DNA of 64,000 nt, taken from contig NZ_JAALJI010000008.1 of the NCBI RefSeq assembly GCF_011064595.1, positions 124,001 to 188,000 of the forward strand. Direction: 5' to 3'. The notes below the pieces were generated by a model. That model was not told the DNA's origin and searched no databases. It worked only from the letters and a program-made list of their open reading frames with translations. Below, one piece after another: positions 1-64,000 of this stretch. The stretch's first letter is position 1. Each line of letters begins with the position of its first letter. The position numbers and the translations under genes were made by a program. This DNA is from Paludisphaera soli (GTDB taxonomy: Bacteria; Planctomycetota; Planctomycetia; Isosphaerales; Isosphaeraceae).

Positions 1-199
1 CGACCGACCATCGGGGGACGTAGGGGAGGGCGGCCAGGCCGGGGAGCACGGCCGCCCCCAGCAGGGTCAGGACGGCGAGCCGGGCGCGTCGCACCGGCTG
101 CCGGCTGAGGCGGACGGCCAGGCTCCCCGCCGCCAGGACGATCAGGGCCCCGAGTGCGGCTTCCGCCGGCCGGGGCGATTCCAGGATTTGCCAGTCCAT
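1..199 (-). CDS. M56/BlaR1-like antirepressor peptidase, N-terminal fragment
   Basis: Only the first 66 codons lie in the window; the gene continues past base 1. It starts with ATG two bases after the blaI stop (TGAcATG), so the two are translated as one unit. The visible part has a short cytoplasmic head, a hydrophobic segment (ALIVLAAGSLAV), a basic stretch (RQPVRRAR) and a second hydrophobic helix, the helical-hairpin N-terminus normal for BlaR1/MecR1 M56 sensor peptidases. The zinc HExxH motif would be outside the window, so the family call rests on topology and on the adjacent blaI. In this family the peptidase senses an envelope signal and inactivates BlaI. Confidence 0.7.
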   Translation of the reverse strand, partial: MDWQILESPRPAEAALGALIVLAAGSLAVRLSRQPVRRARLAVLTLLGAAVLPGLAALPYVPRWSV

Positions 200-200
200 G

Positions 201-596
201 TCAGCCTCCCTTCGAGGAGTCGCCGCCCGCCGCCTTCCGCTCCCGCGCCGCCGCGATCAGCCGCTCCAGCTCGCGAAGCTCGGCCTCGCTCGCGTCCTTG
301 ACCTGCAAGAGGCTGAGCACGACCTGGTCGAGCGCGCCGTCGAACGTCCGATGCAAAAGCCGCGAGGTCACCCGATCGCGGCTGTACGTCGGCTCGTACA
401 CGAAGACCCGCCCGTCGGCCCGATGCTTCACGAGCCCCTTCGTCTCCATGATCCGCAACAGCGTCTGGATCGTGTTGAACGCCAGCTCGCCCCCCGGACA
501 CATCCGCTGGTGCACCTCTCGCACGCTCCCGGAGCCCAACTCCCAGAGCGCCTTGAGGACGTCCAGCTCCCTCGGACTCGGATCCGTCTCGGACAT
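201..596 (-). CDS. blaI: BlaI/MecI-family transcriptional repressor
   Basis: 131-residue protein, typical length for the family. Residues about 5-70 form the winged helix (SPRELDVLKALWELG opening, recognition region FNTIQTLLRIMETKGLV), and the C-terminal third is the helical dimerisation arm (DGALDQVVLSLLQVKD) in which BlaR1-type peptidases cut. The start at 596 has a strong purine-rich ribosome site (GGGAGGGGAG). It is followed directly by an M56 peptidase gene and preceded by a promoter covered by two palindromes, the usual autoregulated arrangement. Planctomycetes carry many such pairs and most are not about beta-lactams, so the signal is unknown. Confidence 0.93.
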   Translation of the reverse strand: MSETDPSPRELDVLKALWELGSGSVREVHQRMCPGGELAFNTIQTLLRIMETKGLVKHRADGRVFVYEPTYSRDRVTSRLLHRTFDGALDQVVLSLLQVKDASEAELRELERLIAAARERKAAGGDSSKGG

Positions 597-606
597 GGCT
601 CCCCTC

Positions 607-631
607 CCACCTGACTTATTAAGTTAGGTGG
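607..631. promoter_or_regulatory. BlaI operator 1 (palindrome)
   Basis: A 25-base near-perfect palindrome with arms CCACCT...AGGTGG and inner ACTT/AAGT; one base pair mismatches. It covers the predicted transcription start of blaI, where a bound repressor would block initiation. Assignment to BlaI is inferred from position and symmetry. Confidence 0.55.
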
Positions 632-660
632 ATTGTGGCCATACCCACGACGTCCGTCAA
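632..660 (-). promoter_or_regulatory. Promoter of blaI
   Basis: On the minus strand TTGACG (660-655) is followed after 17 bases by CACAAT (637-632), a sigma-70-type promoter whose start point would fall near 625, about 29 bases before the blaI ATG. Confidence 0.6.
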
Positions 661-665
661 GGGCC

Positions 666-685
666 TCACCTAAAAATCCAGGTGA
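666..685. promoter_or_regulatory. BlaI operator 2 (palindrome)
   Basis: TCACCT, 8 bases, AGGTGA: the same ACCT/AGGT half-sites as the palindrome at 607-631, just upstream of the -35 element. Two sites flanking one promoter support cooperative autorepression. Confidence 0.45.
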
Positions 686-772
686 AGCCTTCGGGCGTGC
701 TTGCGAGGCGAGAGCCGCCTCTCGGGGCGGCCAGGCCGGGGGGATGTCGTGATCCGAAGACGCGTCCGGGGA

Positions 773-3259
773 TTAGACGCGGACGAGCGAGGTGGGGGAG
801 AGGTCGTTGATCCTCTTCCAGCCGGATGTAGGATCCCAACGCCAGACGCCCTGGGGGCCGTAGTCGAGGATCGCGTCGGGCGCGCCGGGCGACGTCTTCA
901 CGAGGGTCGGCGCGACGCCGTTGAGCTGGGTCCAGCCCCCCGAGGCCGTCCAACGGCGGAGGCCGCCAGCGTCGAAGCTCGCGAAGAGCGAGCCGTCGGC
1001 GATCGCCAGCGAGCGGGCGTCGGCGGGGGTCAGCCGGGACGCCTCGCCCGCGGCGTCCCACGTCCAGACACCGTGCGGCCCGTAATCCACGAAGAGGCCC
1101 CCCGCGCCGGCGACCAGGGCCTCCGGGTCGGCCCCGTTGATCCAGGTCCAGCCGCCGCCCGCTCCCCAGCTCCAGAGGCCGGACGACCCGTAGTCCAGGT
1201 AGACGACCCCTCCGTGGCTCGTCATGGCCTCGGGATGCGGCCCGTCCGGGCTGATCGCCGCGTATCCGCCAGTCGGGGTCCAGGCCCACAGGCCGCCGCG
1301 TGTGAAGTCGACGTAGAGCGACCGGTCGTCGCCGGTCATCGCCCGCGGGTCGACGTCATTCAGGTGGGCCCAGCCTTCCGACTCCGACCAGGACCAGAGC
1401 CCGCGGGGCCCGAAGTCCAGGAAGGCGCGGCCCGCCCCTTGGATCATGGCCTCGGGCGAGACGTCGTTGATCCGCCGCCATGCCGAATCTCCGCCCCGGG
1501 CCCACAGGCCCTCGGCGCCGAAGTCGGCGACGGCCGCCCCCCCGGGGAGGGCGAGCACGCGAGTCGGGTCGAGCGCGGCCAGACGCCGCCAGGCGCCGGC
1601 GTCGTCGAGGCTCCAGAGTCCGGAGGGGCCGTAGTCGAACAGGGTCAGGTCCCCCCGGGCCGGGCCGGGCTCGTCGTCGACGATGGTGACGACCGCGGAC
1701 GCCGCGAGGCCGCTCGTCGGAGCGGTGGCGACCAGCCGGAAGCGGCGCTCGCCGTTCGAGGCGTCGTCGTCGCGGATCGGGACTTCGACCGTCGCCCGGG
1801 ACTGGCCGGCCTCGAGGACGATCACGCCCGAGACCGGCGTGTAATCGACGCCCGGAATCGCCGCCGGGGGGCCGGACATCCCGCCGCCCGGGTCGGCCGT
1901 CTCGTAATGGACGCTGAGGGGCTGCGACAGGTCCCCGGTGCGGGAGATCCCCACGACCGCCCGACCGACGGACTCGGTCACGTCGATCGACCAGGCGCGC
2001 AGGGCCTCCTCGGTCGACGGGAGGCGCTGGGCGAACACCTCGCCCGACGCGTCGACGTGCATGAGCCACGACTCGTCGAGGGCGGTCGGCTGGATCGTGA
2101 ACGAACGCGACGAGGCCCGCCGGGCCTCCGGCGTGGCGATGCGCGAGCCCGCCTGCCAGGCGCTGGGGATCGAGGGGTACGCCCGATGGGCGGTCCAGGT
2201 CCGGAGGTAGCTCTCCGCGGGACCACCGGCCCCCGCAGGCCGGACGAAATGCACCTTCAGCTCGCCGACCCCGGAGACCGCCGTGGGGACGCCCCCGGAC
2301 TCGTCCGAGAACTGCAGGACGTCCCCCCCCGGGGTCAGCTCGCCGAACGAGCCGTAGCGGCCCTGGAGCAGCTCGCGGCCCCGGATCACCGGCCCGTGCG
2401 TGGACCCGTCCCGCCAGGTCACGAGCAGGGCCCCGCCGATGTACAGGGGGGGGCCGCCGGTCCCCGCGTCGCGGACCCCGGGGTCCAGCCCGGTCGCCTC
2501 GTCCAGGGAGGGGAGCCCGACCTCGTCGGCGACGACGAACGTCCGGCTCTCGAATTCGGGGGAGAGGTAGGCGGCCACGAGCTGCGCGTCGTAGACCGTG
2601 ACCCTCGCCTGCTCGCGGGCGCGATAGCGAGACCAGGTGACGACCGTGTTCTCGCCGAAGCCGACCGCCGCGCGGGCCGGGTCGGTCGACTCCACCGTCG
2701 TCCAGCCTTCCAGGTCCGAGGAGAGCGTCCGCACGGCCTGAGGCGCGCCGTCGAGGCCGTAGCGGCGGAGCTGAAAGCCCCGGGAGTAGACCGTGAACCC
2801 CTCGTCGTCCAGGTCGAAGATCTCGAAATCGGGGGAGGTCCCGAGCGTTCCCATGAGCGGGCTCGCGGCGCCCAGCGGCCGCCCCTGGTCGTCGTATCGG
2901 CGGTAGTAGAGGCGCGAGTCGGACCACCAGGCCACGATCGCGAGCCCCGGGGCGACGGCCAGGCGGGGGGAGGACTGGTCGCCGGCCGTCTCCGAATTGA
3001 CCAGGAAAGGGTCTTCCAGCGGCCGGCCCCCGTCGTCGAATCGGCGGGCGTAGATGCCCAGGCCCGAGCCGTCGTCGGCCTCCCAGGCGACCGTCACGAG
3101 GCCGCCGCCCGCGTCGCTCCGATAGGCCCCCGTCGCCGTCTCGGCGACTTCGAAGACCGGCCCCGGGGCCCCGTCGGCGAGGAGAGTCCGGCCCTCCAGG
3201 AACTCGAGGCGGAGGTCGCGCCGGCCGCGACGGGGGGAGCGTCGAGGGGTGGATTTCAT
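773..3259 (-). CDS. Secreted LEPR-XLL-type protein with Calx-beta-like segment and C-terminal GLW repeats
   Basis: 828 residues from the ATG at 3259; a longer reading from 3340 is possible but the basic head MKSTPRR followed by LRLEFLEGRTLLADG matches the planctomycete LEPR-XLL N-terminal motif of large exported proteins, so the later start is preferred. The middle is beta-rich with WxxD and DD motifs; residues about 465-530 resemble a Calx-beta domain ending in VVTIVDDE. From residue 542 to the end there are eight tandem units of 30-38 residues, each opening D-[YF]-G-x-x-G-[LV]-W. A beta-propeller or tectonin-like fold and an extracellular binding role are inferences. No catalytic motif is recognised. 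Confidence 0.82.
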   Translation of the reverse strand: MKSTPRRSPRRGRRDLRLEFLEGRTLLADGAPGPVFEVAETATGAYRSDAGGGLVTVAWEADDGSGLGIYARRFDDGGRPLEDPFLVNSETAGDQSSPRLAVAPGLAIVAWWSDSRLYYRRYDDQGRPLGAASPLMGTLGTSPDFEIFDLDDEGFTVYSRGFQLRRYGLDGAPQAVRTLSSDLEGWTTVESTDPARAAVGFGENTVVTWSRYRAREQARVTVYDAQLVAAYLSPEFESRTFVVADEVGLPSLDEATGLDPGVRDAGTGGPPLYIGGALLVTWRDGSTHGPVIRGRELLQGRYGSFGELTPGGDVLQFSDESGGVPTAVSGVGELKVHFVRPAGAGGPAESYLRTWTAHRAYPSIPSAWQAGSRIATPEARRASSRSFTIQPTALDESWLMHVDASGEVFAQRLPSTEEALRAWSIDVTESVGRAVVGISRTGDLSQPLSVHYETADPGGGMSGPPAAIPGVDYTPVSGVIVLEAGQSRATVEVPIRDDDASNGERRFRLVATAPTSGLAASAVVTIVDDEPGPARGDLTLFDYGPSGLWSLDDAGAWRRLAALDPTRVLALPGGAAVADFGAEGLWARGGDSAWRRINDVSPEAMIQGAGRAFLDFGPRGLWSWSESEGWAHLNDVDPRAMTGDDRSLYVDFTRGGLWAWTPTGGYAAISPDGPHPEAMTSHGGVVYLDYGSSGLWSWGAGGGWTWINGADPEALVAGAGGLFVDYGPHGVWTWDAAGEASRLTPADARSLAIADGSLFASFDAGGLRRWTASGGWTQLNGVAPTLVKTSPGAPDAILDYGPQGVWRWDPTSGWKRINDLSPTSLVRV
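776..1636 (-). repeat. Eight tandem ~36-residue GLW repeats inside the LEPR-XLL protein
   Basis: Eight successive protein units of 37, 36, 36, 38, 36, 36, 38 and 30 residues fill the C-terminal 287 residues. The consensus is DYGPxGLWxW, a variable loop with GW, then IND.[DS]P.A. Units 1-5 and 8 are well conserved; unit 6 has lost its second Trp and unit 7 begins SFDAGGL. The last unit stops short, which would suit a propeller closed by N- and C-terminal strands. Confidence 0.85.
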
Positions 3260-3431
3260 GGCAGGGCCTGGCTTCGAGTGGCCGAGGGGCTGCGCGAACG
3301 CCGCCGGCCTCGGCGGGGGTTTGCGTCCCGTACTCCACAAAGCCTAGCGCTTCCGACCGCCCCGCTCCACGAGATTCCGCGGGGCCGGGGGAATTTCCCC
3401 GTCGGACCCGGCTCGTCTCGGACCGGCTTCG

Positions 3432-4367
3432 TCAGGCGGCGAAGCCGTCGCGGACGGCGATGATGGAGATGCCGTAGCGGTCGGCGAGGGCGACGACGTC
3501 CGGCTGGTCGACGACGATGGTGCGGTCGGCCTCGATGGCGAGGACCCGGCCGCCCGCCTTGTGGAGGTTCTCGACGGTGGTCAGGCCGATGGTGGGGACG
3601 TCGAACCGCATGTCCTGCTGGGGCTTGGCCACCTTCACGAGGGTCCAGCCCCCGGCGCGGCAGAGCTGGCCGGCGCGCTCGATGCAGCGGTCGGTCCCCT
3701 CGATGGCCTCGATCGCCAGGGTGGCCTTCTCCTTGACCGCGACCGACTGGCCGACGTCCAGGCGGCCCATCTCCTTGGCCATCATCCAGCCGAACTGGAC
3801 GTCCGCGCGCTCGGCGGGGCTCGGGACGCGGCGCGTCAGGACGCCTTCCTTGACGAGGAGTTCGGGGGCGTAGTCGAGTGCCGAGGTGAAGGTCATACCG
3901 TCCCTCTCGAATTCGGCGATGACGGAGAGAAGCAGGGAGTCGTCGCGGTTGTCGGCCCGGTCGCGGCGGTACCACCACTGGACCGTCCGCAGGTCGGGGC
4001 AGAGGTGGAGCCAGCGCATGGGGGTGTAGATCACGTTCTTGGTGACCTTCCCCGCCATGACGATCTCCTTCACGCCGCGGCGGCGGAAGGTGCGGATCAT
4101 CCGGCCCATCTTGGCGACGCCCGCCACGTCGAACGTGGCGCAGAGGTCGCGCAGCTCGGCGGGGGCCTCGTACTGGATCCCCACGCAGCAGACGGCGTAG
4201 CCCTGGCGGCGGGCGGCCTCGGCGAAGAGGATCGGGAACCGGCCGCTCCCGGCCAGCAGGCCGATCACGGGCGCGTCGGGGGCGATCCGGTCGGGGGCCC
4301 GGCGGAGGCGTCCGAGGCCCAGCCCCGATACGCTTCGGCTCGTTTCCTGCAAGGTCGGCGAGGGCAA
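3432..4367 (-). CDS. lpxI: UDP-2,3-diacylglucosamine pyrophosphatase LpxI
   Basis: 311 residues, matching the LpxI (formerly DUF1009) family, which hydrolyses UDP-2,3-diacylglucosamine to lipid X and UMP at the cytoplasmic face of the inner membrane. The N-terminal domain has GLLAGSGRFPILFAEAARRQG and KMGRMIRTFRRRGVKEIVMAG; the C-terminal domain carries RDDSLL, the family motif with acidic catalytic residues, and ends with the ADRTIVVDQPDVV strand. It lies 51 bases after lpxD on the same strand, so the two lipid A steps are probably co-transcribed. About 30 N-terminal residues before the Rossmann-like core are extra and may not all be translated. Confidence 0.93.
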   Translation of the reverse strand: MPSPTLQETSRSVSGLGLGRLRRAPDRIAPDAPVIGLLAGSGRFPILFAEAARRQGYAVCCVGIQYEAPAELRDLCATFDVAGVAKMGRMIRTFRRRGVKEIVMAGKVTKNVIYTPMRWLHLCPDLRTVQWWYRRDRADNRDDSLLLSVIAEFERDGMTFTSALDYAPELLVKEGVLTRRVPSPAERADVQFGWMMAKEMGRLDVGQSVAVKEKATLAIEAIEGTDRCIERAGQLCRAGGWTLVKVAKPQQDMRFDVPTIGLTTVENLHKAGGRVLAIEADRTIVVDQPDVVALADRYGISIIAVRDGFAA

Positions 4368-4418
4368 CGTCCTGTCTCCCTGGGTTCGTCCCGGCCCCCG
4401 AGGGGGCGCGGGGAGTCC

Positions 4419-5540
4419 TCAGAAGCCGGTCGGGTCGACGGGCTCATCGGCGTCGCCGAAGCCGCCGACGGTGCCGTCGTGATGGGGCGTCATGGGCAGG
4501 AGCGCCGAGACGGCCTCGATCTGGGCGGTCAGCTCGCGGAGCTGCTTGTGCATGTCCGGCAGCCGGGCGATCATCTGGAACAGCCGGCGCTGCTCGCGGA
4601 CGGGGATCGCGGGGGAGCCGAGGACCTGCTGGCCGCTGGGGATGTTGCGGTGGACGCCCGCCTGGGCGCCGATGACGACGCCGTCGCCGATGGTCGTCTT
4701 GTCCTTGATCCCGGCCTGGCCGGCCATGACGACGTAGTCGCCGGTCTTGCAGCTGCCGGCGATGCCGACCTGGGCGCAGAGCAGGTTGTGGCGGCCGATC
4801 TGGTTGTTGTGGGCGACCATGACGAGGTTGTCGATCTTGGTCCCCTCGCCGATCCGGGTGGCCTCGAAGGTGGCCCGGTCGACGGTGCAGTTGGCGCCGA
4901 TTTCGACGTCGGAGCCGACCTCGAGCCGGCCGGTGTGAGGGACCTTGACGTGCTTGCCGTCGACCTGGCGGTAGCCGAAGCCGTCGGCCCCGAGGACGGT
5001 GCCGGAATGGACCTCGACCCGGTCCTCCAGCACGACGTCGGGATAGAGCACGACGTTGGGGTGAATGACGCAGTCGCGGCCGATCTTCACGCGGTCGCCG
5101 AGCACCGCGCCGGGGTGGATCGTCGAGCCCTCGCCGACCTCCGCCTGGTCGCCGACGTAGGCGAAGGGGTAGATGGCGGCGTCGGGGCCGACCTGGGCCG
5201 TGGGGGCGACCCAGGCCTGGGGATGGACGCCGACCCAGCGGGCCTTGCCGCCGCCGCTGAGGTGCTTGCGCACGGCGATGAACGCGGCGATCGGGTCGTC
5301 GACCTCGATCACGGCCAGGTGCTCCTTGACGGGCGTCCGCTTGGCCCGGAAGTGCGGGCCGACGATGGCGGCCGACGCCGGAGACGTGCGCAGGAGCTTG
5401 GCGTACCGCTCGTTCTCGATGAACGTGATGTCGCCGGGGCCCGCCTCGTCCACGGTCCTCGCCGAACGGATGGGGACGTTGCCGTCGCCCTCGAGGCGAC
5501 CGCTGACCAAGGCCGCGAGTTGTTCGACCGTTGCGACCAC
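4419..5540 (-). CDS. lpxD: UDP-3-O-acylglucosamine N-acyltransferase LpxD
   Basis: 373 residues. The N-terminal uridine-binding domain (residues about 1-100) contains the family phrase PGDITFIENERYAKLL; from about residue 105 to 330 there is a left-handed beta-helix of hexapeptide repeats (e.g. IHPGAVLGDRVKIG). The catalytic His is in MVAHNNQIGRHN. The C-terminal helix (RLPDMHKQLRELTAQIEAV) is the usual trimer helix. It adds the second acyl chain to UDP-3-O-acylglucosamine from acyl-ACP. First gene of a two-gene lpxD-lpxI unit. Confidence 0.96.
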   Translation of the reverse strand: MVATVEQLAALVSGRLEGDGNVPIRSARTVDEAGPGDITFIENERYAKLLRTSPASAAIVGPHFRAKRTPVKEHLAVIEVDDPIAAFIAVRKHLSGGGKARWVGVHPQAWVAPTAQVGPDAAIYPFAYVGDQAEVGEGSTIHPGAVLGDRVKIGRDCVIHPNVVLYPDVVLEDRVEVHSGTVLGADGFGYRQVDGKHVKVPHTGRLEVGSDVEIGANCTVDRATFEATRIGEGTKIDNLVMVAHNNQIGRHNLLCAQVGIAGSCKTGDYVVMAGQAGIKDKTTIGDGVVIGAQAGVHRNIPSGQQVLGSPAIPVREQRRLFQMIARLPDMHKQLRELTAQIEAVSALLPMTPHHDGTVGGFGDADEPVDPTGF

Positions 5541-5685
5541 TGGCGATTCCTTTCTTCCCTGAAAGGAGCAGACCAGGACACTTGGCGACGAATCAGGAGG
5601 TCGAGCTTCCGTCCAGTCCGGTCTCTGGAAATCCGTTTCCCTGGGAGCGATCCGATCCGTCGGCGGCCGTCCTGGCCGAGCGGGA

Positions 5686-5713
5686 ATCTAATCCAACTCG
5701 GCCCGTCCGGCAA
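5686..5713 (-). promoter_or_regulatory. Possible promoter of lpxD-lpxI
   Basis: Minus strand TTGCCG (713-708), 16 bases, TTAGAT (691-686). The -35 element is fair and the -10 is poor. An inverted repeat ACTCGGC...GCCGAGT (5696-5720) overlaps the -35, and could instead be a terminator for the HAD gene that ends at 5807. Confidence 0.3.
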
Positions 5714-5806
5714 GCCGAGTCGGGGCCCGCCCTGGGGCGAGGGCCGCCGTTGTCGGGGCCCGCTCGCCGCTCCTCATCGTCCATCGTCCAGCGACCCCGC
5801 CGAACT

Positions 5807-6520
5807 TCAGGCTTCCGCCGCGCGAAGCGCCGCGACCGACGTCAGGTCGGGCACGCTGGGGAGCCCGGCCGGGTCCCCCTCGCGGCTCAGGTAGAGGGCC
5901 GAGAGCCCCGCTCGGTGCGCCCCCACGACGTCGTTCTCCAGGTCGTCCCCGACCGAGAGCACCCGATCCGCCGGCAGACCCAGGCGCTCGCAGACCGCCC
6001 CGAAGAACGCCGCATGCGGCTTGCGGTAGCCGACTTCCGAGGAAACCACGATGACCTCGACCGCGTCCGCCAGCTCGGGCAGCCCGGCCACCACCTTGTG
6101 CAGCCGGCCGTCGAAGTTGGAGCCGATGCAGACCTTCATCCCGGCTTCGCGGATCGCCTCGACCGCCGGCGCAGCGTCCGGGAAGACCCTCCAGTTATCG
6201 GGACGGCCGAAATGATCCCACAGCTCGTCGAACGCCCGGTCCGGGTCCGGCACCTCGGGGAGCACCCGGGCCACAATCTCGCGCCATCGCCGCCGCTCGA
6301 CGCCCTCGTCGGTCGACAGGAATCCGGCCTCGCCCTCCACCAGGTCGCTCCGGAACGCCGCGTTGAACCGGCCCTTGACCTCCTTGGGGTCCAGCTCGAC
6401 CCCCTGCCGCGCGGCGGCCTGCGTGTAGGCCTCGGCCACAGAAGGCGTGGGTTGGATTAAAGTCCCCACGGCGTCGAGGACGATACCCTGGATACGTTCC
6501 CACTTGAGTTGCTTATTCAT
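5807..6520 (-). CDS. HAD-superfamily hydrolase (phosphatase-like)
   Basis: 237 residues from the ATG at 6520, chosen because the HAD motif I follows at once (IQGIVLDAVGTLIQPT). Motif I has the nucleophile Asp in LDAVGT, with Ala where most members carry a second Asp-Phe pair residue. Motif II is CIGSNFD, motif III Lys lies in GYRKPHAAFF and motif IV is SVGDDLENDVVGA, giving a complete HAD site. The alpha-helical cap between motifs I and II is of the C1 type seen in HDHD3/YjjG-like enzymes. The substrate cannot be read from sequence. It appears to be a single-gene unit. Confidence 0.88.
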   Translation of the reverse strand: MNKQLKWERIQGIVLDAVGTLIQPTPSVAEAYTQAAARQGVELDPKEVKGRFNAAFRSDLVEGEAGFLSTDEGVERRRWREIVARVLPEVPDPDRAFDELWDHFGRPDNWRVFPDAAPAVEAIREAGMKVCIGSNFDGRLHKVVAGLPELADAVEVIVVSSEVGYRKPHAAFFGAVCERLGLPADRVLSVGDDLENDVVGAHRAGLSALYLSREGDPAGLPSVPDLTSVAALRAAEA

Positions 6521-6709
6521 CGACGTCCAATGGCTCGCATCGTGGATTCGTCCGAAGGTCGTCAAGGCTTCCCTCGCCGCCCCTCCATCGTGACGGCTCG
6601 CCAGTCTGGGCAAGCCGCACAAACATTGTCGGGCAAAGTCGGCGGCGGGCAAGTCGCATCTGGTCCAAGTCGGCTGCTCCCCGTCCTTTCACCCTCGGAG
6701 GCCGCGCCC
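6521..6709. other. Intergenic region with three spaced CAAGTCG repeats
   Basis: No convincing gene. Three related words, CAAAGTCGG (6634-6642), CAAGTCGC (6650-6657) and CCAAGTCGG (6665-6673), lie about 15-16 bases apart on the plus strand. The spacing would fit helically phased protein binding, but no promoter elements were recognised around them. The gap between the HAD gene and tsaD is about 400 bases in all. Confidence 0.3.
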
Positions 6710-6895
6710 ATGCGTTCGCTTCACCACGGCCCGAACTCGTTCCGCCAGGGTCCGCACATCCCGGCGCAGGAGCTTCCCCCCGGCCAGGTGCAGGCGCTCG
6801 ACCGCCGCCGCACGCTGGATGATCAGCAACGCGCATACCAGGGCATGCACCTCAAGCCGGGCGGCGGTGCCGCCGGCCGCCGGCCCCCTTCCTGA
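6710..6895 (+). CDS. Possible small basic protein of 61 residues
   Basis: An ATG at 6710 preceded by CGGAGG eight bases upstream opens a 61-codon frame with mixed polar, Pro- and Gly-rich composition (MRSLHHGPNSFRQGPHIPAQ at the start). No domain is recognised and the tail (GGGAAGRRPPS) is the sort of sequence that GC-rich DNA gives by chance. The ribosome site is the only positive evidence. It converges on tsaD, which ends at 6922. Confidence 0.2.
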   Translation: MRSLHHGPNSFRQGPHIPAQELPPGQVQALDRRRTLDDQQRAYQGMHLKPGGGAAGRRPPS

Positions 6896-6921
6896 CAGAC
6901 CGGCCCGGTCCGCCCGCTCGA

Positions 6922-7983
6922 TCAGGCCCGCTGAGCGGGCCTGACGAGGCCGGCGGTCACGTCCACGTCGAGGTCGGCGGTCTGGCCGGCGGCCAGCTTG
7001 AGCAGGGCGACGCCGGCCATGGCCGCGTTGTCGGTGCAGAGGGCCAGGGGGGGGATGAAGGTCTCGATCCCCTTCTTCGCCATGGCTGCGCCCAGCTTCT
7101 CCCGGAAACGGCCGTTCGCGGCCACGCCCCCCCCCACGCCGAGACGGGCCAGCCCGGTGCGATCCAGGGCCTGGAGCGTCTTGGCGACCAGGACGTCGAC
7201 CACCGCCTCCTGGAAGCTGGCGGCGAGGTCGGCGGTCAGCTCGGGCGAGGGCTCGACGGCCCCTCGCTCCTCGTTCTGGCCCCGCAGGGCGTACAGGACG
7301 GCCGTCTTGAGCCCCGAGAAGCTGAACGCCAGCCGGGGGTCGCGCAGGAACGACCGGGGAAAGGCGAACGCCTTCGGGTTCCCGGCCTTCGCCGCGCGTT
7401 CGATCTCGGGGCCGCCGGGATAGCCCAGGCCGAGCAGGCTGGCGACCTTATCGAAGGCCTCGCCGGCCGCGTCGTCGATCGTGCCGCCGAGCAGTTCGCA
7501 ATCGACCGGGCCGTTGCAGGCGTAGAGGCTGGAGTGGCCCCCGGAGACCACCAGGCCCACGCAGGGGTAGACCTGGCGGTCGGGGTGGGCGAGCTGGCAG
7601 GCGTAGAGGTGCCCCTCCAGGTGGTCCACGGCGACCAAGGGGACGTCGAGCGCCAGGGCCAGGGCCTTGGCGGCGGTCAGGCCGACGACCAGGGCGCCGA
7701 CCAGGCCGGGGCGGGTGGCGACGGCGATCGCGCCGACGTCCTTCAGGCCGAGCCCCGCCTGCTTCAGAGCCTCGTCGATCATCGGCACGACCTGGCGGAC
7801 GTGGGCCCGCGAGGCGATCTCGGGGACCACCCCGCCGAACCGCTGGTGCAGGCCGATCTGCGAGGAGACCACGCTCGACAGGATGCGCGGGACGGCGAGG
7901 GGCCCCGCGTCCGGGAACGTCGGCCCTTCGAGGACCGCCGCCCCGGTCTCGTCGCAGGTCGTCTCGATCGCCAACAGAATCAC
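6922..7983 (-). CDS. tsaD: tRNA N6-adenosine threonylcarbamoyltransferase TsaD
   Basis: 353 residues. The GTG at 7983 is chosen because ILLAIETTCDETGAAV, the universal TsaD N-terminus, follows directly. The metal-binding motif HLEGH is at residues 121-125, the nucleotide loop VVSGGHSSLY follows, GGGVAANGRFRE is the second sugar-kinase-like loop and CTDNAAMAG holds the last metal Asp. TsaD transfers threonylcarbamoyl to A37 of ANN-decoding tRNAs with TsaB and TsaE, which are not in this window. The start codon overlaps the ctpA stop by four bases (GTGA), so translation is coupled. Confidence 0.97.
   Translation of the reverse strand: MILLAIETTCDETGAAVLEGPTFPDAGPLAVPRILSSVVSSQIGLHQRFGGVVPEIASRAHVRQVVPMIDEALKQAGLGLKDVGAIAVATRPGLVGALVVGLTAAKALALALDVPLVAVDHLEGHLYACQLAHPDRQVYPCVGLVVSGGHSSLYACNGPVDCELLGGTIDDAAGEAFDKVASLLGLGYPGGPEIERAAKAGNPKAFAFPRSFLRDPRLAFSFSGLKTAVLYALRGQNEERGAVEPSPELTADLAASFQEAVVDVLVAKTLQALDRTGLARLGVGGGVAANGRFREKLGAAMAKKGIETFIPPLALCTDNAAMAGVALLKLAAGQTADLDVDVTAGLVRPAQRA
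6924..6942 (-). terminator. Hairpin at the tsaD stop codon
   Basis: A perfect 8-base-pair stem (AGGCCCGC / GCGGGCCT, loop TGA) sits in the last six codons and touches the stop. No T-tract follows, so it is either a weak terminator or a 3'-end stabilising stem. Confidence 0.35.
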
Positions 7984-9476
7984 GCGGCCTTCTTCTCCTC
8001 GGCGGCCGGGGCCTGCGCCGGGGCTTCGAGCTTGCCCTTCAGGACTTCCAGGGCCTTGTCGAGCACCTTGTCGACGAACGGGGGGACGCCGTCGGCCGCC
8101 ACGGCCTCCTTGGGGGGCTCGGGCTTGGTCGGATCGGCGGCGGGCTTGTCGTCCTTCGGCACGTCCTTGGCCTGCGACTTCTCCTGGTTCTCCTGGGCCT
8201 TGGCGGCGTCGGACTGGGCCTCGACCGGCTTCTTGGGGTCGAGCTTGGCGAGGGCCGGCAGGTCGCGGGCGCGTCGGGCGAGGAACCAGTCTCGGTACTC
8301 GGCCGGCGCGAGCTTCACCTCCATGTCCGGGTCGGGCGAGACGCCCCACTTGTCGGTGGTCTTGGCGTCGCGGAACCGGTGGATGTTCTCGCCGGAGGGG
8401 CGGTGGTAGCTGGCGACGGTCAGCTTGAGCACGCTATTGCCGTCCTCCAGCTCCATGATGTTCTGGACCGAGCCCTTGCCGTAGCTGCGGTGGCCCACCA
8501 CCACGGCCCGCTTGTGGTCCTGCAGCGCGGCCGAGACGATCTCAGACGCCGAGGCCGAGTTCTGGTTGACCAGCACGACCATCGGCAGGGCCTCGTACGG
8601 GCTGTCCTGCTGGGCGACGTACGACTTGGGGATCGTGTTGCGTCCCTTGGTGCTGACGATGTCCCCCTTGTCCAGGAACAGGTCGGAGACCTCGACCGCC
8701 GCGCTCAGGAGACCGCCCGGGTTGTCGCGGAGGTCAAGGACCAGGGCCTTCACGTCCTGCTCCTTGAGCGCGTCGAGGGCCTTGCGGACCTCGTCGCCGG
8801 TGGACTGGATGAAGCTGGAGATGCGGATGTAGCCGATCTTCTTCTCTTTATCGAGCATGTAGTCCCAGCTGCCGTCCTTCTGGCGGCTCTCGCCCAGGAC
8901 GCTGGGGACCTCGATGATCGCGCGGGTGAGCTTGATGTCGGTCGGCTGGTCGGAGCCGTCGTGCAGGACCTTCAGCTCGACGTCGGTGCCGGGGCGGCCG
9001 GTCAGGGTCTCCACGGCCTTGTCCGAGCTCATCCCCTCGGTCGAGTGGCCGTCGATCTCCAGGATCAGGTCGCCGGCCAGGACGCCGGCCTCGTACGCCG
9101 GGGTGCCGACCATCGGCGCGATGACCCGGAGCCGGCCGGTGTCGCGGTCGATGCCGACCTGGATGCCCAGGCCGCCGAACTTCCCCTCGATCTGCTTGCG
9201 GAACTGCTGCCATTCGCCCATGTTGATGTACGACGAATGCTGGTCGAGGTTCTGGAGCATCCCCTCCAACGCACTCTCCAGCAGCTCCTTGCGGTTCACC
9301 GGCCGGACGTAGTTGGCCTCGACCTTCTCGACGGCGTCGACGAACAGCCCGTAGAGTTCGAGCATCTCGTCCTTGGGCTTGGCCCCCTGGGTCGTCCCCA
9401 TGCCGGCCACCCAGCAAAGCGGGCTCACGACGGCCGCTGCGGCCAGGGCCAGATAGATCCGTCTCCGTCTCGACAT
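7980..9476 (-). CDS. ctpA: S41 carboxyl-terminal processing peptidase
   Basis: 498 residues. Residues 7-25 are an N-terminal signal/anchor, so the protease acts in the periplasm. A PDZ domain lies at about 98-180 (GGLGIQVGIDRDTG, PAYEAGVLAGDLILEIDG). The S41 core has LDLRDNPGG, the nucleophile Ser309 in NQNSASASEI and the general base Lys334 in SYGKGSVQ, exactly 25 residues apart as in CtpB/Prc. The tail after about 420 is a Lys/Ala/Pro/Glu-rich low-complexity linker ending in a short amphipathic helix, longer than in most CtpA proteins. It is followed by tsaD with a 4-base overlap. Confidence 0.95.
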   Translation of the reverse strand: MSRRRRIYLALAAAAVVSPLCWVAGMGTTQGAKPKDEMLELYGLFVDAVEKVEANYVRPVNRKELLESALEGMLQNLDQHSSYINMGEWQQFRKQIEGKFGGLGIQVGIDRDTGRLRVIAPMVGTPAYEAGVLAGDLILEIDGHSTEGMSSDKAVETLTGRPGTDVELKVLHDGSDQPTDIKLTRAIIEVPSVLGESRQKDGSWDYMLDKEKKIGYIRISSFIQSTGDEVRKALDALKEQDVKALVLDLRDNPGGLLSAAVEVSDLFLDKGDIVSTKGRNTIPKSYVAQQDSPYEALPMVVLVNQNSASASEIVSAALQDHKRAVVVGHRSYGKGSVQNIMELEDGNSVLKLTVASYHRPSGENIHRFRDAKTTDKWGVSPDPDMEVKLAPAEYRDWFLARRARDLPALAKLDPKKPVEAQSDAAKAQENQEKSQAKDVPKDDKPAADPTKPEPPKEAVAADGVPPFVDKVLDKALEVLKGKLEAPAQAPAAEEKKAA

Positions 9477-9555
9477 CGGCGAGCCTCCCAGTTTGCGGCT
9501 ACCAACCCGGCCGGCTCGCCCGCAGATCGTCGGCGGCCGGCCCTCCTACCATTCA

Positions 9556-9585
9556 AGTCTAGTCGAGGTTCGATCGGACCGGCAA
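9556..9585 (-). promoter_or_regulatory. Probable promoter of ctpA-tsaD
   Basis: Minus strand TTGCCG (585-580), 18 bases, TAGACT (561-556), placing the start of transcription near 9549, about 72 bases before the ctpA ATG. Confidence 0.4.
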
Positions 9586-9587
9586 GC

Positions 9588-11711
9588 TCACCCGGGCTTC
9601 CCGGCCGAGAGCGACGCGACGGCCGCCGCGGCCCCGACGACCGGCGCGCGGCAGGCGCGGGCCTCGCAATCGTAGAAGGTCACGCGGTCGTCGACGGCGG
9701 TGCGGTCCCGGAGGAGCGGGACGAGGTCGGCCAGGGCCTCGCGGCCTCCGGCCGGGGCCGGGGCGACGACGGCGTGGGGGAGGAACCGGCCGAAGGCGGC
9801 GTCGACAACGGCTTCGAACTCGCGGCGGTCGGCCCCGGCGACGATCGCCAGCTCCCGGCCCGGGGCGAGCGCGATGTCCAGTGCGATCAGGGTCTGGCCG
9901 CCGGCCGTCGGGGCCGATACGAGCACGGGCGCGGCGGCCTCGATCGCCTCGCGGCCGATCCGCTCGAAGTCCTCGCGGCCCGTCAAGGCGGCCAGGCGGA
10001 GCAGGGCGGTCGCCGCCATGCCGTTGCCCGAGGGGGTCGCGTCGTCGAACAGCCCCTTCTGGCGGGCGATGAGCGTCTCGTGACTCTTGCCGGTGAAGAA
10101 GAAGCCGCCGTGGGACTCGTCCAGGAACTCGGCGATCATAACCCCGGCCAGCTCCACGGCCGACGCGATCCAGCGTGCCGTGCCGGTGGCCTCGTAGAGG
10201 CGCGTGAGGCCGTCGATCAGGCAGGCGTAGTCGTCGAGGTAGGCGTCCAGCTTGGCCACCCCGTCCTTGGAGGTGTGCAGGAGCCGGCCGTCCGGGGCCC
10301 GCAGTCGGTCCAGCAGGAACGCCGAGGCGCGCTCGGCGGCCTCCAGGAAGCGAGGCTCGGCCAGAGCCCGGCCGGCCTGGGCCATCGCGGCGATGGCCAG
10401 GCCGTTCCACGAGACCAGCACCTTCGTGTCCTTGGCCGGGGCGACCCGGCGCTCGCGGACGGCCAGGAGCTTCGCTCGCGACTCGGCCAGCTCGATCTCC
10501 AGCTCCTCGGGGTCCCGCCTCAGGCCTTTGGCGGCCTCGGCGATCGACCGGGGGAGGTTCGGGACGTTCTTCCGATCCCAGTTCCCCTGGGCCGAGACGT
10601 CGTAGGTCAGCGCGAAGTTCCGCCCCTGCTCGACGCCCAGGACTTCCAGGACCTCGCCCAGCGACCAGACGTAGTACTTGCCCTCCTCGCCCTCGCTGTC
10701 GGCGTCCTCGGTCGAGTAGAAGGGGCCGTCGGGGTCGGTCATCCGGTCCAGAACGTAGTTCAGGGTATGCCGCGCGGTGCGGGCGAACGAGGCCTCGCCG
10801 GTCGCCTGGAAGGCCTCGACGTAGGCCGAGGCGAGCAGGGCGTTGTCGTACAGCATCTTCTCGAAGTGGGGGACCAGCCAGCGCTCGTCGGTCGAGTAGC
10901 GGGCGAAGCCCCCGCCCAGGTGGTCGTAGATCCCCCCTCGCGCCATCTTGCCCAGGGTGAGGGTCGCGGCGTGCAGGGCCTGGGCGTCGCCGGTGCGGGC
11001 GTACTGGCGGAGGAGCACCCGCAGGTTCATCGGGTTCGGGAACTTGGGTGCGCGACCGAAGCCGCCGTGCTGCGCGTCGAGCGAGTGGATCAAGGCCGTC
11101 GCCGCGTTGTCGAGCAGGCCCGTCGAGAGCGGTGCGGCGACGCCCTCGCGACGGCCGACGTCGGCCGCGTTGCGCAGGTGAGCCGTCATCTCGGCGGCCG
11201 ACTTGCGGATGTCCTCGCGGCGATCGGCCCAGGCCCGGTGGACGCTCAGGAGCACGCGGGGGAATCCCGGCATCCCGCGCGAGTCGGTGGGGGGGAAGTA
11301 GGTGCCGCCGTAGAAGGGCTCCAGCTCGGGCGTCAGGAAGACCGACATCGGCCAGCCGCCGTGGCCGGTCATCGCCTGCACGGCGTTCATGTAGATCTGG
11401 TCGAGGTCGGGGCGTTCCTCGCGGTCCACCTTGATGTTCACGAAGTGGGCGTTCATGATCCGGGCGATGTCCGGATTCTCGAAGCTCTCCCGTTCCATGA
11501 CGTGGCACCAGTGGCACGCCGAGTAGCCGATCGACAGGAAGATCGGCCGGTCCTCGGCCTTCGCCAGCGCGAGGGCCTCGGGCCCCCAGGGGAGCCAGTC
11601 CACCGGGTTCCGCGCATGCTGGAGCAGGTAGGGGCTGGTCTCGCCCGCCAGGCGGTTGGCGGGGCGGGAGGACGTTCCGACGCGATCGGGGCTTGCATGT
11701 GATGGCGACAT
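9588..11711 (-). CDS. DUF255/YyaL-family thioredoxin-domain protein
   Basis: 707 residues, full length for the YyaL/SPATA20 family. It opens with the family signature [21 protein letters not shown]; the thioredoxin-like domain has [16 protein letters not shown] (CHWCH at 66-70). From about residue 200 on it is an (alpha/alpha)6 barrel of the N-acylglucosamine 2-epimerase type, with [20 protein letters not shown] and [16 protein letters not shown]. The biochemical role of the family is unknown. The ATG at 11711 has no ribosome site and lies six bases after a near-consensus -10 element, so the mRNA may be leaderless. Confidence 0.93.
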
Positions 11712-11717
11712 GACGGG

Positions 11718-11747
11718 ATTCTAGGCCCCGTCGCGCGTCGAGGTCAA
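11718..11747 (-). promoter_or_regulatory. Promoter of the YyaL-family gene, leaderless type
   Basis: Minus strand TTGACC (747-742), 18 bases, TAGAAT (723-718), each five of six matches to consensus. The seventh base after TAGAAT is the A of the start codon, so transcription should begin at or beside the ATG. Confidence 0.6.
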
Positions 11748-11787
11748 CGACCCGCCGCAAGGCCCCCGCGACGACTTCGCCACCTGG

Positions 11788-12021
11788 TCAGATCTCGTTG
11801 GCGAGCGAGTAGACGCCGCCCCCTTCGCGGCGGAGCTTGCCGTCGGCGACGAGTTCCTCCCAGATGCCGGCCGGGTGGCCGGCGGGGGGGGTGATGCCGC
11901 CGATGTGCGAGGTCTTGCTGCCGGGGCTGAGCCCGGAATGGTCGTCGAGGCGGGCGATCTTGAGCCGCTTCTTGAACGCCTTGTACGCGCGCTTGCGCTC
12001 TTCTTCGGTCGCCATGTTCAT
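11788..12021 (-). CDS. Small conserved hypothetical protein (77 aa)
   Basis: 77 residues, basic N-terminal helix (EERKRAYKAFKKRLKIARLD), then a short loop with SKTSHIGGITPPAGHP and a C-terminal WEELVADGKLRREGGGVYSL segment that resembles a degenerate winged-helix edge. Good codon bias in this frame and a predicted soluble fold argue for a real gene. It lies 60 bases after another small gene on the same strand and the two are probably co-transcribed. I recall similar short proteins in planctomycetes and cyanobacteria but know no function. Confidence 0.8.
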   Translation of the reverse strand: MNMATEEERKRAYKAFKKRLKIARLDDHSGLSPGSKTSHIGGITPPAGHPAGIWEELVADGKLRREGGGVYSLANEI

Positions 12022-12081
12022 GATCCTGGGCGAATGGAGGGGGCGGGGGGGAGGACGACCCGCCGCGATGGGGATGACGGG

Positions 12082-12306
12082 TCAGACCGCGTCGGCGAGC
12101 CGGCGGCTGAGGACGTCGAGCAGGCGCCCGACTTCCTCGGTCTGGAAGTTGCGATTGAACCGGACGCTGTACGTCGTCTCGTCCGGTCGGGGATGGTTGC
12201 CCGCGTCGTCACGGGAGTGGATGACGACGCCCTGAAACGTGGTGCGGCCGAGGAGTTCCTCGATGAGATCCTCGGTCGCATAGAGCTCCAGCTCGCGAAC
12301 GGTCAT
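12082..12306 (-). CDS. Small conserved hypothetical protein (74 aa)
   Basis: 74 residues from the ATG at 12306 (MTVRELELYATEDLIEELL). The sequence alternates amphipathic helices and a beta hairpin (TTFQGVVIHS, TTYSVRFNRNF), looks compact and soluble, and has no signal peptide or metal motif. A longer reading upstream to 12372 only adds Arg-rich sequence typical of non-coding frames. It is the first of two small genes running to 11788; function unknown. Confidence 0.75.
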   Translation of the reverse strand: MTVRELELYATEDLIEELLGRTTFQGVVIHSRDDAGNHPRPDETTYSVRFNRNFQTEEVGRLLDVLSRRLADAV

Positions 12307-12492
12307 TCTCGTCCTCGATGAGAATGGGGAGCCCGACCGACGCCCCGCGACCGCGCCGTTGCGGTGACGCATCCGGGTCGGCGAACTCCGCTGCGCATTC
12401 TAGCGGCCCCCCGCGACCCCGGGAAGGTCAACGCCGGCCCCGGCCCCGCATGCTCCGGGAAAGCGACGAAGATCCCTCCCGTCGGCTGCGGC

Positions 12493-12506
12493 GGCACGAG
12501 GTCTGC
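12493..12506 (+). promoter_or_regulatory. Possible sigma-54 promoter of the DUF362 gene
   Basis: GGCACG-AGGT-CTGC keeps the invariant GG (-24) and GC (-12) separated by ten bases and matches the sigma-54 consensus except C for T before TGC. Transcription would begin near 12518, 42 bases before the ATG. One such match is expected by chance in a window this size. Confidence 0.35.
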
Positions 12507-12559
12507 ATCGGATGAAGTGATTGAACGATCACCCGTTGAAGAGACGAGGACCGACCGCG

Positions 12560-13477
12560 ATGGTGCATCCCGACGAAGACCTGATCGTGGCGATCGCCGA
12601 CCGGCCCGGAGACCCCGACAAGGGGATCGCCGAGGCGCTCGGCCACCTGGACCTGGACGATTTCCGCGACAAGGTCGTCTGCATCAAGCCCAACGACACG
12701 ACGGCCGAGCCTGACGACACGAAGGCCTGCACCCAGGCCGACACGCTCCGGGCGACGATCCGCCACATCAAGACCCTCCGCCCGAAGTCGATCGTCGTCT
12801 CGGGAGGCTCGGGGGCGAAGAAGACGCCCGAAGTCTTCAAGATCCTGGGCTACGACGAGGTGATCGCGGCCGAGGGGGTCGAGTTCTTCGACCACAACCA
12901 GCCGCCGTTCCTCGAGGTCGACTTGCCGTACGGGCCCCAGCGGAAGATCGTGGTGAACCCCCGCGTGCTGGAGTACGAGCGGGTGGTCTCGCTCGCCCAG
13001 CTCAAGGTGCACCGCACGGCCACGGTGACCATGGCGATCAAGAACATCGCCATGAGCTACCCCTGCGCGGAGTTCTACGGCTACCCCCGCGTGGAGCAGA
13101 AGAAGCACCCGCACAACATCCTCAAGGATAAGCAGGCGTTCCTGGTCGGGATGGCGATGCGGTTCCCGATCCACCTGGCGATCGTCTCCGGCCACCCGGC
13201 GATGATCGGCACGGGGCCGATCGACGGCAAGGCGGTGGAGACGGGCCTGGTGATCGCCGGCCGCAACGCGACGGCCGTCGACTCGGTGGGGGCGTTCCTG
13301 CTGGGCTTCGAGACCAACGGCGTGCAGCACCTGCGGCAGGCCGAGGAAGTGGGCCTCGGAGAGACGTACAGGCCCTCCACTCGCGACGGGGGAGATGGCC
13401 GGCTGAAGATCAAGGGCCTGGCGGTCGAGAAGGCCGTGGAGGTCTTCCGCACGGCGGCCTACGGCGAGGCGTTCTGA
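12560..13477 (+). CDS. DUF362-domain protein
   Basis: 305 residues from the ATG at 12560, which has GAGGA nine bases upstream; a TTG at 12521 is in frame but poorly placed. DUF362 features are VVCIKPNDT near residue 40, VVSGGSGAKKTPEVF, the KVHRTATVTMAIKNIAM stretch and the C-terminal GRNATAVDSVGAFLLG. DUF362 proteins are often fused to or paired with 4Fe-4S ferredoxin domains, but this one has no cysteine cluster. Biochemical role unknown. It stands alone and converges with the csrA-like gene 24 bases away. Confidence 0.9.
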   Translation: MVHPDEDLIVAIADRPGDPDKGIAEALGHLDLDDFRDKVVCIKPNDTTAEPDDTKACTQADTLRATIRHIKTLRPKSIVVSGGSGAKKTPEVFKILGYDEVIAAEGVEFFDHNQPPFLEVDLPYGPQRKIVVNPRVLEYERVVSLAQLKVHRTATVTMAIKNIAMSYPCAEFYGYPRVEQKKHPHNILKDKQAFLVGMAMRFPIHLAIVSGHPAMIGTGPIDGKAVETGLVIAGRNATAVDSVGAFLLGFETNGVQHLRQAEEVGLGETYRPSTRDGGDGRLKIKGLAVEKAVEVFRTAAYGEAF

Positions 13478-13501
13478 ACGGCGCGCCTCGCCCGGGGCGG
13501 T

Positions 13502-13696
13502 TCACGACGAGAGCGACGAGATTTCGACGTCGCGATACATCCGAATCCGAGATCGAGCTTCCCCACGCTCGACGGACGTGCCGTCCGGATATTCGATGGC
13601 CAACCGCACCCGGTCGCCCCGAATCTCCACGACCGTGACGACCACGTCGTCGCCGATCATGACGCCTTCGCCCTCTTCCCTGGGGATGATGATCAC
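13502..13696 (-). CDS. csrA: Divergent CsrA-family RNA-binding regulator
   Basis: 64 residues that align end to end with CsrA: MIIIPREEGEGVMIGDDVVV corresponds to the canonical first two strands, followed by VTVVEIRGDRVRLAI and a short C-terminal helix and tail. Of the RNA-contact residues, Arg6 and Arg44 equivalents are kept (PRE, VERGEA) but Arg7 is Glu, Thr5 is Pro and the His before Arg44 is Glu. RNA target preference therefore probably differs from the GGA-binding standard. A ribosome site GAGGTGA precedes the ATG and a good promoter lies 80 bases upstream. Confidence 0.9.
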   Translation of the reverse strand: MIIIPREEGEGVMIGDDVVVTVVEIRGDRVRLAIEYPDGTSVERGEARSRIRMYRDVEISSLSS

Positions 13697-13773
13697 GATT
13701 CACCTCGTTGTAAGCCTTGTGGGTCCGAGCCGGGCCCCGTCCGGTGCGGACGGGGCCGGCGACGACGATCCCG

Positions 13774-13801
13774 ATTGTAGCGAGGCGCCCCACCCCGTCA
13801 A
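13774..13801 (-). promoter_or_regulatory. Promoter of the csrA-like gene
   Basis: Minus strand TTGACG (801-796), 16 bases, TACAAT (779-774), five of six matches in each box. The leader would be about 70 bases. Confidence 0.6.
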
Positions 13802-13922
13802 TCGCTTACCAATCACGTTGCCGGAGCGGCCTGGAGTCAACCGCCTTGCGCCCCGTCGGCGCGGCGCTTTTCCGCACGCCCCGGGCGCCGCGAGATCGCG
13901 GCCCCGGTCCTCGCGGCGGGAT

Positions 13923-14858
13923 TCAGGCCCCGCGCCAGGCCAGTTCGGCCCGCTCGCCGTGCTTCGAACGATCGCCGCCGATGCACCGCAGCTCGATCGT
14001 CGCGCCCCGGCCGTCTTGATGGGATTCGAGCCGGCACCAGCCCAGCGGCTGGGGCTCGTCGAAGGGGTAGGCGACCGCCGGCAGGTTGACGAGGTGGAGC
14101 CCGTCGTCCAGGCCCCGCCGCCAGGCGTGCGTGTGGCCGAACACCAGGGCCTTCACCTGCTTGCGGGGCCGGAGGATCTCCATCAAGAGATCGGTGTCGG
14201 CCAGCGCCTTCAGGCTCGCGAGCGAGTCGGCCGCGGGATTGTGGTGGACGAGCACCAGGGTCGCCGCGTCGGGCTCGGCGTCGAGGGCCTTCGCCAGCCA
14301 GGCCCTTTGGGGGTCGCCGAGCAGGCCGGGCGCGAGGTTCACCACGTCCAGCGAGTCCAGCAGCACGAGCCGCATCCCGGCCGCCTCGACGACCCCCACG
14401 CAGCGGTCCTCGACCGTCCCCGGACGCGCCGCGCCGGGATCGGCGACGACCTTCCGGAAGTTCTCGCGGTCGTCGTGGTTCCCCAGGATCAGGTGCACGG
14501 GGACGCCTCGATCGCGCAGCGGCTGGACCAGGGAGAGGAACTGGCGATAGTCCCCCTCCCGACCGTCCTTGATCGCCAGGTCGCCGGCCACGACCACGGC
14601 GACGGGGGGGCGAGGCCGGGAGAGGACGTCGACGACCGCCGCTCGCAGGTTGTCGCTCGGGTTGTACGCCTCGCCGACCACCATGCCGGGGTCGTGGCTG
14701 ATGTGCGTGTCGGCCAGCAGGGCCAGGTAATCGCCCCCCCGATCGGGCTCGTCGGCCTCAGCTCGTCGGCGGGGGTGGGGCAGGATCATCGCGGCCCCGC
14801 CAAAGGCGACGCCCCCGAGGAACGAGCGACGCGAGGTGGGGGGCAGGTGGATCGGCAT
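13923..14858 (-). CDS. Tat-exported calcineurin-like phosphoesterase
   Basis: 311 residues from the ATG at 14858. A twin-arginine signal (TSRRSFLGGVAFGGAAM) puts the enzyme outside the cytoplasm after folding with its metals. All metallophosphoesterase motifs are present: LADTHI (Asp50, His52), VVAGDLAIKD, LILGNHDDREN, LVHHNPAAD and the final FGHTHAW, giving a di-metal site. The domain layout is closest to phosphodiesterase/3',5'-cAMP phosphodiesterase-like secreted enzymes, but the substrate is not inferable. Codons upstream of 14858 are Arg/Pro-rich and do not read as protein. Confidence 0.92.
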   Translation of the reverse strand: MPIHLPPTSRRSFLGGVAFGGAAMILPHPRRRAEADEPDRGGDYLALLADTHISHDPGMVVGEAYNPSDNLRAAVVDVLSRPRPPVAVVVAGDLAIKDGREGDYRQFLSLVQPLRDRGVPVHLILGNHDDRENFRKVVADPGAARPGTVEDRCVGVVEAAGMRLVLLDSLDVVNLAPGLLGDPQRAWLAKALDAEPDAATLVLVHHNPAADSLASLKALADTDLLMEILRPRKQVKALVFGHTHAWRRGLDDGLHLVNLPAVAYPFDEPQPLGWCRLESHQDGRGATIELRCIGGDRSKHGERAELAWRGA

Positions 14859-15118
14859 CGGCGGGGTTATCCTCGGAATGGTCGTTTCGGGGTTCGGCCG
14901 TCGCGACGGCCGGACTTCCGAGCCCGCCGACGCGACGGCTCCCATCCCTTGCAAGGATCGAGCCGAGTCCCGGCCGGGCGAGGGCCTCGGCCGGGGATCC
15001 CGGGTGGCGGGGCGCGTCGACGTTCCGTTATGGTGGCTTGACGCTTCGCGTCGGGCCGCCCGCGATGCGGACTCGCGGGCGACGGCCCGACCCCCAGGCC
15101 GCCCCGGAAGGCCGGACC

Positions 15119-15688
15119 ATGAGCTTCGAAGTCGAGGTGAAGTATCGCGACGTCGACCACGATCGGCTGGCCGACGCGCTGAGGGCGCTCGGCGCCGAGG
15201 CGGTCGCGGGCGTGGACCAGGAGGACTCCTACCTGAACCACCCCGCGCGCGACTTCGCGGCGACCAACGAGGCGTTCCGCCTCCGTCGCGTCGGCCACGA
15301 CAACCGGGTCACCTACAAGGGGCCCAAGGAAGCCGGCCCGACGAAGACCCGCGAGGAGATCGAGATCCCCTTCGACGCCGGCCCGGAACGCTACGAGGAG
15401 CTGGCCCGGATGTTCGACCGGCTGGGCTTCCGGCGCGTGGCCGTGGTCCGCAAGCGGCGGACCTCGTTCCGCCTGCGGTTCGAGGACCTCGACCTGGAGA
15501 TCGCCCTCGACCGCGCGGAGGGCCTCGGCGACTTCGCCGAGATCGAGGCCCTCGCCCACGGCCGCGACGACCTGCCGAACGCCCAGCAGGCCGTCCTGGA
15601 CCTGGCCGCGAAGCTGGGGCTGACCGCCGTCGAGCCCCGATCCTACCTGAGGATGCACATGGAAGCACGCGAACGGGCTGGGTCCTGA
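15119..15688 (+). CDS. CYTH-domain protein (class IV adenylate cyclase/thiamine triphosphatase-like)
   Basis: 189 residues from the ATG at 15119, with GGAAGG nine bases upstream. The hallmark ExExK is FEVEVKY at residues 3-9. The tunnel residues recur as FRLRRVG, VTYKGPKE, TREEIEIPF, VVRKRRTSFRL, LEIALDRAEGLGDFAEIEA, alternating basic and acidic as expected for a triphosphate-binding, metal-dependent CYTH barrel. It resembles the CyaB/class IV cyclase branch more than inorganic triphosphatases, but activity cannot be decided. It converges with lpxB 22 bases downstream. Confidence 0.93.
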   Translation: MSFEVEVKYRDVDHDRLADALRALGAEAVAGVDQEDSYLNHPARDFAATNEAFRLRRVGHDNRVTYKGPKEAGPTKTREEIEIPFDAGPERYEELARMFDRLGFRRVAVVRKRRTSFRLRFEDLDLEIALDRAEGLGDFAEIEALAHGRDDLPNAQQAVLDLAAKLGLTAVEPRSYLRMHMEARERAGS

Positions 15689-15710
15689 GCCCCGCCCGGC
15701 CCGCACGGAT

Positions 15711-16952
15711 TCAAGCCGCGCCGGGGTCCTCGACGGACTCCAGGCTGACGGCGCGGGAGTGCGGGCCGCGATACGCCGCGTCGTCCGGCGCCGGGCCGCG
15801 GAGCCGGGCGAGGATCGCCTCGGCCGCCCGCGAGGTCGCGCCCGGACGGGCCGCCGTGTAGCGGAGCGCGGCCAGGTCGGCCGTGGTGCGGGCCATGGCC
15901 TCGGGATCGCCCAACCACTTCTCGGCGTGGCCGACCAGGTCGTCGGAGACGTCCTTGCTGGTCAGGTATTCGGGCATCAGCTCGGAGTCGGCCAGCAGGT
16001 TGACGAGGGTGATGTACTTCGCCTTGATGAACGGCCGGGCGATCACCAGGTCGATCGGCCGGACCTTGTACAGGATGACGGTCGGCAGGGCCTCCATCAT
16101 CAGCTCCAGGCTGACCGAGCCGGAGACCGACCAGGCGACGTCGGCGACCCGGATCAGCTCGGGAGTCCGGCCGGCGAAAACTTCCAGGTCGGGCGAGGGG
16201 AGGCCGTCCACCGCGGCGTCGGCCAGCGCGTCGGCGAGGATCGATTCGGACAGGGTGCGATGCTTCTCGTGCAGGCAGGCCACGGCGAACCGGACGTCGG
16301 GCCGGGACCTCGTCAGCTTGGCCGCGGCGCGGGCCAGGATCGGCAGGTTCCGCTTCAGCTCCAGCGTCCGCGATCCCGGCAGGATCGCCAGCAGCGGCCG
16401 GCCGAGGGCCTCCTGCGACGTCGTGAACTTCTCGTCGAGGTCGCGCTCGCACAGCTCGTCGAAGTAGGGGTGGCCGACGTGCACGGCGTTCGGATACCCG
16501 CGCTCGCGATACCAGGCCGGCTCGAACGGCAGGCTGCACAGCACCATGTCCACGAACCGGCGGACCTTCTCCACCCGCCAGCCGGCCCACGCCCAGAGCT
16601 GGGGAGGGACGAAATAGAAGACCGGGACCCCCCGCGCGTGGGCCTTGCGGGCGATCCACCAGTTGAACCCCGGGTAGTCCACCAGGACGACGGCGTCGGG
16701 CTTCTCGTCGCGGAAATAGCGGTCGGCCTGGGCGAGCAGCCTCAGGAAGGTGGCGATGTTCAGGAACACGGAGAGGAACCACATGATCGCCAGGTTGACC
16801 AGCGGGTAGAGCAGGGTCGCCCCCGCCTCGGTCATCTTCGGGCCGCCGAAGCCGACGAACTCGGCGTCCGGGGCGCGCTCGCGGATGGCGTGGATCAGGT
16901 TGGCGGCGTGCAGATCGCCGCTGGGCTCTCCGGCCGAGATGAAGATCTTCAT
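15711..16952 (-). CDS. lpxB: Lipid-A-disaccharide synthase LpxB
   Basis: 413 residues, slightly longer than E. coli LpxB. The GT19 N-terminus reads ISAGEPSGDLHAANLI, followed by VGFGGPKM, VVLVDYPGFNWWIA and YFVPPQLWAWAGWRV, all family hallmarks; the C-terminal Rossmann half has LLAILPGSRTLEL and SVSGSVSLELMM. It condenses UDP-2,3-diacylglucosamine with lipid X at the inner membrane. It is separated from lpxD-lpxI by about 10 kb, unlike the enterobacterial cluster. Single-gene unit. Confidence 0.96.
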   Translation of the reverse strand: MKIFISAGEPSGDLHAANLIHAIRERAPDAEFVGFGGPKMTEAGATLLYPLVNLAIMWFLSVFLNIATFLRLLAQADRYFRDEKPDAVVLVDYPGFNWWIARKAHARGVPVFYFVPPQLWAWAGWRVEKVRRFVDMVLCSLPFEPAWYRERGYPNAVHVGHPYFDELCERDLDEKFTTSQEALGRPLLAILPGSRTLELKRNLPILARAAAKLTRSRPDVRFAVACLHEKHRTLSESILADALADAAVDGLPSPDLEVFAGRTPELIRVADVAWSVSGSVSLELMMEALPTVILYKVRPIDLVIARPFIKAKYITLVNLLADSELMPEYLTSKDVSDDLVGHAEKWLGDPEAMARTTADLAALRYTAARPGATSRAAEAILARLRGPAPDDAAYRGPHSRAVSLESVEDPGAA

Positions 16953-17083
16953 CCGAGGTCGCTCGCTTCCGTGCTCGGTGTGGAGGGGCCCCTGGGGACC
17001 TGCCAGGGATCGTCGCGGCGCGGTCGCTCGCGCCGACGGTTTCCGTACCAGAAAACCGGGCCCCTGAGAAGGCGAACCGAGGC

Positions 17084-18478
17084 TCAGCCCTCCTCCTCGA
17101 CGTCCGGGAAGCCCAGCTCCTTGAGGCGTCGGTAGAGTCTCGGCCGGGAGACGCCGAGGATCTCGGCGGCCCGCGACTTGTTCCGGCGGCAGCGCGCCAG
17201 GGCGTCCTCGATCAGCCGCCGCTCGACCTCGACCAGGGTCTCGTCGAGGGGACGGGGCGGGGCTGGTTTCGGGGCCGGGTAGGCGTCGCCCAGATGGCCC
17301 CGGATGTCGGCCGGCAGGTCTTCGACGACGATCAGGCTCGGGCCGCCCCGGCCGTGCGCGTGCTCGACGACCCGCGCCAGCTCGCGGAGGTTGCCCGGCC
17401 AGTGGTAGGCGGCCAGAATGTCCTCGGCGGCCCTCGCGAAGCCGGGGCGCTGGCGGCCTCCCCGGCGATTCAGGCGCTCCAGGAAGTTCTGGGCGAGCAG
17501 GGGGATGTCATCGCGGCGGTCGCGGAGCGGGGAGAGGTGGACGACCAGGACCGAGAGGGCCAGGTACAGGTCTTCCCGGAGGATCTCCGAGCGGACGGCG
17601 GCCTCGGGATCGCCGGTCGCCACGGCCAGGACCCGGACGCGGCCCTCGTCGCCCTCGAGCGCGGCGGCAAGCCTGGCCTGGAGGTCGCGCGGCAGGGCCG
17701 CGAGGTCGCCGACGAGGATCGACGAGCCGTCGGCCGCGGCGAGGCGGGGCCGCGAGGGGGGGGCCTCGGGATCGACCGGCCCGAATAGCTCGCGATCCAG
17801 GATCGCGGCGGGGAGGGCCTCGCAGTCGAAGGCGCGGAGGGTCGAGCCGTCGCCCGCCCCGAGCTGGTGCACGACGCGCGCGGCGTGCCGCTTGCCGACC
17901 CCGGGCTCGCCGACGAACAGGGTCGGCCGCCCCGACCCGGCGGCGACCCGGAGCTGCTCCAGCAGCCGGCGATGCGCCGGCCCGCCTCCCAGCAGGGAGT
18001 CGAAACCGTGGCGGGCCCGGAGCGCCGCACGCGCGTCCATCAGGCGGACGCGGAGGGCGTGGGCCTCCGATTCGGCCTCGGCCGGCGACGGCTCGGGCCG
18101 CGCGTCGGCGTCGAGCACCCGGCCCAGCACGCCGAGCAGTTCGCCCTGGGGGTCGCAAAACGGCAGGAAGGCCAGGACCCGTCGCACGCCCGCGCCGTCG
18201 GGACGGACGAGGAGCGAGGGGGCCCAGGAGGCACGCCCCGCGAGGGCCTCGGGCGGCGGCGCGAGGCCGGCCGCCAGTTCCACGACGTCCCCATCGCCCG
18301 ACGGCCCGTGAGCCGGGCAGGAGACGCCGACGATCGCATCGGCCGGAAACCCGGTCAGTTCCTCGAAGGCCGGGTTCACCCAGGCGACGCGGAGGTCCGG
18401 GTCGAGCCAAAACAGCGGCTCGCGCGCCGATCGCCAGATTTGTTCCGGGCGCAAGGGGGAGGGGCGGGGGGGCGGCAT
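17084..18478 (-). CDS. PAS-AAA+-Fis regulator, NtrC-like but without GAFTGA
   Basis: 464 residues. Residues about 12-125 form a PAS domain (PLFWLDPDLRVAWVNPAFEE), 160-400 an NtrC-type AAA+ module, and 420-460 a Fis-type helix-turn-helix (KSRAAEILGVSRPRLYRRLK). Walker A is intact (GEPGVGK, 190-196) and the sensor/arginine-finger region is present (LREDLYLALSV, PLRDRRDDIPLL). After ELFG (230-233) the GAFTGA loop that contacts sigma-54 is replaced by a Pro-rich stretch, and Walker B, normally LDE, reads VGD (256-258). It is therefore unlikely to open sigma-54 promoters and may hydrolyse ATP poorly; it probably acts as a DNA-binding switch. The ATG at 18478 lies 25 bases after the next regulator. 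Confidence 0.88.
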   Translation of the reverse strand: MPPPRPSPLRPEQIWRSAREPLFWLDPDLRVAWVNPAFEELTGFPADAIVGVSCPAHGPSGDGDVVELAAGLAPPPEALAGRASWAPSLLVRPDGAGVRRVLAFLPFCDPQGELLGVLGRVLDADARPEPSPAEAESEAHALRVRLMDARAALRARHGFDSLLGGGPAHRRLLEQLRVAAGSGRPTLFVGEPGVGKRHAARVVHQLGAGDGSTLRAFDCEALPAAILDRELFGPVDPEAPPSRPRLAAADGSSILVGDLAALPRDLQARLAAALEGDEGRVRVLAVATGDPEAAVRSEILREDLYLALSVLVVHLSPLRDRRDDIPLLAQNFLERLNRRGGRQRPGFARAAEDILAAYHWPGNLRELARVVEHAHGRGGPSLIVVEDLPADIRGHLGDAYPAPKPAPPRPLDETLVEVERRLIEDALARCRRNKSRAAEILGVSRPRLYRRLKELGFPDVEEEG

Positions 18479-18503
18479 GGCTCGCCTCGCTCGGGGAGCC
18501 GGC

Positions 18504-19313
18504 TCAGTCCTCGGCGAACCGGCTCCAGGACCAGACGACCCGGCCGACGAGGAAATCGGCCGGCTGCTCGTCGACCTCGACGGCCACGAGCGGATGATCG
18601 CGTCCCGGTTGGTTGGGCCGGAGGATGACGTGGCGACCGCTGACGTCCAGCCAGCGGATGAGCAGCCGGCCCTCATGTCGTGCGGCGACGATCCTCCCCT
18701 GGAGCGAGGTCGGGTCCTGCTCGGTCCGGTCGATGGCGACGATCGAGCCTTCGGGCAGGATCGGGCTCATCGAATCGTCGCCGACGCGGACGGCGATCGT
18801 CTCCGACGGGTTCGGGAACCAGTGGGGGTAGGCCAGCACCCGGCCCTCCACGTGCGTCGGGTCGGGCGTCGGGCGGGCCAGCTCCTCGAGAGGGTAGATG
18901 CTCACCGCCAGGAATTCCATCGCCTCGACATCGCCGGAGTGGTCGGCGGCGGGCTTCGGGGTCGGCTGGACCGCCCGCTCCCGCTCCAGCTTCTCCAGCC
19001 CTCGGCGGATCAGCTCGACCGAGGAGAGGTCGGCCACGCGGTGATCCTCGAGCGGGCTGACGTAACGGGCGCCTTCGCCCGAGACGAGGTAGGTCGGCGA
19101 GGCCCCGGTCAGCTCGATGAACGCCAGCAGGACCTCGGCGGGGACGGTCACGCCGGTCTCGTAGTTGTACCAGGTGCGCGCGGGCAGGTTCAGCCGGCGC
19201 GCCAGTTCCGGCCCACCGTGATCGCCGAAGAGTTCCTGTCGGATCTCCCGGAGGCGTCGCGAAAGGGACGTTTTGATGCTGAGGCGGACTTTAGGAGTCT
19301 TCTTCCGAGCCAC
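18504..19313 (-). CDS. XRE-family regulator with LexA-like S24 domain
   Basis: 269 residues from a GTG at 19313. Residues about 17-80 are a helix-turn-helix (ELARRLNLPARTWYNYETGV). A 60-residue linker leads to an S24/LexA-like domain at about 150-260: RVGDDSMSPILPEGSIVAID holds the nucleophile-position Ser181. The general-base Lys, expected at 220 (VKRL in LexA), is Arg (IRWL), so self-cleavage should be lost. It precedes the NtrC-like gene by 25 bases on the same strand; together they form a two-regulator operon. It looks chromosomal, with no phage genes nearby. What it senses is unknown. Confidence 0.88.
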   Translation of the reverse strand: MARKKTPKVRLSIKTSLSRRLREIRQELFGDHGGPELARRLNLPARTWYNYETGVTVPAEVLLAFIELTGASPTYLVSGEGARYVSPLEDHRVADLSSVELIRRGLEKLERERAVQPTPKPAADHSGDVEAMEFLAVSIYPLEELARPTPDPTHVEGRVLAYPHWFPNPSETIAVRVGDDSMSPILPEGSIVAIDRTEQDPTSLQGRIVAARHEGRLLIRWLDVSGRHVILRPNQPGRDHPLVAVEVDEQPADFLVGRVVWSWSRFAED

Positions 19314-19705
19314 GGCGCTCGATCCCGTAAAAGGGAGCCACTGGGCCCCACACCCTGGGTCGTTGGTCTCGAAAAGATAGGCTTGAAGCGAAGAGCCCCA
19401 AAACCTTATGGACGGCAGGACTTCACGCCCGAGACGACCTTGAGGGATTCCCGGCGGATCGACGCTCGCTCACCTCCCACCCATGCTGGGCCAACTTAAC
19501 ACACCGGGACCACGCCGTCAGTATCGGCGCAGCTTTTTACAGGACCGAACGTCCGCCGCGTGGCGTCCGGGCAACGCATCCACGCGCCCAGGGTGCCCAG
19601 GAGCGACAATCGCCATATTTATCAACCTAACCTTCCCATTCCGCGAGATCACCCGCCGCGGCGGCGCGGGGATGCAAACTCGCTGGCGATCATGGGAGGG
19701 CGGGA
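19314..19705. other. 392-base intergenic region between sufT and the XRE-S24 gene
   Basis: No credible gene or RNA. It holds the 3' region of the suf operon and the upstream region of the XRE-S24 gene, both on the minus strand. A locally AT-rich stretch lies at about 19604-19640, and near 19650 a GC-rich palindrome (CCGCCGCGGCGG) could help end suf transcription. A weak minus-strand promoter for the regulator (TATCTT as -10 near 19372) is possible. Confidence 0.4.
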
Positions 19706-20005
19706 TCAATACATGCCCAGCTCGTCGCGGGCGTCGTCGGACATTCGGTCGGGGGTCCACGGCGGGGACATGACGAGCTTGACGTTGGCCTTGGCCACCC
19801 CCTCGACCTTCTCGAGCGCGGCGACCGCGTTGCGGAGGATTTCCGGCCCCATCGGGCAGGCCGGCGAGGTCAGGGTCATCTCGACGTCGGCGTGGTCTTC
19901 CCCCGCCTGGATCGAGTAGACCAGGCCCAGGTCGACTACGTTGACGTTCAACTCGGGGTCGATGACGGTCTTCAGGGCCTGGACGAGCGTCTCATGCTCG
20001 ATCAT
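19706..20005 (-). CDS. sufT: SufT/MIP18-family Fe-S assembly factor (DUF59)
   Basis: 99 residues, DUF59 fold. The family motifs are VIDPELNVNVVDLGLVY at residues about 14-30 and LTSPACPMGPEI with the conserved Cys near residue 50. SufT/PaaD-type proteins help deliver iron-sulfur clusters to recipient enzymes. It is the last gene of the suf operon, 45 bases after the Rieske protein gene, which supports the assignment. Confidence 0.93.
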   Translation of the reverse strand: MIEHETLVQALKTVIDPELNVNVVDLGLVYSIQAGEDHADVEMTLTSPACPMGPEILRNAVAALEKVEGVAKANVKLVMSPPWTPDRMSDDARDELGMY

Positions 20006-20050
20006 CGCGGGGCTCCTCGCTCGGTGTCGGGTCGGATCGGGTCGTTCGGT

Positions 20051-20365
20051 TCAGTCGTCGATCCGCACGTAGACGCCGTCGTCGCGGACTTCGACCGGGT
20101 GGGTGGGGACCGGCTCGACGGCCGGGAAGCAGGTCACGGCCCCGGTGCGGACGTCGAAGCGGGCGCCGTGGCGGGGGCACTCGATCTCCGTCCCCTCCAG
20201 GTCGCCTTCGGCGAGCGGGCCGCCGTCGTGCGTGCAGACGTCGTCGACGGCGTAGTAGTCGTCGCCGACGCGGAACAGGGCGAGCGCGTGGCCGTCGACG
20301 TCGACCAGTTTCTTGCCGCCGGGGGCCAGCTCGGCCGTCTCGGCGATCTTCACGGCTTCCGACAT
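20051..20365 (-). CDS. Rieske [2Fe-2S] ferredoxin, NirD/BphF type
   Basis: 104 residues with no signal peptide or membrane segment, so a soluble cytoplasmic Rieske protein. The cluster ligands are CTH (Cys44, His46) and CPRH (Cys63, His66) in CTHDGGPL and CPRHGARFD. The absence of the disulfide cysteines of bc1-type Rieske proteins is normal for dioxygenase-type ferredoxins. Being between sufE and sufT it could supply electrons for cluster assembly; this is inferred from position. Confidence 0.94.
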   Translation of the reverse strand: MSEAVKIAETAELAPGGKKLVDVDGHALALFRVGDDYYAVDDVCTHDGGPLAEGDLEGTEIECPRHGARFDVRTGAVTCFPAVEPVPTHPVEVRDDGVYVRIDD

Positions 20366-20389
20366 GGGTGTTCGTCCCGTCCGATCAGG

Positions 20390-20830
20390 TCAAGATGTGG
20401 AGCCGTTGTGGGCGAACGCGACCCGGGTCACGTCGCGCTTGATGCGCCGCAGGACGCCGCTCAAACCGCGGACCCGGAGCATGCCCAGGACCTCGGTCAG
20501 TCCGCAGAGGTCGACGAGGTCGCCGGGGACCTTCAGGACCTCTTCCGGGGAGGCCCCGTTGAGCCCCTCCAGCAGGAGCGAGACGAAGCCGCGGACGGTC
20601 GGGGCCTCGGCGGGGGCGTCGCCGTACAGGGCCACGCGGTCGCCGATCATCTCGACGAAGAGGTAGACCGGCGACTGGCACTCCTCGACGCGGTGCTCGG
20701 CGTCCCTGCGGGCTTCCAGCTCCGGCGGCAGCGGGGGCAGGTTCTTGGAGAAGTCGATGAGCAGGTCGATCCGCTCCTGGCGGTCGGACTCGCGGAGTTC
20801 CGTGAGGATGGCGTCGAGTGCGGCGGGCAT
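20390..20830 (-). CDS. sufE: SufE sulfur-acceptor protein
   Basis: 146 residues from the ATG at 20830 (GGAAGGAG upstream). SufE features are the amphipathic N-terminal helix, LPPLPPELEARRDAEHRV, the active-site Cys51 in VEECQSPVYLF, and a C-terminal helical region ending LRVRGLSGVLRRIK. SufE takes persulfide from a cysteine desulfurase and passes it to SufB. No desulfurase is encoded in the operon; the gene immediately before it is a rhodanese, which may be the local sulfur donor. Confidence 0.94.
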   Translation of the reverse strand: MPAALDAILTELRESDRQERIDLLIDFSKNLPPLPPELEARRDAEHRVEECQSPVYLFVEMIGDRVALYGDAPAEAPTVRGFVSLLLEGLNGASPEEVLKVPGDLVDLCGLTEVLGMLRVRGLSGVLRRIKRDVTRVAFAHNGSTS

Positions 20831-21012
20831 GGGATTCGTCTGCTCCTTCCGGCTGGGGGAGAGGGCCGGGGCCGGGGCCGGCGAGGGCGGCGTCCGGCCT
20901 CGACCTGCGCCGCACGTCGCACGCGCGACGCCGGCGGATCGGGCGGATCGCCGTCCTTCCGGGTTCGTTTCCATTCTTCACCACAGGGCGGGGGTCGGGC
21001 AAGTCGGGTTCT

Positions 21013-21873
21013 TCAGGCGCCGGCCCCGCGCTCGATGGGGACGCGGACCAGGTTGCCCCATTCGGTCCACGAGCCGTCGTAGTTCCGGACCCGGGGGTAG
21101 CCCAGCAGGTAGGTCAGGGCGAACCAGGCCAGGCTGGAGCGCTCGCCGATCCGGCAGTAGGCGACCACGTCGTCGCTCGGCTTCAGGCCGGCCTCGCCCT
21201 CGTACAGGGCCCTCAGCTCGGCGGCCGACTTGAACGTGCCGTCCTCGTTGACGGCGCGGCTCCAGGGGACGCTCTTCGCGCCCGGGATGTGGCCGCCGCG
21301 GAGCGAACCCTCCTGCGGATAGTCCTCCATGTGGAGCATCTCGCCGGTGTATTCCTTGGGGCTGCGCACGTCGATCAGGGGCCGCTTGGCGCGGATGTGC
21401 TCGAGCACGTCGTCGCGGAAGGCGCGGATGGCCGGCTCGTCGCCGCCGGCGACCTTGTACTCGGTCCTCGGGTACTTCGGCGTCTCGCGGGAGATCGGCC
21501 GGCTCTCGTCGATCCAGAGCTTCCGGCCGCCGTTCATGACCCTCAGGTCCTTGTGGCCGAACAGGGTGAAGGCCCAGAAGGCGTAGCAGGCCCACCAGTT
21601 CGACTTGTCGCCGTAGAAGACGACCGTCGTGTCCTCGGCGATGCCGTTCTTCGAGCAGAGTTCGGCGAACTTCTCGGCGTCGATGTAGTCGCGGAGGACC
21701 TGGTCCTGCAGGTCGCCCTGCCAGTCGATCCGCACCGCCCCCGGGACGTGGCCCAGGTCGTAGAGCAGCAGGTCCTCGTCGCTCTCGACGATCCGCACCT
21801 TGGGATCGTCCAGGTGGTCCAGCACCCACTGGGTCGAGACCAGGACTTCGGGACGCGCGTAATCTTCCCCCAT
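21013..21873 (-). CDS. Two-domain rhodanese (thiosulfate/mercaptopyruvate sulfurtransferase)
   Basis: 286 residues from the ATG at 21873. The inactive N-terminal rhodanese domain (about 1-135) has [15 protein letters not shown]; the C-terminal domain (about 145-280) has [14 protein letters not shown] and the active-site loop YCRIGERSS with Cys240. The CRxGERS loop is of the thiosulfate/SseA tandem class. It lies between sufD and sufE with the same orientation, so its job is probably to feed sulfur into cluster assembly. Confidence 0.94.
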
Positions 21874-21902
21874 CGGAACAAACTCCCTGGCTTTCCGTGC
21901 GA

Positions 21903-23240
21903 TCAAGAATTGCCGAGCTTCTCGGCGACGGCGCGCCGGAGCGTCTCGCGGACGGGCTCGAGCGTGATGCGGTCGTAGACGTTGGCGAAGAAGCCCTCGA
22001 CGATCAGCCGGACCGCCGTCGCCCGGGGGATGCCGCGGGCCTGGCAGAGGAAGACCATCTCCTCGTCGACCCGGCCGGCCGTCGCCCCGTGCGTGCAGCG
22101 GACGTCGTTGGCCTCGATCTCCAGGCCGGGGATCGAGTCGGCGCGGGCGGAGTCGGACAGGATCAGGCTGTCGTTCTTCTGGTAGGCGTCGGTGCGCTGG
22201 GCGTCCTTCTCGACGCGGATCATGCCCTTCCAGACGACCCGCGAGCGGTCCTTGAGGCCCCCCTTGTAGAGGAGGTCGCTGGTCGTGTGGGGGGCCTGGT
22301 GATCCTGCCGGGTGAAGTAGGCCAGGTGCTGCCTGCCGGTCGTGAACATGACGCCGTTGACCTGGGCCGCGGAGCCCTCTCCGGCCAGGGCGACCTCCTG
22401 ATTCACCTTCGACAGCCGCGACCCGAGGGCGCCCACGGTCCACTGCAGCGACGCGTCCTTGCCCACCACCGCCCGCTCGCGGGTGAAGTGCCAGGTGGCG
22501 TCGTCCCAGTTCTGGATGTTGACCAGGGTGAGCTTCGACGCCGCCCCCTGGAGCACCTCGAGCGCCCCGACGTGGAGCCCCGGCGTCTCGCCCCGGCCGA
22601 CGCTGGCGGTCTCGCGGACGAGCGTCGCCTCGGCCCCGTCCTCCAGCACGACGAGCGTGTGGCCGAAATCGACCCGGCCGTCCGCCGAGAGGCCCGCGAT
22701 GCTGAAGAGCGGCAGCTCGACCTTGACCCCCTCGGGGACGTAGAGCAGCGAGCCGCCGCTCCAGAAGGCCCCGTGGAGCGCCGCGAAGACGTCGTCGGAG
22801 GGCTTCACGACGTCGGTCAGGAGGTGCTTCCGGAGGATCTCGGGATGGTCCTTGACGGCCGTCTCCAGGTCGACGAAGACCGCGCCGCCGAGACTGGCCG
22901 GGTCGGGCTTGCGGACGACCGCGCCGTCGACGTGCGCGACGCCGGTCCCGTAGTGCGAGCTGAGCGACTTCCACAGGGGCTCGAACGCGGCCTTCGCGGC
23001 CGGGCCCGGCTCGTGGAGGGCGGGGGGGGCGAAGGCGTCGAGCTTGAACGCGCGGACGTCGGTCCGCCGCCACTCCTCGTCGCGCGAGGTCGGCCAGGCG
23101 AAGGCCTTGAACCGCGCGAACGCCTCGCGGCGGCGGTCGACCAGCCACCCGGGCTCGTCGCGGCCCTGCAGGAAGGTTTCGAAGGCTTCTTCCGAGAAAC
23201 CGGTCGGCGCCGTCGTCGTCGCGGGGGAGGTGCTGCTCAT
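21903..23240 (-). CDS. sufD: Fe-S cluster assembly protein SufD
   Basis: 445 residues. The N-terminal helical part has [20 protein letters not shown], a typical SufD opening; the right-handed beta-helix core has [17 protein letters not shown] and [19 protein letters not shown]; the C-terminus reads [20 protein letters not shown] with the conserved His. SufD partners SufB in the SufBC2D scaffold. It lies between DUF3592 and the rhodanese gene. Confidence 0.95.
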
Positions 23241-23288
23241 GTTGCTTCCAGAACTTGAACGTCGTCAAAATGATTCGATGGATCGATT

Positions 23289-23738
23289 TCAGGCCCGGCG
23301 GGGGGCTCGACGGCGGTTATTCTTGACGGGCTCGTTGGCCTCGCGGATCAGCAGACCGATGAAGACGGCGAGGGCGCCCAGGCAGCCCAGGAAGAGGAAG
23401 ACCGGGGCAAGCTGCCGATTCCCCGCCAGCCGTACGGCGTATTCGGAGCCCGGGACGTACTGGACCGGCACCTCGTCGCCGACCGAGATCTCGGAGTCGC
23501 CGTGGACGACGTCGGTCGCCGACCTCGCCCCGCCGTCCTGGTCGCGAAAGGTCACGGTGACGATCAAGGCTTCGGCCCGACCTCGTCGATTCGGGTCGGG
23601 CCCGACGTAGGCTTCGGCCACCTGCCCTGGCGCGGTCCGGCCCCAGATGAGGTAACGCAGCTCGTTGACCGAGTAGAAGCCCGAGATCATGAACGCCAGG
23701 AAGGCCCCGAAGGCCAGCCGGATCTTCAAGGTCTCCAC
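23289..23738 (-). CDS. DUF3592-like membrane protein within the suf operon
   Basis: 149 residues from a GTG at 23738 that has GGGAGG at the right distance. One transmembrane segment near the N-terminus ([15 protein letters not shown]) and one near the C-terminus ([19 protein letters not shown]) flank a beta-rich extracytoplasmic domain with the DUF3592 pattern ([34 protein letters not shown]). Topology N-in/C-in is predicted. Its presence between sufB and sufD is unusual; no role in cluster assembly is known for the family, and the position may be accidental. Confidence 0.85.
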
Positions 23739-23848
23739 GCTTCGGCGCCTCCCGGAGCCCGCGCCCGAGCCTCCCCCGCCGCGGCCGGGGGACGGATCGG
23801 CCCGATCGAATCGAGCCGCCCCGGTCCGGTCGCCGCGCGGAAGGCTCG

Positions 23849-25264
23849 TCAGCCGACGGAGCCTTCCATCTGGAGCTGGATGAGCTTGTTCATCTCGACG
23901 GCGTACTCCATCGGCAGCTCCTTGACGAGGGGCTCGATGAAGCCGCTGACGATCAGCGTGGAGGCCTCGGCCTCGGAGAGCCCGCGGCTCCGCAGGTAGA
24001 AGAGCTGCTCCTCGCCGATCTTGGAGACGCTGGCCTCGTGGCCGATCTTGACGTCGTCCTCGTCGATCTCGATGTACGGGTACGTGTCGGACCGGCTGGC
24101 GGGGTCGAGGATGAGCGCGTCGCAGACGACGTTCGACTTCGAGCCCTTGGCGCCGTCGGTGACCTTCAGGAGGCCGCGGTAGCTGGCCCGGCCGCCGTTC
24201 TTGCTGATGCTCTTGGAGATGATCCGCGAGCTGGTGTGGGGGGCGGCGTGGACCACCTTGCCGCCGGCGTCCTGGTGCTGGCCCTTGCCGGCGAAGGCGA
24301 TCGAGAGGATCTCGCCGCGGGCGCCCGGGCCGACCATGTAGACGGCCGGGTACTTCATCGTCAGCTTGCTGCCGAGGTTGCCGTCGACCCACTCCATGAG
24401 CGCGTCTTCGTGGGCCACGGCCCGCTTGGTGACGAGGTTGTAGATGTTGTTGGCCCAGTTCTGGATCGTCGTGTAGCGGCAGCGGCCGCCCTTCTTGACG
24501 ACGATCTCGACCACGGCCGAGTGGAGGCTCTCGGAGGAGTACATCGGGGCGGTGCAGCCCTCAACGTAGTGCACCTGGGCGCCCTCCTCGACGAGGATCA
24601 GCGTCCGCTCGAACTGGCCCATGTTCTCGGCGTTGATCCGGAAGTAGGCCTGGAGCGGGATGTCGACCTTCACGCCGGCGGGGATGTACACGAACGAGCC
24701 GCCGCTCCAGACCGCCGAGTTGAGGGCCGCGAACTTGTTGTCGCCGATCGGGATGATCGTGCCCAGGTACTCGCGGACGAGGTCGGGGTAATCGCGGACG
24801 GCCGTGTCGGTGTCGGTGAAGATGACCCCCTTCGCCTGGAGGTCCTCGCGGAGGCTGTGGTAGACCACCTCGGACTCGTACTGGGCGCCGACGCCGGCCA
24901 GGAACTTGCGCTCGGCCTCGGGGATGCCGAGCTTGTCGAACGTGTTCTTGATCTCGGCCGGGACGTCGTCCCAGGTGCGGCCCTGGCGGTCGGTGGCCTT
25001 CATGAAGTAGCGGATGTCGTCGAAGTTCAGCTCCGAGAGGTCGCCGCCCCAGGTGGGGGTGGGCTTCTTGAGGAACGTCTCCAGCCCCTTGAGGCGGAAC
25101 TCCCGCATCCAGGCGGGCTCGTTCTTCATCTCGGAGATCTGCTCGACGACGGCCTTCGTGAGCCCCTTGCCGCTCTTGAAGGCGTAGTTGTCGTCGGAGT
25201 CGCGGAAGCCGTACTTGTACTCGTCCTTGATGCCCGCAACCTGCAGGTTCAGATCGGTCGCCAT
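23849..25264 (-). CDS. sufB: Fe-S cluster assembly protein SufB
   Basis: 471 residues, standard SufB length. Conserved blocks run in order: [14 protein letters not shown], the ECSE-like helix, [40 protein letters not shown] with the scaffold Cys, [17 protein letters not shown], and [19 protein letters not shown]. SufB receives sulfur from SufE and is where the nascent cluster forms with SufC and SufD. Third gene of the operon after sufR and sufC. Confidence 0.97.
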
Positions 25265-25389
25265 GTCGGTTCCCTTCGTCGTAGGGGGGTCGTCCCCGCG
25301 TCTCTTCCCTTCGCGTGTGTTCGGAACGGCCGCGACGCCGGTGGCGGGCGTCGCGGGGTCGGTCGGCGGGGCCGGGGGCGTCGGGTCGG

Positions 25390-26226
25390 TCAGACGCCCA
25401 CGCCCTGGTCCTGCTGGGAGGCCTCGAGCTCCGCAGCGAGGCGGGCCGCCTCGGGATACTTGGCGCGGATCCAGTCGTAGCCCTCGGCCTCGAGCTGCTT
25501 GACCAGCTCCGGGCCCCCTTCTTCGACGATTTGGCCGCCGAAGAGGATGTGGACGAACTGGGGCTTGATGTAGGTCAGGATCCGCTCGTAGTGGGTGATG
25601 ACCAGGACGCCGGTCGAGTGCTTGGCCGAGACCCGGTTGACCCCCTCGGAGACGATCCGCACGGCGTCGATGTCCAGGCCGCTGTCGGTCTCGTCGAGGA
25701 CGGCGAAGGCGGGGCGGAGCATGGCGAGCTGGAGGATCTCGGCCCGCTTCTTCTCGCCGCCGGAGAAGCCCTCGTTGAGGTACCGGCGGGCGAACTCGTG
25801 GTCCATGCCCAGCTCGTCCATCTCCTGGCGCATCTCCTTGCGGAAGTCGCGCATCGGGATCAGGTCCTGGCCTTCCTTGCGCTCCGGGTTGCGGACGTTG
25901 GTGACCGCGTGGCGGAGGAAGTTGGCCACGGTGACGCCGGGGATCGCCGTGGGGTACTGGAAGGCCAGGAAGACCCCGGCCTTGGCCCGCTCGTCGGGCT
26001 CCATGCCGAGGACGTCCTCGCCGTCGATCGTGACCGAGCCCCCCGTCACCTCGTAGTTGGGGTGGCCCATCAGGGCGTAGCTCAGGGTGCTCTTGCCCGA
26101 GCCGTTGGGGCCCATCAGCGCGTGGACCTCGCCCTGCTTGATGGTCAGGTCGACCCCGCGGAGGATCTCCTTGCCCTCGATGGCGACGCGCAGATTCTCG
26201 ATCCGAAGTACCTTGCTCATCAGCAT
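25390..26226 (-). CDS. sufC: Fe-S assembly ATPase SufC
   Basis: 278 residues if translation starts at 26226, whose ATG shares a base with the sufR stop (TAATG); a start two codons later at 26220 is also possible. ABC ATPase motifs: Walker [10 protein letters not shown], signature [16 protein letters not shown], Walker [13 protein letters not shown] (the DETDSGLD is SufC-specific), and the switch His in [10 protein letters not shown]. It drives the SufBC2D complex. Translational coupling to sufR suggests matched expression. Confidence 0.97.
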
Positions 26227-26927
26227 TAGACCCTGTTGACGTCCTCTTCGTATGATCGCGACGCGAACCCCGGGGGCTTCGGCTCCAGGACCAGCGAGGC
26301 CGGGACCGTCGGCTTGGCCTCGAAGTCGCACGAGCGGCCGCCGTCGAGCCGGCACTGGCTGAGCTTCAGGCCCCGCCCCAGCACCTTCTCGAACATCTTC
26401 CGCTCCAGGGCGCAGATGGCCCGATCCAGCTCGGCCAGCTCGTAGTACGGGCAGGAGTGCTGGCGGAGGTAGGGCGGCAGGCCCTCATGGTCCCGCGCCA
26501 CCTCGGCCTCGACCCCCCGGACCTGGAGCAGGCCGCTGAGTTGCGTCAGCCGACCCTCCCACCCGTCCCCCTTGACCTGGGTCCGATACATCTCGGCCAG
26601 GCGTTCGGTGATCCTCGTGAACAGGGCGCGGCGGAGCTTGCGGTCCTCCACCGTCCCCATCATCTCCTCCCAGAGCGCCACGGCGAGGTCGGCGTAGTTC
26701 TGGCCCAGCCGCTTGTGGGCCTCCACGCTGGCCTGGTAGGTGTGCTTGGGGCGTCCCCGGCCGTCCTGGCGAGTCTTCCTCTCCACCAACCCGGCCCCGA
26801 GCAGCCGCGACAGCCGGTTCCGCACCGCGGTCCCGGTCACGCCCGTCTCCTCGGACATCTCGCAGACGGTCAGCGGGCCCCGGCGGCGGATGAGGTCCAG
26901 CAAGGCCCGATCCGACGATTCCGACAT
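26226..26927 (-). CDS. sufR: SufR-like Fe-S-sensing repressor of the suf operon
   Basis: 233 residues. Residues 5-65 are a winged helix ([20 protein letters not shown]) with a basic wing ([13 protein letters not shown]). The C-terminal half carries four cysteines, Cys159, Cys172, Cys192 and Cys200; the first two are spaced by 12 residues as in cyanobacterial SufR, and they can ligate a 4Fe-4S cluster. In that family the holo-protein represses suf and derepression follows cluster loss. First gene of the operon, so autoregulation is expected. Confidence 0.92.
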
Positions 26928-26998
26928 CGAATCCGCCCCCCATGGCTCGTCGACTCGCCGGGGGCGGACCTCCCGCCCCCGCCCCTTCGCGGAACCTT

Positions 26999-27027
26999 AT
27001 TGTAGACGCCCCCTTCCGCTCCGTCCA
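26999..27027 (-). promoter_or_regulatory. Promoter of the suf operon
   Basis: Minus strand TGGACG (027-022), 17 bases, TACAAT (004-999). The -10 is five of six, the -35 four of six. The leader to sufR would be about 65 bases. No clear CAAC-N6-GTTG type SufR site was seen. Confidence 0.45.
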
Positions 27028-27064
27028 CTCGCCCGGCGGGGCATTCTCCAATTTTTGACACCAA

Positions 27065-27079
27065 GAATTGCGAAAATTC
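27065..27079. repeat. Inverted repeat GAATT-5-AATTC between sufR and the kinase gene
   Basis: A perfect AT-rich inverted repeat (GAATT gcgaa AATTC) stands out in GC-rich surroundings, five bases after a TTGACA word (27055-27060). It could be an operator for the kinase gene, but no -10 element was found at the right distance. Confidence 0.35.
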
Positions 27080-27208
27080 GAGCCGGGGGCCTCGGCCCGA
27101 TCCGCGCGGCCCGTTGCCCGCGGCCTCGTGATCGTTCAGAATGCAGGCGTGAGGGTCCCGACGGGCGACGGGCCGGGGGGCCTTCGAGGTTTCCGGGGGA
27201 GGGGTCCG

Positions 27209-30694
<3,486 letters not shown>

Positions 30695-30775
30695 CTGTAA
30701 GACGGGCCTCTAGGCCGCGTAAGATAGGGGTGGATCGCGACCCCGCACCCTTCGATTCCGCGAGAGGAGGACGAC

Positions 30776-30931
30776 ATGGCCGAACCTGGCGACGAGACCC
30801 CTGACACGACCGAAACGACCCAGGACGAATCGACGAGCCCGGCCCCGAGTTCCGTGGTCGGCTCGCCCGACCCGGTCCCGACCCCCCCGGACCGCGACGA
30901 CAAGGACAAGGGGCCCAGGAGCGACAAGTGA
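30776..30931 (+). CDS. Small acidic, disordered protein (51 aa)
   Basis: ATG at 30776 with an excellent ribosome site (AGAGGAGGA, seven bases upstream) opens a 51-codon frame: MAEPGDETPDTTETTQDEST, then a Pro/Ser stretch and an Asp/Lys-rich end (DRDDKDKGPRSDK). The composition, almost without hydrophobic residues, predicts a disordered protein. It lies 81 bases after the kinase gene on the same strand and converges with the cytidylate-kinase-like gene. The ribosome site and unbiased Thr/Asp/Glu content argue for translation; no function is known. Confidence 0.6.
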   Translation: MAEPGDETPDTTETTQDESTSPAPSSVVGSPDPVPTPPDRDDKDKGPRSDK

Positions 30932-30960
30932 TCCCGAGCCGCCGGCAGGCCGCCTCGTCT

Positions 30961-31887
30961 TCAGGCGGGGCGGTCCACGGCGTCGGGGGCGACCGCCGGC
31001 GGGACGTCGGCGATCGGCGTCGGTGACGGCGGGGCGGCCGGCGTAGCGGTCGAGGAGGGGGCCGGGAACGCCGCGCGGGCGGGCGGCGCGACGGGCGGGA
31101 TCGTCCAGGGCGTGGCGCCGGGGGCCGGCGCGACGGCCGTCGCCGGGCGGCCCGCCTCGACGGCGCGGATGATGACCTCGGCCGCGATCTCCAGGCCGAG
31201 GCTGTTCGAGTCGAGCACCAGGTCGTAGTTGTGCGGGTCCGCGCAGTTGACCCGGTGCATCGTCCGTTCGAACGCCGCGCGGCGGGCGTCGAGGTCCTTG
31301 GCGGCCCGCCTGGCCGTCCGCGTCGAGACGCCCATGCGCTCGCCCAGCCGGGACGCTCGCGTCTTGAGCGGGGCGACGACCCGGACCGACAGCGTCGTCT
31401 CGCGGGGGAGCAGGAACCCGGCGCCGCGGCCGACCAGCACCGACTGCCCGGCCCGGCCGATCGCCTCCAGGAGCTTCGCCAGGTGGTCGAGGTAAGCTTC
31501 CTGGGGGGCGTAATGCTCCTCGCGGAGCGGCAGCAGCCAGTCCTGGATGACGCTGGGGGCCAGCTCGTCGAAGGTGCGGACCTCGTCGACCGTGGCCTGC
31601 ATCCGGTGGGCGATCGCCTCCAGCAGCTCGTGGTCGAACACCTTCCAGCCCAGCCGGCGGCCGACCATCCGCGCGATCGCGCCGCCGCCGGCGCCCGCCT
31701 CGCGGCTGATGCAGATGTTCTGGAACCGGGCCGAGCGGCCGGTGGTCAGGGGCAGCTCGCGCTCGTCCTCGCCCCAGCCCAGCAGCCAGCGGACGACCGA
31801 CCGGGGCCACTCTCCGAGCCCGCCCCAGCCCCGATCCGGGGCCGGCGTCTCCGACGTCGAGATCGAGAACGGTTCCCACGCGCCCAT
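30961..31887 (-). CDS. Cytidylate kinase-like family protein
   Basis: 308 residues from the ATG at 31887 (GGAGGA upstream). After a 60-residue variable head the core reads ICISREAGAGGGAIARMVG, the modified P-loop of the AAA_26/cytidylate kinase-like family, then GWKVFDHELLEAIA, VLVGRGAGFLLP, LSVRVVAPLKTR and NYDLVLDSNSLGLE. The family resembles nucleoside monophosphate kinases but its substrate is unproven. The last 60 residues are an Ala/Pro-rich tail. Single-gene unit facing the kinase cluster. Confidence 0.88.
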   Translation of the reverse strand: MGAWEPFSISTSETPAPDRGWGGLGEWPRSVVRWLLGWGEDERELPLTTGRSARFQNICISREAGAGGGAIARMVGRRLGWKVFDHELLEAIAHRMQATVDEVRTFDELAPSVIQDWLLPLREEHYAPQEAYLDHLAKLLEAIGRAGQSVLVGRGAGFLLPRETTLSVRVVAPLKTRASRLGERMGVSTRTARRAAKDLDARRAAFERTMHRVNCADPHNYDLVLDSNSLGLEIAAEVIIRAVEAGRPATAVAPAPGATPWTIPPVAPPARAAFPAPSSTATPAAPPSPTPIADVPPAVAPDAVDRPA

Positions 31888-32056
31888 GTCCGTTCCTCCA
31901 GCTGGGGAGCCCTGTCTTCCCGCCACTCTAGGGGATCGGAGGCCCCCCTGGAAAGACGTCACGCCCCCCGGCTCGCGTCGAGCCGCGCGGTCGTTCCGAC
32001 CGAAATCCCGCCCGGGTGTAACTCTTACAAGTCTGAAGGGGCGGACGCAACCCCTC

Positions 32057-32077
32057 GCGAAAATTGTCGATTTTCGC
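32057..32077. promoter_or_regulatory. Inverted repeat, candidate activator site for the sigma-54 promoter
   Basis: GCGAAAAT, 5 bases, ATTTTCGC: a perfect 8-base inverted repeat centred about 92 bases upstream of the transcription start predicted from the sigma-54 promoter at 32134. That distance is normal for enhancer-binding proteins. The rest of the 367-base gap (31888-32254) shows no gene. Confidence 0.5.
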
Positions 32078-32133
32078 TCAAGTTCCGAGCACGACCCAAT
32101 TTGAGCCAAGGCATCGACGACCTGCCCGGTGCC

Positions 32134-32147
32134 GGCACGCCGCTTGC
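32134..32147 (+). promoter_or_regulatory. Sigma-54 promoter of the 71-residue protein gene
   Basis: GGCACG-CCGC-TTGC, followed by TTTT, matches the -24/-12 consensus (TGGCACG-N4-TTGCW) at every position except the base before GG. GG and GC are ten bases apart. Transcription should start near 32159, about 96 bases before the ATG at 32255. Confidence 0.7.
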
Positions 32148-32254
32148 TTTTCAGGGGTGACGTCGGCGACGGCCGGAGGCGTCGGCGGCCCCCGCGGAGG
32201 CGGATCGGCCGCGTTCCCCGATCACGATGGACCCGGATGAAGGATCATTCCACG

Positions 32255-32470
32255 ATGAGAAATCGGCGACACACCCTCCTGTGGATGAAGGATTTGCTCG
32301 AGCACATGTCCCAGTGCCACGACCAGCTCCAGTGGGCCGAGGACGACCCGACCCAGTCCTTCCTGGCCGAGTCCCTCCTCGGCGACCTGGTCGAATGCCA
32401 GAAGCTCTGCCAGGAGCTGCGAGGCGACCCGAAGTCGCGCAAGGCCGCCCGCGAGCTGGCCCTGTCCTGA
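32255..32470 (+). CDS. Small conserved hypothetical protein (71 aa), sigma-54-controlled
   Basis: 71 residues from the ATG at 32255 (AAGGA nine bases upstream); an ATG six codons earlier at 32237 is possible but has a weak ribosome site. The protein is helical: HTLLWMKDLLEHMSQCHDQL, then WAEDDPTQSFLAESLLGDLVE and CQKLCQELRGDPKSRK. Two or three cysteines lie on the helices (MSQCHD, VECQKLC), which could be metal- or redox-active. It has its own sigma-54 promoter and its own terminator, so it is a monocistronic regulated gene. I believe related short proteins exist in planctomycetes; function unknown. Confidence 0.85.
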   Translation: MRNRRHTLLWMKDLLEHMSQCHDQLQWAEDDPTQSFLAESLLGDLVECQKLCQELRGDPKSRKAARELALS

Positions 32471-32482
32471 GCCCTCCGCGAC

Positions 32483-32519
32483 GTCCGCCGTGCCCGTTCG
32501 ACGCCGAACGGTGGCGGAC
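32483..32519 (+). terminator. Terminator hairpin after the 71-residue protein gene
   Basis: GTCCGCC pairs with GGCGGAC (outer 7 base pairs) and CCGTTC with GAACGG (inner 6), loop GACGCC, one small internal bulge. It starts 13 bases after the stop codon. No T-tract follows, as is usual in GC-rich genomes. Confidence 0.65.
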
Positions 32520-32595
32520 TCGGGCGGAGTTCGCTATCGTCTAGGGGTCGATCCGGACCGTCCGACGCCCCGATGACGAGGCTTAGCCGCCCAAC

Positions 32596-33381
32596 ATGAC
32601 GCCGCCCCACCCCGATCCGCTCGCCCGTTTCGCCGTCGATCAACTCCAGGTCCTGGTCTTCGAGGACCGCGGGCAAGCCGGCAGGGCGGCCGCCGGGGCC
32701 GTGGCCCACGCCATCGCCGATCGCTGCAAGGTCGCGGGCCGGGCGAACGTCGTCTTCGCCGCGGCCCCCAGCCAGAACGAGTTCCTCGCCGGCCTCGTCG
32801 CCGAGGAGATCGACTGGCCGCGCGTCGACGCCTTCCACATGGACGAGTATCTGGGCCTCTCCGGCGACCATCCCGCCTCATTCCGCCGCTACCTGTACGA
32901 GCATCTGTTCGGCCTCGTCGACCTGCACGCCCTCCACCTGATCCCCGGCGAGCAGACCGAGCGGCCCATGCTCGCCTGCCTAGCGTACGAGGATCTGCTC
33001 CTCGCCAACCCCACCGACGTCGTCTGCGCGGGGATCGGCGAGAACGGCCACCTGGCGTTCAACGACCCTCCGGTCGCCGACTTCCACGACCCGGTCCTCA
33101 TCAAGGTCGTCAAGCTCGACGAGCCCTGCCGCATCCAGCAGGTCCACGACGGCTGCTTCGAGCAACTCGACGACGTGCCCCGGCACGCCTACACGCTGAC
33201 CGTCCCCGCCTTGCTCCGCGCGCCGGTCGTCTCGGTGGTCGCCGTCGGGCCGAGGAAGGCCGAGGCCGTGCTGAGCACGCTCAAGGGCCCGATCGGCGAG
33301 GCCTGCCCCGCGACCGGCCTCCGCAGACACCCCGGCGCGGTCCTCTACCTGGACCGCGACGCCGCCAAGCTCGTCCTCTGA
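32596..33381 (+). CDS. nagB: Glucosamine-6-phosphate deaminase-like isomerase
   Basis: 261 residues, the usual NagB length. Sugar-phosphate isomerase motifs: VFAAAPSQNEFLAGL (phosphate loop), DAFHMDEYLGL with the catalytic Asp, and CAGIGENGHLAFNDP with the catalytic His; E. coli NagB has NDGHIAFNEP here. The GENGH variant is frequent in NagB-like proteins of environmental bacteria. It should convert glucosamine-6-phosphate to fructose-6-phosphate and ammonia, but a related isomerase role is possible. The FAH-family gene follows 64 bases later. Confidence 0.87.
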   Translation: MTPPHPDPLARFAVDQLQVLVFEDRGQAGRAAAGAVAHAIADRCKVAGRANVVFAAAPSQNEFLAGLVAEEIDWPRVDAFHMDEYLGLSGDHPASFRRYLYEHLFGLVDLHALHLIPGEQTERPMLACLAYEDLLLANPTDVVCAGIGENGHLAFNDPPVADFHDPVLIKVVKLDEPCRIQQVHDGCFEQLDDVPRHAYTLTVPALLRAPVVSVVAVGPRKAEAVLSTLKGPIGEACPATGLRRHPGAVLYLDRDAAKLVL

Positions 33382-33445
33382 TCGACCCGATCGGACCGAA
33401 TCTCTCCACCTTCAAGCCATCGCCATTGGGAAGGGAGCCGGAACC

Positions 33446-34336
33446 GTGCGCTTCGTCACCGTCGAGACCGATCGAGGGCCGCGCGCGTGCGGCGTCCGCG
33501 AAGATGGATACGTCGACCTGAACGCGGCCGACCCGTCCCTCCCCGCCAGCCTCAAGGCCGTCCTCGCCCTGGGCCCCGACGGCGTCCGACGCGCCGCCGA
33601 GGCGACCGTCGGGGCCCCGACCGCGATCGCCCCGGCCTCCGCGAAGCTCCTGCCGCCGATCCCGGACCCCCAGAAGATCCTCTGCATCGGCCTGAACTAC
33701 CGCGACCACGCCATCGAGAGCGGCGCGGAGATCCCCCCCGAGCCGGTGCTCTTCAGCAAGTACCCCAACACCCTGATCGCCCACGGCGAGCCGATCGTCC
33801 TCCCCCCCGAGAGCGCCGAGGTCGACTTCGAAGCCGAGCTGGTCGTGGTCATCGGCCGCGGCGGCCGGCGCATCCCCCGCGAGTGGGCCTTGAAGCACGT
33901 CGGCGGCTACATGCCCGGCCACGACGTCTCGGCCCGCGACTGGCAGCTCAACAAGCCCGCCAAGCAGTGGACCGCCGGGAAGACCTTCGACACCTTCGCC
34001 CCTACCGGCCCGATGCTCACCTCGGCCGACGAGGTCCCCGACCCCCAGGCCCTGGGCATCCGCCTCCGCCTCAACGGCGAGACCATGCAGGACTCGTCCA
34101 CCTCGCAGTTCATCTTCCCGGTGGCCGAGGTCGTCGCCTACCTCTCGAACATCATGACCCTCCAGCCCGGCGACCTGATCTTCACCGGGACCCCCCCGGG
34201 CGTCGGCATGGCCCGCAAGCCCCCCCGCTGGCTCAGGCCCGGCGACGAGGTCGAGGTCGAGATCGACGGCCTCGGCACCCTCAAGAACCCCGTCGCCGCC
34301 GAGGTCCAGATCCGGGCCGGCACCGGCGCAGGGTGA
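33446..34336 (+). CDS. Fumarylacetoacetate hydrolase-family enzyme
   Basis: 296 residues from a GTG at 33446 with AAGGGAG upstream. A short N-terminal domain (1-65) is followed by the FAH fold: ILCIGLNYRDHAIESG, the metal ligands in SAEVDFEAELVVVIG (ExE) and GYMPGHDVSARDWQ, then QWTAGKTFDTFAPTGPML and IFTGTPPGVGMARKPP. The composition matches the acylpyruvase/2-keto-3-deoxy-sugar hydratase branch more than true fumarylacetoacetase. Located after nagB and before a pair of secreted protein genes. Confidence 0.92.
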   Translation: MRFVTVETDRGPRACGVREDGYVDLNAADPSLPASLKAVLALGPDGVRRAAEATVGAPTAIAPASAKLLPPIPDPQKILCIGLNYRDHAIESGAEIPPEPVLFSKYPNTLIAHGEPIVLPPESAEVDFEAELVVVIGRGGRRIPREWALKHVGGYMPGHDVSARDWQLNKPAKQWTAGKTFDTFAPTGPMLTSADEVPDPQALGIRLRLNGETMQDSSTSQFIFPVAEVVAYLSNIMTLQPGDLIFTGTPPGVGMARKPPRWLRPGDEVEVEIDGLGTLKNPVAAEVQIRAGTGAG

Positions 34337-34424
34337 AAGTCGGGATGCGAGTGGTGAGGGAAAGCGATCCCGGAATCGCCCGTCCGACCTCGAACGATTC
34401 CTGACTTTCGAGAAGGATCCCGAC

Positions 34425-34877
34425 ATGCGTGCGTCCCTGCCTTGCGGAGCCGTTGCGCTGGCCCTCGTCCTAATCGGAGCCATGGTCGGGGCGAGTGGGC
34501 TCCGGGCCCCCCAGAAGCCCGACGACCTGGCGAGGGCTCGGGTCGACCTCGCCCGCCGGATCTACGGACAAACCGAGGAGCAGCTCAAGAACCTCCCGGC
34601 GGTCGGGGCCGAGGGCGATCGCCTCTCCCAGACGTTCGCGGAACTGGCCCTCTGGTCTCGCCGCTGGATGGAGGCGGAGCACGACCTGGACGGCGCCAGG
34701 GCGTCCCGCGTCACGGCCCTGGAGGCTCATCTCAAGCGGCTCAAGTCCTGGGAGGACGTCGGCGTCGAGCTGATCCGCGGCGAGGCTTCGAGCCTGACCC
34801 AGCTCGCCCTCGACAAGCTCAGCTACGATCGCCTCGGGGCGGAATACGAGCTGTCCAGGCTGAAGATCGGCGACTAA
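34425..34877 (+). CDS. Secreted helical hypothetical protein (150 aa)
   Basis: 150 residues with a clear signal peptide (MRASLPCGAVALALVLIGAM, cleavage near residue 26) and AAGGAT as ribosome site. The mature part is all helical and charged (LARARVDLARRIYGQTEEQL; LAELALWSRRWMEAEHDL), similar in look to small periplasmic proteins that planctomycetes carry in many copies. No domain recognised. The duplicated hydrolase gene begins 65 bases later. Confidence 0.82.
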   Translation: MRASLPCGAVALALVLIGAMVGASGLRAPQKPDDLARARVDLARRIYGQTEEQLKNLPAVGAEGDRLSQTFAELALWSRRWMEAEHDLDGARASRVTALEAHLKRLKSWEDVGVELIRGEASSLTQLALDKLSYDRLGAEYELSRLKIGD

Positions 34878-34942
34878 GCTTCTTCTGACATGTGAACAAG
34901 TCCATGATCTGCCATTTGCGGCGCCAACCCCGGGGGCTGAGC

Positions 34943-37291
34943 ATGTCGGCGTTCTGGAATCTCGCGACAGGCCGAATCCTGGGAGCGATGCTCCTCGTCG
35001 CCCTGGGTTTTGCTTCCGCCGCCGAGCCGGGGCCGGACTATCCGACGATCGGGCCGCCGCTCGCGGGAACGAGGCCGCTTGAAAAAGACGGCGACCTGGC
35101 CGACCGGCTGGTCGCGGGGGCCGATCGGTTCCTGCTCCGGATGCTCGACGAATCCAGGGGGAGGCGCGAGTCGCACTGGAAGCGCGACCTCGGCTCTCCC
35201 GAGGCTTACGCCAGGTCGATCGAGCCCAACCGCCAGCGGCTGGCCCACATCCTGGGCGTCCGCGACCCGCGCGTGCCGTTCGCCTCGCCCGACGTGATCC
35301 GGGGCGAGGGCCGAGCGTCGTTCGTCGGCGAGGGGCTGGAAGTCGATTCGATCCGATGGCCCGTGATCGGCGACGTGACCGGCGAAGGGCTCCGCATCAG
35401 AGCCGGGGCGGGCGGGCCGTCGCGGGGGCTGGCGATCGTCGTCCCCGACGCCGACCAGACGCCCGAGCAGCTCGCCGGCGTCGCCCCCGGACTCGCGCCC
35501 GAGCGGCAGGTCGCGCGAAGGTTGGCCGAGAGCCGCTTCGTCGTCATCGTCCCGACCCTGATCGACCGCACGGTCGCGCCCCGCATGGGAGGCGCGAAGC
35601 TGACGAGCCGCGAGTTCCTCCACCGCCCCGCGTTCGTGCTGGGACGGACCCTGATTGGGATCGAGGTGCAGAAGGTCCTGGCCCTCGTGGACTGGGCGAT
35701 GGGGTCGAAGGCGACCGAGGGCGGATCGCGAGGGCCGGTCGGCGTCTTCGGCTACGGCGAGGGGGGCGGGATCGCGCTCGATGCCGCGGCGCTCGACCCG
35801 AGGATCGACGCCGCCTGCGTGAGCGGCTACTTCGACGATCGCAACGACGTCTGGCGCCAGCCGCTTGATCGCAACGTCTTCGGCCTCCTCGACACGTTCG
35901 GTGACGCCGAGCTGGCCGCGATGATCGCCCCCCGGCCGCTCGTCGTCGAGGCCGCGCGGGCCCCGGAGTTCGAGTTCGCCCCGGGGCAGGGCGGGGCGCC
36001 GGGGAGAATCGCGACGCCCGCGATCGAGACGGTGCGGGCCGAGGTCGAACGGGCCCGAAAGCTCGTCGAGGGCCTCACGCCGAAATCCAGCCTTTCGCTG
36101 GTCGCCAGCGGCGACGACGGCCGGGGCCCGTTCGGATCCGAGCCGGCGCTGGCGGCGTTCGTCGAGGCCCTCGGGCCGGGCCTCCGGCTCGCGCCGGCGG
36201 GGCCGCCGCCGTCGGTGCCGAGCGAGGCCCAGGGGGACCCCGCCGCCCGCCAGGCCCGGCAGCTCCACGAAATCGACCGCCACACGCAGCAGCTCCTGGC
36301 CGAGAGCGCCGACGTGCGCCGCGCGTTCCTCAAGGACCTCGACTTCAGCTCGATCGCGGCCTATGAGAAGTCGACCGAGCCCTATCGCGAGAAGTTCGCG
36401 AGGGACGTGATCGGCCGGTTCGACATCGACCGACTCCCGCCGAACGTCCGCTCCCGGCGGATCTTCGACGAGCCGGCCTTCGAGGGCTACGAGGTCGTGA
36501 TGGACGTCTTCCCCGACCTGTTCGCGACCGGGATCCTGCTAATGCCCAAGGGGATCCAGGAGGGCGAGCGGCGGCCGGTGGTCGTCTGCCAGCACGGCCT
36601 GGAAGGACGGCCGACGGACCTGGCCGACCCGAACGTGGAGAATTCGGCGTACCACAAATTCGCGGTCAGGCTGGCGGAGCGGGGCTTCATCACGTTCGCC
36701 CCCCAGAATTTGTACCTCTTCGAGGACCGCTTCCGCACCCTCCAGCGCAAGGCCAACCCGCTGGGCAAGACCCTGTTCTCGATGATCATCCCCCAGCATC
36801 GACAGATCACCGACTGGCTGAAATCCCTGCAACAGGTCGACCCGGCCCGGATCGCCTTCTACGGCCTGAGCTACGGCGGGAAGTCGGCCATGCGGATCCC
36901 GCCGCTGGTGGAGAACTATTGCCTGTCGATCTGCTCGGCCGACTTCAACGAGTGGGTCTGGAAGAACGCCTCGACCCACAGCCCATACAGCTACGTGAAG
37001 ACGGGCGAGTACGAGATCTTCGAGTTCGACCTGGGGAGCACGTTCAATTACGCGGAGATGGCCGCGCTGATCGCCCCCCGGCCTTTCATGGTCGAGCGCG
37101 GCCACTTCGACACGGTCTCGTCCGACGAGGCCGTGGCGTACGAATTCGCCAAGGTGTTCCACCTCTACGACGCCCGGCTGAAGATCGGCGACCGCTGCGC
37201 GATCGAGGTCTTCGACGGCCCCCACACCATCAACGGCAAGGGCACGTTCCGATTCCTCCACAAGCACCTGGGCCGGCCCGAACCCGAGTGA
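34943..37291 (+). CDS. Secreted tandem alpha/beta hydrolase, first half inactive
   Basis: 782 residues from the ATG at 34943 (GGGGG nine bases upstream); in-frame starts at 34892 and near 34907 would only lengthen the head of the signal peptide (ILGAMLLVALGFASAAEP). Two hydrolase-like halves follow. In the C-terminal half VVVCQHGLEGRPTDL is the oxyanion region, FYGLSYGGKSAM holds nucleophile Ser near 643, and FDGPHTING the catalytic His near 758, as in dienelactone/acetyl-xylan-esterase-like enzymes. In the N-terminal half the elbow reads VFGYGEGGGIAL (near 267), with Glu for Ser. Substrate unknown; probably an exported carbohydrate or ester hydrolase. Confidence 0.87.
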   Translation: MSAFWNLATGRILGAMLLVALGFASAAEPGPDYPTIGPPLAGTRPLEKDGDLADRLVAGADRFLLRMLDESRGRRESHWKRDLGSPEAYARSIEPNRQRLAHILGVRDPRVPFASPDVIRGEGRASFVGEGLEVDSIRWPVIGDVTGEGLRIRAGAGGPSRGLAIVVPDADQTPEQLAGVAPGLAPERQVARRLAESRFVVIVPTLIDRTVAPRMGGAKLTSREFLHRPAFVLGRTLIGIEVQKVLALVDWAMGSKATEGGSRGPVGVFGYGEGGGIALDAAALDPRIDAACVSGYFDDRNDVWRQPLDRNVFGLLDTFGDAELAAMIAPRPLVVEAARAPEFEFAPGQGGAPGRIATPAIETVRAEVERARKLVEGLTPKSSLSLVASGDDGRGPFGSEPALAAFVEALGPGLRLAPAGPPPSVPSEAQGDPAARQARQLHEIDRHTQQLLAESADVRRAFLKDLDFSSIAAYEKSTEPYREKFARDVIGRFDIDRLPPNVRSRRIFDEPAFEGYEVVMDVFPDLFATGILLMPKGIQEGERRPVVVCQHGLEGRPTDLADPNVENSAYHKFAVRLAERGFITFAPQNLYLFEDRFRTLQRKANPLGKTLFSMIIPQHRQITDWLKSLQQVDPARIAFYGLSYGGKSAMRIPPLVENYCLSICSADFNEWVWKNASTHSPYSYVKTGEYEIFEFDLGSTFNYAEMAALIAPRPFMVERGHFDTVSSDEAVAYEFAKVFHLYDARLKIGDRCAIEVFDGPHTINGKGTFRFLHKHLGRPEPE

Positions 37292-37312
37292 CCCGGGCCG
37301 GCGCAGGGGCGA

Positions 37313-38095
37313 TCACGGACGGGGTCCGCCCATCGAGCGGAGCACGTCGACCATCGCCTGCTGGCCGACGCGCAAGACCCCTTCGTGCGCGCGGTCCAGG
37401 TCGACGATGAGGAAGAGCACCGCGGCGAAGCCCAGCGTGAGGATCGGCATCTCGGGCGAGCGGCGGGTTTCCGACAGCCCCGCCTGATAGCCGACCGAGG
37501 CCATGCCGAGCGTGGAAAGGCCGAACAGGACCAGCCAGATGCTCAGGGGGATCCGGCTGCGAAGCCCCACCATCACGCGCTTGGCGTGCAGGTCGATGAG
37601 GGTGTTGAGCGACTGAACGTAGAGCCCGGTCGTGATCGCCTCCGGGTTCCGCTCGGCGACGGCCACGGCTCGCGACCACAGTTCCTCGTGCAGCTCGCCG
37701 GACCTTGCGAGGACCTCGGCGATCCCGGCCTCCGTGAGGCCGCGAATCCGAAGGTCGGCATATTCGCGAAGCCGATCCATGCTCTCGGTCCGCTGCGGCT
37801 CGGGCAGCAGTCGACAGCGAAGGAACGTCGTGCCGATGGCGTTCGCCTCCTCGAGGACGGCCTGCCGGCGTGCGTCGAATCGCGACGCCGCCAGGCTGAA
37901 CGTGAAGCCGAGCAGCAAGGCCAGCAGGCCGAGCACCGCCACCATCGCGGCCACCGGCGCGGGCAGTTCCTCCGACGCCCTCGCGTGTCGCCATCGCCCG
38001 AATCGATACCCCGACTCCACCGCGGCCAGGCCGGCGGCGAGGGCCAGCGGCAGGAACAGCCACATCGGGATCGCATCGAGAGGTTGGTGATTCAT
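37313..38095 (-). CDS. DUF4239/bestrophin-like membrane protein
   Basis: 260 residues from the ATG at 38095. Two N-terminal membrane helices (MWLFLPLALAAGLAAVE and VAAMVAVLGLLALLLGFTFS) precede SLAASRFDARRQAVLEEANA, the hallmark of the DUF4239 family; after a soluble helical region two more helices follow (IWLVLFGLSTLGMASVGY and ILTLGFAAVLFLIVDLDR). The fold is related to bestrophin channels, function unproven. It converges with the hydrolase gene 21 bases away. Confidence 0.9.
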   Translation of the reverse strand: MNHQPLDAIPMWLFLPLALAAGLAAVESGYRFGRWRHARASEELPAPVAAMVAVLGLLALLLGFTFSLAASRFDARRQAVLEEANAIGTTFLRCRLLPEPQRTESMDRLREYADLRIRGLTEAGIAEVLARSGELHEELWSRAVAVAERNPEAITTGLYVQSLNTLIDLHAKRVMVGLRSRIPLSIWLVLFGLSTLGMASVGYQAGLSETRRSPEMPILTLGFAAVLFLIVDLDRAHEGVLRVGQQAMVDVLRSMGGPRP

Positions 38096-38160
38096 GGCGT
38101 CTCCGATTCTCCGCATCGGGGGCGGTCGAGGCATGAACCGGGCGGGCGCCCGTCGCCGCG

Positions 38161-38376
38161 TCAGGCGCGTCGGTCGCTCCCCGGGCGATCGCCGCCGAGG
38201 AGGCTCCGCAATCGGGCGAGGACGGCCTCGGGGTCGAGCCCGGCCTCGAGGCTGGCGTATTCGAGGGACTTGCCGCCGCAATGCTGGTCGACGCCGAGTT
38301 CCTGGAAGACCGCCAGGGTCTCGGGGTGTTCGATCAGCCAGTCCGGGACCGTGTCGTCCAGGTCGCATTCCGTCAT
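38161..38376 (-). CDS. DUF542 (ScdA/RIC N-terminal-like) small protein
   Basis: 71 residues from the ATG at 38376 (GGAGGG upstream). It matches the N-terminal domain of ScdA/YtfE/RIC iron-sulfur repair proteins: VPDWLIEHPETLAVFQELGV, then DQHCGGKSLEYASLEAGLD. The CGG motif with its single Cys is the family's key feature. The di-iron hemerythrin-like domain of full RIC proteins is absent, so this is a stand-alone DUF542 protein. Transcribed divergently from the YjbR-DUF1963 gene. Confidence 0.88.
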   Translation of the reverse strand: MTECDLDDTVPDWLIEHPETLAVFQELGVDQHCGGKSLEYASLEAGLDPEAVLARLRSLLGGDRPGSDRRA

Positions 38377-38532
38377 CGCCGTTCCCTCCATCGCGTTCGC
38401 TCCATCATGCCGCATCTCCGGGGCCCGGGGCAGGGCCGACCGCGCGACGCGGGGTGGTTGAACGAAGGCGGCCGACGTGGCATCTTGCCGGCAGACGTCT
38501 TGAAGTCGAGCCGGTCGGTCGAGGGAGGCGGG

Positions 38533-39723
38533 ATGATGAGCGGTCTGGTCGAAGCCCTGGTCGCGCGTTGCCGCGCGAAGGCCGGAGTCACGGACGGAGA
38601 GCGTGACGATTTCAAGCTCCTGGACGGCTTCCTCGACACCTTCGCGCGGTTCCATCGCGACGAGCAGCCGCCGATGGTGATGGTGCGATGCCCCGACGCG
38701 CTTCGCGAGCGTCTGGCCGCGGACCATCCCGGCATCGTGGTCTCCGAGCGCATGTGCTGGGAGACCGAGGGCTGGGCCTGGGCCGACGTCCCGATCGACG
38801 GCTCGATCCCAGTCGCGACGCTCCTGGAGCTGATCGACGAATCGCACACGCTCCTCCACGAAGGGCTGGACGATTCCAAGCGATTCTTGATCGAGCTGAT
38901 CGCCCGCGACGCCGCTCCGGCCGAGGCCCTGTCAGACCTGATCGAGCACCACGGCCTGGAAAGCCGTCGAGGCGAGATCGAGTCGCTCGCGCGGCCGGCG
39001 TTCGCGATCGTCACCTCGGCCGCCGGCGACGACGAGCCGCCGGTCGGGTCGACGCGGATCGGCGGCCGGCCGGACCTCGACGACTCGACCGAATGGCCCC
39101 GTCACGAGGACGGCCGGCCGATGACGTTCCTCGCGCAGATCAACCTCGACGAACTCCCCGAGGGGGCCGACCGGGGCCCGCTGCCGCCGCGAGGCCTGCT
39201 CTCGATCTTCTCGGCCTGGGGTCGGCAGGATGAGGACGGCGCCGATCCCCTGCCGCCCGACGGCGAGCCGACGCCCGAGTGGACGTGCATCTTCCACTTC
39301 CGGGACCCGTCCGGGCTGCGACGGAGGTCCACGCCCGACGGCGTGAACGATTTCCCGGCCGCCCCGGGCGTGATCGTGCCGATCGTGAGCCTGCCCCAGG
39401 ATCCCGAGGAGCCGGACGTCGAGGCCCTCGGCTGGGACGAGGCGACGTGGGACGCCTTCTCCGGGCTGCTCTGTTCCTACGACTTCCTCCAGGCGCGGCG
39501 GGTCGGACGCCCCCTCCACAACCAGCTGCTGGGCTACGCCTCTTTCATCCAGGGGTTCGACCCCGCGGCGGGCGAAGGTCGTCGCCTCCTGTTCCAGCTC
39601 GGCAGCGACGACGAGGCCGCGATGTGCTGGGGGGACGGCGGCTGCCTGTACTTCTTCGCGGATCCCGAGGCGAGGGCTCGCGGCGACTTCTCGCGCGTCG
39701 AGTCCGCCTATCAATGCAACTGA
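38533..39723 (+). CDS. YjbR/MmcQ-like plus DUF1963 (YwqG) fusion protein
   Basis: 396 residues from the ATG at 38533 with GGGAGGCGGG just upstream. Residues about 40-120 resemble the MmcQ/YjbR fold (RERLAADHPGIVVSERMCWE, then LLELIDESHTLLHEGL). Residues about 165-395 are DUF1963: VGSTRIGGRPDLDDSTEWPR, PMTFLAQINLDELP, LLGYASFIQGFDP, LLFQLGSDDEAAMCWGDGG and CLYFFADPEARARGDFSRV. DUF1963 is seen in cytosolic proteins of unknown role, often in polymorphic-toxin immunity or stress loci. The fusion is the notable point. Neither domain's activity is known here. Confidence 0.85.
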   Translation: MMSGLVEALVARCRAKAGVTDGERDDFKLLDGFLDTFARFHRDEQPPMVMVRCPDALRERLAADHPGIVVSERMCWETEGWAWADVPIDGSIPVATLLELIDESHTLLHEGLDDSKRFLIELIARDAAPAEALSDLIEHHGLESRRGEIESLARPAFAIVTSAAGDDEPPVGSTRIGGRPDLDDSTEWPRHEDGRPMTFLAQINLDELPEGADRGPLPPRGLLSIFSAWGRQDEDGADPLPPDGEPTPEWTCIFHFRDPSGLRRRSTPDGVNDFPAAPGVIVPIVSLPQDPEEPDVEALGWDEATWDAFSGLLCSYDFLQARRVGRPLHNQLLGYASFIQGFDPAAGEGRRLLFQLGSDDEAAMCWGDGGCLYFFADPEARARGDFSRVESAYQCN

Positions 39724-39756
39724 TCGTCGGGGCCCGCGAGGGACGGCCGCCCCGCC

Positions 39757-40641
39757 CTAGCGGCGGAGGCGTTCGCTGAGGCTGAGGGCGTCGAGGTCGT
39801 CGGGGGCGAGGCGGAGGGCCTCCTCCACGGCTTCGAGGGCGGCGGCGGGGCGGCGGGCGGCGTCGAGGGCGAGGGCCAGGGAGAGGTGGACGTCGGGGCG
39901 GTCGGGCAGCCGCTGGGAGGCGTTGCGCAGGTCCTCCACCGCCTGGGGGACGTGGCGGAGGGCCAGGTGGGCCCGGCCCCGCAGGAAGACGGCCTCGGAG
40001 TCGCCGGGGGCGGATTCGATGGTCTGATCGAGCCGCACGAGGGCCTGGTCGGCCTCCCCCCGCGAGAGCTGGATGGAGGCGATGCGGCGGTTGGCCTCGG
40101 CGAGGAACGGGTCGTTCTCCAGGGCCCGGAAGTAGGCCGCGAGGGCCTCGTCGGTCCTCCCGAGCGCCTCCAGGACGGCGGCCAGGGCGAGGTGGCCGGA
40201 GGCGTCGTGGGGCTCGATCTCGATGGCGGTCTCGAGCCGCTTGAGGGCCGAATCGAGCTGGCCGCGACCGGCCTCGATCCGTCCCATGCCGATGAGCGCG
40301 GAGACGTAGTCGGAGTCGAGGTCCAGGGCCTTGCGGAAGCCGGCCTCGGCCTCGGCGGGCCGGCCCCGCAGGAGCAGCACGGCGGCCAGCCGCTGGTAGG
40401 CCTCTGGCGACCGCGGGGAGACGGCGACGAGCTGGTTCAGCTCGGCTTCGGCGCGTTCGAGGTCGCCGGCGTCGACGGCCGCCTGGGCGCGAACGCTGAT
40501 CGCCTGGGCCTGGGCCGCCTTCTCGGGGCTGAGCCCATCCTTCGGCCCCCCCCGGCGCGTGCCGGACCAGCTGCAGCCGGGAAGCCCCGGGAGCAGCCAG
40601 AACAGGACGCCGACGAAGGCGATCATGCCCTTGCGCCGCAT
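39757..40641 (-). CDS. TPR-repeat lipoprotein
   Basis: 294 residues from the ATG at 40641. The N-terminus is a lipoprotein signal (MIAFVGVLFWLLPGLPGCSW), lipid Cys near residue 22, so the mature protein is membrane-tethered outside the cytoplasm. It contains about seven TPR units, e.g. AEAELNQLVAVSPRSPEAYQ and ALKRLETAIEIEPHDASGHL. Last of a same-strand run after the ANTAR regulator, BON and kinase-like genes, but it has its own promoter at the 3' end of the kinase-like gene. Confidence 0.9.
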   Translation of the reverse strand: MRRKGMIAFVGVLFWLLPGLPGCSWSGTRRGGPKDGLSPEKAAQAQAISVRAQAAVDAGDLERAEAELNQLVAVSPRSPEAYQRLAAVLLLRGRPAEAEAGFRKALDLDSDYVSALIGMGRIEAGRGQLDSALKRLETAIEIEPHDASGHLALAAVLEALGRTDEALAAYFRALENDPFLAEANRRIASIQLSRGEADQALVRLDQTIESAPGDSEAVFLRGRAHLALRHVPQAVEDLRNASQRLPDRPDVHLSLALALDAARRPAAALEAVEEALRLAPDDLDALSLSERLRR

Positions 40642-40750
40642 GCGATCGATCCCCCCTCCCTGGGGTGGGCTGACACCGTCCAGCCCCGGCGCGATCGCGG
40701 CCGGACGCACCCGGCCGACCCGCCCGCTCCTCCGTCACCGCGAGCCTCGA

Positions 40751-40779
40751 AGGCTACGCCCAATCGGGCGGATGGTCAA
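40751..40779 (-). promoter_or_regulatory. Possible promoter of the TPR lipoprotein gene
   Basis: Minus strand TTGACC (779-774), 17 bases, TAGCCT (756-751). The -35 is good, the -10 weak. The -35 overlaps the stop of the upstream kinase-like gene. Confidence 0.35.
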
Positions 40780-41570
40780 TGGCGATCGGCCTCGGTCCGA
40801 CGGGCCCCCCGCGAGTGGGCCGGCGGCGGCGGCGACGGGGCGGCCCGGGGGAAGACGACGCGGACGACGACGCCGCAGCCCTCCTCCGAATCCAGGATGA
40901 TCCGGCCCTGGAGCTGGTTCGCCAGCTCCAGGCCGATCGAGAGCCCCAGGCCGTTGCCGTCCGCGGACGAGTGCTCCTCGCGGTTGAGGCGGTAGAACGG
41001 CTCGAAGATGCGCTGGTGCTGGGCCGAGGGGACGCCCGGGCCGTCGTCCGCCACGGTGAGGCTCCAGGAGTCGGCCTCGGCCCTCCCCTCGACGCGCACG
41101 CGGCCCCCGGCCGGCGTGAACTTGATGGCGTTGGAGACCAGAGCGGCGAAGATCTGCTGGCAACGCGAGGCGTCGGTGACCACCAGGACCTCGCCGTCGA
41201 CGGCCTCGGCGCTCCAGTCCAGCCCCTTGTCCCGCGCCGAGGCGCCGAACGTCCGGTCGACCTCGTGGACGAGGGCCCGGATCGAGAAGGTGCCCAGGCT
41301 GGGCGCGCGCGTTCCTCGGATGACCTCGGCGTAGTCCAGATAGCTGCGGGTCAGTCGGAGCAGGTCGTCGCAGAGGGTCCGCATGGTCCCGACGTGCCCC
41401 TTCTGGGTCGCCGAGAACTCGGCCGGGCCGTCGCCCAGGAGCAGGTCGAAGCCCGTCCGCAGCGAGGCGAGCGGCCGGCAAAGCTCGTCGCTGAGGCTGC
41501 ACAGGAGATTGTGCAGCTCCTGCTGGTCGAATCGCGGCTGGGGGACGCCGGCGTCGGGTTGCGCATCCAT
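40776..41570 (-). CDS. Histidine-kinase-like ATPase lacking the phosphoacceptor His
   Basis: 264 residues from the ATG at 41570, soluble, no sensor domain. The dimerisation helix reads CSLSDELCRPLASLRTGFDL: the H-box SHELRTPL has become SDELCRPL, with Asp28 at the phosphoacceptor position. The ATPase domain is intact: N box AALVSNAIKFTP (Asn147), G1 VADDGPGVP, F box IFEPFYRL, G2 GNGLGLSIGLELA. It thus should bind ATP but cannot phosphorylate itself on His in the standard way. It follows the ANTAR regulator and BON genes on the same strand. A pseudokinase or a kinase/phosphatase scaffold role is inferred. Confidence 0.88.
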   Translation of the reverse strand: MDAQPDAGVPQPRFDQQELHNLLCSLSDELCRPLASLRTGFDLLLGDGPAEFSATQKGHVGTMRTLCDDLLRLTRSYLDYAEVIRGTRAPSLGTFSIRALVHEVDRTFGASARDKGLDWSAEAVDGEVLVVTDASRCQQIFAALVSNAIKFTPAGGRVRVEGRAEADSWSLTVADDGPGVPSAQHQRIFEPFYRLNREEHSSADGNGLGLSIGLELANQLQGRIILDSEEGCGVVVRVVFPRAAPSPPPPAHSRGARRTEADRH

Positions 41571-41661
41571 GGCGGGCTCGGGGTTGGGGCTCCGGATCGG
41601 ATTCACGCACGCGGGCCACTCACCCGCGGTCCGGGCGCGGGGCGGATCGGCCCGCCGCGGG

Positions 41662-41922
41662 TCAGGAGACGACGATCTGGTTGGCCAGCAGCGGATAGCC
41701 GTCGGTCAGGTCGAGGACCGCCTGCTGGGCGATCTGCTTCGCGTGGTAGGTGCGGGACCGCCCCCGGAGCAGGATGCGGTCGTCGCTGCAGTCCACGCGC
41801 AGGTCGCGGATCCGGCCGTTGGCGATCCGGTTGACGTGGCCTTCGATGAACGCGGCGAGTTCCTGATGGGTCCGGCCCGGGCCCGGCCGCGCGAGTTCGG
41901 CATGGGTGTGTTGTGTCGTCAT
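41662..41922 (-). CDS. BON-domain small protein (86 aa)
   Basis: 86 residues with GAGGAGA eight bases before the ATG. After a polar head (about 20 residues) comes one BON-like alpha/beta domain: ELAAFIEGHVNRIANGRIRD, LRVDCSDDRILLRGRSRTYH, AKQIAQQAVLDLTDGYPLL and the closing strand NQIVVS, with the central Gly of the BON motif (LLRGRS). BON domains bind phospholipids or partner proteins; no signal peptide is seen, so it probably stays in the cytoplasm. It sits between the ANTAR regulator and the His-less kinase. Confidence 0.85.
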   Translation of the reverse strand: MTTQHTHAELARPGPGRTHQELAAFIEGHVNRIANGRIRDLRVDCSDDRILLRGRSRTYHAKQIAQQAVLDLTDGYPLLANQIVVS

Positions 41923-42166
41923 GACCGTCTCCTCATCCTTGGCGTCGCGATGTCATGCTGCCGATCCGGGCGGGATCCCGACGGTTCGGGGCCGATCGCG
42001 GGCCTCGAAAGGCCGGCCCTCCGCCCTCGCGCCGGGCCGGAGCCCCGTCGTCCGATCGGGAGCTCCGCGGCGAGACGAGAACGCCGGCGGCCGGGCTCGG
42101 GGGGGGTCCCCATGAACTCGATCGCCGGCGCATTGCAGACTAACTCGCCCGGGGGGCGGCGTCAAC

Positions 42167-42823
42167 TCAGTCGAGCGGCGGCTCGACGGGGCGGCGCAGG
42201 GGCCGCGAGACGGGGGCGGCGGAGGGGCCCGAATTCGAATCCAGCAGCAGCTCGTCGGTCTGGATGATCGACTCGGCCAGCTTGGCCATCGGCACGCGAC
42301 GATCCTGGCTCTGACGCTGGAGGAGCCGGAAGGCTTCGTTCTCGTTCAGCCCCTTGCGGGACATCAGGATCCCCTTGGCCCGCTCGATCAGCTTCCGCTC
42401 CCGCAGGGTCATCTTGAGGTTGTCGACGTTCTCCTGGAGCGCCTGGATCTCGCGGGCGCGGGCCACGGCGATCTCGACGGCGGCCTGGAGGCTGGGGGTG
42501 GTCATCGGCTTGAGGAGATACGAGATCACGCCGTCCTCGACGGCCTGGTCGATCAGGTTCGGGTGGCCGTGGGCGGTGACGATGATGACCGGGGTGCCGG
42601 GGTCCTCGGCGATCTGCCGCGCCGCGGCGAGTCCGTCGAGGCCGGGCATCTCGATGTCGAGGAAGATGGCGTCGGGCATGAGCCGGCGGCACATCTCCAC
42701 CGCCCGCTGGCCGTCGTGGACCACCGCGACGACGTCGTACCCCAGCGACTCGAGCTGGTTCTGCAAGCCCGCGGCGACCGCCTTCTCGTCGTCCGCGATC
42801 ACGAATCGATAGACCTGTGACAT
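42167..42823 (-). CDS. Response regulator with ANTAR RNA-binding domain
   Basis: 218 residues. The receiver domain (1-122) is complete: acidic pair Asp11/Asp12, phosphoacceptor Asp56 in AIFLDIEMPGLDG, Thr in IIVTAHG, Lys in YLLKPM. A coiled linker (QALQENVDNLKMTLRERKL) leads to the ANTAR domain at about 140-195 (IERAKGILMSRKGLNENEAF, LLQRQSQDRRVPMAKLAESI). ANTAR proteins prevent transcription termination by binding paired hairpins in leader RNA. The last residues after about 200 are a Pro/Arg-rich tail. The likely partner kinase two genes on has lost its His, so Asp56 would need another phosphate source. Confidence 0.95.
   Translation of the reverse strand: MSQVYRFVIADDEKAVAAGLQNQLESLGYDVVAVVHDGQRAVEMCRRLMPDAIFLDIEMPGLDGLAAARQIAEDPGTPVIIVTAHGHPNLIDQAVEDGVISYLLKPMTTPSLQAAVEIAVARAREIQALQENVDNLKMTLRERKLIERAKGILMSRKGLNENEAFRLLQRQSQDRRVPMAKLAESIIQTDELLLDSNSGPSAAPVSRPLRRPVEPPLD
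42170..42187 (-). terminator. Hairpin at the stop codon of the ANTAR regulator gene
   Basis: GTCGAGC, loop GGCG, GCTCGAC: a perfect 7-base-pair stem immediately before the stop. As at tsaD the stem lies inside the last codons. A 244-base gap separates this gene from the BON gene. Confidence 0.35.
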
Positions 42824-43029
42824 CGTCGTTCGGACCCTCCCGCTGGTGGACGCCTTGATTGACCTGGACTGCCGATCGGGCCGTCGCCCGTCGACGCGAG
42901 CCGGATGCTGGAGATGAACGCGGGGCGGCGTCCCCCCCCCGAGCCTCGCGCTTCCGCCCTCGCGGCGGAGCGGTTAGACTCGCGAAGGGCGCCTCGGCCC
43001 ACCACTCACGGATGAGGAGCAGGACGAAG

Positions 43030-43515
43030 ATGACGCGACATCGCAACGACCCGCTGGGATACAACGACCTCAAGCTCGGCGACGAGTGGGAGAGCCCGGC
43101 GAGGACGGTGACGGAGACCGACGTGGTGACCTTCGCCGGCCTCTCCGGAGACTTCAACGCCCTGCACGTCGATCACGACTGGGCGTCGAAGGGTCCGTTC
43201 GGGAAGCCGGTCGCGCACGGGCTCTTGGGGTTGGCCCTCGTCTCCGGGCTCGCCAGCCACGCCCCTCGCGTCGACACGCAGGCGTTCCTGGCGATCCTGG
43301 AGTGGAAGTTCCTGCTCCCCATCGCGTTCGGCGACACCGTCCGGGTGATCTCCCGGGTCGAGTCCGTCGAGCCCCAGGCTCGGGGTCGACGGGCGCTTGT
43401 GGTCTGGCGTCGCCGCCTGCTGAACCAGGACGACCAGGTGGTCCAGGAGGGGCTCACCCGGACCCTCGTCCGGGCCCGCGCCCTCGCCACCGAGGCCGAA
43501 CCGTCGCAAGACTGA
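43030..43515 (+). CDS. MaoC-like (R)-hydratase/dehydratase
   Basis: 161 residues from the ATG at 43030 (GAGGAG upstream); an in-frame ATG at 43012 is less well placed. Single hot-dog domain: LKLGDEWESPARTVTETDVV, then the active-site helix TFAGLSGDFNALHVDHDWA with catalytic Asp and His, and FGKPVAHGLLGLALVSGLA. MaoC proteins hydrate enoyl-CoA, but stand-alone ones act on many acyl-CoA substrates. Converges with guaA. Confidence 0.92.
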   Translation: MTRHRNDPLGYNDLKLGDEWESPARTVTETDVVTFAGLSGDFNALHVDHDWASKGPFGKPVAHGLLGLALVSGLASHAPRVDTQAFLAILEWKFLLPIAFGDTVRVISRVESVEPQARGRRALVVWRRRLLNQDDQVVQEGLTRTLVRARALATEAEPSQD

Positions 43516-43648
43516 CGAGGCCGTCTCCCTCGTTCGCCCCCCTTCGCCGGATTCCTTCGTTTTCGAGCTTCCCTATTTCATCGCCACATCGAAGGAATTC
43601 AAGCAAATTCGGGGCCGGCGCCCGGGATTCCCCCAAGCCGCGCCGGGT

Positions 43649-45211
43649 TCATTCCCACTCGATGGTGCCGGGCGGCTTGCTGGTGACGTCGTAAACGACC
43701 CGGTTGACGCCCTTGACCTCGTTGATGATGCGGGTCGAGGTCCGGGCGAGCATCTCGTGCGGGAGCCGCGACCAGTCGGCCGTCATGAAGTCCTCGGTCT
43801 CGACGGCGCGGACGGCGATCACGTTCTCATAAGTGCGCGCGTCGCCCATGACGCCGACCGACTGCACCGGCAGCAGCACGGCGAACGCCTGGGCCGTCTG
43901 GCGTTCCAGCCCGGCGGCCCGCAGCTCGTCGAGGAAGATGGCGTCGGCCTGGCGGAGGACGTCCAGGCGGGGGGCGGTGACCTCTCCCAGGCAGCGGACG
44001 GCGAGGCCCGGCCCGGGGAACGGGTGCCGCCAGACCAGGGAGTCGGGCAGGCCCAGCTCCAGGCCCAGGCGGCGGACCTCGTCCTTGAAAAGGTCGCGCA
44101 GGGGCTCGATCAGCTCGAAGCCCAGCTCGGCGGGGAGCCCGCCGACGTTGTGGTGGATCTTGATGGTGGCGGCCGGGCCGTCGGGCTCGCCGCCGCTCTC
44201 GATGACGTCCGGGTAGAGAGTCCCCTGGGCGAGGAAGTGCGCGCCCGGGATGGAGCGGGCCTCCTCGCGGAAGACCTCGATGAAGACGTGGCCGATCCGC
44301 CGCCGCTTCTCCTGGGGGTCGGTCACCCCGGCGAGCGCCGCGAGGAACTGGGCCGAAGCGTCGACGACCCGAAGCTCGGCGTCGCTGTGGCCCCGGAAGA
44401 CCTCCTCGACCTGGGCGCGCTCGCCGCCGCGCAGCAGGCCGTTGTCGACGAACACGCAGACGACCCGCGGCCCCAGGGCCTTCGCCAGGAGCGCCGCGCA
44501 GACGGCCGAGTCCACGCCGCCGGAGAGCCCGCAGACGACCCGCTGGTCGGCGCCGACCTGGCCCTGAATCCGCTCGATCGCCTGCTCGATGAACGCCTCC
44601 ATCGTCCAGGCGCGGGGGTTGCCGCAGATCCGGTCGAGGAAGTTCCCGAGCATCAGGGCCCCGTAGGGGGTGTGCGAGACCTCGGGGTGGAACTGGAGGC
44701 CGTAGAACGGGTAGGTCCGGTGCTTGGCCGCGGCGATCGGGCAGGTGGCGGTCGCCGCGAGGGGGAGGAAGTCCGAGCCGGCGTCGAGGATCTGGTCGCC
44801 GTGGCTCATCCAGACGGTCGTCTCGCGGGGGACGTCGTGGAAGAGGGGCTCGGCGGGGTCGATCACCTTGCAGTCGGTCCGGCCGTACTCTCGGGCCGGG
44901 GGGGCGTCGACCTTGCCCCCCAGCGCCTGCACCGCCAGCTGCATCCCGTAGCAGATCCCCAGGACCGGGACGCCGAGCTGGAAAAGCTCCGGGTCGCACT
45001 GAGGGGCGCCGGGCTCGTAAACGCTGCTGGGGCCCCCGGAGAGGATCAGGGCCAGGGGGTCGAGCTCGCGGACGCGGTCCGCCGTGATGTCGTGGCGGAC
45101 GATGCGGGCGAAGGCGTGACGCTCGCGGACCCGGCGCGCGATCAGCTGGACGTACTGCGCGCCGAAGTCGAGCACCAACACCGGCCGCGACGAGGGATCG
45201 GAGGGACCCAT
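43649..45211 (-). CDS. guaA: GMP synthase (glutamine-hydrolysing) GuaA
   Basis: 520 residues from the ATG at 45211; codons further upstream are Arg-rich and not part of the protein. The class I glutamine amidotransferase domain has [20 protein letters not shown] with the nucleophile Cys and [11 protein letters not shown] with the His/Glu. The ATP-pyrophosphatase has [18 protein letters not shown], and the dimerisation domain has [15 protein letters not shown] and ends KPPGTIEWE as in all GuaA. It aminates XMP to GMP. No purine riboswitch was recognised in its 5' region. Confidence 0.98.
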
Positions 45212-45288
45212 ATCTGGCTTGTCTTCCCAGCGACGAGGTTGAGGATATCCCGGCCCCGGGGCGTCGCCTCGCGGGCCGGCAAATCGCC

Positions 45289-45317
45289 AGTCTAGCACGC
45301 GGGCGCGCGATCGAGAA
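45289..45317 (-). promoter_or_regulatory. Possible promoter of guaA
   Basis: Minus strand TTCTCG (317-312), 17 bases, TAGACT (294-289), the same -10 hexamer seen before ctpA. The -35 matches poorly. The leader would be about 70 bases. Confidence 0.3.
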
Positions 45318-45393
45318 CCCGCCCCGGGTGCCTTTCGCCGCCGAGCGGGCCGGCGACGCCGGTCGTCCGGCCGCCCCCGACGTCCCCGCCCGC

Positions 45394-45424
45394 TTGACAG
45401 GCGCGATCGGGCGAAGTCAGATAA
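45394..45424 (+). promoter_or_regulatory. Possible promoter of the three-helix membrane protein gene
   Basis: A perfect TTGACA (45394-45399) is followed, 20 bases on, by the AT-rich GATAAG. The spacing is longer than ideal. It faces away from guaA, which starts at 45211. Confidence 0.3.
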
Positions 45425-45474
45425 GCTTAACGGCGAAAGCCCTCGCGGACGACTCGTGCGAAAGGTGGCAGGCG

Positions 45475-45960
45475 ATGGCATCGGCATCCGGCGGCGCAAA
45501 CCCCGCGACCCCCACGGCCCACGTGTCGGCGCCGACGCCGACGCCGACTCCCGCGCCGGCCCGCCTCCCGGGCGCCCCGCCCCCGCGCCCCCAATACGAG
45601 TTCAACGAGCCCGAGAACCGGATCATCCGCGACCTCGGCTCGAAGATGAGCTTCGTCGGCCTGTACATGGTCGGCATCGGCCTCTGCTTCGCCCTGGTGA
45701 CCATCCAGCGCTGGTCGCGCTACCAGCAGATGGAGATCGGGTTCCTGTTCCTGGCCATGCTGTTCATGGTCTTCGGCGCCTGGACCCACCGCGCCGGCCG
45801 GGACTTCCGCCAGGTGGTCGACTCCCAGGGCCGCGACGTCGCCCACCTGATGGCCGCCCTTTCCTCGCTGCTGAAGTGCTACCGCCTCATCTACATGCTC
45901 TTCTTCGTCGGCCTGATCTTCGCCATGATCCTCCTCGCCTCCACCCACCTGGGGGGGTGA
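45475..45960 (+). CDS. Small membrane protein with Pro/Thr-rich head (161 aa)
   Basis: 161 residues from the ATG at 45475 (AAAGGTGG upstream). The first 45 residues are Ala/Pro/Thr-rich and presumably disordered in the cytoplasm. After [18 protein letters not shown] come three hydrophobic helices: [34 protein letters not shown] and [19 protein letters not shown]. Between helices two and three lies a short amphipathic segment. No domain is recognised; similar proteins occur in planctomycetes. It ends 35 bases before a converging HNH gene, with a strong hairpin between. Confidence 0.82.
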
Positions 45961-45965
45961 GCGAC

Positions 45966-45994
45966 CGTCGCCGGGTCGATCGATCCCGGCGACG
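45966..45994. terminator. Bidirectional terminator hairpin
   Basis: CGTCGCCGGG, 9-base loop TCGATCGAT, CCCGGCGACG: a perfect 10-base-pair stem in the 35 bases between two converging genes, so it can end transcription from both sides. Confidence 0.65.
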
Positions 45995-45995
45995 A

Positions 45996-46400
45996 TCAAT
46001 CGGGCGGGAAGACTCCTTCCTCGATCAGCGCCTCGCGCAGGGCGACGCGATACTCGTCATTGATGTCGAGCAAGGCCACCGTGACGCGACCGATCGCGGA
46101 ACGGCCAACCAGGACCGCCCCCTCCCAACGGAAGTTGGCCGACCATTTGTGGCGGCGAGGGTTGAACAGGGGCGTCAGCTTGCGTCCACGGCCGTCCAGC
46201 CCGGCGATGTCTGACCCTTTATGCGAGTTGCAGTAGTAGCAACTCAGGCAGAGGTTGCCGGGCGAAGAGGGGCCGCCGTGCTTCCGGGCGATGACGTGGT
46301 CGATCTCGAAGCCGGCGTCGTCGAAGGCCTGAGGCATCCGACATTATTCGCAGCGGTCGTCCACGCGATTCCGAACGAGCCTCGCCAGAGCGGCTTCCAT
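45996..46400 (-). pseudogene. HNH endonuclease interrupted by one in-frame stop
   Basis: Read from the ATG at 46400 the frame gives MEAALARLVRNRVDDRCE, then TAA (46346-46344), then CRMPQAFDDAGFEIDHVIA and a full HNH core (RKHGGPSSPGNLCLSCYYCN, HKGSD). Related HNH proteins have RCEYCR at this point, so the stop replaces the Tyr codon by a single base change (TAT or TAC to TAA). The first CxxC zinc pair lies across the stop. A restart at the ATG at 46337 would give 113 residues with the HNH motif and second Cys pair but without the first. It follows its partner gene after four bases. A sequencing error could mimic this. Confidence 0.75.
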
Positions 46401-46404
46401 GCGT

Positions 46405-46704
46405 TCAGGCCTTCGGAGGGCGCGTGGCGGAGGTGCGAAGGGTTCGCCGGGCCTTCGATTTCAGGATCGACAGGAGCGAAGCGGCCTTGGCGAAGGCGAG
46501 CATCTCTTCCTTCTCCATCTGCGACAGAGCGTCGTCCTGATTGCGGACGGCCAGTTCGTGCATCCGGGCCTTGTCGCTCTCGCTGAGGTTCAATTCCAGG
46601 AAGTGGCGAGCGAGGGCGTCGGACATGCGACCCGACTGGTCGCCGAGGATCCGCGCGAGGATCGCCACCTCGGTCTCGCCCGAACGCCGAGTCGCCGTAG
46701 CCAT
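46405..46704 (-). CDS. Small conserved protein paired with the HNH gene (99 aa)
   Basis: 99 residues from the ATG at 46704. Helical and charged: ETEVAILARILGDQSGRMSD, ALARHFLELNLSESDKARMH, then ELAVRNQDDALSQMEKEEML and a basic C-terminus. It ends four bases before the start of the HNH reading frame (TGAacgcATG), a tight two-gene unit. I recall similar pairs of a short helical protein and an HNH nuclease in planctomycetes and cyanobacteria, but no function has been established that I know of. An antitoxin or chaperone-like role is a guess. Confidence 0.82.
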   Translation of the reverse strand: MATATRRSGETEVAILARILGDQSGRMSDALARHFLELNLSESDKARMHELAVRNQDDALSQMEKEEMLAFAKAASLLSILKSKARRTLRTSATRPPKA

Positions 46705-46806
46705 CGTCTCCCTCCCCACAGATGGGACCGCCATTCGATCAGACCACGCGAAGCGACGTCCGTCCAGAGCCCCGGACCATTGGATGGTGTCGCGAGCGAC
46801 ACCCCG

Positions 46807-47660
46807 TCAAGACCGCGCGATGGCCGCCAGCTCGGCCGAGCGGCGGGAGGCGGCCTCCACGGCGTCGATGAGGGCGCCGCGGAGGGCCCGGCGTTCGAGG
46901 ACCTGCACGCCGGCGATCGTCGTGCCGCCGGGGCTGGTCACCTGGTCCTTCAGGGCGCCGGGGTGGAGCTTCGTCTCCAGGACCATCTTCGCCGCGCCCA
47001 GGACCGTCTGGGCGGCGAGGGTCGTGGCCACGTCCCGAGGGAGCCCGGCGCGGACGCCGCCGTCGGACAGGGCCTCGATGATCATGTAGACGAACGCCGG
47101 GCCGCTGCCGGAGAGCCCCGTCACGGCGTCGAGCTGCGATTCCGGCACCCGCACCGCCCGGCCCACCGAGTCCAGGAGGCGATGGACGGCCTCGGCGTCG
47201 GCGTCGGTCGCGTTGGGGCCGAGCGCGAAGGCCGAGGCGCCCTCGCCCAGCAGGGCCGGGGTGTTGGGCATCACCCGGACGATCCGGGCCGAGGCCCCCA
47301 GCGCGTCGGCCATCGTCACGATCGAGACGCCGGCCGCGATCGAGACGATCAGATGTCGCGGGGCGAGCGCCGGGGCGATCTCGGCGAGCACCGCCGCCAT
47401 GCTCTGCGGCTTGACCGCCAGGACGATCACGTCGGCGGAGTCGAGCACCGGCCGGTTCGTCGGATGCACGGAGATCCCGGCCTCGCGGCCCAGCTCGTCC
47501 CGGGCGGCGGAGATCGGGTCGCTGGCGGCGATCCGGTCGGGCGTCGCCACCCCGGCGCGGATCATGCCCTTCACCAGGGCCGAGGCCATGCGGCCCGCGC
47601 CGAGGAAGCCCCAGCGGAGGGCGTTGGGTTCGGACGTTGGGGTCGCGGTCGCTTGGTTGG

Positions 47661-47664
<4 letters not shown>
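46807..47664 (-). CDS. proC: Pyrroline-5-carboxylate reductase ProC
   Basis: 285 residues from the ATG at 47664, which overlaps the coaX stop by four bases (ATGA). The Rossmann start reads ALRWGFLGAGRMASALVKGM; VIVLAVKPQSMAAVL, IVRVMPNTPALLGEGASAFA and GLSGSGPAFVYMIIEALSDG are ProC signatures, and DQVTSPGGTTIAGVQVLE closes the catalytic region. It makes L-proline from pyrroline-5-carboxylate with NAD(P)H. Last gene of rpmA-obgE-coaX-proC. Confidence 0.96.
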
Positions 47665-49889
<2,225 letters not shown>

Positions 49890-50026
49890 CGCTCTACCTT
49901 CTCTGAGAATCCGTTGCGTCGATTGATCCAGGTCCCCCGCGTCCGGATTCGGCCGCGCCGGGGACGGGCGGTCCGGGGAAGTCGGGGCGCAGCGCAAGGC
50001 CGCGCACGCCGGTCCCCCGCCGATCG

Positions 50027-50035
50027 TGATACAAT
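50027..50035 (+). promoter_or_regulatory. Extended -10 promoter of queC
   Basis: TGATACAAT combines the TGn extension with a five-of-six -10 hexamer (TACAAT, 50030-50035). No good -35 precedes it, as expected for extended -10 promoters. The leader would be about 66 bases; no preQ1 riboswitch was recognised in it. Confidence 0.55.
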
Positions 50036-50107
50036 AGCCGAACGCTCGGCCCGCCGACAAGTCCGGATCGCGGACCGGCGGGAGTCCGGCGGGGGAGGGT
50101 TCGCCTC

Positions 50108-50815
50108 GTGAGCGGTATCGAGAACGAGAAGCGTCCGGCGGTGGTCCTGCTCAGCGGCGGGCTGGACTCGGCCACGGCCCTGGCCGAGGCGAAGGCGGCG
50201 GGGTTCGAGCCTTATGCGCTGTCGATCGCCTACGGGCAGCGGCACGCCGTCGAGATGGCGGCGGCCCGGCGGGTGGCGGCGGCCCAGGGGGTGGCCCGCC
50301 ACGTCGAGCTGACCATCGACCTGCGGGCCTTCGGCGGCAGCGCCCTGACGGCGGACGTCGACGTCCCCAAGGATCGCGACGAGGCCGAGATGGCCGGGTC
50401 GATCCCGATCACCTACGTCCCCGCCCGCAACACCGTCTTCCTCTCGCTGGCCCTGGGATGGGCCGAGACGCTGGGGGCTTTCGACCTGTTCGTCGGCGTC
50501 AACTGCGTCGACTACTCGGGATATCCCGACTGCCGGCCCGAGTTCCTCCGGGCCTTCGAGGCCCTGGCGAACCTGGCGACGAAGGCGGGCGTCGAGGGGG
50601 CGGGGGCGTTCCGCATCCACGCCCCGCTGCTGAAGCTCACCAAGGAAGAGATCATCCGTCGGGGGCTGGAGTTGGGGGTCGACTACGGCCTGACCCACAG
50701 CTGCTACGACCCCACGCCCGAAGGCCTGGCCTGCGGCCGTTGCGACTCATGCCGCCTCCGCCTGGCCGCCTTCGCCCGCCTGGGCCTGACGGACCCGGCC
50801 CCCTACGCCGGCTGA
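50108..50815 (+). CDS. queC: 7-cyano-7-deazaguanine synthase QueC
   Basis: 235 residues from a GTG at 50108 with GGGGGAGGG nine bases upstream. The PP-loop reads [15 protein letters not shown], then [34 protein letters not shown] and [19 protein letters not shown]. The zinc site is formed by THSCYDP and [11 protein letters not shown] (Cys-x-x-Cys-x-x-Cys). QueC converts 7-carboxy-7-deazaguanine to preQ0 for queuosine. The other queuosine genes are not in the window. Confidence 0.97.
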
Positions 50816-50846
50816 GGCTCGGGGGCGGGGCCGATCGCGGGCTGGC

Positions 50847-51617
50847 TCACCAATAGACCCAGTCGTACGGCGGGTCGGCGGGCTCGATCTCGTTCTCGGC
50901 GATATTCCGCTCGTCGCCGCGGCGGATGAAGTCGAGGCGGAGCGTCTTGTATTTGACGAGGGGCTTGCCGCCGTCGGGCGGAGTAATTTCTTTATAACCG
51001 TCGGAGAGGCCGCGGACGTAGATGCTGAAGCGGTCGGAGGACCGGTCCCAGTCGTCCCACACGGCCACGCCGAAGACGGCGTCGTCGACCCCTTCCTTGG
51101 TGCTGGGCGGGATCACGCCCATGATGTCGACCGCGCCTCGGAGGGGGATGGTGGGGTCCTCGCGGTTCTGGATCACGGGGATCGCCTCGCGGACGACGGC
51201 GTCCTCGAACCGCTGGCCGCGCTCGTTCACCATGATGAACTGGGGGTAGAACGGGCGGGGGGACGAGGTCCGGTTCACCACCTTGTAGTAGAGGTAGTGG
51301 AGCGAGCGACGGCCCTTGCCGGGGACCTCGACGGTCTGGATCCGGAGCGGCTTGTAGGCGAAGTCGAGCACCCAGATCCCCTCGCGGTCCTTGGGGAGGG
51401 GGGCGGTCTTGATCGAGGTCCAGCCGAAGGCGAGGCGGTCGTGCCGCCAGGGGACCGTGGGCAGGTCGGGGACCAGCTTCGGCGGCTGGTCGGGCTCGGG
51501 CCGGACCGCGTCGGCCGGGTCGGGCGCGGGGGCGGCGTCCTGCGCCCGGGCGACGCCGGCGGCGGCCGTCGTCGAGAGCGCGAGGGCAAGCGCGATCCGC
51601 CTAGTGAGGATCCACAC
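50847..51617 (-). CDS. Secreted hypothetical protein (256 aa)
   Basis: 256 residues from a GTG at 51617 with GGGGAG upstream. A signal peptide (RRIALALALSTTAAAGVARA) is followed by an Ala/Pro/Asp linker and a beta-rich domain with WVLDFAYKPLRIQTVEVPGK, LHYLYYKVVNRTSSPRPFYP and GVAVWDDWDRSSDRFSIYVR. The YYKVVNRT element resembles immunoglobulin-like domains that bind partners or carry post-secretion roles. I believe close relatives are restricted to planctomycetes; no enzymatic motif is seen. Diverges from the protease gene. Confidence 0.82.
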   Translation of the reverse strand: MWILTRRIALALALSTTAAAGVARAQDAAPAPDPADAVRPEPDQPPKLVPDLPTVPWRHDRLAFGWTSIKTAPLPKDREGIWVLDFAYKPLRIQTVEVPGKGRRSLHYLYYKVVNRTSSPRPFYPQFIMVNERGQRFEDAVVREAIPVIQNREDPTIPLRGAVDIMGVIPPSTKEGVDDAVFGVAVWDDWDRSSDRFSIYVRGLSDGYKEITPPDGGKPLVKYKTLRLDFIRRGDERNIAENEIEPADPPYDWVYW

Positions 51618-51850
51618 GGGACTGTCTCCCCTGGTCTATGACTGTCGAATGGGACGAGGCCGAGGCGTTCAGACGGGGACGGGCTTCGGCGGGCGCGGGA
51701 GGACCCTCCCGGGCGGCGCCGGGGGGGAAGCTAGCCCGAACCGTCAAAGTCCGTCAAGTCGTCTTCAAGTTTAGCCGTTCTTTTCGCAAACTGGCGCGGA
51801 AGCTTCGCGGGGGCGGCCGGATTTTCGGGAAGCCGCTCCCGTCGCCAGGG
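51618..51850. other. Upstream region shared by the secreted protein and protease genes
   Basis: No gene was seen in the 327 bases between the divergent starts at 51617 and 51945. Near 51741-51770 the word CGTCAA recurs twice ten bases apart (GTCAAAGTCCGTCAAG), followed by CTTCAAG. A promoter for the protease is at 51851-51878; for the secreted protein none was found. Confidence 0.3.
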
Positions 51851-51878
51851 TTGCAACGGCCGCGCGGGCTTTTACAAT
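51851..51878 (+). promoter_or_regulatory. Promoter of the Do-like protease gene
   Basis: TTGCAA (851-856), 16 bases, TACAAT (873-878). Start point near 51885, giving a 60-base leader to the ATG at 51945. Confidence 0.5.
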
Positions 51879-51944
51879 GGACCGCCCGGGACGTGAAGGA
51901 TGCGACGAGATCCGCGGGACGAACCAAGAAGGACTCCGCCGCCT

Positions 51945-52967
51945 ATGCGTGGGATTCGAGTGATCGGCGCCGCGACCCTGCTCGGCCTGGCGGCCGGCGT
52001 CGGGGCCGGCGAGACGCCCGGCGACGGCTTCGAGACGCTGACCCTCAAGGACGGCCAGCGGGTCGTCGGCCGGGTCGTGGCCGAGAAGCCGGAGGCGATC
52101 TACGTCGACCTGGGGCACGACCTGCTGAAGCTCCCCCGCGAGTCGATCGCCCGGCGGTCCGCCGGCGAAGAGGCGGGCCTCGCGGCCCCGACGGCCCCCG
52201 GCTCGACCGCCGTGGACGCCTCGGGCTTCTTCTCGACGGGCCTGCTGCGGCCCTCCCCAGTCAAGGAGGTCGTCGCCAAGTTCGGCGAGTCGGTCGTCTC
52301 GATCGAGACCCCCTCGGGTAAGGGTTCGGGCTTCCTGATCAACGACCAGGGCTACGCGATCACCAACGCCCACGTGATCGAGGGGGAGACGCGGATCTCC
52401 GCCATCCTCTACCAGAACACCGCCGGCGGGGGCCTCGCCCGCCGCCGCATCGACGACGTCGAGATCGTCGCGCTCAACCCGTTCTTCGACCTGGCCCTGA
52501 TCAAGGTCCCCCTGCCGGAGGACGTGAAACCCAGCCACGTGATCCTGGGTAATGGGGAGGACGTGAACGCGGGGGACTCGGTCTTCGCGGTGGGCAACCC
52601 GCTGGGCCTGGAGCGTTCCGTGACGCAGGGGATCGTCAGCAATCGCAGCCGGAACCTCGAAGGCCAGCTCTACCTCCAGACCGACACGGCGATCAACCCG
52701 GGGAACTCGGGCGGGCCGCTCTTCAACGCGAGGGGAGAGGTCATCGGGGTCACCAGCCGGGGCGCGCGGGCCGACATGGCCGACAATCTCGGGTTCGCCA
52801 TCCCGATCGCCTACGTCAAGGACTTCCTCCGCCATCGCGAGGCCTTCTCGTTCGACAAGACCAACCCCAACAGCGGCTACCGCTACCTCGACCCGCCGCG
52901 GCGGCCCCGTGGGGAGAAGCCCGAGGCCCTGGCGGGGCCGAGGGCCGACGCGGCGACGGCGAAGTGA
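51945..52967 (+). CDS. Do/HtrA-like trypsin-fold serine protease without PDZ
   Basis: 340 residues from the ATG at 51945 (AAGGA upstream). A signal peptide (IGAATLLGLAAGVGAGE) is followed by an SH3-like segment (LTLKDGQRVVGRVVAEKPEA) often found in planctomycete exported proteins. The trypsin-like domain has the triad His143 (YAITNAHVIEG), Asp182 (NPFFDLALIKV) and Ser255 (INPGNSGGPLFN). No PDZ domain follows; the protein ends in a short Pro/Arg-rich tail, so it cannot be gated by PDZ in the DegP/DegS way. Periplasmic. Confidence 0.93.
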   Translation: MRGIRVIGAATLLGLAAGVGAGETPGDGFETLTLKDGQRVVGRVVAEKPEAIYVDLGHDLLKLPRESIARRSAGEEAGLAAPTAPGSTAVDASGFFSTGLLRPSPVKEVVAKFGESVVSIETPSGKGSGFLINDQGYAITNAHVIEGETRISAILYQNTAGGGLARRRIDDVEIVALNPFFDLALIKVPLPEDVKPSHVILGNGEDVNAGDSVFAVGNPLGLERSVTQGIVSNRSRNLEGQLYLQTDTAINPGNSGGPLFNARGEVIGVTSRGARADMADNLGFAIPIAYVKDFLRHREAFSFDKTNPNSGYRYLDPPRRPRGEKPEALAGPRADAATAK

Positions 52968-53178
52968 CCCCGAAGGCGGGGCGCGAAGGCCGGGACGGGC
53001 CCGGTCGCGAGGAATCGCGGGTTCGGAATCAAAGGCTCGTCGGTCACCGCCGGCGATCCGTCGGGCTGTTTGGAGCCCGGCGTGCGTGCGTAGGGTCATC
53101 GGCCTTGAGGCCGCGTGACAGGTCTCGATTCCTCGGTCGGTGAACCGTGGCGTGCCAGAACGAATGGAGTGACAAGAG

Positions 53179-54999
53179 ATGCCTAAGGCCAAGGGGGCGA
53201 TTCTTCGCCTGGCCCTCGTCGGGATCCTGGGAGCGACGGGCCTCGGACTGCGCGCGAACCTCGCCGCCGCCGCGACCCCGCCGGAGCAGGTGCTGCCCGA
53301 CTCGACCCTGTTCTTCCTCAAGATCGCCGACGTCGGCAAGTTCCGCGAGGCGTTCCTCGCCAGCACGTACGGCCAGCTCTGGAGCGACCCGGCCCTCGCC
53401 GCCCTGCGGGCCGACGTGGTCGAGAAGGTCAAGCCGACGAGCGAGGCCATGAAGGAGAAGGTCGGCGTCACCCTGAAGGAGCTGTTCGAGCTGCCCAAGG
53501 GCGCCGTCGCCATCGCCGCGATCGCCGGCTCGGACCCGGCCAAGCCGGCCGTATCGCTGGCGATCATCGCCGACGCCGGTTCGAACGCCGCGAAGATGAC
53601 CGACGTCCTGACCCGCAGCGACAAGCAGGCGGAGCAGAACGGCGCCACCGTCAAGGTGGAGACCTTCCAGGACAACGCCCTGCACATCATCACGCCGCCG
53701 GACAAGCCGGCCGGCGGCGACGACAAGACGCCCCCCCCGCCGCCGGTCGTCTGGACCAGCGCCGGCGAGGTCTTCTTCCTCGGCAGCGACGTGGCGGCCA
53801 TCAAGGACCTGGCCTCCAACGCCGCCGGCCGCGGCTCCGCGGCGCTCGGCGCCGGCGAGGCGTTCCTCAAGACCCAGTCCAAGGTCGGGGCCGAGTCCGC
53901 CCAGGCCGTCTGGTACATCGACGTGGTCAAGGCCGTCAAGTTCGCCATCGCGGCCAGCGCCCGGGGCAATGAGGCCCAGGCCCAGCAGATCGCCTTCCAG
54001 ATCCAGGCCCTCGGCCTCGACGGCCTCAAGTCGGTCGGCGGCGCCCTGACCCTCAACGCGGGCGAGTACAGCAGCCTGACCAAGACCTTCTTCAACGCCC
54101 CGGCCGGCGGGATCAAGGGCCTCCTCAAGCTCTTCTCGTTCCCGCCCGCCGCCCTGCGGCCCGAGCCCTGGGTGCCGGCCTCCGTCGCCAGCTACCAGAC
54201 CTTCAGCTGGGACCTCGACAACGCCTACAAGGCCATCGACGACCTCGTCAACCAGTTCCAGCCCGGCATGCTCAACGTCCTGGAGCAGCAGCTCATCGGC
54301 CCCGAGGGGGGCCAGCCGCTCAGCTTCCAGAAGGACGTCTTCGGCCCCCTCGGGAACCGCCTCACCCTGATCGGCGACTTCAAGAAGCCCATCAAGGAAG
54401 ACAGCCAGCGGCTCGTCCTCTCGGTCGCCCTCGAGGACGCCAAGGCCTTCCAGGCCACCCTCGACCGGGTCGTCGAGATCTCCCGCGCCGCCCCCCGCAA
54501 GCGCGACTTCCAGGGGACGACCATCCTCGACTTCGACCTCCCCGAGATGCCCGCCCAGGCCGGCGTCCAGCCCCAGCTCAAGGGCCCCATCAGCGTGGCC
54601 GTCGCCAAGGACTCGCTGCTCATCACCAGCGACACGACCCTGCTCGAACAGGTCCTCCGGCCCGGCGCCACGCCGCTCGCCGAGAGCCCCGAGTATCAGC
54701 GCGTCGCCAAGGAGCTGCCCGAGAAGGTCAGCGGCATGACGTTCGTCCGCCCCGACGAGCAGGCCCGCCTCACCTACGACATGCTCAAGAGCGGCCGTTT
54801 CGAAGAGGCCCTCAAGCAGGGCATGGCCGCCGGCCGCCCCGGCCAGCCCGTCCCCGACATCCCGCAGATCATCGACCCCGCCAAGCTCCCCGACTTCGAG
54901 GTCTTCGCCAAGTACCTCACCCTCGGCGGCAGCTACAGCGTGATGGACGACGACGGCTTCACCCAGACCGGGTTCAGCCTCCGCAAGGCCACCCCCTGA
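53179..54999 (+). CDS. Large secreted hypothetical protein (606 aa), DUF3352-like
   Basis: 606 residues from the ATG at 53179 (AAGAG upstream). Signal peptide at residues 1-32 (LALVGILGATGLGLRANLAA). The mature protein has repeated alpha/beta elements: LPDSTLFFLKIADVGKFREA, LPKGAVAIAAIAGSDPA, KVETFQDNALHII, and later FQGTTILDFDLPEMP and LLITSDTTLLEQVLRPG. The opening, LPDSTLFFLKI, resembles DUF3352-type surface proteins of planctomycetes. Asp/Lys-rich and without catalytic motif. A strong terminator follows. Confidence 0.83.
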   Translation: MPKAKGAILRLALVGILGATGLGLRANLAAAATPPEQVLPDSTLFFLKIADVGKFREAFLASTYGQLWSDPALAALRADVVEKVKPTSEAMKEKVGVTLKELFELPKGAVAIAAIAGSDPAKPAVSLAIIADAGSNAAKMTDVLTRSDKQAEQNGATVKVETFQDNALHIITPPDKPAGGDDKTPPPPPVVWTSAGEVFFLGSDVAAIKDLASNAAGRGSAALGAGEAFLKTQSKVGAESAQAVWYIDVVKAVKFAIAASARGNEAQAQQIAFQIQALGLDGLKSVGGALTLNAGEYSSLTKTFFNAPAGGIKGLLKLFSFPPAALRPEPWVPASVASYQTFSWDLDNAYKAIDDLVNQFQPGMLNVLEQQLIGPEGGQPLSFQKDVFGPLGNRLTLIGDFKKPIKEDSQRLVLSVALEDAKAFQATLDRVVEISRAAPRKRDFQGTTILDFDLPEMPAQAGVQPQLKGPISVAVAKDSLLITSDTTLLEQVLRPGATPLAESPEYQRVAKELPEKVSGMTFVRPDEQARLTYDMLKSGRFEEALKQGMAAGRPGQPVPDIPQIIDPAKLPDFEVFAKYLTLGGSYSVMDDDGFTQTGFSLRKATP

Positions 55000-55036
55000 C
55001 CGGAGCGGGGCCCGAAACCCGACCCCAGCCAACCCC

Positions 55037-55065
55037 GCGGCGAGCCGGACACCCCGGCTCGCCGC
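55037..55065 (+). terminator. Terminator between the secreted protein gene and the UvrA paralogue
   Basis: GCGGCGAGCCGG, loop ACACC, CCGGCTCGCCGC: a perfect 12-base-pair stem 38 bases after the stop codon, followed by TCCCATTT. Confidence 0.75.
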
Positions 55066-55129
55066 TCCCATTTCCCCCCGGCCGACCGGCGTCGGACGCC
55101 GTCGGACGCACGCGCCGGAGGTCGCCGCG

Positions 55130-57916
55130 ATGCCCCAGCCCGACGCCCGCATCCGCCTCCGAGGCGCCCGCACCCACAACCTCAAGGGGATCGACCTCGA
55201 CCTCCCCCTGGGCCGCCTCATCGTCGTCTCCGGCGTCAGCGGCGCGGGCAAGAGCACGCTGGCCCTCGACACCCTGTACGCCGAAGGCCAGCGCCGCTAC
55301 GTCGAGACCTTCTCGGCCTACGCCCGGCAGTTCCTCGAACCGCTGGAGAAGCCCGACGTCGACCGGATCGAGGGCATCCCGCCGGCCGTCGCCCTGGCCG
55401 CCCCCTCCCGCCCCTCGGCGCGGGCCACCGTCGGCACGCTCTCCGAGGCCCACGACCACCTCGCCCTCCTCTTCGCCCGCCGCGGCGAGGTCCTCTGCCG
55501 GAACTGCGGCGACCGCGTCCTGCCGGCCACCCCGCGCACCGTGTCCGAGGCCGTCGACGCCCTCCCCGAAGCCGCCCGCTACGAGATCGCCTTCCCCGTC
55601 GAGATCCTCGCCGGGACCGACGCCCCCGCGCTCGGGAGGACGCTCCTGGAGCAGGGGATGACCCGGGTCCGCGTCGGCGCGAGCCTGGTCGATCTGACAG
55701 CCGGCCCGCTCGAGGCCGAAGGCCCCGCCCAGCTCGACGTGATCGTCGACCGCCTGATCCGGGGCCGCGACGCGATGAAGCGCCGATTGGACTCGATCGA
55801 GACCGCCTTCGCCCGCGGCCAGGGGCGCTGTCGGATCGTCTTCGAGGCCGGCGTGCGGACGTTCGTCCGGGGCTGGCGATGCAGCCGATGCGGGACCGAC
55901 CACGTCGAGCCCCAGCCCAACCTCTTCCGCTGGACGAGCCCCCTGGGCGCCTGCCCGCGCTGCGAGGGGACCGGCGCGGTCGTCGACCTCGACCTGGACC
56001 GGATCGTCCCCGACCCGTCGAAGTCGCTGCGCGACGGGGCCGTCGCCGCCTGGAACGCCCGCGGCCAGAAGGCCGAGCGCGACCGCCTGCTCCGCGTGGC
56101 GCCGAGCCTGGGCCTCCCGGTCGACGTGGCGTTCCGCGACCTGTCGCCCGACCAGCTCCGCCTGCTCGTCGAGGGCGCCCCAGACGCCGGCTTCCCCGGC
56201 CTGGCGGGCTTTTTCGAGCGGATCGAGCGAAAGGCGGGCCGCGAGGAAGGACGGGGCGGGGCGGCGCTCCGGCGCCTTCGCAGCCGACGCCCGTGCCCCG
56301 ACTGCCGGGGGGCGCGGCTCCGGCCCGAGGCCCTCGCCGTGCGGATCGAGGGGCTGAACGTCGCCGAGTTCTCGGCCCTCGCCGTCGCCCGCTCCCGGCC
56401 GGTGCTGGCGTCGTGGGCAAGTCCCGACGAGCCGGCCGACGTCGCGAGGCTCCGCGCCCGGATCGCCGCGCGGCTCGACGCGCTGGAGCGGATCGGCCTG
56501 GGCCACCTGACGCTCGACCGCCCGGCGCGGGGCGTGGCCGCCGGCGAGCTGCGGCGGGCGATGATGGTGCGGAGCCTGGGGACCGGCCTCGTCGGGACGC
56601 TCTACGTCCTCGACGAGCCGACGAACGGCCTCCACCCGCGCGACGTCGGCCGGGTGGTCGAGGTCCTCCGGACGCTCCGCGACGAGGGCAACACCCTCGT
56701 GGTCGTCGAGCACGACGCCGACGTCCTCCGCGCCGCCGACCTCGTCGTCGACCTCGGCCCCGGCGCGGGGGAGGCGGGGGGCCGCGTGGTCTACAGCGGG
56801 CCCGTCGCCGGGCTGCTGACGGCCGAAGGGTCGGCCACCGGGGACTTCCTGGCCGGTCGAAGGCGGATCGACCGCCCCGCGACCCGCCGCCCGCCGTCGC
56901 GCGGTTTCCTGACCTTGAAGGGCGCCTCGGGCCGGAACCTCAAGGCGATCGACGCGGCCTTCCCGCTCGGCGTCCTGGGCGTCGTGACCGGCGTCAGCGG
57001 CGCGGGGAAGTCCACGCTCGTCGAGGAGACGCTCTACCCGGCGCTCCGCAATCGGCTCGCCGGCCAGGCGCTCCCGACCGCGCCGTTCGACGCGATGGAG
57101 GGGGGCGAGGACCTGGCCGAGGTGGTGCTGCTGGACCAGTCGCCTTGCGGGCGGTCGGGCCGGTCCAATCCGGCGACCTTCCTGAAGGTCTTCGACGAAG
57201 TCAGGCGCACGTTCGCCGCGACCCACGAGGCCAAGCTGCGGCACTACGGCCCGGCCATGTTCAGCTTCAACGTCGACGGCGGGCGGTGCTCGGCCTGCAA
57301 GGGGGAGGGGTTCCGGCGGATCGACATGCAGTACCTCCCCAACGTGACGGTCCGCTGCCCGGACTGCAAGGGGACGCGCTACCGGCCGGAGATCCTGGAC
57401 GTCACCTACCGCGGCAAGACCATCGCCGAGGTGCTCGACCTGACCGGCCGCGAGGCCTTCGGCTTCTTCCGCAGCCGGCCGAAGATCCAGGCCCGGCTCC
57501 GCCCGCTCCTGGAGGTCGGGCTGGACTACCTGCGGCTCGGCCAGCCCGCCGCGACCCTCTCCGGCGGCGAGGCCCAGCGCCTGAAGCTGGCGGCCTTCCT
57601 CGCCAGCTCGACCGCCGCTCTCAACCGCGCGGGGAACGTCGCCCACACGCTCTTCCTGCTCGACGAGCCGACCGCCGGGCTCCACCCGGCCGACATGGCC
57701 CGGCTGATCGAGGCCCTGTCGAACCTCGTCGACCGAGGGCATTCCGTGATCGTGATCGAGCATAGCACGGAGGTCATGCTCGCCGCGGACTGGATCCTGG
57801 ACCTCGGCCCAGGTGCGGGCGAGGACGGCGGCCGGATCGTCGCCGCCGGGACTCCCGAGGACGTGGCGAGGTCCGGCACGGCCACCGGCGAGGCCCTGGC
57901 GCGGGCCCTGGCCTGA
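55130..57916 (+). CDS. UvrA paralogue (ABC excision-repair-type ATPase)
   Basis: 928 residues, UvrA organisation. NBD1 Walker A is GVSGAGKS (35-42), followed by YVETFSAYARQFLEPLEKPD; cysteine pairs LCRNCGD and CSRCG/CPRCEG make the first zinc sites; the C-terminal zinc finger is CSACKGEG...CPDCKG (near 720). NBD2 is canonical (GVSGAGKST near 619, ATLSGGEAQRLKLA near 806, FLLDEPTAGLHP). NBD1's signature, LSGGE in UvrA, is VAAGELRRAMMV (near 467), although its Walker B YVLDEPTNGLHPRD is intact. IEGIPPAVALAAPSRPSARA replaces the canonical UvrA region. It is probably a UvrA2-like paralogue rather than the repair UvrA; DNA binding is likely, UvrB interaction unsure. Confidence 0.9.
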   Translation: MPQPDARIRLRGARTHNLKGIDLDLPLGRLIVVSGVSGAGKSTLALDTLYAEGQRRYVETFSAYARQFLEPLEKPDVDRIEGIPPAVALAAPSRPSARATVGTLSEAHDHLALLFARRGEVLCRNCGDRVLPATPRTVSEAVDALPEAARYEIAFPVEILAGTDAPALGRTLLEQGMTRVRVGASLVDLTAGPLEAEGPAQLDVIVDRLIRGRDAMKRRLDSIETAFARGQGRCRIVFEAGVRTFVRGWRCSRCGTDHVEPQPNLFRWTSPLGACPRCEGTGAVVDLDLDRIVPDPSKSLRDGAVAAWNARGQKAERDRLLRVAPSLGLPVDVAFRDLSPDQLRLLVEGAPDAGFPGLAGFFERIERKAGREEGRGGAALRRLRSRRPCPDCRGARLRPEALAVRIEGLNVAEFSALAVARSRPVLASWASPDEPADVARLRARIAARLDALERIGLGHLTLDRPARGVAAGELRRAMMVRSLGTGLVGTLYVLDEPTNGLHPRDVGRVVEVLRTLRDEGNTLVVVEHDADVLRAADLVVDLGPGAGEAGGRVVYSGPVAGLLTAEGSATGDFLAGRRRIDRPATRRPPSRGFLTLKGASGRNLKAIDAAFPLGVLGVVTGVSGAGKSTLVEETLYPALRNRLAGQALPTAPFDAMEGGEDLAEVVLLDQSPCGRSGRSNPATFLKVFDEVRRTFAATHEAKLRHYGPAMFSFNVDGGRCSACKGEGFRRIDMQYLPNVTVRCPDCKGTRYRPEILDVTYRGKTIAEVLDLTGREAFGFFRSRPKIQARLRPLLEVGLDYLRLGQPAATLSGGEAQRLKLAAFLASSTAALNRAGNVAHTLFLLDEPTAGLHPADMARLIEALSNLVDRGHSVIVIEHSTEVMLAADWILDLGPGAGEDGGRIVAAGTPEDVARSGTATGEALARALA

Positions 57917-57952
57917 AGGTTGCGAGGAGATTCCCGGAGGCCCGGCGAACCC

Positions 57953-57971
57953 GACGCCCGCCGGCGGCGTC
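57953..57971 (+). terminator. Hairpin after the UvrA paralogue
   Basis: GACGCC, 7-base loop, GGCGTC, with further GC pairing inside. It lies 37 bases after the stop. A moderate candidate only. Confidence 0.35.
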
Positions 57972-58041
57972 CTTGACCCGACGAACGCGAATGGATCGAC
58001 GAGGGCGTCTCGACCGACCGAGACGGGTGGGAGGCACGACG

Positions 58042-59514
58042 ATGGCGACGACGAAGGCCGGATACGCGGGGCCGCTGGAGCAGGTGTCGCCCTTCCAGTA
58101 TCGGATCCCGAAGTCCTACCGCGAAGACATGCGGGTCGACGGGATGATCTTCGCCGATGAGCACCTGATCGGCCACATCAAGGCCGACCAGGGCCCGGAG
58201 CAGGTGGCGAACGTCGCCACGCTGCCGGGCATCCAGAAGGCCAGCCTGGCGATGCCCGACATCCACTGGGGCTACGGCTTCTGCATCGGCGGAGTCGCCG
58301 CGACCGACCCGGAGCAGGGGGGCGTGATCTCGCCCGGCGGCGTCGGCTACGACATCAACTGCGGCGTCCGGCTCCTCCGCACCGACCTGGAATGGTCCGA
58401 CGTGAAGGGCAAGATCCGCCCGCTCGTGGAGCAGCTCTTCCGCGACATCCCCACCGGCGTCGGCCAGCGCGGGGTGTTCACGTTCACCAAGCCGCAGCTC
58501 GCCGAGCTGATGGAGCAGGGGGTCTCGTACGTCGTGAATAAGGGCTGGGGGGCCGACCGCGACGTGGAGTTCGCCGAGGCCCGCGGCCGTCTCGACGGCG
58601 CCGACCCCGGCCGGGTGAGCGACCGGGCGATCATGCGGGGGGCCGACCAGTGCGGGACGCTCGGCTCGGGCAACCACTTCCTGGAGGTCCAGGTGGTCGA
58701 CCGGATCCTCGACGAGCCCGCCGCGAAGGTGATGGGGCTGCACGAGGGCCAGGTCACGGTGCTGATCCACTCGGGCTCGCGCGGGCTGGGCTATCAGGTG
58801 TGCGACGACTTCCTGGGCGTGTTCAAGGACGCCCCCAAGAAGTACGGCTTCACCCTCCCGGACCGTCAGCTCGTCTGCGCGCCGGTGCGGAGCCCCGAGG
58901 GTCAGGCCTACCTGGGGGCCATGCGGGCCGCCGCCAACTACGCCTGGTGCAACAGGCAGTTGCTCACGCACCAGGCGCGGCAGGTCTTCGCGAAGGTCTT
59001 CGAGAAGCCCTGGGAGGAGCTGGGGATGGACCTGATCTACGACGTGGCGCACAACATCGCCAAGTTCGAGGAGCACGACGTCGGCGGCGGGGTCCGCAAG
59101 CAGGTCTGCGTCCACCGCAAGGGGGCCACGCGGGCCTTCCCCCCGGGCCACCCCGAGATCCCCGAGCTGTACGCCGAGACCGGCCAGCCCGTCATCATCC
59201 CCGGCAGCATGGGGACGGCCAGCTGGGTCCTCGCCGGCCAGCCCGGCAGCATGATCCACTCGTTCGGGTCGAGCTGCCACGGCGCGGGCCGGATGATGAG
59301 CCGCACCGCCGCCGTCCGCCTGGCCGAGGGCCGGCGCATCGACCGCGAGCTGGACGCCATCGGCATCATCGCCCGGGCGCGCGGCCACAAGGGCCTCGCC
59401 GAGGAGCAGCCCGCCGCCTACAAGGACGTCGACCTCGTCGTCGACGTCGTGGACAAGGCCGACATCTCCAAGAAGGTCGCCCGCCTCCGGCCTGTGGGCG
59501 TCATCAAGGGGTGA
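58042..59514 (+). CDS. rtcB: RNA-splicing ligase RtcB
   Basis: 490 residues from the ATG at 58042 (GGGAGG upstream). RtcB blocks in order: MPDIHWGYGFCIGGVAATD, GGVGYDINCGVRLLRTD with the metal Cys, GTLGSGNHFLEVQ, VLIHSGSRGLGYQV, DVAHNIAKFEEH, and SFGSSCHGAGRMMSR with the His guanylated during catalysis. It joins 2',3'-cyclic phosphate or 3'-phosphate RNA ends to 5'-OH ends with GTP and Mn2+. An unrelated 134-residue gene follows after four bases; no archease gene is adjacent. Confidence 0.97.
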   Translation: MATTKAGYAGPLEQVSPFQYRIPKSYREDMRVDGMIFADEHLIGHIKADQGPEQVANVATLPGIQKASLAMPDIHWGYGFCIGGVAATDPEQGGVISPGGVGYDINCGVRLLRTDLEWSDVKGKIRPLVEQLFRDIPTGVGQRGVFTFTKPQLAELMEQGVSYVVNKGWGADRDVEFAEARGRLDGADPGRVSDRAIMRGADQCGTLGSGNHFLEVQVVDRILDEPAAKVMGLHEGQVTVLIHSGSRGLGYQVCDDFLGVFKDAPKKYGFTLPDRQLVCAPVRSPEGQAYLGAMRAAANYAWCNRQLLTHQARQVFAKVFEKPWEELGMDLIYDVAHNIAKFEEHDVGGGVRKQVCVHRKGATRAFPPGHPEIPELYAETGQPVIIPGSMGTASWVLAGQPGSMIHSFGSSCHGAGRMMSRTAAVRLAEGRRIDRELDAIGIIARARGHKGLAEEQPAAYKDVDLVVDVVDKADISKKVARLRPVGVIKG

Positions 59515-59518
59515 GCGG

Positions 59519-59923
59519 GTGACGCCGTCATCGGTCAAGCCGACCGGGTCCGAGACGTTCCTGCGCTTCGTGGTGTCCCGGATCGACGAGGATTCCTCGA
59601 ATCGTCAGGGCGTCTTCGCACCGGCCTATGAACTCTTCAAGGGCGGCGCGCTTGCCCCGGACGAGCAAGAACGACTCGGGCTCACCCTCGAATGGTTCCA
59701 GGCCCATCTGCCGCTGCCCGACCGATCGAGGATCCGCCCCGAGGCGATCTTCTGGTTCAAGGCCGGCGCGGACGACCTGGTGCGACACATCTGGCGGCTC
59801 GTCGAGATCCTGATCGAGCACGACCATCATTTGGACATCTTGAGGACCAGTAAACCCGGTTACATCGTCTACCAGGACACGGTCCAGGTCTGCGCGGTCC
59901 CCTTCAACGACACACCCAGGTAG
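59519..59923 (+). CDS. Small conserved protein coupled to rtcB (134 aa)
   Basis: 134 residues from a GTG at 59519, four bases after the rtcB stop, so probably translated by coupling. The sequence ETFLRFVVSRIDEDSSNRQG, VFAPAYELFKGGALAPDEQE, RLGLTLEWFQAHLPLPDRSR, FWFKAGADDLVRHIWRLVEI and PGYIVYQDTVQVCAVPFNDT matches a family I recognise from many bacteria that has no assigned function. It is not archease, which has different motifs. Being in one unit with rtcB in this genome suggests a link to RNA repair, but the same family also occurs away from rtcB. Confidence 0.85.
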   Translation: MTPSSVKPTGSETFLRFVVSRIDEDSSNRQGVFAPAYELFKGGALAPDEQERLGLTLEWFQAHLPLPDRSRIRPEAIFWFKAGADDLVRHIWRLVEILIEHDHHLDILRTSKPGYIVYQDTVQVCAVPFNDTPR

Positions 59924-59985
59924 GGCGTCCGCATCGCCTCGTCTCTTCTGGTCCCCCGGCATCACCCCGCGTGGTCAGGGTCGAA

Positions 59986-60381
59986 TCAACCGAGATCCCA
60001 AGAGCAGAAGCCGCCCTCCAAAATCACATCCTGAAGGCGACGGAAGAGCGTTGAACCGTAGTCGGTCTCGAAGGGCTCATCGGCCATGTAGACGGTGATC
60101 GGAGGCTCGGTGAAGAAGCGGAAGAACCGGCGATCGGGCGAATGGAACCAGTCGCGATCCGCGACGTAGGCCCGGCCGCGAACGCCGAGACCAAGCCTGG
60201 CCAGCAAGCGATAGAACCAGCCGTCATGCGGCCACTGGGCGATGTCCAGGAACCGGACGACGACCCATCGCCCCTGGGAGAGCAACTCCAGGCGGTCCGG
60301 GAAGAAGACGACCTCCGCGACGTCCGGCAGGCCGTCGACGCCGCTCGGGACGAATCGCAGCGAGCTTTCCGGGCCGTTCAC
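59986..60381 (-). CDS. Conserved hypothetical protein (131 aa)
   Basis: 131 residues from a GTG at 60381 that overlaps the VOC-protein stop by four bases (GTGA). Beta-rich and aromatic: LRFVPSGVDGLPDVAEVVFF, LLSQGRWVVVRFLDIAQWPH, YVADRDWFHSPDRRFFRFFT, PPITVYMADEPFETDYGSTL. No signal peptide. Third gene of EVE-VOC-this gene. Unknown function; similar proteins occur sporadically in several phyla. Confidence 0.78.
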   Translation of the reverse strand: MNGPESSLRFVPSGVDGLPDVAEVVFFPDRLELLSQGRWVVVRFLDIAQWPHDGWFYRLLARLGLGVRGRAYVADRDWFHSPDRRFFRFFTEPPITVYMADEPFETDYGSTLFRRLQDVILEGGFCSWDLG

Positions 60382-60758
60382 GTCAGCGGCTCGCGACGCC
60401 AGACGAGCTGGCAGCGGTTGCCCTCGGGGTCGTGGAAGAACGAGGTCTGGATCGCGTCGTCGAAGTTCGCGGTGTCGGTTTCGAAGACGAGTCCCAGCTT
60501 CTCCAGCTCGGCCTGCTTGGCGGCGACGTCGTCGACCCAGAAGGCCAGGTGGCAGACCCAGCGCTGGCGGGCGTTGGACTCGCCTTCGGGGCGGGCGATG
60601 ATCTCGATGGCGCCGCCGTGGTCGTCGGCCAGGAAGTAGCCGCCGGGCGGGTTGCCGCCGCCGACGCGGGCGAGCTTCAGGCCCATGACCTCGACGTAGA
60701 AGTCCTTGAGGGCCTCCAGGTCGGCCGCGTAGATCGCGAAGTGTTCCAGTTTCGCCAT
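60378..60758 (-). CDS. VOC-superfamily (glyoxalase-like) protein
   Basis: 126 residues, one vicinal-oxygen-chelate module made of two beta-alpha-beta-beta-beta repeats. MAKLEHFAIYAADLEALKDF gives the first His metal ligand and FYVEVMGLKLARVGG follows; GAIEIIARPEG supplies the Glu, HLAFWVDDVAAKQAELEKLG the second His and FFHDPEGNRCQLVW the last Glu-position Gln. The metal set His/Glu/His/Gln-like is not exactly glyoxalase I, so the reaction is open. It follows the EVE gene by seven bases. Confidence 0.9.
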   Translation of the reverse strand: MAKLEHFAIYAADLEALKDFYVEVMGLKLARVGGGNPPGGYFLADDHGGAIEIIARPEGESNARQRWVCHLAFWVDDVAAKQAELEKLGLVFETDTANFDDAIQTSFFHDPEGNRCQLVWRREPLT

Positions 60759-60765
60759 GGCTCTC

Positions 60766-61266
60766 TCAGCCTTTCATTGACTTCGCCTTCTTCGGCTTCG
60801 TGGTTGCCTCGATCCCCGCCAGCTCCAGGACGACCTTCCACTCGTCGTCCGTCACCGGCTGCACCGAGAGCCGGCTCCCCTTGCGGAGCAGCTCCATGCC
60901 GGCCAGCGCGGGGACCTCGCGGAGCCTCGCCAGGGGGATCGGCGGGTCGACGGGCCGAACGGCCTGGATCGTCACCTGGAACCAGGTCGGGGCGTCGGGC
61001 TTGCTCTTGGGGTCGTGGTAGTCCGAGTCGGGGTCGAAGGCGGAGGGGTCGGGATGCCCCGCCTCGACGACCTCGGCGATCCCCGCGACGGCCGCCGGAT
61101 CGGCGTTCGAGTGGTAGAACAGCACCCCGTCGCCGACCCGGATCGAGTCCCGCAGGAAGTTCCTCGCCTGGAAGTTCCGCACGCCGTTCCAGCCCGTCGT
61201 CCCGTCCCGCTCCAGGTCGGCGAACGCGTACGATTCCGGCTCGGACTTGAACAACCAGTACGCCAT
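60766..61266 (-). CDS. EVE-domain protein
   Basis: 166 residues starting MAYWLFKSEPESYAFADLER, the signature of EVE (PUA-like) domains, then DGTTGWNGVRNFQARNFLRD, IRVGDGVLFYHSNADPAAVA, GIAEVVEAGHPDPSAF and WFQVTIQAVRPVDPPIPLA. The aromatic cage (WNGVRN, FYHS) fits binding of modified bases in DNA or RNA. EVE proteins are often found near restriction-like or modification systems; here the neighbours are a VOC protein and mnmE-like gene instead. First gene of a three-gene unit. Confidence 0.95.
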   Translation of the reverse strand: MAYWLFKSEPESYAFADLERDGTTGWNGVRNFQARNFLRDSIRVGDGVLFYHSNADPAAVAGIAEVVEAGHPDPSAFDPDSDYHDPKSKPDAPTWFQVTIQAVRPVDPPIPLARLREVPALAGMELLRKGSRLSVQPVTDDEWKVVLELAGIEATTKPKKAKSMKG

Positions 61267-61316
61267 GCGCGATCCTTGCTGGGGCCCTCGGCTTCGAGAC
61301 GCCCGGGTAATCTATC

Positions 61317-62552
61317 ATGACGAAGGGGTCGCGTCGAGCGACGGTGGACGAGGGAGGGTCGAGCGGCTTGCGAGCGAACGAACCGGCGAATCGGCCCATG
61401 GCCTGCGTCCTCACCCCCACCGGCCGGGGGGCCGTCGCCGTCGTGCGCGTCTGGGGTCCAGGCGCCCTCGATGCGGCCGACGCGGCGTTCCGGCCGGCCA
61501 GCGGCCAGGGCCTGGCCGCGACGCCCCCGCGACGCCCTCGCTTCGGACGCCTCGGAGCGGGGCTGGGGGACGAAGTCGTCGCGGTGGTGCTCGACGGCGA
61601 GCCGGGCGGGGTCGAGATCCAGTGCCACGGGGGTTCGGCGGCGATCGCGATGGTCGTGGAAGCCTTGCAAGGGGAGGGGGCGCGGATCGTCGAGCCCGAG
61701 GCGATCCTCGCGGCCTCGACGCCGAGCCCGATCGTCGCCTCGGCGTGGGAGGACCTGGCTCAGGCCCCGACGCTCCGGACGGCCGAGATCCTGCTGGAGC
61801 AGGCCCAGGGGGCGCTCGATCGGGAGATCGCCGACCTGATCGGGGCGGGCGATCGGGACCTCGCGTCACGGCTGGAAACGTTGATCGATCGAGCGCGGGT
61901 CGGTTTGCGGCTGGTCGGGGGCTGGCGGGTGGTGATCGCGGGGAGGCCGAACGTGGGCAAGAGCCGGCTCCTCAACGCGATGGCCGGCTACGCGCGGGCG
62001 ATCGTCTCGCCGACGCCGGGGACGACGCGCGACGCGGTGACGATCCGCACCGCGTTCGACGGCTGGCCGGTGGAGCTGGTCGACACGGCCGGCGTCCGCG
62101 AGGCCGAGGACCTGGTGGAGCGATCGGGCGTCGAGCGCGCCCTCCGCGAGCGGGCGCGAGCCGACCTGACGCTGCACGTCCTCGACCGATCCGGGCCCCT
62201 GGACGACCGAGCCGAGCCGACGGGCCCCACCCTGATCGTCGCCAGCAAGGCCGACCTGCCGGCCGCCTGGGAACCGGCCGAGGTGCTCGGGACCGCGCCC
62301 TTCGTGGTCGTCTCGGCCGAGTCGGGGACGGGGCTCGACGACCTGGGCGCGGCGATCGCGCGGACGCTGGTCCCGGCCCCCCCCGTGCCCGGCGCCGCCG
62401 TCCCCTTCCGCGCCGAGCAGCTCGCCGCCCTGACCGCTGCCCGGGCCGCGCTGGAATCCGGCGACCGCCGGGCGGCCGAGCAAACCCTGCGAGCGATGCT
62501 CCCAACGTCCTTCCCCCCTGGCGGGGGAAGGTGGCCCGTCAGGGCCGGATGA
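61317..62552 (+). CDS. mnmE: Divergent MnmE-like tRNA-modification GTPase, truncated C-terminus
   Basis: 411 residues from an ATG at 61317; starts at 61398 (MACVLTPTGRG, the TrmE opening) or a nearby TTG after GAGGGAGG are also possible. The N-terminal TrmE domain is shortened (VVRVWGPGALDAADA, VEIQCHGGSAAI). The G domain has GRPNVGKS (209-216), TPGTTRD (233-239) and DTAG (256-259), but the base-specificity motif is SKAD rather than NKxD. MnmE normally ends in CIGK with the catalytic Cys; here the last 17 or so codons run through a palindromic repeat and end WPVRAG. Uridine-34 modification activity is therefore doubtful. No mnmG is in the window. Confidence 0.85.
   Translation: MTKGSRRATVDEGGSSGLRANEPANRPMACVLTPTGRGAVAVVRVWGPGALDAADAAFRPASGQGLAATPPRRPRFGRLGAGLGDEVVAVVLDGEPGGVEIQCHGGSAAIAMVVEALQGEGARIVEPEAILAASTPSPIVASAWEDLAQAPTLRTAEILLEQAQGALDREIADLIGAGDRDLASRLETLIDRARVGLRLVGGWRVVIAGRPNVGKSRLLNAMAGYARAIVSPTPGTTRDAVTIRTAFDGWPVELVDTAGVREAEDLVERSGVERALRERARADLTLHVLDRSGPLDDRAEPTGPTLIVASKADLPAAWEPAEVLGTAPFVVVSAESGTGLDDLGAAIARTLVPAPPVPGAAVPFRAEQLAALTAARAALESGDRRAAEQTLRAMLPTSFPPGGGRWPVRAG
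62509..62546. repeat. REP-like double hairpin at the 3' end of the MnmE-like gene
   Basis: Two adjacent hairpins: CCTTCCCCC-CTGGC-GGGGGAAGG (9 base pairs) and GGCCC-GTCA-GGGCC (5 base pairs), followed by GGATGAGGGGGAAG. I recall this kind of sequence as a dispersed intergenic element in planctomycetes. Only one copy is in this window, so its repetitive nature cannot be shown here. The gene's stop codon (62550-62552) is in its flank. Confidence 0.55.
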
Positions 62553-62598
62553 GGGGGAAGACGCGTGAGAAGGCCGTCCGGATCCCTCGTGAGCCGCT

Positions 62599-64000
62599 TC
62601 AGGACCCCGCGCCGGGGGCGGCGGGGATGGCGGCGAAGTCCGGGCCCTTGCGGGCGAGGGGGCTGCGCGGGGCGAGGCGGAGCGACTCGGGCGAGAGCAG
62701 GCGGGCGGGGAGCGAGGGGGCCTTGCGGTCGGCGAACTCCACGTCGATCACGGCCGCGTCGTCCCGGGAGACGAAGTTGTTGAGCCAATCGTTGCGAGCG
62801 TAGCGCTGGGGGGGGACGCCGGTCTGGCCGCCGTCGTCGGCGCGGTAGATGGTGATCTCGTGGTAGCCGACGTCCTCGCCGGTCCAGCGGATGCGGTCGG
62901 CCAGGTCGTCGGCCCGGCCCCGGCCGTCGACGCGGAAGAGGGGGGCTCCGTCGGCCCCGGTGCTGAGGATCGAGTCGCGGGCGTCGACCTGGGCGAGGGG
63001 CAGTTCGACCTCGTCGATCGAGGTCTCCAGGTGGACCAGCCCCCCCTTGACGCGGCACAGGGCCCGGTCCAGGCGGAGCGACAGCGACGGCGTCTCGCGC
63101 GAGGGCGTGGTGCAGCCCTGGGCGTGCAACAGGCCGCCGTCGGCGGCGACGACCACGTTGTCCAGGCGGGCGTCGAGCCTCTGGTTGGAGGAAACGGCGA
63201 TCGCGTCGCCCACGGTCCGGACGAACGCGTCGCGGATGCGGACCACGGCCGGATCGACCGCGGGGCCGGCCGGGGCGGGGGCGGCCTTCGGGGGGAGCAC
63301 GGCGACGGCCGCGTGCGCCGGCGCCTGGCCGACCAGGCTGACGGTGCAGTCGGTCATCTCTAGCGCCGCGCCGGCCGTCAGTCCCACGGCGGCCATCCGG
63401 CCCATCGACTGGTGGTCGAGGTCCTGGACCAGGATGTCGAGCCCGTGAAGGTTCAGCTCGCCCCCCTGGACGTTGAACAGGCAGGTCCAGCTCGACGCGG
63501 AGGGCGAGCCGAACGGCGAGGGCCGGAACCGCAGTCGAGGGCGGCGGTCGCCGGGCTCGGCCCTGAGGGTCCACGAGCCGGGGGGGAGGTCGATCGTCGA
63601 CAGCTCCAGGTCCACGCCGGCCGCGACGTGCACCTCGCCCCCGCCGGGGCCGAGGTGCGCGATCAGGTTCTGCAGCTGCTCCGCGCTCCGCGCCACGTCC
63701 TCGGCGGCCGCGCCGAGGGGGGGCTCGGGGCGAGGACGGGGGCGGTCGGTCGCGGCGGGCGCGGCGACGGCCTTCGGCTCGATCGCGGCGGCGGCGGCGG
63801 GGGCGGCCGTCGTGACCTCGAAGCGGGGCTCGTCGTCGGGGTCCAGCTTGGCCATCGGGGGCATGGTCGGGATGCTGGGGGGCTCGTCGTCGATCGAGGC
63901 GACCACCTCCGGCGGGGGCGTCGGAAGCATGTCCGAGCCGGTCCCGGTCGCGTTGGCGTCGGCGGTCGAGGGATTCGAGGCGGGGCGGTCCGCGGCCCGA
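62599..64000 (-). CDS. C-terminal part of a large protein of unknown function
   Basis: The frame has no stop up to base 64000, so the gene starts outside the window; an internal ATG at 63930 is not taken as the start because coding-like sequence (RAADRPASNPSTADANATG) continues upstream. About 467 residues are visible: an Ala/Pro-rich linker (first 95), then a beta-rich domain with regular short strands (VHVAAGVDLELSTIDLPPGS, FNVQGGELNLHGLDILVQDL, AVGLTAGAALEMTDCTVSLV), looking like a right-handed beta-helix. The end is GPDFAAIPAAPGAGS. In related genomes such domains follow kinase domains, so this may be the tail of one; that is an inference. Confidence 0.7.
   Translation of the reverse strand, partial: RAADRPASNPSTADANATGTGSDMLPTPPPEVVASIDDEPPSIPTMPPMAKLDPDDEPRFEVTTAAPAAAAAIEPKAVAAPAATDRPRPRPEPPLGAAAEDVARSAEQLQNLIAHLGPGGGEVHVAAGVDLELSTIDLPPGSWTLRAEPGDRRPRLRFRPSPFGSPSASSWTCLFNVQGGELNLHGLDILVQDLDHQSMGRMAAVGLTAGAALEMTDCTVSLVGQAPAHAAVAVLPPKAAPAPAGPAVDPAVVRIRDAFVRTVGDAIAVSSNQRLDARLDNVVVAADGGLLHAQGCTTPSRETPSLSLRLDRALCRVKGGLVHLETSIDEVELPLAQVDARDSILSTGADGAPLFRVDGRGRADDLADRIRWTGEDVGYHEITIYRADDGGQTGVPPQRYARNDWLNNFVSRDDAAVIDVEFADRKAPSLPARLLSPESLRLAPRSPLARKGPDFAAIPAAPGAGS

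Follow-up and report, generated by a model that had tools for sequence, protein, structure and literature searches.

Genes and features of the locus

The window, by which we mean the whole 64,000-nucleotide stretch of DNA analysed here (G000:C176:124001-188000), comes from a planctomycete that can be placed in the Isosphaeraceae group by its named relatives, Singulisphaera acidiphila, Aquisphaera insulae and Tautonia sociabilis. It contains a 71-codon open reading frame on the forward strand (32255..32470, stop codon included), the product of which belongs to a conserved family. When relatives are compared, differences are fewest at second codon positions and most frequent at third positions, a pattern that identifies the frame as coding, as an earlier note on this DNA had proposed for a 71-residue gene at this place. 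The start codon is preceded by the ribosome-binding site AAGGA (32240..32244, forward strand), which is embedded in a sequence that relatives share (GAAGGATC..TCCACG ATG).

On the upstream side lies a divergent Cytidylate_kin2 gene (30961..31887, reverse strand), and downstream a Glucosamine_iso (PF01182) gene (32596..33381, forward strand). Both are outside the unit, and an operon with them was rejected since they are conserved as neighbours in Isosphaeraceae only and one of them is divergent. With this arrangement the gene looks monocistronic in Isosphaeraceae, which agrees with the earlier note; in some other families, a gene for a YTV-repeat protein follows it on the same strand.

The earlier note had also described a strong hairpin terminator. 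A hairpin does exist after the gene (at about 32483..32519, forward strand), but at most as a weak terminator candidate: a T run is lacking, the folding of the region is not better than that of its shuffles (z -1.18), and the terminator scan did not call it. A role as intrinsic terminator is thus unsupported. The search for structured RNA gave no Rfam match.

A family of small helical proteins

Relatives of the small protein were found in 36 of the 45 genomes of the order, and orthologues in 77 of 397 genomes across the class Planctomycetia (76 by profile at a stricter E-value). No Pfam or NCBIfam model matches the protein above its curated cut-off, and the relatives produce only scattered weak Pfam matches. 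We treat the protein as an undescribed and previously unnamed small helical protein of planctomycetes. Within the family, M1 is invariant and R4, D13, L37, D44, L45 and C52 are nearly so. AlphaFold2 predicts a helical hairpin with confidence (mean pLDDT 86; helices 2-27 and 31-56), which is in line with the helical protein that had been anticipated from the sequence. The protein is probably cytoplasmic, because it has no evident signal peptide.

A Foldseek search with the predicted model returned nothing below E 0.001. The top matches were generic hairpins, and encapsulated ferritins ranked near the head of the list. The two antiparallel helices of the model also occur in EncFtn (Rru_A0973) and similar helical hairpins, with Z values in a range that is common for such folds. 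However, EncFtn carries an E62/H65 metal site in helix 2, whereas this site is missing from the small protein, which has no conserved histidine there, and a ferritin-like function was rejected on these grounds. An EnvZ-like similarity in the profile search was dismissed as not significant (E 0.05).

A conserved sigma-54 promoter

Upstream of the gene lies a -24/-12 promoter of the sigma-54 type, CGGCACG-CCGC-TTGCT (32133..32148, forward strand), which was recognized by motif match plus conservation in orthologues. Like the pattern TGGCAYR-N4-TTGCW it has GG and GC at the fixed spacing. It differs by one mismatch from TGGCACG-N4-TTGCW and ranks first among the four matches that the window contains. 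Since about 4.3 promoter matches with up to two mismatches are expected in the window by chance, the scan alone proves little. To the comparison with relatives we could bring 70 loci, collected and oriented, 69 of which had a usable orthologue. A sigma-54 element scoring 9-12 of 12 was present within 200 nucleotides of the start codon in 68 of these 69. In 2002 control windows the mode was 7 among those that scored, and 6 windows reached 10; in shuffles and control windows alike, the scores peaked at 6-7 and rarely came to 9.

Because of this conservation in orthologues, we accept the promoter as real, and because the neighbouring genes differ between families, we assign it to the small gene. 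The earlier note had named absence of the element from relatives as a possible refutation, and its promoter has come through that comparison. Control of the small helical protein by sigma-54, as predicted from the DNA, has strong support from this conservation. From the usual spacing to the -24/-12 element, transcription would start near 32159.

The enhancer and a second conserved element

Promoters of the NtrC type combine a -24/-12 element with a dyad about 100 bases upstream and depend on enhancer-binding proteins (EBPs); all three, including EBP genes in the genome, are found here. As judged from sequence comparison, the conserved enhancer (upstream activating sequence) is the dyad TTGYAA-N3-TTRCAA, which reads GTGTAACTCTTACAA in the window (32016..32030, no strand assigned), 117 bases above the -24 box. 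Its distance from this box is nearly constant in Isosphaeraceae, at 110-118 bases, and thus falls within the roughly 80-150 bases above the promoter expected of an activator dyad. An unsupervised search for motifs, restricted to the other families, rediscovered the same motif (score 169.8 versus 66.3 for shuffled sequences), although outside Isosphaeraceae the enhancer is weaker and reaches the strict threshold in 19 of 33 loci. The core TGTAA-N3-TTACA occurs a single time in the genome. Allowing up to one mismatch, this genome has eight loci with an enhancer site, and three of them have a sigma-54 promoter 67-141 bases away: the small gene, a YTV gene and a lipoprotein-like gene. The motif differs from those of NtrC-type systems in that it could not be matched to any described EBP site.

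This enhancer lies about 40 bases upstream of the dyad to which the earlier note had given the same role. That dyad, GCGAAAAT/ATTTTCGC (32057..32077, no strand assigned), does exist: it is exact, unique in the genome and plausibly distant from the promoter, as would suit the enhancer of a gene that responds to stress or nutrients. Its left arm, however, already decays among congeners, while other families too have kept TTGYAA-N3-TTRCAA, and no stress or nutrient gene is linked to the dyad. We find this reading hardly credible. The dyad was probably wrongly taken for the enhancer, and the proposed stress or nutrient response is unsupported, the comparative evidence pointing instead to the cell wall through the YTV protein (see below).

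The right arm of the GCGAAAAT/ATTTTCGC dyad belongs to another conserved element, ATTTTYNCTCAAGTT (32070..32084, forward strand), which is found in Isosphaeraceae only and sits between enhancer and promoter at a nearly fixed distance (loci L002-L036). A DNA-bending site and a second promoter are candidate roles. In the latter case, the small gene would be transcribed mainly from a non-sigma-54 promoter at the CTCAAGTT element, with sigma-54 as a conditional extra input. The near-fixed position of ATTTTYNCTCAAGTT in Isosphaeraceae and a weakly conserved TT about 24 bases further on would fit such a promoter, but there is no clear -10 box, and neither the other families nor genus g14 show the element, although they keep the sigma-54 element; we regard a main promoter at this site as very unlikely. 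The YTV gene, too, has a similar sequence, CTAAAGTC, downstream of its sigma-54 promoter.

Recurrence of the enhancer-promoter pair before YTV genes

YTV proteins are cysteine-rich and have been reported in planctomycete cell-wall preparations (PMC8567305; see also PMC10632474). When the 45 genomes were searched with a pattern of enhancer plus promoter, the hits fell almost only on the small gene; the one extra match lay before a YTV-repeat gene in a genome of the same genus. In the genome of the window itself, the YTV gene is preceded by a sigma-54 promoter, with about 345 bases from the -24 box to the start codon, and by two perfect enhancer sites in tandem, which are separated by 27 bases (L191 upstream; L112 1464-1620), and the small gene and the YTV gene of this genome thus share the pair.

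With a strict threshold (enhancer and promoter scores both at least 10), the pair was detected before a YTV-repeat (PF07639) gene in 16 of the 32 Isosphaeraceae genomes that have the small gene, representing 9 of 16 genera, and in none of the 8 that lack it. Random windows, mostly from other families, contained the pair in 36 of 4000 cases (0.9%). In the other half of the genomes with the small gene, the YTV upstream region stays below this threshold. Three threshold pairs were tried, giving 16, 19 and 22 of 32 versus 0, 0 and 1 of 8, with a relaxed consensus and thresholds that were set after the sites had been seen and with upstream regions that were not all of one length. Upstream of the YTV gene, a sigma-54 score of 10 or more was obtained in 22 of 32 genomes with the small gene versus 1 of 8 without it (Fisher p 0.006, which overstates the evidence because the latter group is small and clustered, four of its genomes being of one genus and G017 and G027 being incomplete). 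Genomes G012, G015 and G033-G036 lack both the small gene and an enhancer-sigma-54 pair before the YTV gene. Because of the post hoc thresholds, the unequal region lengths and the incomplete and clustered genomes, we call a joint loss of the small gene and the YTV enhancer-promoter pair suggestive.

Outside Isosphaeraceae, the association takes a different form. Of 33 loci, 13 have a YTV gene just downstream of the small gene and in the same orientation, with no strong sigma-54 element between the two. The genes for YTV wall proteins thus resemble the small gene in often having the same enhancer-promoter pair, and are its neighbours in some families. The proteins themselves differ: YTV repeats and an evident signal peptide are absent from the small protein, which also contains few cysteines.

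In the collection of papers that we searched, there was nothing on YTV promoters. A survey of sigma-54 promoters in Planctomycetia predicted control of envelope, signalling and csrA genes and does not mention YTV genes in its main text (PMC12316311). How planctomycetes control their unusual protein-containing wall is, to our knowledge, poorly known. The Pirellula survey of Studholme and Dixon from 2004 reportedly predicted sigma-54 control of envelope, signalling and csrA genes as well.

A proposed sigma-54 regulon

We propose a sigma-54 regulon that would link the small helical-hairpin protein with a YTV cell-wall protein, and give this reading a probability of about two in three. What can be read directly from the DNA are the promoter and enhancer with their conservation, and the fact that the pair recurs upstream of YTV genes; from these we infer binding, looping, a shared activator and co-transcription. 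An enhancer-binding protein would bind the TTGYAA-N3-TTRCAA dyad at 32016-32030, and looping of the DNA would bring it to the sigma-54 RNA polymerase waiting at 32133-32148, which would then be opened so that the 71-codon gene is transcribed. The YTV-repeat cell-wall gene is probably under the control of this activator and sigma factor as well. In Isosphaeraceae, this gene would be a separate unit with its own enhancer or enhancers and promoter, and in some other families, where it follows the small gene, it may share the promoter of the latter. The small protein, to guess from the association, is most likely a partner or regulator that is made together with the wall protein.

Alternatively, sigma-54 and the TTGYAA enhancer might drive the small gene in the service of another process, the YTV link being coincidental or indirect and several activators recognizing a similar site. 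YTV genes do persist in genomes without the small gene, the full pair is missing from many YTV upstream regions, and a similar site with a strong sigma-54 promoter is found beside an unrelated EBP gene and a lipoprotein-like gene. Against it stand the pair rate of 50% before YTV genes versus 0.9% in random windows, the absence of the pair from genomes without the small gene, and the YTV genes that adjoin the small gene in other families. On balance we think this alternative unlikely.

The regulon reading can also be made more specific: one dedicated sigma-54 activator might run a wall regulon with the YTV protein and the hairpin protein at its core, the latter acting in the cytoplasm on the synthesis or secretion of wall proteins, as a feedback partner or chaperone. 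This version we offer tentatively, as a possibility that we would at present bet against. The pair that is common to the small gene and the YTV gene suggests a shared control circuit for the protein-containing wall. If the regulon is real, its enhancer sequence is now specified, two linked targets and a new family of small proteins are available for testing, and the activator becomes findable.

Candidates for the activator

The genome contains 12 strong PF00158 genes for enhancer-binding proteins. The activator is probably among these roughly twelve EBPs, although our search did not single out a cognate one. The earlier note had suggested looking for an EBP gene near the orthologues, and this yielded little: in 20 loci of up to 20 kb, there was only one such gene, 7 kb away. 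In the window, a PF00158-like AAA ATPase match at about 17540-17983 on the minus strand is weak (56 bits) and probably represents no true EBP.

One EBP gene of the GAF-AAA-HTH type (G000:C154:39653-41221) is adjoined by a matching site and a sigma-54 promoter. As a general activator it was rejected because it is patchy, with clear orthologues in only about 10 of 45 genomes, and because its site is not conserved. The gene (L118 about 9651-11222 on the same contig, G000:C154) is divergent from the lipoprotein-like gene, which has a strong sigma-54 promoter (TGGCACTCGGCTTGCT; L079 2681-2763). The TTGCAA site adjoining this promoter is not kept in orthologues, and the TGGCACTCGGCTTGCT promoter itself is kept in several of them.
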